Shown piece by piece: positions 1-40,344 of a DNA stretch of 40,344 bases. The stretch comes from Myxococcales bacterium (lineage in GTDB: Bacteria > Myxococcota_A > UBA796 > SXON01): NCBI GenBank assembly GCA_009692605.1, contig SHYV01000008.1, forward strand, positions 1 through 40,344. The letters run 5' to 3'. Made by a program: the position numbers and the translations under genes. Within the stretch, counting starts at the first letter, position 1. Each line of letters begins with the position of its first letter. The notes below the pieces were generated by a model. That model was not told the origin of the DNA. It saw nothing but the letters and a program-made list of their open reading frames with translations, and ran no database searches.

Positions 1-1
1 T

Positions 2-133
2 GAGCTGACCGGGGTGCTGGACCAGTACTACGTCAAGGGGCTCGGTCTGGTGAAAGAGGTCAATGTATTGGCCGACGGCACGGACTTCATGACCCGCGAC
101 ATCGACAGCTGGAGCGGCCTCTCGCCGTACTGA
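2..133 (+). CDS. C-terminal end of an unidentified protein (partial)
   Basis: The open frame enters from the left edge and ends with TGA at 131-133, giving the last 43 residues of a protein. The tail contains a YYVKGLGLVKEV segment. A G-x-G-x-VK ending of this kind is often seen at the C-terminus of secreted or lipoprotein beta-sheet domains, and the lipoprotein at 10214-10933 ends with a similar GVGSVK motif. The function cannot be named from this fragment. The next gene starts 60 nt downstream on the same strand. Confidence 0.6.
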   Translation, partial: ELTGVLDQYYVKGLGLVKEVNVLADGTDFMTRDIDSWSGLSPY

Positions 134-183
134 GCAGCCGATCCCGGCCGCCGATGGACCCGGATCTTGATACCCGGCGGCCC

Positions 184-188
184 GGAGG
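184..188 (+). promoter_or_regulatory. Shine-Dalgarno GGAGG of the CysQ-like gene
   Basis: GGAGG lies 5 nt before ATG 194. It decides the start in favour of 194 over the in-frame ATG at 167, which would place this SD inside the coding region. Confidence 0.65.
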
Positions 189-193
189 TCATC

Positions 194-1018
194 ATGTCCG
201 ACTCGAAGCCCGTACCCGAAGCGCTGCTCGACGAAGCACGGCTCGACGAAGCGCTGCTCGACGAAGCGCTCGCTGCCGCGCGTGCGGCTGCGCTTGAGGC
301 AGGCGCCGCTATACGCGGCTACTATCAGGACTCCTACACGGTGAAGGAGAAAGGCGAGGACAACCCGCTCACCGACGCGGACCTCGCCAGCGACCGCATC
401 ATCGCGGGTCGTCTGAAGCGGGAGGACTGGGGTTGGTTGTCAGAGGAGTCCGTGGACGACCCCGTCCGGCTCACCCGCGACACAGCCTGGATCATCGATC
501 CGTTGGATGGGACCAAGGAGTTCACGCTCGGCATTCCCGAATTCGTGGTCTCCATCGGGCTCGTGCACCGAGGCAGGGCGGTCCTCGGCGTGCTGTACAA
601 CCCGATCACCGAGGAGCTCTTCGCCGGTGCGCTCGGGCGAGGCGCGACGCTGAACGGGGTGTCGTGCCGCGTAAGCGCCCACGGCGGCCTCACGGGGGCG
701 CGCATCGTGTGCTCTCGCACGGAGATGAAGAAGGGCATGTTCGCGGCGTGGACCGACCGGGTCGAGCTGCAGCCGGTCGGGTCGGTCGCCTACAAGTTCG
801 GGAGGGTCGCGGCCGGGCAGGCAGAGGCCACGTTCACCCCCCAGCCGCGGAATGAATGGGACATCTGCGCGGGTGTGGCCGTTGTGCTGGCTGCGGGTGG
901 AAACGCGACCAATCGCCTCGGCGAGGCCTATGTGTTCAACCGGCCGAATCCGCTGGTGGACGGCGTGTGTGCGACCAACGGGTCGGTGCACACCGAGATC
1001 CTCGGGTTGATGGCTTGA
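194..1018 (+). CDS. Inositol monophosphatase-superfamily phosphatase, CysQ-like
   Basis: Predicted Mg2+-dependent, Li+-sensitive phosphatase of the IMPase/FBPase superfamily, 274 aa. Metal-site motifs are in order: an acidic SEES at about 83-86, DPLDGT at 102-107 followed by KEF, and EWDICAG near 220. The Lys directly after DGT is typical of CysQ (3'(2'),5'-bisphosphate nucleotidase, which removes PAP produced in sulfate assimilation) rather than plain inositol monophosphatase; the substrate assignment is inference. The open frame extends up to 167, but ATG 194 is chosen because a good Shine-Dalgarno, GGAGG at 184-188, lies 5 nt upstream. The N-terminus carries three LDEA repeats (residues 11-25) encoded by a direct repeat and not part of the fold. 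The gene ends 44 nt before the next start, probably in one transcript with the MFS gene. Confidence 0.85.
   Translation: MSDSKPVPEALLDEARLDEALLDEALAAARAAALEAGAAIRGYYQDSYTVKEKGEDNPLTDADLASDRIIAGRLKREDWGWLSEESVDDPVRLTRDTAWIIDPLDGTKEFTLGIPEFVVSIGLVHRGRAVLGVLYNPITEELFAGALGRGATLNGVSCRVSAHGGLTGARIVCSRTEMKKGMFAAWTDRVELQPVGSVAYKFGRVAAGQAEATFTPQPRNEWDICAGVAVVLAAGGNATNRLGEAYVFNRPNPLVDGVCATNGSVHTEILGLMA
221..267 (+). repeat. 17-bp direct repeat inside the CysQ-like gene
   Basis: The 17 bases at 221-237 recur exactly at 251-267, and a shorter copy of the core (ctcgacgaagc) sits between them. It encodes LLDEA-RLDEA-LLDEA. The repeat keeps frame, so copy-number change in steps of 15 or 30 bases would alter only the N-terminal extension. 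Confidence 0.8.
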
Positions 1019-1062
1019 GCGGCGCGGCGAGCCAGCAGCTCCCAGCCGGGGGCCGCCGCGCC

Positions 1063-2271
1063 ATGGGCGTTCTATTCCTCACCGTCGTACTCGACCTCGT
1101 GGGCTTCGGAATCGTCATCCCGCTGCAGACGTTTTTTGCCCTGCAGTTCAAGGCGACCCCGCTCCAGATCACGATGCTGATGACTTGCTACTCGCTGGCG
1201 CAGTTCGTCGCTGCTCCGATCTGGGGGCAGCTCTCTGACCGATTCGGCCGGCGTCCGATGCTGCTCGCCAGCATCGCCATGACCTCGGTCATGCTCGCGG
1301 GCTTCGCGAGCTCCACCTCGCTCGCCATGCTGTTCGTCTTCCGCACGCTCCACGGCATCATGACCGCCAACATCCCCATCGCGCAGGCCTGCGTGGCGGA
1401 CCTCACTACGCGGGAGAACAGGGCCAAGGGAATGGGGATGATCGGCGCCGCCTTCGGCATCGGGTTCACCCTCGGCCCGTTCATCGGCGGCGAGTTCGCG
1501 ACCGACGCGGACGGGGCCCCCACCCTCTCCACGCCGATCTGGATCGCGGCAGGGCTCTCGGTGCTTAACTTCGCCTTGGCGACCCTCTTCCTGCCCGAGA
1601 CGCGCCCTGCCCGCTCGCCCGCGGGTGACAACTCTACCGCTGCGGGCGCCCCTGCTGGACCCCACCGCTCCATTGCGCTCACCGCCATGGTGGACGCGCT
1701 GCGCCACCCGGTAGTCGGGCTCTGCGTGCTGCTCACCTTCGTGCAGGTCTTCGCCTTCTCGATGATGGAATCGTGCTTCACCCTGTTTGCGCATGATGTG
1801 CACGGGCTGGAGCCGAAGGACGTCGGGCGCATGTTCGGTATGGTCGGCGTGGTGAGCATCGTCGTGCAGGGCGGGCTGATCGGTCGGCTCGTCAAGCGCT
1901 ACGGCGAGCGGCCGCTTGTGCCGATCGGGTTGTCCCTGGTCGGCGTGGGGACCGCGCTGTTGCCCTCAGCGCCGATCGGCGCTCCGCTCTTCATCGCGTT
2001 TGGCGTCATGGGGCTAGGCCAGTCGCTGGTGAACCCGTCGCTCTCGGCGCTGATCTCCAAATCGGCTGGCGTGGACGAGCAGGGCCGGACGCTCGGCGCC
2101 GCCCAGTCGATGAGCGCCCTGGCTCGCGCGTTCGGGCCTGCGTTCGGCGGCTTTCTGTACGGTGCCGCGGGCTCCGGCATGCCGTTCTACTTCAGCGGGC
2201 TGCTGCTGCTGTCCGGGGTCGCGCTGGCGATTCCGGCCACGGCTCGGGCGAGCCGGACCGCGGCCGGCTGA
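1063..2271 (+). CDS. Major facilitator superfamily exporter (DHA1/TetA-like)
   Basis: A 402-aa integral inner-membrane protein with about 12 hydrophobic segments. The first helix holds LDLVGFGIVIP, the TetA-like opening. The loop after helix 2 holds motif A, GQLSDRFGRRP (55-65). A hydrophilic, Ala/Pro/Gly-rich central loop near 185-207 separates the two six-helix halves. This layout fits proton-driven drug/H+ antiporters of the DHA1 group; the exported compound cannot be deduced. The start is set at ATG 1063 because the first helix begins there. TTG 1015, overlapping the upstream stop (TTGA), is an alternative that would add 16 polar residues. The gene is convergent with glgC, and the two stop codons abut. 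Confidence 0.85.
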   Translation: MGVLFLTVVLDLVGFGIVIPLQTFFALQFKATPLQITMLMTCYSLAQFVAAPIWGQLSDRFGRRPMLLASIAMTSVMLAGFASSTSLAMLFVFRTLHGIMTANIPIAQACVADLTTRENRAKGMGMIGAAFGIGFTLGPFIGGEFATDADGAPTLSTPIWIAAGLSVLNFALATLFLPETRPARSPAGDNSTAAGAPAGPHRSIALTAMVDALRHPVVGLCVLLTFVQVFAFSMMESCFTLFAHDVHGLEPKDVGRMFGMVGVVSIVVQGGLIGRLVKRYGERPLVPIGLSLVGVGTALLPSAPIGAPLFIAFGVMGLGQSLVNPSLSALISKSAGVDEQGRTLGAAQSMSALARAFGPAFGGFLYGAAGSGMPFYFSGLLLLSGVALAIPATARASRTAAG

Positions 2272-3546
2272 TCAGACCACGGTCCCCGGCTTCACGGTCG
2301 CGTCTTTGGGCACGATCACGATGCCATCGCGTAAGTACCACCCATCTCCGTCTTCATCCGGACGGTCGGGTGCGCCCCGAATGATAGCACCCTCGCCGAT
2401 GCGGGCGTTCTTGTCGAGGATCGCGCGCTCGACGATGGCTCCCGGACCTACGCCGGCCGCCTCGATCCCGCGGCTCTTGTTGGCGGCGCGGACGGCGTCG
2501 TTCTCGTAGTAGTCAGCGCCCATCATGATGACGTCCTTGAGCTCGGCACCGCGCTGGATGCGGGAGCGAATGCCGATGACGCTCCCCTCCACCGACGCTC
2601 CCTGGATCAGGCAGCCGTCCGAGACGATGCTCTGCCGTACGCGCGCGTCGAGGAACTTCGAGGCCGGGAGGAACCGCTGTCGGGCGTAGATTGGCCCGGT
2701 CTCGTGGAAGATCCGGAACTCGGGGTCTTCCATGGTCAGCGCGAGATTGGCTTCGAAAAAGCTGGAGATGGTCCCGATGTCGCGCCAGTAGCCCTTGAAC
2801 AGGTGTGCGCCGAGCTTGTGATTGCCGAGCATCATCGGCAGGATGTCGTTGCCGAAATCCAACAGCGTCGGGTCTTGCAGCAGCGCTTGGAGCACATCGA
2901 ACCGGAACACGTACACGCCCATGCTGGCGAGGTACTCGTCCTTGGGGAGACCCCAGAGCGCGCGCAGCTCCTCGGGTGGGGCGAGGTCGGAGATGTCTTC
3001 GTCTGCCTTTGGCTTTTCCTTGAAGTTGGTGATGAACCCCTTGGTGTCGGCGGACAGCACGCCGAACCCGGTGCAGTCGCGACGCGGCACCGGGATGACG
3101 CTCACCGTGGCGTCGGCGCCGCTGTCCACGTGGCGCTTTACGATCTCGCGGTAGTCCATCCGGTACAGGTGGTCGCCGGACAGGATGAGCAGGTGCTCGC
3201 ACCCCCACGCCGCGAGCCGTCGCAGCTGCTTGCGGACGGCGTCGGCTGTGCCCTGGTACCAGTCCATCGACTCGTCGGTCTGTTCGGCGGCCAGAACCTC
3301 GATCAGCCCCTGGCTGAACATGTCGAAATGGTAGGTGTTCGACACGTGGGCATTGAGCGAGGCCGAGTTGAACTGGGTGAGCACGGCGATGTGCCTGTAC
3401 CCGGAGTTGATCGCGTTCGACAACGGGATGTCGATCAGTCGGTACTTGCCCGCGACCGGCACGGCGGGCTTCGCGCGGTGCGCGGTGAGAGGAAAGAGGC
3501 GGCTTCCTCGGCCTCCGCCCAGAATCACGGTGTAGACTCGCGGCAT
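2272..3546 (-). CDS. glgC: Glucose-1-phosphate adenylyltransferase
   Basis: ADP-glucose pyrophosphorylase: ATP + glucose-1-phosphate to ADP-glucose + PPi, the committed step of bacterial glycogen synthesis. 424 aa, normal for the family. The nucleotidyltransferase domain shows GGGRGSRLFPLT (10-21), the conserved KPAVPVAGKYRLIDIPLSN block (26-44), YQGTADAV (97-104), SGDHLYRMDY (123-132) and FKEKPK (175-180). The C-terminal third is the left-handed beta-helix that carries allosteric control. The open frame runs up to 3750, but MPRVYTVILGGG is the family N-terminus, and GGAG lies 9 nt before this ATG. The start codon overlaps the ATG of the divergent lipoprotein gene by 2 nt, so the glgC promoter must lie inside that gene. 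No other glycogen gene is in the window. Confidence 0.95.
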   Translation of the reverse strand: MPRVYTVILGGGRGSRLFPLTAHRAKPAVPVAGKYRLIDIPLSNAINSGYRHIAVLTQFNSASLNAHVSNTYHFDMFSQGLIEVLAAEQTDESMDWYQGTADAVRKQLRRLAAWGCEHLLILSGDHLYRMDYREIVKRHVDSGADATVSVIPVPRRDCTGFGVLSADTKGFITNFKEKPKADEDISDLAPPEELRALWGLPKDEYLASMGVYVFRFDVLQALLQDPTLLDFGNDILPMMLGNHKLGAHLFKGYWRDIGTISSFFEANLALTMEDPEFRIFHETGPIYARQRFLPASKFLDARVRQSIVSDGCLIQGASVEGSVIGIRSRIQRGAELKDVIMMGADYYENDAVRAANKSRGIEAAGVGPGAIVERAILDKNARIGEGAIIRGAPDRPDEDGDGWYLRDGIVIVPKDATVKPGTVV

Positions 3547-5008
3547 GGGTTCTCGCTCCGGATCGGGTTTAGCAGGAAACGGCCGCGACTGCGGCGGGGG
3601 CCTTGCCCCGAGCGCCAGACGAGCCGGGGTATCGCGGGGTCTGGGGGGCCTCGTCGGGCTTGCGAGCATCGTGTGGCTCGGCGCGTGCAAGCCGGTGTGT
3701 AGCGGCGCGACCTGCGCTGATCGCTTCAGCGTGTCGGACGTGTGGGGCATCCCTCGGGCGACCGAGCCTGTGGTGCCGGAAGCTGCCTCGGGGCATATTG
3801 CCGGTCAGGACGGGGACGGGAGACGGAGGAGCGTGGCGCGCGGGGGGGATCAGGCATTGCTGGTGGGTGTACCGGATGCCTCACGCGTCACGCTGTATGG
3901 CGCTGCTTTTTACCTCGGAACCGCCGACGCGGAGATTGACGGCGAGCCGGGAGACGGGTTCGGGGCCGCGGTGTCTTCGGGCGAGCGGCTGGTGGTCGGC
4001 GCCCCCGGGGTCGGGGATGGCCCCTCCCTGCCGTCCATTGGCCGGGTCTACGTGTTTCCGTGGGCGCTGCCCGAGGCCGGGAGCAGCCTCGCGGACGCGG
4101 TCCAGACCGTCGATGGCTCGAACGCCGCGGACGGGTTCGGCAGCGTGGTTGCGGCCTGTGGGGACGTCGATGGGGATGGTGTGGTGGATGCGCTTGGGGC
4201 CGCGCCGAACGCTGGGGATCTCGCGGGCCGGGTGGTGCTGATCCCCGGTGGGGTGGGGCTCGGCCGCTCCGCCAACGACCTTCAAGGTTGGAGCGGGAGC
4301 GCGCCCGGAGCCTGGCTGGGCAGCGCGCTGGGGTGTGGAGACTTCGACGGGGACGGTCTGGATGACGCGGTGATCGGTGAACCGTATGCTGCCGGGGCCA
4401 CCGAAGCGGCGGCGGGCGTGGTGCGCATCGAGGGGCGTGACGGGCAGGTGCTCCGGCTGGAGGGTCGGCACGGCGATGGGTACTTCGGGTCGAGCCTCGC
4501 GGTCGGCGACGTGGACGCGGACGGCGTGCTGGATCTGGTGGTGGGAGCCAGCGGGCGCCCCTCCGCCGCTGCCGATGCGGACGACCTTGGCGGTGTCGTT
4601 CATGTCTACACTGGCGCGTCTCTAAGGGCAGCGAGCGTCGGCCTGCTGCCCTCGGCGCGGATCGCGGCCGCCGCCACCCTCACGGGGGACAACCCGCGGG
4701 GTCGATTCGGGGACACCGTCGCCATTGGGGATGTGGACGCCGACGGCGTGGCGGACATTCTGGTAGGCGCGCCGGGCTCGAACACCGGCAACACCGGTGA
4801 GGTCGGTGCTCAGGCCGGCGCGATGTACGTCTTCCTCGGCCCGTTCGGGGTTCACCCGACCGTGCACGACGAACGTGGGCCCGCGGACGCGGCGTTGTCG
4901 GTGCAGGGGTCCCGGGTCTACCAGCGGGTCGGCGAGGCCGGGGTGCTCGTGGATCTCGACCAGTCCGAGGGCGATGACCTGCTGTTCACCACGCGGGAGG
5001 AGCCGTGA
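3545..5008 (+). CDS. FG-GAP (integrin-like beta-propeller) lipoprotein
   Basis: A 487-aa predicted lipoprotein. An Arg-containing n-region is followed by a hydrophobic stretch and a lipobox ending W-LGAC with Cys48. The mature part holds about five FG-GAP repeats, each pairing a G-x-x-FG-x-x-V strand with a calcium-binding D-x-D-x-DG loop and a VVGAP or LVGAP turn (for example GDVDGDGVVDALGAAP and GDVDADGVADILVGAP). Such repeats fold into a calcium-bound beta-propeller used for surface binding; the partner is unknown. ATG 3545 shares two bases with the ATG of glgC on the other strand. It is the only ATG before the lipobox and gives an unusually long n-region, so the start is less certain than the body. 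Its end overlaps the next gene through GTGA. Confidence 0.8.
   Translation: MGSRSGSGLAGNGRDCGGGLAPSARRAGVSRGLGGLVGLASIVWLGACKPVCSGATCADRFSVSDVWGIPRATEPVVPEAASGHIAGQDGDGRRRSVARGGDQALLVGVPDASRVTLYGAAFYLGTADAEIDGEPGDGFGAAVSSGERLVVGAPGVGDGPSLPSIGRVYVFPWALPEAGSSLADAVQTVDGSNAADGFGSVVAACGDVDGDGVVDALGAAPNAGDLAGRVVLIPGGVGLGRSANDLQGWSGSAPGAWLGSALGCGDFDGDGLDDAVIGEPYAAGATEAAAGVVRIEGRDGQVLRLEGRHGDGYFGSSLAVGDVDADGVLDLVVGASGRPSAAADADDLGGVVHVYTGASLRAASVGLLPSARIAAAATLTGDNPRGRFGDTVAIGDVDADGVADILVGAPGSNTGNTGEVGAQAGAMYVFLGPFGVHPTVHDERGPADAALSVQGSRVYQRVGEAGVLVDLDQSEGDDLLFTTREEP
4996..5000 (+). promoter_or_regulatory. Shine-Dalgarno for the GTG-started lipoprotein gene
   Basis: GGAGG lies 4 nt before GTG 5005, inside the end of the upstream gene. 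It supports the GTG start and translational coupling through the GTGA overlap. Confidence 0.6.
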
Positions 5009-5469
5009 CGCGACTGCTCCTCGCGGGGCTCCTGGGCTGTGTGGAGGCGGCGAGGCCTGACATTGTCGCCGCGGATTCATGTCCCGGCGCTCCGGTCGCT
5101 GAGATCTCCCGGTCACAACGAGACGGCATCGACCTGCTTGAGATCGAGCTGGCCGGCGATGGCGAATTCGGGCTCGGCCTTTCCAGCCCGGACTGGGAAG
5201 GGGAGTCGTGCCACGGGCCGTACTCCGGCACGTGCGCGTTTTTCGATGGCCGGACCCTCGCGCTGCAGACGGTGGACACCACAGACGAAGTCGTCGTAGG
5301 CACGAGCACATGGTTCACGCAGGACCGGTTCTCCGCATGGGCCGTCTACTATGGCTACGACCTCGGGCCGCGCGATACTTCGGGCCTCGGTCTGGGCTGG
5401 GCGGCCTGCGTCGGCTCCGGCTACCCCGACTGCTGCACGCGCGATAGCCCTGCGACTTCCAGAAGGTAG
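5005..5469 (+). CDS. Small lipoprotein of unknown function
   Basis: 154 aa, starting with GTG 5005, which overlaps the TGA of the FG-GAP gene (GTGA). The first 12 residues form a very short lipoprotein signal, hydrophobic LLLAGLLG ending in a lipobox LLGC with Cys12. The mature part has several Cys, including paired Cys near the C-terminus (DCC), and many aromatic residues, which suggests a disulfide-bonded beta-rich domain. I recognise no family. The overlap with the FG-GAP lipoprotein implies that the two are made together and may act on the same surface, which is inference. Confidence 0.65.
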   Translation: MTRLLLAGLLGCVEAARPDIVAADSCPGAPVAEISRSQRDGIDLLEIELAGDGEFGLGLSSPDWEGESCHGPYSGTCAFFDGRTLALQTVDTTDEVVVGTSTWFTQDRFSAWAVYYGYDLGPRDTSGLGLGWAACVGSGYPDCCTRDSPATSRR

Positions 5470-5475
5470 GTCCCG

Positions 5476-5973
5476 ATGTCCACCGTCCACACCCTCGAAG
5501 GCGACCTCATCGATCGCGGTGGCCGCTACGCTATCGTCGTCGCCCGCTTCAACGACTTCATCACCGGACGCCTGCTCGAGGGCGCGCTGGATTTCCTTCG
5601 CAGGCATGGTGTCCCCGAATCGGCGATCACCGTCGTCTGGGTGCCCGGCGCGTTCGAGCTCCCGATCGTGTGCAGGGCGCTCGTCAAGGCGGACCGGCAC
5701 GACGCGGTCATCGCGCTTGGCGCGGTGATCCGCGGTTCGACGGCGCATTTCGACTACGTCGCCGGGGAGGCCGCGAAGGGCATCTCCGCGGCGGGCGCCG
5801 GCGTCGTGCCGGTCATCTTCGGCGTCCTGACTACCGATACCATCGAGCAGGCTATCGAGCGCGCCGGGTCGAAGATGGGCAACAAGGGCGGAGAGGCCGC
5901 GGGGACGGCGATCGAGATGGTCAACCTCTTGCGGGCGCTCGGGGCAACAGGCCCGGTCGGGGTCGGGCGATGA
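5476..5973 (+). CDS. ribH: 6,7-dimethyl-8-ribityllumazine synthase
   Basis: Penultimate step of riboflavin synthesis: condenses 5-amino-6-ribitylaminouracil with 3,4-dihydroxy-2-butanone 4-phosphate. 165 aa, normal length. Visible family motifs are [28 protein letters not shown] (holding the catalytic His region), [15 protein letters not shown] and the C-terminal GNKGGEAA. The start ATG 5476 has an AGAAGGTAGG purine stretch upstream. The stop overlaps the nusB start (ATGA), the classical ribH-nusB pair. The other rib genes are not in the window. Confidence 0.96.
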
Positions 5974-6428
5974 TGCCGAGCCGTCGCCGTTCGCGGGAGT
6001 TCGCGATGCAGGCGCTCTACGCGGTGGACATCGGCCAGAGCGCTGGGCCCGCCGCGGTGTCGTCGCTGTGGGCCGCCATGGTGGATGGGCTCCCCGAGTC
6101 GAGCGGCCTTGAGGCGGAGGCGGCTACCCCGGAGGAGATCGAGTTCGCGCAGGCGCTGGTTCGGGGCGTGTTGGAAGACATGCCCGCGCTCGACGCGAAG
6201 ATCGAGGCGGCGAGCACCAACTGGCGGCTTCCGCGCATGCCGGGCGTGGATCGGAACATCATCCGGGTGGGTGCATGGGAGCTCCTGCACCGGGAGGTGC
6301 CGACCCCGGTGGTGATCAACGAGGCGCTTGAGATCGCCAAGCGCTACGGTGGTGCCGAGTCTCGGGCGTTCGTGAACGGGATCCTGGACCGCATCGCCCA
6401 CGAGGCCGGGCGTGGCCGGAAGCGCTGA
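5970..6428 (+). CDS. nusB: Transcription antitermination protein NusB
   Basis: NusB binds boxA RNA with NusE (S10) and supports rRNA transcription antitermination. 152 aa, all-helical, normal length. It opens with [17 protein letters not shown], the typical Arg-rich RNA-binding start, and ends with [30 protein letters not shown] and [16 protein letters not shown] 5970 overlaps the ribH stop; a second ATG at 5973 is an equally possible start differing by one residue. The 3' end overlaps the mazG-like gene by 17 nt. Confidence 0.95.
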
Positions 6429-6777
6429 ACGCGCGCCCCCGCGCACCATCGGCCAGATTCAGGCCCACATTGACGTGTGGATACAAGAGAACGGGGGCTA
6501 CTGGCCGCCGTTGTCCATGCTCGCGCGGCTGACCGAGGAGACAGGTGAGGTCGCGCGCGAGTACAACCACCGGTTCGGGTCGAAGCAGAAAAAAGGCAGC
6601 GAAGGCGGGGCTGATCTTGGGACTCCTGCCGCGAAGGAGGAGGTCGCCTCCGAGCTCGGCGATGTGCTGTTCATCCTGTTGTGCATGGCGAACCAGCAGG
6701 GGATCGACATGGACGAGGCCTTCGCTGGCGTGATGGAGAAGCTCAAAGTGCGGGACGCCGGACGGTTTTCTGGGTGA
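6412..6777 (+). CDS. MazG-like nucleotide pyrophosphohydrolase
   Basis: 121 aa, a single MazG-type domain. Members hydrolyse (d)NTPs to monophosphate and pyrophosphate in nucleotide-pool cleaning. The four-helix metal site is visible: LTEETGEVARE supplies the E-E-x-x-E half (about 43-53), and EEVASELGDVLFILL supplies the E-x-x-x-D half (about 82-96). A glycine/lysine-rich insert between them is common in the YpjD-like branch. It starts with GTG 6412 inside nusB (17-nt overlap, different frame), so it belongs to the ribH-nusB transcript. Substrate specificity is not visible. Confidence 0.85.
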   Translation: MAGSAERAPPRTIGQIQAHIDVWIQENGGYWPPLSMLARLTEETGEVAREYNHRFGSKQKKGSEGGADLGTPAAKEEVASELGDVLFILLCMANQQGIDMDEAFAGVMEKLKVRDAGRFSG

Positions 6778-6856
6778 TCTGGCTCTGACCTAGCATCCCC
6801 ATGGGGTGTATACGTCGCTTCTCTCAGGGATGTGACGCGGTAATCGTCCCGCGGCA

Positions 6857-6886
6857 TTGACATGTGGCCCGCCTCACGGGTACGAT
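6857..6886 (+). promoter_or_regulatory. Sigma-70-type promoter of the MopE-repeat lipoprotein
   Basis: A perfect -35 TTGACA (6857-6862) is followed by an 18-nt spacer and TACGAT (6881-6886) as -10. Transcription would start near 6893 and give a leader of about 75 nt before ATG 6969. It lies in the 191-nt gap after the mazG-like gene, the only real intergenic gap in this part, and that gap holds no other signal apart from a CCCCATGGGG palindrome at 6796-6805. Confidence 0.65.
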
Positions 6887-6968
6887 CTCGGTGGCCGTCA
6901 CTGTGTGTGGTGCGACATCCAGCGTGCTGTCGTCCCTCGTCCCGCACGCCACCCTTCTCGGAGACTGA

Positions 6969-9236
6969 ATGCCACGAACCTTGATGCAACTCACCCGCCT
7001 CGCTACCCCGGCCTCGGTGCTTCTGGTCCTCGCCTGCCGCAATCAGGCGCCTACGCTCGTGGATCATGCGACCCCGGTGCTGGGTGTGAGCAGTACGACC
7101 GTGGAGTTCGGCGCATTGGGTTGGGGGGAGAACACCGATCGCACCGTGTTCATCTCGAACGACGGCGGTACGTCGATGGACAACGGGTTGACCCTCGGGG
7201 TCAGCGCGATCACCTTGCTCGACACCGCACCGGAGAACTACTCGATCACCTACAGGGTGGGTGACATCGCCTGCGCGTCCGACCCGGCCACCGACCCGGC
7301 GGAGGACTCCGCTGCTGCTAAGGAGATCGACACCGGCTCCGGTCCCGACACCGGGCCCGCCGACACGGACACCGACACCGACACGGACACCGATCCCGAC
7401 ACCGGGACGGGGACCGACACCGGCAGCGACCCCGACGGCGACACGCTCTTCACTCTCGACCCCGGCTGTCGGATCCCTGTCTCCGTCAAATTCTCGCCGA
7501 CGACCGCCATCGGCGAGGTGTACGGAGCGCTGGAAATCGAGACAATCAGCCAGGATCTTGAAGAATCCCCCACATCCGAGCAGTACGTCGCCGCCTACCA
7601 CAACGATCAGGTACGGATTCGTAAGCTCGTTTACCTCCATGGCACGTCCGAGCACGCCGCTGGCTCCCTCGTGGTGCTTCCGCGTACCTACGACTTCGGG
7701 TATGTCAACCCTGAGGACACCGACGACCACGTCACGTTCATCGAGCTCGACAATGTGGGCGATGGGGACCTTGAAATCACCGGGGTGGCCTTGCAGTCGA
7801 CCTGCGACGCGGCGTACTCGATCGTCACCATGCCCTCGATCGGCACGTTGCCGCCGGGCGGGTCCACGATGGCTGAAGTGCGCTTCGCCCCTACGGACGA
7901 TCAGGCCGCTTATTGCCAGCTGGTGATCGAGTCCGACGATCCCGGGGCCGCTCAGGTCGATGTGACGCTCACCGGAAACGCCGGCGCAGCCCCGGACAAC
8001 GTCCCCCCTACGGCCTTCATCCGGTCGCCGGAGAACGGGTACAAGTACGATGCGATTCGCGATCTGGAGATGGAGGTCAACATCTTCGACGTGAATCAGC
8101 CGGCGACCACGCTGGGCTGCCGTGTTTACAGCGCGGTGCTCCAGCACGCGAACGTCGCCGATTGCCAGGCGACGGATGAGTCCGGCCACTTCTTCATCTC
8201 CGTCGATCCCGGCGATCTGGATGCCGGCAGTGACTCCCTGCAGCTGATCGTCACCGACGGCAGCGGCGTCTCTACAACCGCCGCCGTCTCCATCGTGATC
8301 AGCTCGGACTACCCGGTCGACGACGATGACGGCGACGGGTTCGGGCCGTCGGACCTCGAAAACCCCGATTGCGATGAAGGCGACCGCAACACCTACCCCG
8401 GCGCTGCGGAGCTGTTCGACCTCGCTGACAACGACTGCGACGGCATCATCGACGAGGGCTCCGACGGCTACGATGACGACGGCGACGGTGTGACCGAGGG
8501 CGACGGCGACTGCAACGACTACAACGACGCTTCCTATCCGGGCGCTCCCGAGCGCGGCGACGGCGTAGACAACGACTGCGACTCCACGGTCGATGAGGGC
8601 ACTGCGCTCTATGACGACGATGGTGACGGGTACGCAGAGGTCAACGGTGACTGCGCCGGTGCGGCGTCGAAGGCGCAGGACGATGATGCTGAGGTTCACC
8701 CGGGCGCTGCGGAGGTGTGCGGCGACGGCATCGACAACGACTGCAACGGCCTCGTGGACTCTGGCGATGCCTGCCAAAGCGACGACTCCTCACCCGAGAT
8801 CGCCGGCGGGCTCGACGGCATCTCCGCGGACCAGTACTCTTGTGAGAGCGGAGACGTGATCACGCTGTCCGTGCTCTCCCACGATGCGGACGGACAGGTC
8901 TCGACCTATTTCTGGCAGGATGCGAGCGGCTCGGCGACGAGCAACTTCGACAACACGGCCTCCTCGACCGTACACTGGACGTGTCCGAGCCTCGACTCCA
9001 GTCAGAGCGGGGGGGCGGCGATCCTCGTGGTGGCGAGCGTCTCGGATCCCGACACCCACAGCAATCAGGCCTCGACCAAAATCTCGGTCTACCCCAAGGA
9101 CTTCGGCCTGTACGACATCTACCAGGTGGTGATCGTCCCCACCGATAAGGGCTGCGCCTCGGTCTCCGCGGCGCCGTCTCTCTCGCTGCTGGGGCTGGCA
9201 CTAGCGCTGGCCGGGGTGCGTCGCCGGCGGGTATGA
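6969..9236 (+). CDS. Large MopE/ASH-repeat lipoprotein with MYXO-CTERM-like tail
   Basis: 755 aa. The N-terminus is a lipoprotein signal with lipobox VLAC (Cys23). After a short beta domain comes a low-complexity Asp-Thr segment (about 120-156). An ASH/choice-of-anchor-type beta domain follows at about 231-339 (TYDFGYVNPEDTD and LDNVGDGDLEITGV are typical). At about 452-600 there are three MopE-like metal-binding repeats (DDDGDG..., C-D...YPGA-E, D-N-D-C-D/N-G). A last beta domain precedes a C-terminal tail: Cys729, a hydrophobic stretch and RRRRV, the form of a MYXO-CTERM sorting signal. Having both an N-terminal lipobox and this tail is odd. GGAG at 6960-6963 supports ATG 6969. Likely surface exposed; ligand unknown. 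Confidence 0.85.
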   Translation: MPRTLMQLTRLATPASVLLVLACRNQAPTLVDHATPVLGVSSTTVEFGALGWGENTDRTVFISNDGGTSMDNGLTLGVSAITLLDTAPENYSITYRVGDIACASDPATDPAEDSAAAKEIDTGSGPDTGPADTDTDTDTDTDPDTGTGTDTGSDPDGDTLFTLDPGCRIPVSVKFSPTTAIGEVYGALEIETISQDLEESPTSEQYVAAYHNDQVRIRKLVYLHGTSEHAAGSLVVLPRTYDFGYVNPEDTDDHVTFIELDNVGDGDLEITGVALQSTCDAAYSIVTMPSIGTLPPGGSTMAEVRFAPTDDQAAYCQLVIESDDPGAAQVDVTLTGNAGAAPDNVPPTAFIRSPENGYKYDAIRDLEMEVNIFDVNQPATTLGCRVYSAVLQHANVADCQATDESGHFFISVDPGDLDAGSDSLQLIVTDGSGVSTTAAVSIVISSDYPVDDDDGDGFGPSDLENPDCDEGDRNTYPGAAELFDLADNDCDGIIDEGSDGYDDDGDGVTEGDGDCNDYNDASYPGAPERGDGVDNDCDSTVDEGTALYDDDGDGYAEVNGDCAGAASKAQDDDAEVHPGAAEVCGDGIDNDCNGLVDSGDACQSDDSSPEIAGGLDGISADQYSCESGDVITLSVLSHDADGQVSTYFWQDASGSATSNFDNTASSTVHWTCPSLDSSQSGGAAILVVASVSDPDTHSNQASTKISVYPKDFGLYDIYQVVIVPTDKGCASVSAAPSLSLLGLALALAGVRRRRV
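7329..7437 (+). repeat. GACACC-type low-complexity repeat (Asp-Thr linker)
   Basis: Repeated GACACC/GACACG hexanucleotides encode a run of Asp-Thr, then Asp-Pro and Thr-Gly, pairs inside the MopE-repeat lipoprotein. It reads as a flexible acidic linker and is prone to in-frame length change. Confidence 0.7.
8323..8770 (+). repeat. Three MopE-type metal-binding repeats in coding sequence
   Basis: Three related units of about 45-50 codons each encode D-D-D-G-D-G (calcium-loop-like), then a Cys-Asp, YPGA or HPGA, and DN-DC-D/N-G with a second Cys. This is the putative metal-binding motif described for the copper-binding secreted protein MopE and widespread in myxobacterial exoproteins. Confidence 0.75.
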
Positions 9237-9255
9237 GCGCTTCGGGGCTGGCAGC

Positions 9256-10206
9256 CTAACTGGCGGTCAGCCTCCGAAAGACCTCGTCCAGACTGCTTTT
9301 CTCTGCACCGAGCTCGATGAGCACGAGACCTTCCTGCGTGGCGAGCTGAAACAGCGCCGCGCGTACGTCGCGGTCCGCGAGCACCTCAAAACTCATGGCG
9401 TTCGGTTCTTCCGCCTGAGTCGCGGCTCGGGCCGTGACCCGCTGCACGCCCGGTAGGCCGGAGATCCGCTCGGCGACCGTTTCCGGCGTCAGCCTGACGC
9501 GGCCGGGGAGGTACGTCACTCGCTGCATGGTCCCGCCAAGCGCCTGCTCGCCGAGCAGATCGGTCGGTGCGTCGGCGACCAATTGACCTTGGCTCAGGAT
9601 GAGCACGCGGTCGCAGACCGCTTGCACCTCCTGCATGATGTGGGTGGAGAGGATCACCGTGCGTCGGGCTCCGATGCGGCGGATCAGGTCGCGGATGACC
9701 GCGATCTGGTTCGGATCGAGGCCGCTGGTAGGCTCGTCGAGGATGAGCACCGGGGGTTCGTGCAGGATCGCGGCGGCGAGGCCCACGCGCTGCTTGTACC
9801 CCTTCGACAAGGTGCCGATCACCTGATTGAGCCGGTCGGTGAGGTCGCATTCGGTCGCGGCCCGGTCGATCGCCTTCTCGCGCTCTGAGGGCGGCAGCTC
9901 ACGGACTCGCCCGATGAAGTCGAGGTAGTCCCGGACGCGCATCTCGGCGTACGATGGGGCGGACTCGGGCAGGTAACCGAGCTGGCGGCGCGCCTGCAGC
10001 GTATCGGCCACCACCTCATGCCCGCCGATCCGGGCGGTGCCGGAGGTCGGCGGGATGAAGCCGGTGAGGATGCGCATGGTGGTGGACTTCCCGGCGCCGT
10101 TGGGGCCGAGAAACCCGACGATCTCGCCGGCGCCAATGCGAAAGCTGATTCCCTTCAACGCCTCAAAGGTGCCGAAGGTCCGGCGCAGGTCGGTTACTTC
10201 GATCAT
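9256..10206 (-). CDS. ABC transporter ATP-binding protein (GldA/CcmA-like)
   Basis: 316 aa. The nucleotide-binding domain holds Walker A GPNGAGKST (about 34-42), signature LSKGYKQRVGLA (about 133-144), Walker B VLILDEPTSGLDPNQ (about 153-167) and the switch His in STHIMQEV. The LSKGYKQR signature and the roughly 90-residue C-terminal extension resemble GldA-type ATPases of ABC-2 exporters. An ABC-2 permease would normally follow, but the gene ends 20 nt from the convergent lipoprotein gene and none is present. It lies 7 nt downstream of the lipoprotein at 10214-10933 and is probably co-transcribed with it. Confidence 0.9.
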   Translation of the reverse strand: MIEVTDLRRTFGTFEALKGISFRIGAGEIVGFLGPNGAGKSTTMRILTGFIPPTSGTARIGGHEVVADTLQARRQLGYLPESAPSYAEMRVRDYLDFIGRVRELPPSEREKAIDRAATECDLTDRLNQVIGTLSKGYKQRVGLAAAILHEPPVLILDEPTSGLDPNQIAVIRDLIRRIGARRTVILSTHIMQEVQAVCDRVLILSQGQLVADAPTDLLGEQALGGTMQRVTYLPGRVRLTPETVAERISGLPGVQRVTARAATQAEEPNAMSFEVLADRDVRAALFQLATQEGLVLIELGAEKSSLDEVFRRLTAS

Positions 10207-10213
10207 GTCGGGC

Positions 10214-10933
10214 CTATTGCGCTGTCGCCAGCTCGCTGTAGTCGGTCTTGACCGACCCGACGCCCACAGCGAGCCAGCTGTGGGACGCCGCTCCGGAGGT
10301 CGGCTGGAAGGTCACCGGCAAGGTGTCGTAGGTCCCAGCCGGCACGGTCACCGATTCGGACGCCCCCACCGTCGCGGTCTGGGCGATCGTGGTCGTTCCG
10401 GTGCCGCTCATTTCGCCGACCGTGGTGACGCTCGAGCTCATCTCCCACGTCGAGCCGGCTGCGAGCGAGGACGGCAAAACCAGCATCGGGGGGTCGTAGG
10501 TCGCGACGGTGGAGTCGCTGAACGGCGTCCCCCCAGACACGATCTCGGAGTCGGTGGTCACCGAGCTGACGTACATTCCGTCGGACTCACAGCTCAGGTT
10601 CTGGACGCTGATGCTGCTGGCGGTGTACCCGCTGGCGGCCATGCTGGAGCTGGTGGTGAACACCGCGGCGCCGGTGCTGGCGTCGAGGCTCGTGAACGTG
10701 AGCACGTAGCTTCCGGTGGTCGCGCCCATGTTCACGTACCCGTAGGTCAGGACGGACCCGACTCCTGCGATGTACGAGCCGCAACCGTCGCCGTTGCCGC
10801 CGTTGTCGCCGGAGTTGTCACCCCCGTTGTCGGCGCCGCTGCCGGTGTCGTCGGTGGTTCCGGTGCAGGCCGCGACGGAGAGGAGAATGGGGAGGAGAAT
10901 GGTGCGGACGTTGGGGAGACAAGAGCTGCGCAT
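10214..10933 (-). CDS. Lipoprotein of unknown function
   Basis: 239 aa. The signal has Arg10, a hydrophobic ILLPILLSV core and lipobox VAAC (Cys23). A Gly/Asp/Asn-rich linker follows, then a Ser/Thr-rich beta domain ending in a W-L-A-V-GVGSVKTDY motif, similar to the tail of the partial gene at the left edge. ATG 10933 is preferred over upstream starts because it sits directly before the signal peptide. It is the first gene of a two-gene unit with the ABC ATPase, so it could be an accessory of that transporter, which is inference from proximity. Confidence 0.7.
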   Translation of the reverse strand: MRSSCLPNVRTILLPILLSVAACTGTTDDTGSGADNGGDNSGDNGGNGDGCGSYIAGVGSVLTYGYVNMGATTGSYVLTFTSLDASTGAAVFTTSSSMAASGYTASSISVQNLSCESDGMYVSSVTTDSEIVSGGTPFSDSTVATYDPPMLVLPSSLAAGSTWEMSSSVTTVGEMSGTGTTTIAQTATVGASESVTVPAGTYDTLPVTFQPTSGAASHSWLAVGVGSVKTDYSELATAQ

Positions 10934-11061
10934 TTGAGATCCGGGCTGGTAGTGAAGAGGTTTGCCGTGACGGATATCAAGAATCCGCCTGACCGGCGGC
11001 GGCGTGGGCGTACGGGTCGCGCACTTGGCGCTTTCTGCACTCAAACGCTGGCGCCCCGTGG

Positions 11062-11067
11062 TACCGT
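11062..11067 (+). promoter_or_regulatory. Possible -10 element (TACCGT)
   Basis: TACCGT lies 20 nt before ATG 11088 in the 154-nt divergent gap between two lipoprotein genes. No convincing -35 is seen. It resembles the TACGAT elements before 6969 and 37797. Low confidence. Confidence 0.25.
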
Positions 11068-11087
11068 TGCGGGACTTGCGGTGTCCC

Positions 11088-11933
11088 ATGCGCCTGGTGC
11101 TTGCATCCCCCCTGTCTTTCCTGCCCGCCCTGCCCGCCTTGCTACTGGCCGCTTCGGGCTGCACCAACGCGATGAAGGTCGTCAACTCGGACACCGGGGC
11201 CGGCGACCTCGACAGCGGGGACACCGCCGAAGGTCTGGACAGCGGCGACACGGGCGCCGATTCGGATTGGCATGAGTACGACGATGCTTCGCTCGTGATC
11301 CTGTCGCCTGCGAGCGGCGATTTTCTCCCCTGGTCCGAAGAAGCCACGTTCGCGGCTGAGGTTCACAGTGCCGACGGCAGCGTCATGGACTTCGACGACA
11401 TTTCGTGGTCCAGCGACATCGACGGCGCCTGGTCCATCAACGGCCGGAGCGTGCAGGACAGCGCGCTGGACGTCGGCACGCACGCCCTGACCGCCACCGC
11501 GAACCTCCCCAATGGCGACCGGCTCGCCTACACGATCGGCGGAGTGCTCGTGCAGAGCCCCTACTCGGGTATCTACGCCGGCACGCTACAAATCGACTTG
11601 ACCTATGACACGTACACCTTCGGCTGCGCCGGCTCGACCACGATCACCGTGGATGCCTACGGTGAATCGGTCACCGGCGATGCCGCTTGCCTGCTCTCCG
11701 TGAGCGGCTACGATCTCGATACCGCCTACATCCTCGAGTACGAAAACCTCGATGGTGTGCTGAGCGGCAACTCCGCGATCGATCTGGTCTACACCGAGTA
11801 CGACATCGATACGACCGGGACGCTCGACACCGACGGCAACCTCGCCGCTGACTTCACCGCCGACGTGCTGGGCATGACGCTGGACGGCACGCTCACTGCG
11901 ACCCGGATCACCCGGGACCTCTCGGGGTCCTGA
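11088..11933 (+). CDS. Lipoprotein of unknown function with Asp/Gly-rich linker
   Basis: 281 aa. The signal peptide is MRLVLASPLSF... with lipobox AASGC (Cys25). A Ser/Asp/Gly/Thr-rich linker follows (about 35-60, repeated DSGDT). An Ig-like beta segment comes next (about 65-150: LVILSPASGDF, ITALTATANL-type strands). A second beta domain (about 160-281) has alternating Thr/Asp strands and two Cys and resembles the barrel-like domains common in such lipoproteins. The open frame begins at 11004, but ATG 11088 is chosen because the signal peptide starts there. No Shine-Dalgarno is visible. I cannot name a family. Confidence 0.7.
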   Translation: MRLVLASPLSFLPALPALLLAASGCTNAMKVVNSDTGAGDLDSGDTAEGLDSGDTGADSDWHEYDDASLVILSPASGDFLPWSEEATFAAEVHSADGSVMDFDDISWSSDIDGAWSINGRSVQDSALDVGTHALTATANLPNGDRLAYTIGGVLVQSPYSGIYAGTLQIDLTYDTYTFGCAGSTTITVDAYGESVTGDAACLLSVSGYDLDTAYILEYENLDGVLSGNSAIDLVYTEYDIDTTGTLDTDGNLAADFTADVLGMTLDGTLTATRITRDLSGS

Positions 11934-11975
11934 GGTCCGCTGAACGCGGGCAGGCCTGGTCGACGGCCGGCCCTG

Positions 11976-12568
11976 CTACGGCTGGCGCTGCTTCCCGAGC
12001 CCCAGCGTGATCCCAAGGTTCGCCGAGAGGTAGACGGGCGGGGGCACTGCGTCGGGCAGGACGGTGACAGCGAGCCGGATCGTGGGGCGGACCCGGTTCC
12101 CGAACGTGCTGTTCGGGAACGGTGGGGCGACGTCCCAGCCCCGCCGATCTCAAAGCCGGTGCGATGCGTGATCCCCGGGTAGGTCGCGGCGATCGCCCCA
12201 ACGACATGTGCCATCGCGTCGTCGATCCCGAGCTCGTGCCGGTGGGCAAAGCCGACGTACGCGAACGGGCCGCTGCCGGCCGGGTAGCGCACATCGAAGT
12301 CGATGTTTCCCCCCGTCCGGGGCTGCCCGGCCCATACGCTCTCGCCCACCCGCGCTTCGAGGCCGAACGAGCGCGCCGGCCCCTTGCCGATTTCGGCGCC
12401 GAGCGTTCCCTGAATGCCTCCGCCCGGACCACTTCCAGTCGGCCCACCCCCGACGCCCGCACCGGCGTTCACCATCGCGCCGAACCAGACCGGGTACTCG
12501 GGGCTCGCGGCGTCAGCGAACGGGAGGGCGTTCAATACTACCGCTACGAAAATGGCGAAGCTGTTCAT
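11976..12568 (-). pseudogene. Outer-membrane beta-barrel protein gene with a single-base frameshift
   Basis: Reading from ATG 12568, a signal peptide (MNSFAIFVAVVLNALPFADA) and alternating beta-strands continue to ITHRTGFEIGG. The frame then runs into low-complexity Arg/Ser sequence antisense to the next gene. The other frame resumes a sensible barrel ending, DVAPPFPNSTFGNRVRP through VYLSANLGITLGLGK and the stop at 11976-11978. The switch falls at a run of four C on the plus strand (12139-12142). One extra base there gives a continuous 197-aa protein. It is either a true frameshift, a slippage switch or a sequencing error. Function beyond outer-membrane barrel is unknown. Confidence 0.7.
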
Positions 12569-12573
12569 GCTGT

Positions 12574-12601
12574 GGCGTACCCCGGGGTCAGGACTTGTCA
12601 G
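12574..12601 (-). promoter_or_regulatory. Promoter of the outer-membrane barrel gene, probably leaderless
   Basis: On the minus strand, CTGACA (12601-12596) is followed by a 16-nt spacer and TACGCC (12579-12574), and ATG begins 5 nt later. The distance from the -10 to ATG places the start codon at about +1, which implies a leaderless mRNA. No Shine-Dalgarno is present. Confidence 0.5.
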
Positions 12602-12649
12602 TACTGCAACTGGGGCGGCAGCCACAGGGCGGAAGCCCCCGTGCCCGGA

Positions 12650-12655
12650 TAGGCC
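12650..12655 (+). promoter_or_regulatory. Candidate leaderless -10 (TAGGCC) of the cation exchanger
   Basis: TAGGCC ends 5 nt before ATG 12661, with no Shine-Dalgarno. Similar hexamers precede 21851 and 26352. No -35 is recognised. Confidence 0.35.
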
Positions 12656-12660
12656 CGCGC

Positions 12661-13884
12661 ATGCGATGGATTCCCTACTTCGTTGCCGCCTCTGCGGCAG
12701 CGCCTTGGCTCGCCGTGATGTGCTCGGGGACCGTCGTTAGCGGCACGGCGGTCGCTATCATGACCGGAGTCGCTATCCTTGGGGCGGCGTTCCTGTTGTC
12801 CTGGGCGTGCGAGGTCGCGGAGGAGGACGTTCCTCAAGCCCTCGCGGTGAGCGTCCTCGCGCTGGTGGCGGTGCTGCCGGAGTACGCTGTCGACGCCACC
12901 TTTGCGTGGAAGGCCGCGCACGATCCCGAGCAGGCCGCATACGCCATCGCCAACATGACCGGCGGAAACCGGTTGATGATCGGCTTCGGCTGGGTGCTGG
13001 TATGCGTGCTCAACTGGGCCAAGTTCAAGCGGACTCAGGTGACGCTCGCGCGCGACGTCGGCGGGGAGGTCACCATTCTGCTCGCTGCCACGTTGTACGC
13101 GCTGGTGCCGGTGTGGAGGGGCTCGCTGAACCTGTTCGACACCGCGGTCTACGTCACCCTGTACGTGCTCTACCTGATCGCCGCTGCCCGTGGGGACTCG
13201 AGTGAGTGCGAGCCGGTCGGGCCGGCCGCCGCGCTCGCCCATCAACCCCCGATGGTGCGGCGCGTTGGCGTGCTGCTCCTCTTGGTGTTCGGAGCAGGAG
13301 TCATCGGCGTAAGCGCAGAGCCGTTCGCTGAGGCCCTCGTTGAGACCGGGAAGCACTTCGGCGTGGATGAGTTCGTGCTCGTGCAGTGGGTGGCTCCGCT
13401 GGCTAGCGAGTCGCCAGAGGTCGTTGTAGCGACGCTGATGGTCTTGCGTGGCGCCAGCCACACCGGCCTGCGCGCGCTGATCAGCTCCAGCGTGAACCAG
13501 TGGACGCTGCTGGTCGGCACGCTGGCGGTCGTGGTCTCGATCTCCAGCGGCCACGGCGCTTCGCTGCCGCTCGACCCCCGGCAGCAGAAGGAGATGCTCC
13601 TCACCGCGGCGCAGTGCCTGTTCGGGATCGCGGTCATCGCCGACCTGCGGCTTGAGCTCTGGCAGGCCGGGCTGCTCGGCGGCTTGTTCGTGATCCAGCC
13701 GATCCTCCCCGACTGGCACCTGGAGATCGCGTTTGCCTACCTTGCATTGTTCGTCGTGGTCATGGCATGGGACCGTCGCACCCGGCAGGGGCTGGGTGCC
13801 TCGGTCCTGACGTTCTGGGCGCTGCTGACCAACAAGCCGAGACCTCCGGTGGTGGAAGAGGCCGTGACGGGCATAGAGGGGTGA
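12661..13884 (+). CDS. Sodium/calcium exchanger (CaCA) family membrane protein
   Basis: 407 aa with about ten hydrophobic segments. Two inverted alpha-repeats characteristic of CaCA cation exchangers are visible. Repeat 1 (about 60-112) has ALVAVLPEYAVDA, where the Glu replaces the usual GTSxPE site, then GGNRLMIGFG. Repeat 2 (about 246-287) has PLASESPEVVVATLM and SSSVNQWTLLVG. The two Glu of the LPE/SPE motifs are the expected cation ligands. The GNxxxI-type motifs are diverged (GGNRLMIG, SSVNQW), so ion choice (Ca2+, Na+, H+ or another) is open. ATG 12661 opens the first transmembrane helix directly. Its stop overlaps the GTG start of hrpB (GTGA), which couples the two genes translationally. 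Confidence 0.8.
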   Translation: MRWIPYFVAASAAAPWLAVMCSGTVVSGTAVAIMTGVAILGAAFLLSWACEVAEEDVPQALAVSVLALVAVLPEYAVDATFAWKAAHDPEQAAYAIANMTGGNRLMIGFGWVLVCVLNWAKFKRTQVTLARDVGGEVTILLAATLYALVPVWRGSLNLFDTAVYVTLYVLYLIAAARGDSSECEPVGPAAALAHQPPMVRRVGVLLLLVFGAGVIGVSAEPFAEALVETGKHFGVDEFVLVQWVAPLASESPEVVVATLMVLRGASHTGLRALISSSVNQWTLLVGTLAVVVSISSGHGASLPLDPRQQKEMLLTAAQCLFGIAVIADLRLELWQAGLLGGLFVIQPILPDWHLEIAFAYLALFVVVMAWDRRTRQGLGASVLTFWALLTNKPRPPVVEEAVTGIEG

Positions 13885-16349
13885 CGACCTTCCCGGACGT
13901 CCAAGCGGCGCTTCCGGGTATAGAGGCGGCGCTTGATGAGCGCGGGGTCGTGGTCATCGAAGCCCCGCCCGGCACGGGAAAGACCACGAGGATCCCGATT
14001 TTCTTGTCGGGGCATGAGTCGGGCGGCCGGCGCCATGTGGGTCAGGTCTGGGTGCTTGAGCCCCGCCGGGTGGCGGCGCGGGCGTCCGCCGCTTTCGTGG
14101 CCCGGTCGATCGGGGAGTCGGTCGGGGCGACGATCGGGTACGCGGTGCGCTTCGAGCGTCGTGAGTCGGCCTCGACCCGTGTGATGTACGTCACTGAGGC
14201 CCTGTTCGGGCGCCGGTTTCTCGCGGACCCGTCGTTGTTGGGCCAGTCGGCGCCGGTCCATACGGTCGTCCTCGACGAGTTTCACGAGCGGAGCATCCAC
14301 ACCGATCTGGCGTTGGCGCGCATCCGTGCGCTGCGCGCGCGTCCCGCGGAGCACGGCGGGCGCCCGGATCTGCGCCTCGTGATCATGTCCGCCACCCTCG
14401 ACGCTGCTGGGCTGGCCCGGGCGCTGGATGCTCCGGTCATACGGGTGGAGGCCCGCCGGTTCCCCGTGGAGCTGCGGCCCTTCCTGCGAAAGGACGACCG
14501 GCCGCTCGTCGAGCAGGTGCGGGCCGGGGTGGGGGCTGGGCTGGCGTCGCTTGAGCGACTGTCCCCGGCGCTGAACACCGTCCTCGTTTTTCTGCCCGGT
14601 CTGGGGGAGATCGAGCGCTGCGCGGAGGCGCTCGGGCCGGACCTCGCGCGCCTCGGGGAGCGGGTGGAGATCGTTCCGCTGCACGGCGAGCTGGACAGCG
14701 GTTCGCAGGATCGTGCGCTGGGGGCGAGCGCCTGCCGCCGGGTCATCCTTGCCACCAACGTCGCTGAGACCAGCGTGACCGTCGAGGGTGTAGGCGTGGT
14801 GGTGGACAGCGGGCTCGCGCGCGTGGCCGGGCACGACCCGTGGTCGGGCCTTCCGACGCTGACGGTTCAGCCGATCTCCAGGGCGTCGGCGGACCAGCGA
14901 TCGGGTCGGGCGGGCCGCCTCGGGACAGGGGTCTGCTGGCGGCTGTACTCCGACTACGATCAGCGTCCGGCAGCGCTGGCGCCTGAGCTGCAGCGGAGCG
15001 AGCTCTCGGGGGTCGCGCTGGAGGTCGGCTCCGAGGAGCTCCCTTGGCTGCAGCCCCCGCCGGTCGCTGCCTGGCGGGCCGCCCGGGCGCTGCTCGTTCG
15101 GCTTGGGGCGCTCACCGCAGGGAGTCACGGGGACCGCACCGCGGTGGGTGAGGCGATGCTCGGGCTTCCGCTCGCGCCGCGGCTGGCCCGGGTGCTGATC
15201 GAAGGGGCGGCGCTGGGCGCAGGGGAGGAGTCCGCCACGCTGGTCGCCCTGTTGGGGCGGTCACGGGGCGGGCGCGCCGAGGACCCCGTGGCCCGGGTGC
15301 TGGACGGCGGTCGGTGGGCCGGCGAGGTGGAGCAGGAGCGGCGCCAGTTGGTGGCGCTGTTGCCGCGCTGCGCTCCTACTTGGGCCCCCGGCGCTCGGGC
15401 CCCCGAGCGGGGCCCCGGCCTGGCGGCGACGCTGGTGATGGCGCTCCTGGCCGGTTTTCCTGATCGCGTGGGCGAGCGGCGCGGCGGGCGGGTGGTCTTC
15501 GCGGAGGGCGGCAGCGCCGTCGTTGACCCGGCCACCCCTGGCGGTGACGGCTTCGTCGTGGTGCCAGAGGCCATGTCCGGGGAGGGTGGGGTGAGGGTCC
15601 GGCTGCTCACCCGCGTGCCTCAGGACTGGCTCGCCGACAGAGCCGAGGTGCGAACGACGGTGCGATGGGCGGGAACCCGAGTGGAGGTGAAGGAGCAGCT
15701 CCTGTTCGGGGACCTCGTCCTGGACGAGGGGGTGGCCACGCCGGCCGCAGGCAGCAGCGAGGAGGCGGAGGTGACCACGATGCTGGCGACAGAGGTGGCG
15801 CCTGTGGCGCACCGCGTCTTTCCGGATCACGCCGCGGCCGATGCCCTGGTGGGTCGGATCGCGTGGCTGCGCCGGGTCGGCGTCGACGTCCCGGAGGTAG
15901 ACCTGCCCACCGTGATCCGGCAGGCCTGCACCGGCTCTCGCTCCTTCGCTGACCTCGGGACCGTGTCCCTGATCGCGCTCATCGGTCGCACCGTCGACCT
16001 CTCGCGGGTGGACGCGCTCGCTCCTGCCGCGATCCCGCTCGGAAACCGGAAGCGCACGCCGATCACCTACCCGACCGACCAGGACCCGTTCATCGCCTCC
16101 CGGATGCAGGACTTCTTTGGGATGAGCCGCAGCCCGCTGATCGCGGGCGATCGGCCGCTCGTCCTGCACCTGCTGGCTCCGAACCAGCGCCCCGTGCAGA
16201 TCACCGGTGACCTCGCCGGCTTCTGGAAGAACCACTGGCCCGGCATCCGGAAGGAGCTGCAGCGCCGCTACCCGCGGCAACCTTGGCCGGACAACCCGCT
16301 CGAGGCCGAGCCGCCCGAGTTTCGAGAGCGACGGCCTAGAAATATCTGA
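13881..16349 (+). CDS. hrpB: ATP-dependent helicase HrpB
   Basis: DEAH/RHA-type helicase, 822 aa, normal length for HrpB. The RecA-like domains show Walker A EAPPGTGKTT (27-36), DEFHER (about 131-137, with F instead of A in DEAH), MSATLD (about 170), LATNVAETSVT and motif VI QRSGRAGRLG (about 337). The C-terminal HrpB-specific region ends with PTDQDPFIASRMQDFFGM and the PVQITGDLAGFW...YP block found in the family. Its cellular role is poorly defined: a putative RNA helicase. The upstream open frame from 13767 overlaps the exchanger and has no family sequence, so GTG 13881, overlapping the exchanger stop, is chosen. Confidence 0.92.
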   Translation: MTTFPDVQAALPGIEAALDERGVVVIEAPPGTGKTTRIPIFLSGHESGGRRHVGQVWVLEPRRVAARASAAFVARSIGESVGATIGYAVRFERRESASTRVMYVTEALFGRRFLADPSLLGQSAPVHTVVLDEFHERSIHTDLALARIRALRARPAEHGGRPDLRLVIMSATLDAAGLARALDAPVIRVEARRFPVELRPFLRKDDRPLVEQVRAGVGAGLASLERLSPALNTVLVFLPGLGEIERCAEALGPDLARLGERVEIVPLHGELDSGSQDRALGASACRRVILATNVAETSVTVEGVGVVVDSGLARVAGHDPWSGLPTLTVQPISRASADQRSGRAGRLGTGVCWRLYSDYDQRPAALAPELQRSELSGVALEVGSEELPWLQPPPVAAWRAARALLVRLGALTAGSHGDRTAVGEAMLGLPLAPRLARVLIEGAALGAGEESATLVALLGRSRGGRAEDPVARVLDGGRWAGEVEQERRQLVALLPRCAPTWAPGARAPERGPGLAATLVMALLAGFPDRVGERRGGRVVFAEGGSAVVDPATPGGDGFVVVPEAMSGEGGVRVRLLTRVPQDWLADRAEVRTTVRWAGTRVEVKEQLLFGDLVLDEGVATPAAGSSEEAEVTTMLATEVAPVAHRVFPDHAAADALVGRIAWLRRVGVDVPEVDLPTVIRQACTGSRSFADLGTVSLIALIGRTVDLSRVDALAPAAIPLGNRKRTPITYPTDQDPFIASRMQDFFGMSRSPLIAGDRPLVLHLLAPNQRPVQITGDLAGFWKNHWPGIRKELQRRYPRQPWPDNPLEAEPPEFRERRPRNI

Positions 16350-16350
16350 A

Positions 16351-17418
16351 CTACCTGCCTTGTTTGACTCTTTTTCGCCCTAGACGCTCGTAGACGCGTA
16401 CCGCCTGCCTCTCTTTGTACAGGTCGTGCCGGCCTTCGCCGCTCTCGTTCATGTCGGCGGTCTCGGCGTCCACAAGCTGGAACTCGATCGGGACCATGAC
16501 CGCTTCACCCAGCAGCGCGCGGTTCTTGGGCGGGGCCACGCCCGGCACGTCGTAGACGCACACCGGCAGCTCGGCGATGAAGTTGATCACCCGATAGACC
16601 GACCCGGAATGCGGGTTGCCCGATCGTGCCTCAGGGAGCGTGAACCCGGGCACGAGCCGCCCGAAATCGTGGAGCTCCTCCGCGGACAACAGGTTGTTGT
16701 GGCTCTCCCCAGGGGTGATCGCCGCGAACGGGACGAGATGTCGGCACAACCACGCGATCGCCGGGATCAGGTCTTCGCGGCGCTCGGTCACCACGCGGAA
16801 GCGGAGCTTGTCGAAGATGGTGGCTGCGGTGGCTTCGCGCTTCGCCAGCAGTTTGGTGATGACGCTCGGCCGGCTCTTGCGGTTGCCGTAGAAGGCGCGC
16901 AGGGGAAACCCACCGAGCCTCATCTGGTCCGCCCGAGCGAGCACGACGTCGTAGGCGAGCTGGGTCAGGTCGACATCCTTGACGGCGACCTGGGCCCTAA
17001 GCTCCTGCATCTCGAGGTGGTTGATGACGTGCATCAGCTTCAGGACAGCGCAGTACTGGATGCGGTCTCGGGAGAAGCGTTCGCGCTCGGACGCGGCGAG
17101 GAACGCGTCCCGCACGTCTTCGGGCCGACGAACATTGGGGCGGATCGTGAGGCGGACGTGCTCCTCTAGGTAGTTCACCGCTTGATTGTAGAGGTAGCGC
17201 AGCCTCTCTCTCGCCCACCCGTGGCGGCTGACGTCGCACTTCCAGAGCGCCAGAAAGCTGTTCACCTCGTCGTGAGAGGTGAAGCGTAGGGCGGTCCAAT
17301 CCACGACCGAGCCGCCGGTGACCGCCAACAGCGCGGCTTCGATGTCCAGCGGGCTCAAGACCGGGGTCACCGGCGGCAGCGGGGGCAGCTCGTCGAGCTC
17401 CAGAAGGTCAGGTCGCAT
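16351..17418 (-). CDS. Divergent RelA/SpoT-fold protein (putative nucleotidyltransferase)
   Basis: 355 aa, no signal peptide. The C-terminal two-thirds carries, in order, features of the (p)ppGpp synthetase domain. NRKSRPSVITKL (179-190) resembles the RxKxxxSxxxK ATP-binding motif. IFDKLRFRVV (201-210) resembles the DxxxxR motif with the Mg2+ Asp. VYRVINF (274-280) sits where GYxSxH stands, Tyr kept and His lost. PIEFQL (310-315) matches the ExQ motif with the second Mg2+ Glu. H331, Y334 and K335 match the closing H-xx-YK. The N-terminal 110 residues are unassigned. I think it belongs to an uncharacterised family known in myxobacteria (TIGR04552, from memory, unverified). It could make or bind a nucleotide, or be a non-catalytic relic. 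Its stop lies 1 nt from that of hrpB. Confidence 0.6.
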   Translation of the reverse strand: MRPDLLELDELPPLPPVTPVLSPLDIEAALLAVTGGSVVDWTALRFTSHDEVNSFLALWKCDVSRHGWARERLRYLYNQAVNYLEEHVRLTIRPNVRRPEDVRDAFLAASERERFSRDRIQYCAVLKLMHVINHLEMQELRAQVAVKDVDLTQLAYDVVLARADQMRLGGFPLRAFYGNRKSRPSVITKLLAKREATAATIFDKLRFRVVTERREDLIPAIAWLCRHLVPFAAITPGESHNNLLSAEELHDFGRLVPGFTLPEARSGNPHSGSVYRVINFIAELPVCVYDVPGVAPPKNRALLGEAVMVPIEFQLVDAETADMNESGEGRHDLYKERQAVRVYERLGRKRVKQGR

Positions 17419-17472
17419 GCGTCCCTCGTAGCCGCCCCCTGCCGTTGGGGCACGTCGTCCCCCACGCAGGAC

Positions 17473-20400
17473 CTACCCTTCGAGGCTCGCGTACACCCAG
17501 CGTACAAATCGCCACGGGTCCAGCGCCTCCTCGGGAGCAAAGCGCACGTCCAATTGGCGGGTGACCGGGTCCCAGGTCCAGCGTCGCGGGTTGTCCTTGG
17601 CCAACTGCGCCGCGCGGGCCTGCGGTGCTGGGCTGGCCTGCGGAGTCGCAGGGGCCACCTCTGCTGGCTCTGCGAACCTCACCACTGCGCGCACCTTCAA
17701 CAGCGCCAGCCGCTCGATCCCGAGCGCGCGGCACTCGATGCGGAGGTGGGTCAGGTTGCGAAGGGCTTCGGCCTCGGCGGGGGCCTTCCCATGCCGGTCC
17801 ACGAGGGAGGCGAACACCCGGTCGGCCTCTTTCGCCGTGCGCGCCAACGCCATTTGCTGGTAGGCGTCGAGGCGGTCGGGCAATTCAGCGATCCATGCGT
17901 CGGGCAGGGTCGCCGAAATGCCGATCTCGACGTCGGGGTCGATGCGATGGGGCGTGGACTGGCCTCGAGCTCGGGCGACGGCCTCTTCCAGCAGCTCCAG
18001 ATAGGCGTCGAACCCGATGGCGGCGATCTGCCCGTGCTGCTTGTGCCCGAGGATCTCTCCCGCACCGCGCTGGTCCAGATCCTCGCTGGCGAGGGCGAAG
18101 TTGGAGCCCAGCTCGTTGTGCTTCTGGAAGGCGTGCAGGCGCTCGTAGATCGGACCCTTCCCCGGTAAGGCGGCGTCCTGCGCACCGCTCACCAAGACGG
18201 TGCAGTGGGCTCGGACGTTTCCTCGCCCGACGCGGCCGCGTAGCTGGTAGAGCTGAGCGAGCCCGAACATCTCCCCGCGGTTGATGATCATCGTATTGAC
18301 CATGGGAAGGTCGATCCCCGACTCGATGATGGCGGTGGAGATCAGGACGTTGTCATCGCCCCGGATGAAGCGTCGCAGCGCACGCTCCAGCACGGCGGGG
18401 CTCATCTGGCCGTGAGCGACGCCGATGCGCGCCTCGGGGACCAGCGCCCGCAGCCATCTGGCGATGCCCTCGATGCTCTGCACGCGGTTGTGCACGAAGA
18501 ACACCTGTCCGCCACGCCGCAGCTCGTGGTGGATGTCCTCCTTCACTCGCTCGGGGCTGTACTGGACGACCTCGGTGCGGATGCGCTGACGCCCGGCGGG
18601 AGGGGTGGAGATCACCGAGAGCTCACGCAGGCCGGTGAGCGCCATCTGGAGCGTGCGGGGGATGGGCGTCGCCGTCAGGGTGAGCGCGTGCACGCCGGTC
18701 TGAGAGTGGCGCGAGCGTCGGAGCTCCTCCTTCTGTCGGATTCCGAAGCGGTGCTCCTCATCGACGATGAAGAGCCCAAGCCGGCGGAAGCGCACGTCTG
18801 CGGAGAGCACGCGGGACGTCCCGATGAGGACATCCACCCGGCCCTCGGCCAGATCGGCGAGGATGCGACGCTCGTCGGCGGACGACGTCAACCGCGACAG
18901 GGTCTCCACGCGCAGCGCACCCTGCGTCGCGGCGTGGAACCGGGCATGAAAGGTCTCGCCGTGCTGCATCGCGAGGACGGAGGTGGGGCAGAGCAGCGCG
19001 ACCTGCCACCCATCTTGCGCCACGCGGAACGCCGCGCGCATCGCGACTTCGGTCTTGCCGAAGCCGACGTCGCCGATCACCACGCGATCCATCGGTCTGC
19101 CGGAAGCGAGGTCTTCCAACACGTCGTGGATCGCGGCCTCCTGGTCTGGGGTCTCGAGGTACGGGAAGCCTTCTTCGAAGGACAGGTAAAGGTCATCCCT
19201 CCCCGAGAACGCCGGCGCGGTCGCCAGCGCCCGCCGGGCCTGGATCAGCAGTAGTTCGCTCGCCAGTTGGGCGATCGCGTCCCGGACCTTCGCCCGTCTC
19301 GCGTCCCAGGTCGCCCCGCCGAGCCGGTCCAGCTTGGGCGCTTCGCCGCCCGCGCCCTGGTATGGCGTGATGAGGTCGAGGCGGTGGATCGGCACGTGCA
19401 GCCGCGCCCCGTCGCGGTACTCGATGGTGACGAAATCGCCGTGCTCCACGCCGGCGGGGGTCCGGGCGATCCCGGCGTACCGACCGATGCCGTGCCGCAC
19501 ATGGACCAGGAGTTGGCCCGGCTGGACGTTCGCGAAGCTCTTTCGCTGCGCCTCGCGGAAGGTGCGGCCCTGCGGTCTTTCCCCGGTTCCCCCTCGGGCC
19601 CCCCGACCCCCCAAGTCCCCCCTCGGTGTCTCGCCGCCGACCCGTGATCCGAACATGTCGTCTGCGGTGACCCACACTTCGGTGTCGGCGACGAACCCTT
19701 CGCTTAGTGCGCCGGGGATGAGGCCGATGGTGCCCGCCGCCGCCGGCATGTGCACCACGGGCACATCGAGTCCGCCGTTGTGCAGCATCGCGACGACCCG
19801 CTCAACACGCGCGTCTTGGGCGACCAGCGTGACCGCTCGGCCCTCCGCGACCCAGGCGCGAAGCTGCCGGACGACCGGAGCCAGCTCACCCAACGCGCGC
19901 ACGCCAGGCGGTGAGATCGTGTTGGCGCGGGGCGCGTCCGCGTCGCGGCCGCCTTCGGTCAGCGCCCGCTCGGTCAGCGCGATGGCCCCGCTGAGATCGA
20001 CACCCTCGGCGATGCCGTAGCGGTCCTCGGGGACCGTCAGCGGCCGCTCACGCGCCGGCATGGCGGACCAGCGCGCCTGCACTTGGGCGGCGGCCAGGGT
20101 GAGCTCTGCGTGCACTCGGACTGGCTCCCAGACGTAGGCGGGACCGCGCAGGTCCAGCGGCGCTAACGGGGCCTCAAGCGGCTGCAGGGCCGCGAGGTAG
20201 TCCTCGGCGCCCTGAAACCACAGGCCGTCCCGGAGCTGATCGACGACTCGCTTCCAGATGCGGAGCAGGTGGTGGGAGTCGTATCCGCTGGCTGTGCCGC
20301 TGGTCGGCTCTGCGCGGGCGTGGCGTAGCCCCAAAGTGTACGCGGCCGCTCGCTCCGCCGACTCGCGGTCGAGGACCGCCTCGCGCATCGGCAGCAGCTC

Positions 20401-21033
20401 AAGGCGGGCGAGCGGGGTTCGCGACGGGCCCGGTCGACCTGGACCGGGGGCGGTCGCCGCAGCCTGGCGGTCGGGGTCGAACGCGCGCATCGCTTCGATC
20501 TCCTGATCGAAGCGGGCTATACGCACCGGCCAGGTCGAGCCTGCCCCCCACACGTCGACCACCTCGCCGCGCACCGCGACGGTGCCGGGGACGTCCACCT
20601 GCTGGACCACGAGGTAACCGCGGGCGGTGAGCCACCCGAGCAGCGCCTTCTGGTCGAGCCGGGCGCCCGGCCGTAGCTCAAGCGTACACAGGGCGGGGAC
20701 CTTCAGAAGCAGGGCCTTTGCTGGCGCGACCACCAACGCCCCGCGCGCCGCGCGTGCGGTGATGCGCATACGCGAGAGGTCCGGGTCGGGCGACACGCCG
20801 TCCCACGGTCGGCCATCGTCGGCCGGGTAGAGCAGCGTGGGGGTGGGGCTGCGCTCCAGGCTCGCGTAGAATCGCAGGTCCGCCAGCCAACGATCAGCTT
20901 CGTCCCGGGTCGGCACCACGAGCCATCCGGTCGCATGGCTGCGCGCCAGCAGCGCGGCCGCAGCGGACGGACGCAGCCCGCCGAGCGCCCGCGTGGGCGG
21001 GCCCTGCGCGGCGGCCGGGCCGGTTCTGGTCAA
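17473..21033 (-). CDS. mfd: Transcription-repair coupling factor Mfd
   Basis: Mfd removes RNA polymerase stalled at DNA lesions and recruits UvrA. About 1186 aa (E. coli 1148). The N-terminal UvrB-like module is followed at about 500-560 by the CarD/RID-type polymerase-interacting domain (PGQLLVHVRHGIGRYAGI, then IEYRDGARLHVPIHRLDLI). The helicase motor has GDVGFGKT (about 652), IVDEEHRFG (about 756), TATPIPRTL, STAIIESGIDLP (about 904) and QLRGRVGR (about 929). The C-terminal TRCF domain closes the protein. The open frame extends to 21213 inside the membrane-protein gene. TTG 21033, 6 nt after that gene's stop, is my preferred start because family sequence begins there, but the choice is uncertain. 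Co-transcription with the upstream membrane gene is likely. Confidence 0.93.
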   Translation of the reverse strand: MTRTGPAAAQGPPTRALGGLRPSAAAALLARSHATGWLVVPTRDEADRWLADLRFYASLERSPTPTLLYPADDGRPWDGVSPDPDLSRMRITARAARGALVVAPAKALLLKVPALCTLELRPGARLDQKALLGWLTARGYLVVQQVDVPGTVAVRGEVVDVWGAGSTWPVRIARFDQEIEAMRAFDPDRQAAATAPGPGRPGPSRTPLARLELLPMREAVLDRESAERAAAYTLGLRHARAEPTSGTASGYDSHHLLRIWKRVVDQLRDGLWFQGAEDYLAALQPLEAPLAPLDLRGPAYVWEPVRVHAELTLAAAQVQARWSAMPARERPLTVPEDRYGIAEGVDLSGAIALTERALTEGGRDADAPRANTISPPGVRALGELAPVVRQLRAWVAEGRAVTLVAQDARVERVVAMLHNGGLDVPVVHMPAAAGTIGLIPGALSEGFVADTEVWVTADDMFGSRVGGETPRGDLGGRGARGGTGERPQGRTFREAQRKSFANVQPGQLLVHVRHGIGRYAGIARTPAGVEHGDFVTIEYRDGARLHVPIHRLDLITPYQGAGGEAPKLDRLGGATWDARRAKVRDAIAQLASELLLIQARRALATAPAFSGRDDLYLSFEEGFPYLETPDQEAAIHDVLEDLASGRPMDRVVIGDVGFGKTEVAMRAAFRVAQDGWQVALLCPTSVLAMQHGETFHARFHAATQGALRVETLSRLTSSADERRILADLAEGRVDVLIGTSRVLSADVRFRRLGLFIVDEEHRFGIRQKEELRRSRHSQTGVHALTLTATPIPRTLQMALTGLRELSVISTPPAGRQRIRTEVVQYSPERVKEDIHHELRRGGQVFFVHNRVQSIEGIARWLRALVPEARIGVAHGQMSPAVLERALRRFIRGDDNVLISTAIIESGIDLPMVNTMIINRGEMFGLAQLYQLRGRVGRGNVRAHCTVLVSGAQDAALPGKGPIYERLHAFQKHNELGSNFALASEDLDQRGAGEILGHKQHGQIAAIGFDAYLELLEEAVARARGQSTPHRIDPDVEIGISATLPDAWIAELPDRLDAYQQMALARTAKEADRVFASLVDRHGKAPAEAEALRNLTHLRIECRALGIERLALLKVRAVVRFAEPAEVAPATPQASPAPQARAAQLAKDNPRRWTWDPVTRQLDVRFAPEEALDPWRFVRWVYASLEG

Positions 21034-21038
21034 CGCGG

Positions 21039-21782
21039 CTAGCCTACGCCCGGCTCGGGCTGGGTCGCCTTTTGGTAGAGCGACAGGTAGTACTGGACCA
21101 TGACGAGGTCGAAGAACGCCAGCACTGCGTAGTCGACGACGCCACCGGCAAACATCACGTACCAGCCAGAGTCCTGAGCGTAGAACGTTCCGAAGAGCTG
21201 CCAGGGGACCCACCAGATCATCCCGAGCAGAAAGGTGCGGAAGATTTGACCTCGTCGGCCGAGCGTCAGTCGGCTCGACAGGGAGAGTACGCCGCGCTCG
21301 CCGGGCTTCAGCGTCGCGATCGCGTCTACAAACGAGTACTGCAGCCCGAAGACGATCGTGGGGAGGATGATGATCTGCCCCAGCATGACCGCTGCAAAGG
21401 CGAGAAAGTGCGCCTTTAGGACGTCGGGAAAGCGGTCGATGCCGTAGTTAATCGCGCCCGCCAAGCTCGCTGGCTTCTTGTTGTACTCCTGCACCCAAAG
21501 GTAGATGGTCGCCGGCGCCGCCCACGCGCCGACCACGCCGCCCCAGAGGGTCATCGCGAACATCGCGACGAGCTGCGCGGCCACCAGCATCATCTGGCCT
21601 TGGCGGATGGGGTCGGACTCGGCGTAGTGGCGCTCGATGTACCCGAACACCGCCCCGGTCACTCCGTCCGCGATCAGCGCGCCGATGCCCCCTGTGATCA
21701 GCGAGATGAAGAGGATGATGTGGAGATTCGCGAAGAACACCCGCAGGGCGTTCCGCACGGCGTCGAACATGGAGATGCGCAT
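21039..21782 (-). CDS. Polytopic membrane protein of unknown function
   Basis: 247 aa with about six transmembrane segments (for example LHIILFISLITGGIGALIAD, LVAAQLVAMFAMTLWGGVVG and AFAAVMLGQIIILPTIVFGL) and Arg-rich loops between them. The pattern recalls DUF4013/glycerophosphoryl-diester-phosphodiesterase-membrane-domain-like proteins often found in myxobacteria, but I cannot assign one. ATG 21782 is used; ATG 21770 is possible. Its stop lies 5 nt before the proposed mfd start, so it forms an operon with mfd, although no functional link is evident. Confidence 0.75.
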   Translation of the reverse strand: MRISMFDAVRNALRVFFANLHIILFISLITGGIGALIADGVTGAVFGYIERHYAESDPIRQGQMMLVAAQLVAMFAMTLWGGVVGAWAAPATIYLWVQEYNKKPASLAGAINYGIDRFPDVLKAHFLAFAAVMLGQIIILPTIVFGLQYSFVDAIATLKPGERGVLSLSSRLTLGRRGQIFRTFLLGMIWWVPWQLFGTFYAQDSGWYVMFAGGVVDYAVLAFFDLVMVQYYLSLYQKATQPEPGVG

Positions 21783-21838
21783 GGGCCTGCTGCGGGGAGT
21801 TGGGGGGCTATCAAGAAACCGGCCGGGCCGGAACGCGT

Positions 21839-21844
21839 TAGGCT
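21839..21844 (+). promoter_or_regulatory. Candidate leaderless -10 (TAGGCT) before the 88-aa ORF
   Basis: TAGGCT ends 6 nt before ATG 21851, in a context (GTTAGGCT) matching that before ATG 26352. No Shine-Dalgarno is present. Confidence 0.3.
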
Positions 21845-21850
21845 TCGACG

Positions 21851-22117
21851 ATGCTGCCTGTCGCCCATCAGTTCGCTCGTCTGGTCACCGCCGAACTCAG
21901 CGCCATCGGGAGGGCGGACCAGTTCGTCGCGATTCTGGGCGCTGGGGTGGCCGCGGTCGAGGGGTTGGAGGACGCCCGCCTGCTGGCTCCTCTGGTAAAG
22001 CGCTGGAACGTGCACGCGGGCGCGCACCCTCCGCTGGCGCGGGTCGCGTTCTACAATCGCGGCATGGACTCGGAGGTATCGTTGGGGCATCGGGGAGCGG
22101 GGAAGGTCTACCCGTAG
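21851..22117 (+). CDS. Small hypothetical protein
   Basis: 88 aa with G/C-biased third codon positions, which favours a real gene. It appears helical in the first two-thirds (ARLVTAELSAIGRADQF, VAAVEGLEDARLLAPLVKRW) and has no signal peptide or membrane segment. The start ATG follows a TAGGCT hexamer and lacks a Shine-Dalgarno. It is divergent from the membrane-protein/mfd unit. No family recognised. Confidence 0.45.
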   Translation: MLPVAHQFARLVTAELSAIGRADQFVAILGAGVAAVEGLEDARLLAPLVKRWNVHAGAHPPLARVAFYNRGMDSEVSLGHRGAGKVYP

Positions 22118-22229
22118 GGCTCCTTACTCAAGGCGAGAGCGGAATCAGCGGCGAACCGCAGCGGGTGATCCGCTGCCACAGCTACACTCCGGCATGTTGG
22201 CGCCCTCAAGCCCATCGCAGCCCTGCCCG

Positions 22230-22682
22230 CCGCAGCCCCGCCCGCCCTCGGTGAAGTGGAGGCCAGGCTCGCGCTGCTGCCCGCGGTGAAGCGCGCTCTC
22301 CGCGGAGGAGCGGCGGCGAGCGGCGGAGATCGCCGACTCGCGCTCGCCGACCGCGCCGCCTCCGTTCGAAGCGCCTGAGGTCGACGGCGACGTGATCGCG
22401 CTGGCACCGGTCCTGCTTGACAAGTCCGGGTACGTCGACGGCGTTGTCGTCGCGGGGCCGGCTCAAGACGTGTGGCCCGGCGCAGACCGGCGGGCGCGGG
22501 GCATCCACGCGCTGGCGGCCGGCAAGGCGCTCTCCGACGAGGCCGCCCACCGCATCTTGCGGGCAACCCTCGTCTTCCTCGAACTACAGGTCGAGCGCAC
22601 GTGCAACTTCCGACAGATGGCTCGCTTGTTCTCGTTGGCGATGGGGGACGGCGATCCCGATTCTTCTCGATTTTCTCGATGA
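22230..22682 (+). pseudogene. Frameshifted ORF of unknown function
   Basis: Two frames join into one plausible product. From about 22230 one frame reads PALGEVEARLALLPAVKRA. Near 22290-22300 the neighbouring frame takes over as LSAEERRAAEIADS and continues through a proline-rich hinge and an acidic/hydrophobic segment (VIALAPVLLDKSGYVDG) to a helical end (LSDEAAHRILRATLVFLELQVERTC) and the stop at 22682. GTG 22392 could start a shorter intact 96-aa protein. Between 22118 and 22230 I see nothing coding. The region may hold a decayed gene or a sequence error; no family recognised. Confidence 0.4.
22664..22680 (+). repeat. Two tandem TTCTCGAT octamers in an AT-richer patch
   Basis: TTCTCGAT at 22664-22671 and again at 22673-22680, one base apart, followed by TTGACG at 22689-22694 and TGTAAAGTGTGATAG. 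This is the lowest-GC stretch near the start of the sigma-like gene at 22725 and may be its control region (operator and promoter), but no canonical -35/-10 pair with normal spacing is present. Confidence 0.35.
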
Positions 22683-22724
22683 TAGCCCTTGACGTGTAAA
22701 GTGTGATAGCCTCCGCCCACTCTC

Positions 22725-24263
22725 ATGGCGCAGCTCAACCACGCACCCGCATCCGCGCACGGCTCACGCCTGCTGCCGTTCGACCATCCGCACCGTCGCC
22801 ACTGGGGTCCAGTCACGGTGCGGATCGTCTGGGATCTGGTGGCTGCGGGCATCCGGCCCCGCCCCCAGGTGGTGCGCGAGGTTCGAGAGCATGCGTTGTT
22901 GTGCCTTGGAACACATGCGGACACCATCGAGGCCGAAGACACCGCGTCGGTCGCCCTGATCGACTGGCTTGGGCGGCGGGATGGCCGATACGCGGCTCCT
23001 TCCTGGTCTGAGGTGGCCGACATCCTGCCCGATCCCCGATGGCGGCAGGCCATCCTGGACGACTGTGAGCCGCTTCACGAAGCGGTTTTTGGGCTCGCCT
23101 ACGCGGACGGACTGCCGATCGACGAGGTCGTGCGGCGCGTGGGTGTCGAGGCCGCCTGGGTTCGTGCAACTCAGGAGGCGCTGCGTGAGGTGGGGCGGAT
23201 CGTCGTCGCTGAAGACGGGGTGTACACCGAGGGCTGGTCTCCAGCGCAGGTAGACGAGCTGCTCGGGCGCATCGCGAACACGGCGGGGAACTCGTGTCCC
23301 GGCCCCGAAGGCTTGTTGACCGAGCTGGGTCGGTCCCACGCTGCCCACTGCCCGCGGTGCAGCCGCGCCCAGCGGCTCATCGCCAGCGGGCATCTGTCGC
23401 CCGGCGCGATGTTCCCGCCGGATGACGGTCCCATGCTGGTCGGCACCGAGATTGACCTGCTCTGTTTGCAGGTGCACCCCGATTCGCTTCAGCACGCGAG
23501 GCTCGTGCTCCGGCAGCTCGACGAGCACGTCCGGGTGGTCGGTGGGGACCTCCTGCTGGTGAACGTCGGCGCGGTGCCGGACCTCGAGGAGCGTCTGGCA
23601 GCGCTGACCGAGCGTGCCATGCCGAGGAGCGAGCATCTTCGGGGCGTCCGGCGTACCGTGCGCGGCCAGTGGGGGCGCCGCGCCATCCTGGGACCTGGCG
23701 TTCTGGACCTCACCGAGGCGATCCGCCACGCCGGGTGGGGGGAGATCGAAGGGGTCTCCCCGTTGCCGCTTCCCTTGCCGCCACCCCCGTCTCCCTTACG
23801 CTGGTACTGCTCTTTGCTTCTGGCGATGCTGATCTTCGTGATGGCGGGCTCGTATTCCTGGACTCACCGCGCGCCCCCCGCCGTGTTCGCCGTCAGCGCC
23901 GACCGTACGGCGGCTACGCTCACCTTTGACACCGATGACGACGCATACGTCGACGTCATCGCGATCGACGGACATCTGGCGTCGTCCCTGTTCCACAGCG
24001 GTGCGCCGGCGGACAAGGGCGAGATCGCCACCGGCGACGGCCGATTCGCGGTCGACTCCGAAGCGGACGTCATCGTTGTGGTGACCTCATCGGCGCCGAT
24101 CCCTCCGCTTGGCGGGGTTGGAGAGCTGGTTGACGACGCCGCGGCGCTCGGGGATGCTGTGCGACGCGACGTCCCCGGAGCGGGGGTCGTCATCCTGGCC
24201 CGGCCCCAGCCCATCCGAATCGCTGGCATCACCCTACACCCCGAAGGCCTCCCATGGCGTTGA
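22725..24263 (+). CDS. Membrane-anchored sigma-region-4/anti-sigma-zinc-motif-like regulator
   Basis: 512 aa. At about 115-157, HEAVFGLAYADGLPIDEVV...WVRATQEALREV resembles a sigma region 4 or LuxR-type helix-turn-helix. At 191-212, Cys191 is followed by His205-x3-Cys209-x2-Cys212, the H-x3-C-x2-C zinc motif of ZAS anti-sigma factors. After a proline-rich hinge (346-357), one transmembrane helix (about 360-380) precedes a C-terminal periplasmic domain (381-512) of beta character. The reading is a one-protein signal device: outer sensor, anchor, zinc module, DNA- or sigma-binding part. Each similarity is weak on its own, so the function is a hypothesis. It overlaps the DivIVA-like gene by 10 nt. 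Confidence 0.55.
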   Translation: MAQLNHAPASAHGSRLLPFDHPHRRHWGPVTVRIVWDLVAAGIRPRPQVVREVREHALLCLGTHADTIEAEDTASVALIDWLGRRDGRYAAPSWSEVADILPDPRWRQAILDDCEPLHEAVFGLAYADGLPIDEVVRRVGVEAAWVRATQEALREVGRIVVAEDGVYTEGWSPAQVDELLGRIANTAGNSCPGPEGLLTELGRSHAAHCPRCSRAQRLIASGHLSPGAMFPPDDGPMLVGTEIDLLCLQVHPDSLQHARLVLRQLDEHVRVVGGDLLLVNVGAVPDLEERLAALTERAMPRSEHLRGVRRTVRGQWGRRAILGPGVLDLTEAIRHAGWGEIEGVSPLPLPLPPPPSPLRWYCSLLLAMLIFVMAGSYSWTHRAPPAVFAVSADRTAATLTFDTDDDAYVDVIAIDGHLASSLFHSGAPADKGEIATGDGRFAVDSEADVIVVVTSSAPIPPLGGVGELVDDAAALGDAVRRDVPGAGVVILARPQPIRIAGITLHPEGLPWR

Positions 24264-24700
24264 GCCCGCTGGACATCCTTCAGAAGCAGTTCGGCCCGGC
24301 ACGTCGTCAGGGTTATGAGCCGGAGGAAGTCCAGAAGTTTCTCGACGGGGTACGCGAAGCGTGGGAGGCCACGCTCGAAGAGGTTGACGCGCTGCGCCGT
24401 GAGCTCCACGCTTCCCAGAGCGAGGGGGACCGGCTGCGCTTGCAGCAGGACGAGATCCGGGAGACGCTCATCCTCGCTCGCCGCATCTCGCAAGACCTGG
24501 AGGGCAGCGCCCGGCGTGAGTCCGACATCATCGTGGGTGAGGCTCGGCTCGATGCCGAGCGCATCCTCTCCGCAGCGCACGACGAGGAGCGGGACCTTCA
24601 GGAGACGGTGATCCGGCTGAGGGCCTCCAAGATTCACCTGCTGTCGGAGCTGCGTTCGCTGATCGGGGCCCAGGGACGGATGCTCGACGACTGGGAGTGA
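24254..24700 (+). CDS. DivIVA-domain coiled-coil protein
   Basis: 148 aa. The N-terminal 45 residues match the DivIVA membrane-binding head: LSPLDILQKQFGPARRQGYEPEEVQKFLDGV, with the Gly-Tyr-x-x-x-E-V-x-x-F-L pattern. The remainder is a long heptad-rich coiled coil (about 40-140). DivIVA proteins bind negatively curved membrane at poles and septa and recruit partners for growth or division. ATG 24254 lies inside the end of the preceding regulator gene (10-nt overlap), so the two are probably translated together. Confident on the fold, not on the role. Confidence 0.8.
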   Translation: MALSPLDILQKQFGPARRQGYEPEEVQKFLDGVREAWEATLEEVDALRRELHASQSEGDRLRLQQDEIRETLILARRISQDLEGSARRESDIIVGEARLDAERILSAAHDEERDLQETVIRLRASKIHLLSELRSLIGAQGRMLDDWE

Positions 24701-24725
24701 TCCCGACCGTGCGCGTGGACGCCGC

Positions 24726-24739
24726 GGGGTCCCTACCCC
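24726..24739. terminator. Short GC hairpin between convergent genes
   Basis: GGGGT-CCCT-ACCCC forms a perfect 5-bp stem with a 4-nt loop in the 32-nt gap between the convergent DivIVA-like and epmB genes, extending into the epmB stop. No T-run follows on either side, so any terminator activity is uncertain. Confidence 0.25.
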
Positions 24740-25764
24740 ACGTCCCGCTTGCCCGAGCCATCGGGCGGGTCGATGACGTAGCGAGGAAGCGCCAGCCCGC
24801 TCACGCGTTGGGTGAGCGCCGCGTAGATCGCACGGCCCGCCTCCAGCGAGACCCTGAAATGGGCGTTGCCCGGCACGGCGTCGGGGTGATGCAGGTAGTA
24901 GGGGAACACCCGAAGCGCGACGAGCTCCTCGCTTAGAGTAGCCAGCGTATCGGGGCTGTCGTTCACCCCGGCCAGCAGCACCGCTTGGTTGCACACCGGG
25001 ATGCCCGAGTCGACGAGCGCGGCCAGCGCGGCCCGAACGGCCGGAGTGAGCTCCGCAGCGTGGTTGCAATGGACGAACACCCACGTGGGGGCCCGCGCCC
25101 GGATCCCCGCGATCAGCGCCGCCGTCACCCGCGTGGGCGCTGTGATCGGCGCGCGGGTGTGGATCCGGATCACCGGGGGCGCCGCGAGGCCCTCGCGCAC
25201 GGCGTCCATCGCCTCGAACAGTCGGTCGTCCCGTATGGCGAGCGGGTCTCCACCCGAGAGGATCACCTCCCGCGCGCCCGACGTGCGGGCATACGCGATC
25301 ATCGCGGCCCACTCCGACGGTGTCGGATCCTCCCCTTCACCCGGCCGGTGGTCGGCCCGGAAGCAGTAGCGGCAATAGAGCTGGCAGCGCTTGGTCAGCA
25401 GCAGCAGCACGCGGTCGTCGTGCTTTCGCACCACCCACGGCAACGGGCTTCGAGCCTGCTCCCCCACGGGGTCTGGCGTGTCGTGCGCGTCGATCTCCAG
25501 CTCGCGGGGGTCGGGCAGCGCCTGTACGAGCAGCTCCGGCTCTCCGGAAGCGGCCCAGGTTCGCGGTACGCGAATGGGAAATCGCTTGTTTAGGCCATCC
25601 CAATCGATGGTCGCCAGGCCGGGGTGTCGCCGGACCAACTCCGCACGCCCGAGCACCGCGCCCCGAGCCCCGTCGGGTGGCGGTCCCGACGCCGGACCCT
25701 CTGGCGCGGTCTGCGGGGCGTGATAGCCGCCCGGTCCCGCCACTTCTTCTGGAGAACGCACCAT
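24733..25764 (-). CDS. epmB: Radical SAM lysine 2,3-aminomutase family, EF-P-modifying (EpmB-like)
   Basis: 343 aa, the length of EpmB/YjeK. The radical SAM 4Fe-4S motif is C127-x3-C131-x2-C134 (CQLYCRYCFR). GGDPL (171-175) is the SAM-binding Gly-rich motif. FPYYLHHPDAVPGN is the KamA-family signature, and the PLP-binding Lys is K339 near the C-terminus (GSGK). EpmB converts lysine to (R)-beta-lysine, which EpmA attaches to EF-P. The divergent neighbour is efp with a KPGKG loop, which supports EpmB over catabolic KamA. No epmA is in the window. ATG 25764 overlaps the efp ATG; GTG 25656 would give a shorter N-terminus and free the efp upstream region. Confidence 0.88.
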   Translation of the reverse strand: MVRSPEEVAGPGGYHAPQTAPEGPASGPPPDGARGAVLGRAELVRRHPGLATIDWDGLNKRFPIRVPRTWAASGEPELLVQALPDPRELEIDAHDTPDPVGEQARSPLPWVVRKHDDRVLLLLTKRCQLYCRYCFRADHRPGEGEDPTPSEWAAMIAYARTSGAREVILSGGDPLAIRDDRLFEAMDAVREGLAAPPVIRIHTRAPITAPTRVTAALIAGIRARAPTWVFVHCNHAAELTPAVRAALAALVDSGIPVCNQAVLLAGVNDSPDTLATLSEELVALRVFPYYLHHPDAVPGNAHFRVSLEAGRAIYAALTQRVSGLALPRYVIDPPDGSGKRDVG

Positions 25765-26332
25765 GTCTTACGAGACCTCAGACTTCCGCAATGGCCTCAA
25801 GGTCGAGACCGAGGGGAACCCGTTCGTCATCGTATACTTCCAGTTCGTGAAGCCCGGCAAGGGCACAGCGTTCACGCGCACGAAGTTGAAGAACCTTTTG
25901 ACCGGTGCGGTGATCGAACGCACGTACCGCAGCGGAGAGATCCTCGCCGAAGCCGATGTCGAGGAGCACCCCATGCAGTTCCTCTATGCGAACGGCGGCA
26001 TCTACACCTTCATGAACACCGAGACCTACGACCAGGTCGAGCTGCAGGGGTCGATGATCGGCGACGACGCGAAGTTCCTCATGGCGAACCTCGACGTCAA
26101 TGTGCTCTTCTACAAGGGGCGCGCGGTCAACCTCACGTTGCCCAACTTCATCGAGAGCCGGGTCGTCTCGACCGAGCCTGCGGTCAAGGGCAACACGTCT
26201 CAGGGGGCGCTGAAAGCGGCCGTTCTGGAGTGCGGCGCCGAAATCATGGTACCCCTGTTCGTCGACGGTGGCGACATGATCAAGGTGGATACTCGCGAAG
26301 GTGGAAGCTACGTGAGCCGCATCGGGAAGTAG
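25763..26332 (+). CDS. efp: Translation elongation factor P
   Basis: EF-P binds between the P and E sites and relieves ribosome stalling at polyproline. 189 aa, three beta-barrel domains. The domain I loop reads VKPGKGTAF with Lys33 at the tip, the residue that EpmA/EpmB modify with beta-lysine in E. coli. Domains II and III show LLTGAVIERTYRSGE, YTFMNTETYDQ and the C-terminal VPLFVDGGDMIKVDTREG...YVSR signature. GGAG at 25751-25754 lies 8 nt before ATG. A polyproline rescuer fits this proteome, which has long Pro runs such as the linker of the PUFA-synthase subunit. Confidence 0.97.
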   Translation: MSYETSDFRNGLKVETEGNPFVIVYFQFVKPGKGTAFTRTKLKNLLTGAVIERTYRSGEILAEADVEEHPMQFLYANGGIYTFMNTETYDQVELQGSMIGDDAKFLMANLDVNVLFYKGRAVNLTLPNFIESRVVSTEPAVKGNTSQGALKAAVLECGAEIMVPLFVDGGDMIKVDTREGGSYVSRIGK

Positions 26333-26340
26333 TTCCGGGT

Positions 26341-26346
26341 TAGGCT
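26341..26346 (+). promoter_or_regulatory. Candidate leaderless -10 (TAGGCT) of the PHP lipoprotein
   Basis: TAGGCT ends 5 nt before ATG 26352 and there is no Shine-Dalgarno in the 19-nt gap after efp. Spacing matches that expected for leaderless transcription. Confidence 0.35.
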
Positions 26347-26351
26347 GCTGC

Positions 26352-29015
26352 ATGACCCGATTCGCAGCCTGGCTCCGCCCTTTCGAACCCGCGATCCTGC
26401 TCCTCCTACCGGTAGCGTTGGGGGGCTCGGTTGGTTGTCACTCGCAGTGGTCGTCCGACGAGGGCCCGACCGATACCGGCCCGGCCCCGGATCTGACGGC
26501 CGCGTTGGCGACCGACGAGGTCCGCGCAGGCGTGGTGACCGACGCTGCGGCCCTGTTCGGTGGGATCTCCTCCGAAGGCCGGCTGGGCGACGTGAAGATC
26601 TACAACGACCGGGCGCGGTTCGTGATCCAGCAGCCTGGGCTTAGCAACTACTACGTCGAGTACGGCGGATCGCTCATCGACGCCGACATCGTGCGCCCTG
26701 CCGGGCAGCCGGGTCGCGACCTCGTGGACGAGCTGGTGGTGATGATCGGGCTCGCGCGGGTGGTGAACGCCACCGAGGTGACCGTCGACGCGGACGGGGC
26801 CGACGGCGTTGCCCGGGTGCGGGTGGAGGGCGTCACGGAGCCGATGCACCTCATCACGGGTGCGCTGGAGACCCCGACCTTGGTGGCGGACCTCGACCTG
26901 TACGTGACGACGCTCTACGAGCTCAGGCCGGGCGAGCATGCGATGACGGTCACCACCACCGTCGAGAACCGTGACCCTGAGGACGCGACCTTGCAGATCG
27001 GCGATGTCGGGATCGTCACGTTCGACCTCGGTGAACACTGGACTTCCCGTGCCGGGCTCGACGACCCGGACACCGGTTCAGTGTGGATGAGCGGCGTGAT
27101 GGGCCAGCACAACGAAGTGACCGTCGGCATTCTGGGCGATGGCGTGGATCTGGAACAGGGCTCCCTCGGCCAGATGCTCGCCGGGCTGGCCCCGAGCATC
27201 GCGGGCTTCTCGGCGGTCCTGACCATCCCGGCTGGTGGCTCCCAGACCTTTGTGCGGCGGGTCGGCGTGGCTCTGGATCCTGCCAGCTTGTTGAGCGAGG
27301 CGTGGCAGCGTTCGCCTGTGACAAAGCAGCTGCTCTCCGGGGTCGTGACCGACACGGCGGGCGAGCCGGTGGGCGGCGCGCGGGTGCACGTGCTCGACGC
27401 AGCGGGAGAGCCGCTCTCGGTGGCTTTCTCTGACACTGCCGGTGCGTGGGCGGCGACTGTTCCGGCCGGTCCGGTAACGCTGGTGACGACGGGCCGGGGC
27501 GCAGGCTACATCGTCGATCTGCCGCCCGGACACGCGCAGATCTCGCCCTACGAGGTGGATCAGGCCGCATCGCTCGCTACCCTTACCAGCGGCGCTGCGC
27601 CGCCGGTCTTCGCAGAGGGCTACGGGTTCAGCGCGCCCTCCGGGCCGCGTGACCCGCAGGTGCTGGTTGCGCCGGGTTGGATCGACGTGGAGGTCGCGGG
27701 CGGTGAGCCTGCTGTCGTCCGAGTCGACCGCACGGACGCGGACGTGGCCGTGGACGCTCGAATCGTCCCCGGACGGCCCGGGGGGAGCCAGGTCTACGGC
27801 TTTGTCCGCGACGGCGACATCGCCCTGCCGGTGGAGCCGGGCAGCTACCACGTGGTCGTGCGTCGGGGCGTACGCGACGAGGTCTGGACGGCGGACGTGG
27901 TCGTCGAGTCCGGCGTTCGCGTCGCCCTCGCCGCGGCGCTGGTTCAGGCCTACGAGCTTGACGGCGTCTGGGTCGGTGACCCTCACAGCCACGCCGCACC
28001 GTCCGCGGATGGCGGCATCCCCATGGAGGATCGGCTGTTGGTCACCGCGGCCGCTGGGGTGGACATCCACTTCGGCACCGACCACGACCACCTGGCCGAC
28101 TATCGCCCGCTGCTTGCCCCGCTGGGGTTGGACGGCGCGCTGCAGAGCGTGCTCGCCGGCGAATGCAGCCCGGTGCTACGCGGCCATTTCAATGTCTGGC
28201 CCGCGCAGGAGGGGCTCACAGGGGTCAACCACGGCGCACCGATGTGGTGGTATGGGTACATCGACACGGAAGAGATCTTCGGGTGGATGCGTGACAGTGT
28301 GGTGCCGGGAGGCGTCGTGCAGGCGAACCACCCGGTCGGAAGCTCCGGGATGTTCAGCTTCGCGGGGTACGACCCAACGTCCGGAAAGGTGAGTTCGCGT
28401 GAACACTGGGCGGATGACTTCGATACGATGGAGCTGCTTAACTCGGATAGTTACCAGGAGAACTGGGACTACTACCTGGACCTGACACGGCGTGGCAAGC
28501 GCGTGACGCCGGTCGGCGTGAGCGACAGTCACACGTGGACGAGCGGGTCACCGGGGTTGAACGTCACCTTCTTCCAGACCGGGGCACCTTTCTCTGCCTA
28601 CACCGAGGAGGGCCTTTTGGACGCGGTGGCCCGCCGCGCCACCGTCGTGAGCCATGGTCCTTACATCGACGCTCGAATGGGCGGGGTCTGGGCTCCCGGG
28701 GCGGAGGTGGCGCCCGGCACCCTGGACGTGATCGTGCAGGCTCCGAGCTGGATGCCGGTGGAGACGGTGTCGCTCTGGGCGGACGGCGATCTCGCACAGA
28801 CGATCACCTGCAGCGGGGTTTCGCCGACCCCCTGTGTGGTGAGCTTCGATCTCAATCCCTTCTCCGATGCGGTGTATGTGGTGGAGGCTGAGAGCGTGAG
28901 CAGCCCGATGGTCGAGGCCTGGCCGGGGCACCTCGCGTGGGCGGCGACGTCGGGCATCTACGTGGACGCGACTGGCGACGGGTGGGATGCGCCCTACCCG
29001 TGGATGGTTCAGTAG
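26352..29015 (+). CDS. Lipoprotein with PHP-type (CehA/McbA-like) metallohydrolase domain
   Basis: 887 aa. A lipoprotein signal ends with lipobox SVGC (Cys29). The middle is beta-rich, including a carboxypeptidase-regulatory-like segment (LLSGVVTDTAGEPVGGARV, about 335-385). The C-terminal part carries PHP-fold metal ligands: DPHSH (about 541-545), GTDHD (about 575-579), NHP (about 659) and SDSHT (about 723-727), with many Trp/Tyr nearby. PHP domains hydrolyse phosphoesters; the CehA/McbA branch includes carbaryl esterase-like enzymes, so an ester or phosphoester substrate outside the cytoplasm is likely but unknown. It starts 20 nt after efp on the same strand, probably from its own promoter. 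Confidence 0.8.
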   Translation: MTRFAAWLRPFEPAILLLLPVALGGSVGCHSQWSSDEGPTDTGPAPDLTAALATDEVRAGVVTDAAALFGGISSEGRLGDVKIYNDRARFVIQQPGLSNYYVEYGGSLIDADIVRPAGQPGRDLVDELVVMIGLARVVNATEVTVDADGADGVARVRVEGVTEPMHLITGALETPTLVADLDLYVTTLYELRPGEHAMTVTTTVENRDPEDATLQIGDVGIVTFDLGEHWTSRAGLDDPDTGSVWMSGVMGQHNEVTVGILGDGVDLEQGSLGQMLAGLAPSIAGFSAVLTIPAGGSQTFVRRVGVALDPASLLSEAWQRSPVTKQLLSGVVTDTAGEPVGGARVHVLDAAGEPLSVAFSDTAGAWAATVPAGPVTLVTTGRGAGYIVDLPPGHAQISPYEVDQAASLATLTSGAAPPVFAEGYGFSAPSGPRDPQVLVAPGWIDVEVAGGEPAVVRVDRTDADVAVDARIVPGRPGGSQVYGFVRDGDIALPVEPGSYHVVVRRGVRDEVWTADVVVESGVRVALAAALVQAYELDGVWVGDPHSHAAPSADGGIPMEDRLLVTAAAGVDIHFGTDHDHLADYRPLLAPLGLDGALQSVLAGECSPVLRGHFNVWPAQEGLTGVNHGAPMWWYGYIDTEEIFGWMRDSVVPGGVVQANHPVGSSGMFSFAGYDPTSGKVSSREHWADDFDTMELLNSDSYQENWDYYLDLTRRGKRVTPVGVSDSHTWTSGSPGLNVTFFQTGAPFSAYTEEGLLDAVARRATVVSHGPYIDARMGGVWAPGAEVAPGTLDVIVQAPSWMPVETVSLWADGDLAQTITCSGVSPTPCVVSFDLNPFSDAVYVVEAESVSSPMVEAWPGHLAWAATSGIYVDATGDGWDAPYPWMVQ

Positions 29016-29069
29016 GCGGTGACCCCTCCGTGACACCGCGGGCAGCGTCCCCGATTACCTCGCGGCAGC

Positions 29070-32000
29070 ATGCCCGCTCCCCTCGTCGCCGCTCGCCTGA
29101 CCTCTACGCCGGCTGCGAGTAGCCGCGCACCCATCGCCATCATCGGGCAGGCCGCGCTGCTCCCCGGGGCGCGGGACGTCGGGCAGCTCGCCGCCAACGT
29201 GTTGGCGGGACGAGATGCGGTGCAGGGCGCGCCGGCCGGACGTTGGCGTGTGGACGACCGGTTCGTCCTGACCGAGTCCAGCAAGCCGGCCGATGCGCGG
29301 GACAAGGCGTGGTCCTCCTCGGGCGGCTACGTCATCGAGGATCCAAGCGCACAGCTTGACTTCGCCGCGCTGGAGACCCGCGGCGTGCCGGACGGTGGGG
29401 CGTTGGACCCGCTCGTTCGCTGGCTCATGCACGTCGGCGCGGAGTCGCTCCGCTCTGCTGGGATCGATGCTCAGGATGGGCGCACCCGGTCCGGTGTGCT
29501 CCGCCGCGCCGGGGCCATCTTCGGGAACCTCTCGTTTCCGTCTGAGGGCATGGCGCGCTTCGGCGAGGCGGTGCTGCTGCAGCGCTGGGGGCACGACGTG
29601 CCGGTAGGGCCTGCCGTCGACGCGCGCAACCACTTCATGTCGGGCCTCCCCGCTGACCTGATGTCCCGCGCCCTCGGCCTTGGCGCCGGTGCCTTCGCGC
29701 TGGACGCCGCCTGCGCGAGCGCGCTGTACGCGATCAAGCTGGCGTGTGACGCGCTGAATGCAGGCCGCGCCGACATCATGCTCGCCGGCGGGGTGAACCG
29801 CGCTGACAGCCTTTTCCTGCACATCGGGTTCTGCGCGCTTGGGGCCATGTCCAAGACGGGCCAGTCTCGGCCCTTCCATCGCGGCGCGGATGGTCTGGTG
29901 CCCGCGGAGGGCTGCGCGCTCCTGACGCTCAAGCGGCTCGCGGATGCCGAGCGGGACGGTGATGTAATCCTGGGGGTGATCCGCGGGGTCGGTCTGGCCA
30001 ACGATGCGCGGGGGCGCTCGTTGCTCGCGCCGTCGGAAGAAGGGCAGGTTCGAGCAATGCGGCTGGGCTTCGCCGCGGCGGGGGTGTCGCCTGGGGACAT
30101 CCAGCTCATCGAGTGCCATGCCACCGGCACGCCCACTGGGGACCGGGCCGAGCTGGGCAGCATGGCGACGGCCTATGCAGACGCCCCGGAGAGGATCGCG
30201 ATCGGGTCGCTGAAATCCAACCTCGGGCACCTGATCACGGTCGCTGGCGTTGCGGGGATCCAGAAGGTGCTGGCGGGGATGAGCGCCGCGGTCATGCCGG
30301 CGACGCTGCACGTGGATGACGCGATCCCCGAGGCCGATGGCTCCCGCTTTGAGCTGCTCAGGGCCCAGCGGGAGTGGCCGACGGTGGACGGCGTGCGGCG
30401 GGCCGCTGTGTCTGCCTTCGGCTTCGGTGGGAACAACGCCCACTGCATCATCGAGTCGTGGGTTCCGGGGCGATCGGTCTCGGTCGGCGGGTCTGGCGGC
30501 CAAGCGGCGCAGCCGGTGGTCGATCCCGTCGTGGCGGCGAGCGCTCCTCTGGGCGAGCCGGTGGCTGTGGTTGGTCTGGCGGTCATCGCGGGGGAGGGGA
30601 CCGATCGGCATGCGTTTGCGCGAGAGCTGTACAGCGGTCTGCCCGGCCAGCCGAAGGCGGCGGCTCAGCTTGAACTGCCGCTCTCGGGCCTGCGGTTCCC
30701 GCCGAACGATCTCAAGATGAGCCTCGCCCAGCAGACCTGGATGTTCCGGGTCGCAGGCGACGCGCTCAACGACGCGCCTGCGCCGGCCCAGGCCGATCTG
30801 CGCGCGCGTACCGCGGTGGTGGTCGGCATGGGGGCGGATGGCGAGGTCACGGGCTTCGGGCTCCGCTGGCGGCTGCCCAGCTTGGCCAGCCTACTCCCGG
30901 CGATGAAGGCCGGGGACATCGAGGCGCTCAGAGACGCCGCTGCGCCTCCGCTGCGCGCCGAACACGTGATGGGGACGATGCCCAACATCCCGGCGAACCG
31001 CCTGAACGTGCAGCACGACATCGGCGGACCCAGCTTCACGGTGAGCCACGAGGAGCTCTCCGGGATCGCGGCGCTCTCGGTCGGCGTGGGGCTGCTCCGG
31101 GGCGGTGACGCGGATCGGGTGGTTGTCGGCGCCGTCGACCGCGCGGAGGACCCGCGAACCGTACAGGCGTTGCGGGAGTTGGGCGTTGACGGGCAGCCGT
31201 CGACCGCGGCGGTGGCGATGGTGATTCGGCGGCTCGCGGACGCAGAGCGCGACGGCGACCCGATCTACGCGATCGTGGACGCGGTCGACGTGCTCGGGCC
31301 CGGGGAGCAGCATCCAGACGGTGACGTGCCCGCTGCACCGCCCCTGCCAGCCCGCTTTGGGCACGCGCACGCCGCCCAAGGGTTGGTTCAGGTCGCCGCC
31401 GCGGTGCTGGCGCTCCGGTACGGCCGCCGTCCGCCGACGCGCGCTGGCGAAGCGCCGACTCGCCTTGAATCGGCCGCGCTCGCGGTGGTCACGCCCAGCA
31501 TTGGCGGCGCCACGGGGCGCGTGCTCCTGCGCTGCGCAGGGCCGACGCTCGATCTGGGCGAGGACCTCGCTCGCGTCGTGCCAGTGGCCAGCATGACGCT
31601 CACTGTACCGGCGCGGGTGATCGCTGGGGCTGATCCCGCCCCCGCCGCCCCCGCCCCCGCCGCCCCCGCCCCCGCCGTCCCCGCCCCTCTGGAGTCCCAC
31701 GTGCAGCGCATGGCCCCCGCCCCCGTCCTTCCCCCAGTGGCGCTGTTGCCCGCCGGAGCCCTCCCGCGCTCGGCTTCGGCTCTCGCCGCCCCGCCCGCCC
31801 CGGCCCCGCCCGCCCCGGCCCCGCCCGCCCCCGCCGCGCCCGCCCTGGCCTCCGTGGTCGCCGCATCAGGCGTTCTTCCCCCAGCCAACGCGCTGATCGC
31901 CGCCCTGCTCGATCAGCAGAACGCCGTCTCGCGCATTCACGCCGACTTCCTCGCCCGGCAGGCCTCGGTCTACGCAGCGTTCCAGAAGAGCTCCGCCGGT

Positions 32001-35000
32001 ACGCGTGACCTGCTGTTCAACGCCCTTGCCGGCGGGGTGACCGGGCTCGCGCCGGCTCCGATGGCCTGGCCTGATCCAGCCGCCGCGCTGGTCGTCCCGC
32101 CGTTGGCTCCGGCCCCGGCGGGCGCTGCCTCGCCGGTCGCTGCCCCGCTGGCCGTTCCCCCGCCGGTCGCTGCTCCTCCGGCCGCCCGCTCGCCGGCCCC
32201 GCCGGCCGCTGCTCCTCCGGCCGCTGCTCCTCCGCCCGCCCGCTCGCCGGCTCCGCCGGTCGCTCCCGCCGGCCCCGGGGAGGCGCTCCCTGGTCCGCGC
32301 CTCTCCCGACGCGACCTCGAAAATGGCGCCTCCGGCTCGATCTCCACCATCTTCGGCCCGGCGTTCCAGACCTATGACGCCTACAGCCGCGTCGTCCGCA
32401 TGCCCGAGCCGCCGCTTCTGCTGGCCGACCGTGTGCTCGGCATCGAGGGCGAAGCGAAAAAGCTGGGCAAGGGCCGCATCGTCACCGAGACCGACGTCCG
32501 CCCGGACAGCTGGTATGTCCACGACGACCACATCCCCGCCGGCGTGATGATCGAGGCGGGTCAGGCCGACCTCCTGCTCATCAGTTGGCAGGGCATCGAC
32601 GATTCGAACAAGGGCGAGCGCATCTACCGCTTGCTTGGCTGCGATCTCATCTACAAGAACGGCCTTCCCCGGGTCGGCGATACGCTGCAGTACGACATCC
32701 GCTGCGACGGCCATGCCCGCCTCGGCGATATCCGGATGTTCTTCTTCCACTACGCTTGTACTGTGGCCGGCCAGACACGCCTTGAGGTGCGTGAGGGTCA
32801 GGCTGGATTCTTCTCCGACAAGGAGCTGTTGGATTCGGGCGGCGTGCTCTGGGACGCGGCGACCGTCGAGATCGAACTTCCTCCGACCCACCTCGCGGCT
32901 GTGGTCACGCCCGACCGCCTTCAGTTGGATCGCGCGGACTTGCAGGCGCTCGCCGAGGGGCGAGTCGCCGACTGTTTCGGTGAGAGCCACAAGCTAGCCT
33001 GCACGCATACGCTCACCCCGCGCATCGCCGGGGACGGCGGCGCCTTCCCGATGATCTTCCACGACCGGGTGACGATCGACCCCACCGGCGGCCCCTGGGG
33101 GCGCGGCTATTTCCGCAGTGAGCAGGACATCACGCCGGATCTGTGGTTCTTCGACGGCCACTTCAAGGGCGATCCCTGCATGCCCGGCACGCTCATGTTC
33201 GAGGGCTGCCTGCAAGCGATGCAGGTGTACATGACCGCCATCGGGCACACGTTGAGCCGCGACGGGTGGCGATTTGAGCCCAAGGCTGACACGGTGTTCA
33301 AGCTTCGGTGCCGCGGACAGGTGATCCCCACCTCGAAGTTGCTGACTTACGAGCTCTTCGTGATGGAGTGCGGCATCTCGAACGGCCGACCGTTCTTGTC
33401 CGCGCAGGTGATGTGCACCGTCGATGGGCTCAAGTGTTTCCATGCCGACCCGCTGGTCATCGAGATGATCCCGGACTGGCCGTTGTCCCGGATGCGCGAG
33501 TACGACGGCTGGAAGGAGTCGAAGCCGGTCGCGTGGGATTACCGCTCACTCATCGCGTGCGCCTGGGGTAAACCAAGCGAAGCGTTCGGCCCGATGTACA
33601 CTCCGTTTGACGGGCCGATCCGCCCAGCCCGCCTGCCCGGTCCGCCGTACCACTTCATGTCGCGGGTCACGCAGACCACCGGCAAGATGGGGACGATGGA
33701 GGTCGGGAGCACCTGCGAGGTCGAGTACGACGTGCCGGTTGACGCCTGGTATTTCCGGGAGAATGGCCGTGCGGTCATGCCGTTTGCGGTCCTGCTCGAG
33801 GCGGCCCTGCAGCCCTGCGGCTGGCTCGCCAGCTGGAGCGGCTGTGCGCTCACCACCAAGGACGAGCTGCTGTTCCGGAACCTCGACGGCACCGCAGATG
33901 TGCTCTGTGATGTCACGCCCGACATCGGCACGATCCGGACCACCGTGAAGCTCACCAAGCTAAGCAAGACGGCTGGCATGATCATCGTCGGCTTCGAGGT
34001 CGAGATGTTCCGGGCCCTGCCGGCTGCTGGCGGCGCGTCAGGCGGGGAGCAGCGGTTCTACAAGATGGAGACGGTGTTCGGCTTCTTCCCGCCGGCCGCC
34101 TTCGAGAATCAGGTGGGGGTCGGGTCCACGCCGGATGAGCGGGCCTGGCTCGCGTCGCCGTCGGAGTTCTTCGTCGATCTCCACGGCGAAGCTACGAAAT
34201 ACCAGCAGGGCACGCTGCGACTGCCCCCGCCGATGATGTGCATGCTCGACCGGGTGACCGGGTACTGGCCGACCGGCGGGAAGAAGGGGCTCGGGAAATG
34301 GCGGGCCGAGAAGTCCGTCGATCCAAGGGAGTGGATGTTCAAGGCGCACTTCTATCAGGACCCGGTGCAGCCCGGCTCGCTGGGCATCGAAGCGATGGTC
34401 CAGCTCCTGCAGTTCCACATGATCCATCGGGGGTACGGCAGCGAATTCGGAGCGGCGCTCGACAACCCCTGCTTCGAAGCGCTAGGGACCACGGGCCGGC
34501 CCTTGTCTGCCGACGGAACCAAGACCCCGCCGATGACGTGGAAGTACCGCGGTCAGGTCACGCCGAAGACCTTCCTGGTGCAGACCGAGGTGGAGATCGT
34601 CGAGGAGCGCGAGGACTGCGTTCTGGCCGAGGCCCACCTGTGGGTCGACGGAAAGCGGATCTACTCCGCCAAGAACCTTTGTATGCGCGTGGTGAGCGGC
34701 CCCAGCGATGGGGGCGTGCCGAGCGCGCTGGGCGACGGGGAGGGTGGCCGCGACCGACGCCCTTTAGGTGACCGGGCCGCGCAGCCGTTGGCTTCGCGAC
34801 CGGCGGAGGCGGGCGACCCGGGGAGCGGGTTCGAGGCGTTCATTGAGGTTCCCGTGCCGTTCGGACACGCGCCGACTTGGGTGATCCCGAGCCTGCCGAT
34901 GATGACCATGGCGATGCTGTCGTTGCACGGCGCCAGCCGTGCCGGGTTGCATGGGGCGGGGCTGCGGGCCGGCGGCGGCGAGCTGTGGCTGGACGGCACC

Positions 35001-36863
35001 GCGCTGCGTTGGTTCACTTTTCCGGACGGGCCACGGGTGGCGCACATTCGGGCCCTGCCGATCCCCGGTGTTTTGCCCTCGGCGATGGTGACGCTCTCGG
35101 CTTCGACGGGGCCCGCCGCACATCCGCACAAGGGTGAGCCGTTCTTCCGCGCGCGGGTCGGACCCCGGTCCTCCGATGATGGAGCTCCGCTCGAGGTCTG
35201 CTCGCCGCTCGCCGAGCTCCCTCCGCTGCTGGACGCGGGCCCGGGCCGTGATGGGGCCGATCTGTACGCATCCGGCGACCTGTTCCACGGCCCCGAGTTC
35301 GCGGTCGTCGAGCGCGTCCTGGCGACAGGGTCCAACGGATCGAGCCTGCTGCTGCGGCCGTCCGCCCCGGACAAGCTGCTCGATGGCGCCACGCACGGCG
35401 TACCCCACGACCGCCTCGAATTGTGGTTTCCAGAGCTGGCGCCGGGGCAGGTCGGCTATCCATCCCGCCTGCTCGCGCTGGGCCTGTTCGGGGAGATGCC
35501 CCGGGGTCGTGTGCGCTGCGAGGTCCGGCGCGGTGAGGTCGTGAACGGGCGGCCGCGCATCCTTGCGTGGTTTTTTGAGGCGGACGCGGAGCCGGGCTCC
35601 CCGCCCAGTTCGGGCCCCAGCCCGGGGCCCTCGGGGCCCAGCTCGGGCTCCGGTCCCAACGGGCGCCCCTGCGCGTTCTTCCACCTTGAAGAGGTGTTGC
35701 TGCCGAAGGGCCGGATCGGATCGGCCTCGCCGGACCAGCGACGGTCGTTCTTGCAGGGCCAGCCGGTGCCGGGGCTGTCGCTCTCGGTCATCGAGGGCGA
35801 GACGGCGGTGTTGACCGCGCTCGAGGCCCGAGGTTCGGACTGGCTTCCCGGTACGTTGGCGCGTGTTTACGGGACCGACAACCCGCTCTCCATTGCCGCG
35901 AAAGAGCTGGTTGGAGCCCTGTTGGGCGTACACCCGCGCCACGTTGATCTGGAGCCGGTGGCGAATGGGTATTGGGCGCGGGACAGCCATGCTCCATTGG
36001 CAACCTACCGGCTGTCTGTGGACAGCGACCGTGTCACCTTGTCGGCCGCGCCTCGTTCGGGGATCGATCTGGACGGGGTCGTCCGGTGGTGGCGAAAGGA
36101 GCTGGAGTGCGGTGAGTGGCCCGGGGAGGACATCCTCGTCGGGTTGGCCCGCGGCGCGCTTCAAGGCGTCCGGATCGAGGATCCCGATGCGTTCGCTGCC
36201 TTGCACGGGCGCCCCTGCCTGTACGTCGGCAACCACCAGAACTACATCGAGAGTGTGGTTTTCTGCTGTGTGATGTCGGCGCTCTCGGGGGTGACTCTGG
36301 ATGCGCTTGCTAAGCAGGAGCACGCCTCCGGTTGGCTCGGGCACGTGCACGCCTGCCTGACGTCCTGGCGGTCGGTTCATTTTCCCGGCTCGATGGTGTT
36401 CTTCGATCAGTCGAAGCCGGACACCTTGTCCGGGCTGGTCTCTGAGCGCTGTCGCAGCCACTCGTTGCTGGTCCACGTTGAGGGCACTCGGGTGACCACT
36501 CCCGGGCAGCCGGTCCAGAAGATGAGCTCGCTCTGGGTGGACCTCGCTGTCGAACGCGGCATCCCCATCGTGCCGGTCGCCTTCCGCGGCGGCGTTGCTG
36601 GCGCTCGGGTGGACCTGCCGGTCGCGCCGCAGACCCACCACATCGGCGCTCCGATCGCCGTGGCTACGCTCGCCGCGATGCCCTACGCCGCCCGCAGGAA
36701 GCACGTCATGAGCGCGATCAACGCGCTCGGAGTGCCCGAGCAAGCGGCGGGGCAGGTGCTGCCCGCGGGTGACGCTGCGGACGTGGTCAGGGCGCTCGTC
36801 GGGCCCATGGACCGTTGGCGGGGCATCGATGCGGCGTGGGTGGACCGTTGGGAGGGGAAGTGA
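29070..36863 (+). CDS. pfa3: Polyunsaturated fatty acid synthase subunit, Pfa3/PfaC type with AGPAT domain
   Basis: 2597 aa. Order: ketosynthase about 21-465 (Cys215 in DAACAS, His350 in ECHATGT, His387 in KSNLGH, all intact); chain-length factor about 497-830, where the Cys site reads SHEELSG; Ala/Pro linker about 855-1075 with a helical island at 935-990; double-hotdog FabA-type dehydratase 1 about 1105-1480 (His1364 in DGHFKGDPCMPG); dehydratase 2 about 1525-1875 (His1760 in KAHFYQDP); a PKS-type DH-like region about 1920-2250 (LFHGPEF, LLDGATH); and an LPLAT/AGPAT domain about 2380-2530 (NHQNYIES, VEGTR). The KS-CLF-DH-DH-AGPAT order matches myxobacterial Pfa3. No enoyl reductase or acyl-carrier subunit gene is nearby, and no ACP (DSL) motif is seen. 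It overlaps the next gene by 1 nt. Confidence 0.93.
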   Translation: MPAPLVAARLTSTPAASSRAPIAIIGQAALLPGARDVGQLAANVLAGRDAVQGAPAGRWRVDDRFVLTESSKPADARDKAWSSSGGYVIEDPSAQLDFAALETRGVPDGGALDPLVRWLMHVGAESLRSAGIDAQDGRTRSGVLRRAGAIFGNLSFPSEGMARFGEAVLLQRWGHDVPVGPAVDARNHFMSGLPADLMSRALGLGAGAFALDAACASALYAIKLACDALNAGRADIMLAGGVNRADSLFLHIGFCALGAMSKTGQSRPFHRGADGLVPAEGCALLTLKRLADAERDGDVILGVIRGVGLANDARGRSLLAPSEEGQVRAMRLGFAAAGVSPGDIQLIECHATGTPTGDRAELGSMATAYADAPERIAIGSLKSNLGHLITVAGVAGIQKVLAGMSAAVMPATLHVDDAIPEADGSRFELLRAQREWPTVDGVRRAAVSAFGFGGNNAHCIIESWVPGRSVSVGGSGGQAAQPVVDPVVAASAPLGEPVAVVGLAVIAGEGTDRHAFARELYSGLPGQPKAAAQLELPLSGLRFPPNDLKMSLAQQTWMFRVAGDALNDAPAPAQADLRARTAVVVGMGADGEVTGFGLRWRLPSLASLLPAMKAGDIEALRDAAAPPLRAEHVMGTMPNIPANRLNVQHDIGGPSFTVSHEELSGIAALSVGVGLLRGGDADRVVVGAVDRAEDPRTVQALRELGVDGQPSTAAVAMVIRRLADAERDGDPIYAIVDAVDVLGPGEQHPDGDVPAAPPLPARFGHAHAAQGLVQVAAAVLALRYGRRPPTRAGEAPTRLESAALAVVTPSIGGATGRVLLRCAGPTLDLGEDLARVVPVASMTLTVPARVIAGADPAPAAPAPAAPAPAVPAPLESHVQRMAPAPVLPPVALLPAGALPRSASALAAPPAPAPPAPAPPAPAAPALASVVAASGVLPPANALIAALLDQQNAVSRIHADFLARQASVYAAFQKSSAGTRDLLFNALAGGVTGLAPAPMAWPDPAAALVVPPLAPAPAGAASPVAAPLAVPPPVAAPPAARSPAPPAAAPPAAAPPPARSPAPPVAPAGPGEALPGPRLSRRDLENGASGSISTIFGPAFQTYDAYSRVVRMPEPPLLLADRVLGIEGEAKKLGKGRIVTETDVRPDSWYVHDDHIPAGVMIEAGQADLLLISWQGIDDSNKGERIYRLLGCDLIYKNGLPRVGDTLQYDIRCDGHARLGDIRMFFFHYACTVAGQTRLEVREGQAGFFSDKELLDSGGVLWDAATVEIELPPTHLAAVVTPDRLQLDRADLQALAEGRVADCFGESHKLACTHTLTPRIAGDGGAFPMIFHDRVTIDPTGGPWGRGYFRSEQDITPDLWFFDGHFKGDPCMPGTLMFEGCLQAMQVYMTAIGHTLSRDGWRFEPKADTVFKLRCRGQVIPTSKLLTYELFVMECGISNGRPFLSAQVMCTVDGLKCFHADPLVIEMIPDWPLSRMREYDGWKESKPVAWDYRSLIACAWGKPSEAFGPMYTPFDGPIRPARLPGPPYHFMSRVTQTTGKMGTMEVGSTCEVEYDVPVDAWYFRENGRAVMPFAVLLEAALQPCGWLASWSGCALTTKDELLFRNLDGTADVLCDVTPDIGTIRTTVKLTKLSKTAGMIIVGFEVEMFRALPAAGGASGGEQRFYKMETVFGFFPPAAFENQVGVGSTPDERAWLASPSEFFVDLHGEATKYQQGTLRLPPPMMCMLDRVTGYWPTGGKKGLGKWRAEKSVDPREWMFKAHFYQDPVQPGSLGIEAMVQLLQFHMIHRGYGSEFGAALDNPCFEALGTTGRPLSADGTKTPPMTWKYRGQVTPKTFLVQTEVEIVEEREDCVLAEAHLWVDGKRIYSAKNLCMRVVSGPSDGGVPSALGDGEGGRDRRPLGDRAAQPLASRPAEAGDPGSGFEAFIEVPVPFGHAPTWVIPSLPMMTMAMLSLHGASRAGLHGAGLRAGGGELWLDGTALRWFTFPDGPRVAHIRALPIPGVLPSAMVTLSASTGPAAHPHKGEPFFRARVGPRSSDDGAPLEVCSPLAELPPLLDAGPGRDGADLYASGDLFHGPEFAVVERVLATGSNGSSLLLRPSAPDKLLDGATHGVPHDRLELWFPELAPGQVGYPSRLLALGLFGEMPRGRVRCEVRRGEVVNGRPRILAWFFEADAEPGSPPSSGPSPGPSGPSSGSGPNGRPCAFFHLEEVLLPKGRIGSASPDQRRSFLQGQPVPGLSLSVIEGETAVLTALEARGSDWLPGTLARVYGTDNPLSIAAKELVGALLGVHPRHVDLEPVANGYWARDSHAPLATYRLSVDSDRVTLSAAPRSGIDLDGVVRWWRKELECGEWPGEDILVGLARGALQGVRIEDPDAFAALHGRPCLYVGNHQNYIESVVFCCVMSALSGVTLDALAKQEHASGWLGHVHACLTSWRSVHFPGSMVFFDQSKPDTLSGLVSERCRSHSLLVHVEGTRVTTPGQPVQKMSSLWVDLAVERGIPIVPVAFRGGVAGARVDLPVAPQTHHIGAPIAVATLAAMPYAARRKHVMSAINALGVPEQAAGQVLPAGDAADVVRALVGPMDRWRGIDAAWVDRWEGK
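31636..31848 (+). repeat. C-rich (GCCCCC) repeats encoding the Ala/Pro linker
   Basis: Long runs of CCCGCC/GCCCCC encode Ala-Pro repeats of the PUFA-synthase linker; a second such tract lies at about 32090-32270. The complementary strand has closely spaced G-runs able to form G-quadruplexes. Confidence 0.7.
36851..36855 (+). promoter_or_regulatory. Shine-Dalgarno of the NAT-like gene inside pfa3
   Basis: GGAGG, extended to GGAGGGG, lies 7 nt before ATG 36863. It sits within the last codons of pfa3 and fixes the NAT start at the TGATG overlap. Confidence 0.7.
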
Positions 36864-37747
36864 TGACTGTGCAGATGTCAGCAGAGGAGATGGCCGCCTA
36901 TCTGGATCGCGTCGGGCTGAGCGTCGCCTTCGGCAGTGACGTGCCGGGGCCCACCCTGGAGACCCTCCGGGCTGTGGTGCTGGCCCACATCGAGCACATC
37001 CCCTTCGAGAACCTGGACGTGCTGCTGGGCCGGCCGATCCGGCTGGATGAGGCTGCGATCTTCAAGAAGCTGGTGACCGACCACCGCGGTGGGTACTGCT
37101 TTGAGCAGAACGGGCTGCTCCTGTGGGTGCTCCAGTCGCTCGGTTTTGACGCCACGCCGATCAGCGCCCGGGTCCGGCTAGGACGGGCCAGAGACTTCAC
37201 TCCAGCGCGCTCACACGCCTTTCTGCGGGTCGAGATCGAGGGTCACTCCTGGCTCGCCGATGTGGGCGTGGGAGGGCTCTCTCCCACCGCCCCGCTCCGG
37301 CTCACTACGGTTCGGGCCGACAGCGCGGACGTTCAGGACACCCCGCACGAACCCCGCCGGCTGATCTCTGAGCCCGGCACGCCAAGCGAGCGGCTGTTCC
37401 ATCAGGTGCGGATCGCCGGTGAGTGGCAGGATGTCTGTGAGTTCACGCTTGAGCCCATGCCGCTCATCGACCGTGAGGTCGCCAATTGGTACACCAGCGC
37501 TCACCCCCAGTCGCACTTTCGGAATCGGCTGCTCGTCGCCCGCGCAGGGCCGGACGGCGAGAGGCTGACGCTCCTCAACCGGGAGTTGACGCGGCGGTGG
37601 GGAGCCGCTGCGGATCAGCGCGTTGAGGTCACCTCGATCAGGAGCCCTGAGCACCTGCTCTCGGTCCTGACCGAGGTTTTCGGGGTGACGCTGCCGGCGG
37701 GCACGGCGCTGATTTGCGAGGGGCTGGACTTCACGACGAATTCCTGA
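36863..37747 (+). CDS. Arylamine N-acetyltransferase (NAT) family protein
   Basis: 294 aa, near the usual 275-290. The cysteine-protease-like catalytic triad is complete: Cys79 in RGGYCFEQN, His118 in RSHAFLRV and Asp133 in LADVGVGG, with family spacing. The N-terminal YLDRVGL and HIEHIPFENLDVLLGR blocks are also typical. NATs transfer acyl groups from acyl-CoA to amines; a branch (for example RifF-type amide synthases) releases polyketide chains as amides. The start overlaps the pfa3 stop (TGATG) with a strong Shine-Dalgarno, so it is translated with the PUFA synthase subunit. Acting on that enzyme's acyl product is an attractive inference, not shown. Confidence 0.9.
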   Translation: MTVQMSAEEMAAYLDRVGLSVAFGSDVPGPTLETLRAVVLAHIEHIPFENLDVLLGRPIRLDEAAIFKKLVTDHRGGYCFEQNGLLLWVLQSLGFDATPISARVRLGRARDFTPARSHAFLRVEIEGHSWLADVGVGGLSPTAPLRLTTVRADSADVQDTPHEPRRLISEPGTPSERLFHQVRIAGEWQDVCEFTLEPMPLIDREVANWYTSAHPQSHFRNRLLVARAGPDGERLTLLNRELTRRWGAAADQRVEVTSIRSPEHLLSVLTEVFGVTLPAGTALICEGLDFTTNS

Positions 37748-37770
37748 CTGCGCCCACTCGCCTCTCCGGC

Positions 37771-37776
37771 TACGAT
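37771..37776 (+). promoter_or_regulatory. Possible -10 (TACGAT) of the clostripain-like gene
   Basis: TACGAT lies 20 nt before ATG 37797 in the 49-nt gap after the NAT gene, the same hexamer as the -10 at 6881-6886. No -35 at normal spacing is seen. It implies a leader of about 13 nt without Shine-Dalgarno. Confidence 0.3.
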
Positions 37777-37796
37777 CGGAGCCATTCCGGACCCCC

Positions 37797-39338
37797 ATGC
37801 TGCTCCTGTCGCTCCTCGCCTGCAAGGCCGCCGTCATCAAGCTCGATGGGCCCGCAGACGACGTTCCGGGGGACAGTCAGGACAGCGCGCATGACACCGG
37901 GGAAGCGCCGGACACCGCGGATACGAGCCCGACCGGTTCAGCGCCTGTCGCGCTAATCGCCGACCCCGGGCCTGTGACCGCCGGCCTGCCGTTGTCGCTG
38001 GACGCCTCTGCGTCCTACGATCCTGACGGCGCCCCGATCAGCGGCTACGAGTGGGCGTGCTCGGACGGACAGGTTGGGTCGGACGTCATCGCCACGTTCA
38101 CCTTCGCGGCCGGTCCACAGACCTGCACGTTGCTCGTGACCGACGACGAGTCGCTCACCGGGACGACGAGCGTGGCGTTCACCGTGGGCCCCGAGGCCAC
38201 CCCGCGCGCGGCTTGGACGGTGATGGTGTTCATGAATGGCGACAACGATCTGGAGGAGTGGGCGCTCGGCGACATGAACGAGCTTGAGGAGGTCGGCTCG
38301 ACCGACGAGGTGAATTTCATCGTGCAGATGGACCGCAGCCCGGACTACACGAGGATCGACGGGAACTGGTCGGGCAGCCGGCGCTTCCGGGCGGAGGCCG
38401 ACAGCGACACCCGCGTGATCGGTTCGCCCGTCGTCGAGGACTTGGGCGAGACGGACTCCGGCGATCCGCAGACGGTGATCGACTTCGCCAACTGGACCAT
38501 CGAGAATTACCCCGCGGATCACTACGCCCTCGTCCTTTGGGACCACGGCTGGGGGTGGTCGTTCACCTCGGACACCGAGCCGAAAAAGGGCATCTCCTGG
38601 GATGAGTCCACCAACTCGGACATCTCGGCGGCGAAGGGGGAAGTGTTGGAGATCGTGGATGCGGTCGCCGCGGGGATCGGTGGAAAGCTCGATCTGCTCG
38701 GCATGGACGCGTGCGTCATGGGGAACTGGGAGATCGCGCAGCAGGTGCGCGACGATGTCTCGGTCTACCTGTCCTCGCAGGACTATGAGGGCACCGACGG
38801 CTACGACTACACCGGCATGGTGGACCTGGTCGAGGACCCGTCCATGGACGCCGCCGCGCTTGCTTCTTCGGTCGCGCTGCACTTCCACGAGATCCCCGAC
38901 AGCACGATGAGCGCGGTCGACCTCACGCGGATGGACGCCCTGACCGCGGCGCTAGACGGCGTGGCCGGCGCGCTCCTGCTCAGCGCCGACCCCGGAGCCA
39001 TGCTGGAGCTCGCCGCGGCTGACGCACAAGGCTTCGACGGCGAAGCCTCGATCGACCACGATCTCGCCGACATGATGGACCATCTTGCGGCCATGGACGC
39101 TACCGCCGACGGCGCGGACCCGGCGACCGCCGACATCGTCGCGGCTGCCCTGGTGGCGCGGTCCGCTCTGGACGATGCGGTGATCGTCAACTACAACGTT
39201 GGCGGCCGGGTAAAGAACGCTAACGGGCTGTCTCTCTACAGCCCACTTCGCGCCCGGTTGGACAACCTGTGGTTCGACGCCACCTGGGCCGCGGAGACCT
39301 CCTGGGGCGATTTTCTCGAGGCGGCCCGCGCGTGGTGA
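37797..39338 (+). CDS. Clostripain-family (peptidase C11) lipoprotein
   Basis: 513 aa. An extremely short signal, MLLLSLLAC, has lipobox LLAC and Cys9. An acidic/Ser/Thr linker (20-48) is followed by a PKD/Ig-like domain (about 50-130: LDASASYDPDGAPISGYEW is typical). The C11 protease domain begins with AAWTVMVFMNGDNDLE (138-153) and has the catalytic His250 in WDHGWGW and Cys306 in LLGMDACVMGNWE. C11 enzymes cleave after basic residues and are often self-activating; the target is unknown. No in-frame ATG or GTG lies upstream, so the 9-residue signal seems genuine, although it lacks a basic n-region. Confidence 0.85.
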   Translation: MLLLSLLACKAAVIKLDGPADDVPGDSQDSAHDTGEAPDTADTSPTGSAPVALIADPGPVTAGLPLSLDASASYDPDGAPISGYEWACSDGQVGSDVIATFTFAAGPQTCTLLVTDDESLTGTTSVAFTVGPEATPRAAWTVMVFMNGDNDLEEWALGDMNELEEVGSTDEVNFIVQMDRSPDYTRIDGNWSGSRRFRAEADSDTRVIGSPVVEDLGETDSGDPQTVIDFANWTIENYPADHYALVLWDHGWGWSFTSDTEPKKGISWDESTNSDISAAKGEVLEIVDAVAAGIGGKLDLLGMDACVMGNWEIAQQVRDDVSVYLSSQDYEGTDGYDYTGMVDLVEDPSMDAAALASSVALHFHEIPDSTMSAVDLTRMDALTAALDGVAGALLLSADPGAMLELAAADAQGFDGEASIDHDLADMMDHLAAMDATADGADPATADIVAAALVARSALDDAVIVNYNVGGRVKNANGLSLYSPLRARLDNLWFDATWAAETSWGDFLEAARAW

Positions 39339-39374
39339 AGTGGGGCGCCCTCGGCCCGGCTGAGGGGGTCGACT

Positions 39375-39647
39375 GTGACCGCGGACGAACCCGCGTTTGC
39401 CGGTATACTGTTGTGCAGGTTTCACCTCTTCTTCCTGCTCGCCCGTACGCCCTGCACCGATTCTGGCACCTGTCCGTGCGACGATGGCACCAACGCCCAG
39501 ACCGATAGTGCCTGCGAAAGCGTCACATGCACCGACGAGACGGGCACCTACGAGGTCGGCGAGAGTTGGGCCTGCCCCGACGGGTGCAACACCTGCGGCT
39601 GCACGGCGGACGGCGAGATCGCCGCGACGAAGATGGACTGCGGCTGA
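39375..39647 (+). CDS. Small cysteine-rich secreted protein (pacifastin/VWC-like)
   Basis: 90 aa with 11 Cys. The C-terminal half has the spacing C-x-D-x-x-G-x-Y-x-x-G-E-x-W...DGCNTCGC-x-x-DG, like pacifastin or von Willebrand C small disulfide domains that act as protease inhibitors or binding modules. The start is uncertain. GTG 39375 gives a 25-residue N-terminus that includes a hydrophobic ILLCRFHLFFLLA segment, possibly an odd signal peptide. A TATACT hexamer at 39404-39409 could be a -10, which would put the real start downstream or hint at a frame error in the N-terminus. It follows the clostripain-like protease gene by 36 nt, and an inhibitor role would suit that position. Confidence 0.55.
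   Translation: MTADEPAFAGILLCRFHLFFLLARTPCTDSGTCPCDDGTNAQTDSACESVTCTDETGTYEVGESWACPDGCNTCGCTADGEIAATKMDCG
39404..39409 (+). promoter_or_regulatory. Possible -10 (TATACT) within the 5' end of the Cys-rich gene
   Basis: TATACT is the closest match to TATAAT in this part of the window but has no -35 at normal spacing. If used, translation would begin after about 39415 (for example TTG 39411 is too close), leaving the start unresolved. Confidence 0.2.
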
Positions 39648-39709
39648 CCCTACGGTGCGGCACAACGAAGCGCACCGTGATGGCGGGCGAGCTGCCCTGC
39701 GCCGGCCCG

Positions 39710-40344
39710 TTAACGCCCGGTCCCGAAGATCAGGTACGCGGCGCCTGCATCGTCCCCGACGTCATCCTGCTCGGCAGTGCCGATGATCATGTCCGGGCGG
39801 CCGTCCCCGTTGACGTCGCCGGCGCTCGACACCGCGTGGCCCGCGTGGTCCCCTGCCGCTTCGCCGGAATACTGCACTTCACCTGACAGCCCGCTCGAGG
39901 CCGGCGAGGCGCTGCTCAGGATCAGGTAGCTGGCCCCTGCATCCAACGCGCTGTCCGAGTTCCCGTACGCGCCGACGAGCAGGTCGTCGAACCCGTCGCC
40001 GTCCACGTCCCCGGCATCGGACACCGAGCCGCCTGCGATATCGGCCACGCTTTCACCGGTGTACTGGACCGCGGTGGACGGGTAGGCCGATGCGGGCGCG
40101 GAGCTTCCGAGGATCAAGTACGCCGCGCCGAGACCGTAGCCCATCCAACTGGCATGGTCGGCGCCGACCAGTATGTCAGCGTAGCCATCCCCGTTTGCGT
40201 CGCCCGCACCCGAGACGCTGACGCCCGCCTGATCGCCAAACCGCCGTCCGAGTTGGAGTAGGCGCCGATGAGCAGAGCGTCGTAGCCGTCTCCGTTCACG
40301 TCCCCGGCTCCCGAGGCTGAATAACCCGCGTAGTCGTCGTCAGA
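39710..40344 (-). pseudogene. FG-GAP repeat protein, C-terminal part with internal deletion and frameshift (partial)
   Basis: The gene enters from the right edge and ends with TAA at 39710-39712. It encodes FG-GAP units of the form AGDVNGDGYDALLIGAYSNSD, with the calcium loop D-x-N/D-G-D-G and AGAAYLILG strands. Near 40237-40247 the frame changes: the upstream frame ends ...SNSDGG and the downstream one begins FGDQAGVSVSGAGD. The AGAAYLILG strand expected between two units (about 30 residues) is missing there, so a deletion between repeats or an assembly collapse has joined two units out of frame. Downstream of the junction three more units are intact. Probably surface or secreted, like the FG-GAP lipoprotein at 3545-5008. 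Confidence 0.7.

Follow-up and report, generated by a model that had tools for sequence, protein, structure and literature searches.

A predicted RelA/SpoT-type synthetase with a remodelled acceptor site in the TIGR04552 family of Myxococcota

The locus

The window, a stretch of 40,344 nucleotides at the start of contig SHYV01000008.1 (Myxococcales bacterium, assembly GCA_009692605.1), belongs to a host genome of 3.9 Mb that is 79% complete. Its reverse strand carries a 355-aa open reading frame that begins with ATG and has GAGGGA a short way 5' of the start. The mfd gene lies upstream on the same strand, with 54 bp between its stop and the start of this gene, and a convergent hrpB-type helicase gene ends 2 bases from the gene's own end. 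No promoter or terminator pattern was found between 16200 and 17700.

16351..17418, minus strand: 355-aa open reading frame, TIGR04552/TIGR04562 member by NCBIfam profile scores, predicted RSH-like synthetase
17473..21213, minus strand: mfd (transcription-repair coupling factor), upstream and co-directional; Pfam TRCF, CarD_TRCF_RID and UvrB_inter

Within the order to which the window belongs, mfd usually lies within two genes of the TIGR04552 gene, in varying orientation. We considered an operon with mfd and rejected it: only the closest relatives have the two genes in one direction, mfd flips, and the context in other families is entirely different, with neighbours such as what we take to be lon or DUF507-yicC-gmk (lon, DUF507 and YicC were named by reading the sequences). 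Proximity to gmk (no more than about 6 kb away in 13 genomes, counted by eye) was confined to a single taxonomic family, f14, and seen nowhere else, so that a link to guanylate kinase is at most weak context. At three loci of one taxonomic family (L108, L110 and L123), the gene stands near gmk, MTA phosphorylase-like and PfkB-like genes, a purine neighbourhood.

Elsewhere in the window, a 2597-aa open reading frame (29070-36863, plus strand) with a ketoacyl synthase, four FabA-like dehydratase stretches and an acyltransferase match resembles a PUFA or secondary-lipid synthase. A radical SAM gene (24733-26343), possibly of the EpmB/lysine aminomutase type, points away from a gene for elongation factor P in a divergent arrangement, and the two are likely an EF-P modification pair. 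A 755-aa protein (6969-9236, plus strand) combines Cu-binding_MopE motifs with a HYDIN/CFA65-like Ig domain.

Family membership and inheritance

The original prediction assigned the protein to an unannotated family. It is in fact covered by two NCBIfam models above their curated cut-offs, TIGR04552 (E 1.2e-79, 268 bits; cut-off 125) and TIGR04562 (E 3.6e-74, 250 bits; cut-off 140). Both are described only as 'TIGR04552 family protein', with mention of neither a function nor RSH homology; the family is thus already named, without an assigned function. In the literature the name occurs, but we found no study of function and no biochemical data for TIGR04552.

The relatives are Myxococcota, as the record taxonomy states for several loci; the remaining titles are broad or doubtful. 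Loci L005, L009 and L019 carry this myxobacterial family in records titled as a Klebsiella pneumoniae MAG, and these titles look wrong. All but one of the 58 sampled relatives carry the gene, and a profile search placed it above cut-off in 167 of 282 Myxococcota genomes; in both sets it is nearly always single-copy. The family was found in none of 14 control genomes; searches of plasmids, phages and viral contigs gave no match to it, and neither PADLOC nor PHROG matched the gene. In a quick tree, the clades of the family follow taxonomic families. The gene is vertically inherited and common in Myxococcota, and shows no sign of mobility. It is also under purifying selection, with dN/dS of 0.07-0.11 among close relatives, values that are rough because dS is near 1. 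A canonical Rel is encoded in the same genome as the window gene, and likewise in nearly all of 112 sampled genomes.

A TIGR04552-annotated gene has appeared in one evolution study. In Bdellovibrio sp. NC01, a one-base deletion in it climbed past 75% in a single evolved line out of six; starvation survival was better in all six lines, each of which had other mutations too (PMC9888234). As the deletion rose there, this suggests that the annotated gene is dispensable in that strain, which does not by itself show its function.

Homology to the RelA/SpoT synthetase domain

Searched alone against Pfam, the window protein gave no match up to E 10, PF04607 included. Its homologues, however, do match PF04607: 15 of 26 close homologues (best E 2.4e-4) and 25 of 30 diverse family members (best E 2.5e-7). 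In the genome search, four Myxococcota members scored above Pfam's curated cut-off for PF04607, at the same places as the TIGR04552 matches. A similar search of the PDB found nothing with the window protein or with a profile of close relatives; with a profile of diverse members, the top ten matches were all Rel, RelA or SAS enzymes, led by 1vj7 (RelSeq, E 1e-4) and followed by Rel, YwaC and RelA. The HMMER alignment to 1vj7 paired K181/S185/K189, D203 and R208 with the same elements of RelSeq, and a second block paired E312-x-Q314 and H-x2-Y-K with their RelSeq counterparts, D203 and E312 aligning by profile to D264 and E323. Compared by hhalign with 31 myxobacterial Rel synthetase domains, the family scored 63 with a probability of 95%, against a best score of 20.7 and a probability of at most 0.9% for 60 column-shuffled or reversed controls.

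The predicted structure agrees with these alignments. An AlphaFold model built from a 26-sequence alignment reached a pLDDT of 77.5 and a pTM of 0.78; residues 182-202, part of the donor site, fell below a pLDDT of 50. All 21 Foldseek matches of this model with E<=0.001 were alarmone synthetases (best 6fgk, E 1.6e-5). In VIA-align, ranks 1 to 26 all went to RSH entries (Z from 11.0 down to 7.1, the first 23 at Z 8.4-11.0), followed by DNA polymerase lambda at Z 7.0, with DNA polymerases beta and lambda at about 6.5-7. The superposition of the predicted model had an rmsd of 3.9 A over 126 residues, in an aligned range of residues 144-345. The predicted fold is thus related to that of the RSH synthetase, and the proposal of a RelA/SpoT-like nucleotidyltransferase gains strong support from sequence profiles, controlled profile-profile comparison and fold alike. 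Judged by homology, the C-terminal half is almost certainly an RSH-type synthetase domain.

16384..16986, minus strand: RSH-type synthetase (pyrophosphotransferase) domain, residues 145-345; hhalign, HMMER, AlphaFold, Foldseek and VIA-align

An invariant donor site and a remodelled acceptor site

All five motifs on which the original prediction was built are found at the residues it named.

16852..16878, minus strand: ATP-site motif K181-S-R-P-S185-V-I-T-K189, equivalent to RelSeq K243/S247/K251; hhalign, HMMER to 1vj7 and invariance
16795..16812, minus strand: D203-K-L-R-F-R208 (with R206), equivalent to RelSeq D264 (Mg2+ ligand) and R269; hhalign, HMMER and invariance
16582..16617, minus strand: remodelled acceptor loop N268...Y275-R-V-I-N279, equivalent to GYxSxH with Asn for His; hhalign and homologue alignment
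16477..16485, minus strand: E312-F-Q314 (ExQ), equivalent to RelSeq E323/Q325; hhalign, HMMER and invariance
16405..16428, minus strand: H331-x2-Y334-K335-x-R337-Q338, equivalent to HWxYK of Rel; HMMER and invariance

K181, S185, K189, K193, D203, R208, N241 and N268 are invariant in 72/72 homologues, and E312, Q314, D317, G327, H331, Y334, K335, R337 and Q338 in 71/71, so that both presumed Mg2+ acids, D203 and E312, are kept throughout. What the aligned residues do at the donor site and in Mg2+ binding is known from RelSeq, RelP and FaRel2 (PMC7983052, PMC11782079). In RelSeq, the catalytic residues include D264 and E323, Y308 stacks on guanine, and R241 and R269 sandwich adenine (PMC7983052); in FaRel2, the ATP phosphates are bound by R64, K66, S70 and K74, and Mg2+ by D90 (PMC11782079). 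Of the adenine-sandwiching pair, R208 corresponds to R269, and the position of R241 is taken by N179, which adjoins the near-invariant R180.

The acceptor side is remodelled, as GYxSxH reads V-Y275-R-V-I-N279, with the Tyr kept and the Gly, Ser and His not, and as it lacks the Lys and Asn found ahead of the stacking Tyr in Rel. The stacking aromatic is Tyr, rarely Phe, across branches of the family that share only 23-30% identity. The reported loss of the His holds for the window protein itself, which has N279, but not for the family: 18 of the 72 homologues have His at this position and 7 have Gln, Asn being found in the window's order and one other clade. As the residue is distributed by clade and requires four changes on the tree, the absence of His is a clade trait, not decay. 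Six loci (L053, L056, L057, L061, L068 and L070) form a deep sub-branch with Gln at the His position and with YHSIQFT-like and EVQILD-like motifs nearer to canonical Rel. The original prediction had also raised a degenerate enzyme; invariance of the donor-site and Mg2+ residues throughout the family and strong purifying selection (dN/dS about 0.1) make this unlikely.

A helical N-terminal domain

The residues ahead of the synthetase domain are predicted to form an all-helical domain (modelled alone, pLDDT 77.8 and pTM 0.69), for which comparison with solved folds gave no match (Foldseek best E 2.8, VIA-align best Z 3.5).

16990..17361, minus strand: all-helical N-terminal domain, about residues 20-143, AlphaFold model of the domain alone
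17017..17052, minus strand: helix motif C123-x2-L-[KR]-x-M-H130-x3-H134 (Lys in the window protein), marked by residue invariance

C123, L126, H130 and H134 are invariant in 72/72 homologues. The C-x6-H-x3-H spacing would put Cys and both His on one face of the helix, an arrangement suited to a metal or ligand site, and we regard this helix as a possible candidate for one. As KLMHVINHLE resembles KLADRLHNMR of Rel, a degenerate HD domain was also considered; it was rejected at an hhalign probability of 0.1% against the Rel HD profile. The RSH HD domain was also absent from the Foldseek and VIA-align matches of the N-terminal domain, an absence that excludes nothing.

Discussion

The protein shares with long RSH enzymes (Rel, RelA, SpoT) the synthetase fold, the K-x3-S-x3-K donor motif, the Mg2+ Asp and Glu, ExQ and HxxYK. 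Unlike them, it shows no sign of an HD hydrolase, a TGS or an ACT domain (no Pfam domain in 355 aa) and carries the helical N-terminal domain in their place; about 50 extra residues separate its Asp and Glu motifs, and GYxSxH is remodelled. The small alarmone synthetases (RelQ/SAS1, RelP/SAS2, YwaC) are its best Foldseek matches and likewise have a synthetase domain without an HD domain, but the window protein has about 140 extra N-terminal residues and a divergent acceptor loop, and its gene is a phylum-wide core gene. Toxic small alarmone synthetases and CapRel have the same domain, and K66/S70/K74/D90/R95/Y128/E145/Q147 of FaRel2 have equivalents by motif order, although the equivalent of R64 is Asn.

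We consider it likely that the TIGR04552 gene encodes a two-domain housekeeping protein, the C-terminal half of which is an intact, divergent synthetase, predicted to be an ATP-dependent 3'-pyrophosphotransferase whose acceptor site has been remodelled. ATP would be bound through K181, S185, K189 and R208, and a single Mg2+ would be held by D203 with E312. We infer that an acceptor that stacks on Y275 then receives the beta,gamma-pyrophosphate at its ribose 3'-OH. The default guess for this acceptor is GTP or GDP, and it could also be another nucleotide or the 3' end of an RNA. A regulatory or acceptor-selecting role may fall to the helical N-terminal domain and to the insert of roughly 50 residues. 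More speculatively, and with considerable doubt, the protein could be a second Myxococcota-wide pyrophosphotransferase beside Rel, controlled by an N-terminal C-x6-H-x3-H sensor, whose product is not (p)ppGpp but another 3'-diphosphate nucleotide or a pyrophosphorylated RNA end.

The divergence of the acceptor site (His to Asn or Gln, and the missing Lys and Asn before the Tyr), the loss of the RelSeq R241 equivalent and the presence of a canonical Rel to make (p)ppGpp would also fit a catalytically silent sensor that forms no product and instead uses its synthetase fold to bind ATP or an alarmone and to control a partner. We consider this unlikely, as the Mg2+ acids, the Lys/Ser phosphate-binding set, Q314 and the stacking aromatic are kept at 23-30% identity, and pure binding would rarely preserve metal acids. 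Less probable still is a nucleotidyltransferase of other chemistry on the same fold, such as one that transfers AMP or NMP to proteins, sugars or RNA. The superfamily does include polymerases beta and lambda (VIA-align Z about 6.5-7), and the acceptor loop and the insert are specific to the TIGR04552 family. However, a single Asp on strand 2 followed by ExQ on a later one, together with the K-x3-S-x3-K donor motif, is the arrangement of RSH enzymes, whereas ordinary nucleotidyltransferases carry their metal acids as DxD.

As the catalytic domain is shared with toxic small alarmone synthetases and CapRel (VIA-align Z 6.6-6.7 for CapRel), we also weighed a toxin of a toxin-antitoxin or anti-phage system. 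This is very improbable for a gene that occurs, nearly always in single copy, in 57/58 relatives and 167/282 genomes of the phylum, with tree groups that follow taxonomic families. It is vertically inherited and not mobile, is without match among plasmids, phages, viral contigs, PADLOC or PHROG, and lacks an antitoxin, no small partner gene being conserved beside it.

The favoured reading, that of an intact synthetase, bears on a group in which (p)ppGpp starvation signalling starts multicellular development. An unstudied RSH-like enzyme conserved in most sampled Myxococcota, and annotated also in predatory Bdellovibrio, would amount to either a missing part of this signalling or a new pyrophosphate-transfer pathway.

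Follow-up and report, generated by a model that had tools for sequence, protein, structure and literature searches.

A Pfa3-Type PUFA Synthase Subunit and Its Architecture

The window analyzed here is a stretch of 40,344 nucleotides and spans all of contig C130 in a MAG of 3.89 Mb (G000, 79% complete, 186 contigs). It carries a long open reading frame, pfa3, whose product is a multidomain protein with the features listed in Table 1. Pfam analysis of this protein reveals two KS units, four FabA-like stretches (PF07977), and one AGPAT-type acyltransferase. These matches bear out the KS-CLF-linker-DH-DH-AGPAT order of a Pfa3-type protein proposed in the original prediction, which also stated correctly that the KS active-site residues (here Cys215, His350, and His387) and both FabA-type DH histidines are present. 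The latter reside in the motifs GHFKGDPCMPG (His1364) and AHFYQDPVQPG (His1760). All of these residues, along with His2389 and the EGTR motif of the AGPAT domain, are retained in 20 relatives wherever the contig covers the respective position. The PF01553 score for the AGPAT domain is barely over the threshold (23.8 versus 23), and an HX4E motif replaces HX4D in all 79 aligned Pfa3 proteins, including those of M. rosea and Sorangium.

Table 1. Coordinates of the pfa3 gene, its encoded domains, and associated features (nucleotide positions refer to the window unless a locus is named)
Feature	Position	Strand	Basis
pfa3 ORF, 2597 aa, KS-CLF-linker-DH2-DH3-DH4-module-AGPAT	29070..36863	+	ATG start, Pfam, motif positions
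KS domain, residues 21-465, Cys215/His350/His387	29130..30464	+	Pfam and motif positions
CLF, second KS unit, residues 480-800, without active-site Cys (VSHEELSG 658-665)	30507..31469	+	Second KS stretch in Pfam; conserved in relatives
Ala/Pro-rich linker, residues 801-1080, at the position of AT2 in M. rosea Pfa3	31470..32309	+	No Acyl_transf match; no match with M. rosea AT2 query
DH2, FabA-type double hotdog (pseudo + active, His1364)	32322..33539	+	PF07977 stretches; invariance
DH3, second FabA-type double hotdog, His1760	33567..34739	+	PF07977 stretches; invariance
DH4, PKS-type dehydratase, double hotdog, residues 1922-2235	34833..35774	+	AF2, Foldseek, profile matches to CurH and borrelidin DH
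DH4 catalytic His1933 (HAPTW)	34866..34868	+	His in 79/79; register with M. rosea His2270; H2270A phenotype
DH4 catalytic Asp2105 (LLDGATH)	35382..35384	+	Asp in 79/79
Small alpha/beta module between DH4 and AGPAT, residues 2240-2335	35787..36074	+	AF2 model; weak likeness to PPTase KE helix
AGPAT domain, HX4E (His2389/Glu2394), EGTR motif	36102..36839	+	PF01553; HX4E in 79/79
Arylamine N-acetyltransferase-like ORF, ATG overlapping pfa3 stop	36863..37747	+	PF00797; flank comparison
Split pfa2 loci in genus g3 (other genomes)	L165:10205-16581 (G015); L166, L167, L168, L169, L176, L178, L218

No AT2 domain was detected between CLF and DH2, either by Pfam or by using M. rosea AT2 as a query. The same query produced a strong AT2 match in 26 other Pfa3 proteins, and AT2 is a variable feature of the Pfa3 family. 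Judged from these features, the protein is best classified as a myxobacterial-type Pfa3 (a PfaC homolog with AGPAT) of the M. rosea DH4 subtype, but without AT2.

Two additional observations concern Pfa3 proteins and their surroundings. The Pfa3 of Sorangium cellulosum So ce26 (L106) is matched strongly by M. rosea AT2 (E=2e-235) and also carries the DH4 dyad; So ce56 has been reported to be without an AT (PMC8436480). In the window, the start codon of the arylamine N-acetyltransferase-like ORF and the stop codon of pfa3 overlap as TGATG. We do not assign this ORF to the system, because no counterpart was found in the flanks of pfa3 in three other genomes of the genus (G001-G003).

The module at residues 2240-2335 matched neither a Pfam family nor a PDB sequence. 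Its AxKE helix and invariant HP faintly resemble the second half of a PPTase (AAKELV...GVHPR compared with AVKEAVLKALG...SPRD). A relic PPTase was not supported by profile-profile comparison, in which hhalign aligned only the AxKE helix without significance (E=0.056, probability about 1%).

A PKS-Type Dehydratase With a Family-Specific Motif

The original prediction described the region between DH3 and AGPAT as a likely PKS-type DH hotdog pair that was unexpected in a Pfa3 protein and that retained only a degenerate HxxxGxxxxP motif (HAPTWVIPSLP). When the window protein is searched alone for a PF14765-type PKS-DH region, this single sequence matches none of the Pfam families, and structure prediction from it yields a pLDDT of only 32. 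One scan of GTDB genomes retrieved 563 relatives of the DH3-DH4-AGPAT part, of which 80 were kept and 78 ORFs were aligned. Among homologs of the DH4 region, PS-DH is matched in 52 of 79 and PKS_DH_N in 43 of 79, and the family profile matches the solved PKS dehydratases CurH (E=1.5e-8), fluvirucin DH, and borrelidin DH. Repeating the AlphaFold2 prediction with 79 sequences resulted in a model with a pLDDT of 90.4 and a pTM of 0.88. The leading Foldseek matches to this model are all PKS dehydratases, namely RzxB (E=4.5e-11), MlnB, CurJ, and PksJ. Thus, the Pfam matches of homologs, the profile matches, and the predicted fold together indicate that the PKS-type double hotdog is real, despite a signal that is too weak to be seen with the single sequence.

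The sequence motifs of the region (HAPTW at 1933, LFHGPEF at 2071, and LLDGATH at 2103) include His1933, Asp2105, and His2109, which are invariant in 79 of 79 aligned Pfa3 proteins. In place of the canonical HxxxGxxxxP motif of PKS dehydratases (PF14765/PF21089), the aligned DH4 domains share the pattern DHxPTW..P..P. Given that His1933 is invariant, the motif that appeared degenerate is more appropriately viewed as a family signature surrounding a conserved catalytic His. Residues 1922-2235 are a PKS-type double-hotdog DH, situated between DH3 and AGPAT, with an intact His-Asp dyad.

A dehydratase at this position also has precedent. A PKS-type DH4 domain has been described in the Pfa3 of M. 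rosea, and none is present in that of Aetherobacter (Gemperlein et al. 2019, PMC6731297). When DH4 was put into the Aetherobacter synthase, the product shifted toward n-3 DPA, and the H2270A mutation returned the profile of the hybrid to that seen without DH4 (PMC6731297). With numbering that begins at the GTG of VRFEPIAIVGEG, the His of the M. rosea (L099) DHRPTW motif is residue 2270, and it occupies the same alignment column as His1933. Consequently, the His of the variant motif is needed in M. rosea, and the odd region can be settled as the product-tuning DH4 studied earlier in that organism. That DH4 affects the product through this His is known from M. rosea, and by analogy the domain may act similarly here.

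Nor is the domain restricted to these two proteins. Nearly all of the 80 loci from named genomes have a DH4 that could be detected or aligned, and by alignment most of the retrieved Pfa3 proteins carry DH4 with an intact dyad, so that its absence from Aetherobacter looks like the exception. The dyad occurs in records labeled by their submitters as Myxococcota, Acidobacteriota, Planctomycetota, Firmicutes (Paenibacillus), and others.

Partner Genes Reside Elsewhere in the Same Genome

Neither pfa1 nor pfa2 is found in the window, which confirms across the whole of contig C130 (40 kb) that no partner gene lies near pfa3, as had been noted originally. From this arrangement it had been surmised that pfa3 is an orphan, and one could imagine a decaying remnant of a lost pfa cluster that operates outside any working synthase. 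The same MAG, however, encodes a single pfa2 (KS-AT-4xACP-KR-PKS-DH) on contig C129, at about 19.9-26.8 kb of 40.7 kb, and a single pfa1 (C7:18216-19877). The latter is 57-87% identical to members of the PfaD group that holds those inside intact clusters. A second PfaD gene (G000:C19:1365-2684, L014) was rejected as pfa1 because it is ~50% identical and falls outside the clustered-PfaD group; a counterpart of this paralog is present in most genomes of the family.

Searches of the family's 22 genomes recovered pfa1 in 20, pfa2 in 21, and pfa3 in 20, with a single match per gene at the thresholds applied. The search did not recover pfa3 from two genomes (G004 and G006) that retain pfa2, a result that favors a decaying Pfa3. 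In contrast, full-length pfa3 is present in G001-G003, all catalytic residues are intact, and dN/dS is 0.17-0.23 for pfa3 over about 2460 codons. For all three genes the ratio ranges from 0.07 to 0.23, and all three are under purifying selection. The retained gene set thus largely refutes an orphan or decaying Pfa3, which we consider highly improbable even though its 40-kb contig is without pfa1 or pfa2.

Two further searches concerned other components. PPTase genes (PF01648), whose products are needed to activate the ACPs, gave no match in the 79%-complete G000, which counts against a functional synthase there, and two matches in every one of the genus's four remaining genomes. In G000, no gene could be designated a separate PfaB-like AT; the search recovered the Pfa2 AT, one more AT on contig C98, and one match below threshold.

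The Three Subunit Genes Are Dispersed

The genes pfa1, pfa2, and pfa3 were all found in four genomes of the genus, G000-G003, and in each of these they are unlinked. In these genomes, pfa1 is accompanied by lgt-like and heptosyltransferase genes. The pfa2 gene has relA/spoT on one side and an IF-2B family gene on the other, with ABC and gyrA genes beyond the latter, in G000-G004. The pfa3 gene is positioned downstream of an EF-P gene (G000 and G001) or a CarboxypepD_reg gene (G000 and G002).

Because all genomes involved are MAGs, linkage is judged from draft contigs, and with G000 in 186 pieces it might be argued that the separation is an artifact of assembly or binning and that the chromosome itself carries the genes side by side. 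However, each gene is located well inside its contig amid unrelated neighbors that are common to several MAGs, and in G002 pfa3 resides on a contig of 173 kb. Furthermore, the same search recovers adjacent pfa1-pfa2-pfa3 genes in G005 and in the outgroups G027, G029, and G032. Misassembly is unlikely given that the same flanks recur across several independent bins, and we judge an artifactual origin of the dispersal to be extremely improbable.

Linkage is the prevailing state elsewhere. In G008, G021, G019, G020, G009, and G013, pfa2 is linked to pfa3 or to the start of a Pfa3-like KS-CLF ORF. Of the 80 named-genome loci, 50 offer enough upstream sequence to judge, and in 46 of these pfa2 is linked to pfa3, directly upstream of it. 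This count comprises 43 loci scored as linked by script and three (L109, L129, and L135) that we added because a KR-DH ORF below the script threshold lies directly upstream. The four unlinked loci (L065, L072, L073, and L079) are all from the family of the window.

On a Pfa3 tree, the unlinked state maps to the genus of the window and part of genus g3, and the linked state to the outgroups, G005, G008, G021, and g6. This distribution, on a quick tree in which some forks are unresolved, suggests two unlinking events. The nearest named relatives are Sandaracinaceae, Polyangiaceae, and Minicystis, and on this basis the uncultured host is probably a Polyangia-like member of the Myxococcota.

With the orphan status, the extra DH, and its motif mostly explained, what remains new is that this genus has its three subunit genes dispersed. 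Searches of the open-access literature yielded no description of bacterial pfa1-3 genes scattered in this way. The system is an example of a bacterial PUFA megasynthase with subunit genes that no longer share one cluster. As a result, genome mining based on clusters would miss such producers or mis-score them, for example as an “orphan pfa3.”

Comparison With Known PUFA Synthases

The closest match in architecture is the AA/DTA-type PUFA synthase of M. rosea (PMC6731297), whose Pfa3 shares the KS-CLF-DH2-DH3-DH4(PKS type)-AGPAT order, the register of the DH4 His (2270 = 1933), the DHxPTW motif, and the HX4E version of AGPAT. Over the DH3-DH4-AGPAT part, the best tblastn segment shows about 37% identity between the two proteins. 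The two systems differ in that the M. rosea protein carries AT2 between CLF and DH2, and in that its gene adjoins pfa1 and pfa2 (PMC8436480), whereas the three genes described here are unlinked. The DPA/DHA-type Pfa3 of Aetherobacter fasciculatus shares the KS-CLF-DH-DH-AGPAT core but has AT2 and no DH4 (PMC6731297, PMC8436480).

Type L pfa clusters (Shulse and Allen 2011, PMC3098273; PMC4882568) likewise encode a PfaD homolog together with PfaA-like and fused PfaC-like proteins. Those clusters are contiguous, with pfaD at the 5' end. We refrain from assigning the present system to Type L because contiguity was tested and the genes were found at three separate loci, on three contigs with conserved unrelated neighbors. 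Thraustochytrid PUFA synthases (PFA1-3) also consist of three polypeptides, but they are eukaryotic, group their domains differently (PMC4882568), and have no AGPAT fusion.

A Proposed Synthase Acting in Trans

Based on these findings, the three dispersed single-copy genes very probably encode a complete Pfa1-3 PUFA synthase whose subunits act in trans. Pfa2 would load malonate, hold the growing chain on its tandem ACPs, and reduce the 3-keto group. Chain extension would be performed by the KS-CLF of Pfa3, and the FabA-type DH2 and DH3 domains would dehydrate and isomerize to produce cis double bonds. DH4, through His1933 and Asp2105, may dehydrate at selected rounds and so tune double-bond number and position, and Pfa1, the enoyl reductase, would act when enoyl reduction is needed. 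Given that Pfa3 is without AT2, we propose that AGPAT ends the cycle by transferring the acyl chain to lysophosphatidate, a release step that we infer from published proposals. The change to HX4E could affect this release. AT2 is thought to influence the final product, and without it the range of products is predicted to differ from those of M. rosea and Aetherobacter. PUFA production by this organism, the identity of its PUFAs, and the order of the steps are all inferred by analogy with characterized systems.

Alternatively, the product might be a polyketide or a specialized, nonmembrane lipid, which the N-acetyltransferase-like enzyme whose PF00797 ORF begins on the pfa3 stop codon might capture. 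Arylamine N-acetyltransferase-like enzymes release some polyketides as amides (rifamycin RifF). In addition, PUFA-type synthases are known from hybrid pathways (PMC13291983). However, no such ORF was found in the flanks of pfa3 in G001-G003, the presence of a fused AGPAT suggests phospholipid acylation, and housekeeping genes predominate around all three loci. We consider a specialized product very unlikely.

A Split pfa2 Gene in Genera g3 and g5

In eight genomes of sister genus g3 (G006, G010, G012, and G014-G018), Pfa2 is encoded by two ORFs that divide the protein into KS-AT-ACP and KR-DH portions. The KS-AT-ACP ORF ends with C-CCY...TAG, a GC hairpin (-14 to -20 kcal/mol) follows directly, and the KR-DH ORF lies in the -1 frame. 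A whole-genome pattern search located the hairpin once per genome in G006, G012, G014, G015, G017, and G018, always at this junction, and a variant at the same spot was seen by eye in G010 and G016. In G021, the hairpin (with two mismatches) is found within an uninterrupted ORF.

Between the hairpin and the first shared ATG or TTG, most of the variation among seven genomes affects the third position of -1 frame codons (195 versus 91 and 80), although these pairwise counts are not independent and so provide a lead rather than proof. The bias suggests that the segment preceding the first shared start is translated. Together, these sequence characteristics suggest that the g3 junction is a site of programmed -1 frameshifting or of stop-restart.

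Because the three genes are separated in the genus of the window, the balance among subunits cannot rest on one operon. One might speculate that three independently regulated single-gene loci amid housekeeping genes, along with recoding of pfa2 in the sister genus (a candidate -1 frameshift or stop-restart with a conserved hairpin between KS-AT-ACP and KR-DH), permit subunit stoichiometry, and hence PUFA composition, to be tuned by separate expression and recoding rather than through one operon. At this time, we regard this scenario as unlikely.

In genus g5 (L177, G008:C55), Pfa2 is cut at the same ACP-KR junction. The L177 junction carries CCCTTTC, which has the appearance of a canonical -1 slippery heptamer, directly before a TGA codon.
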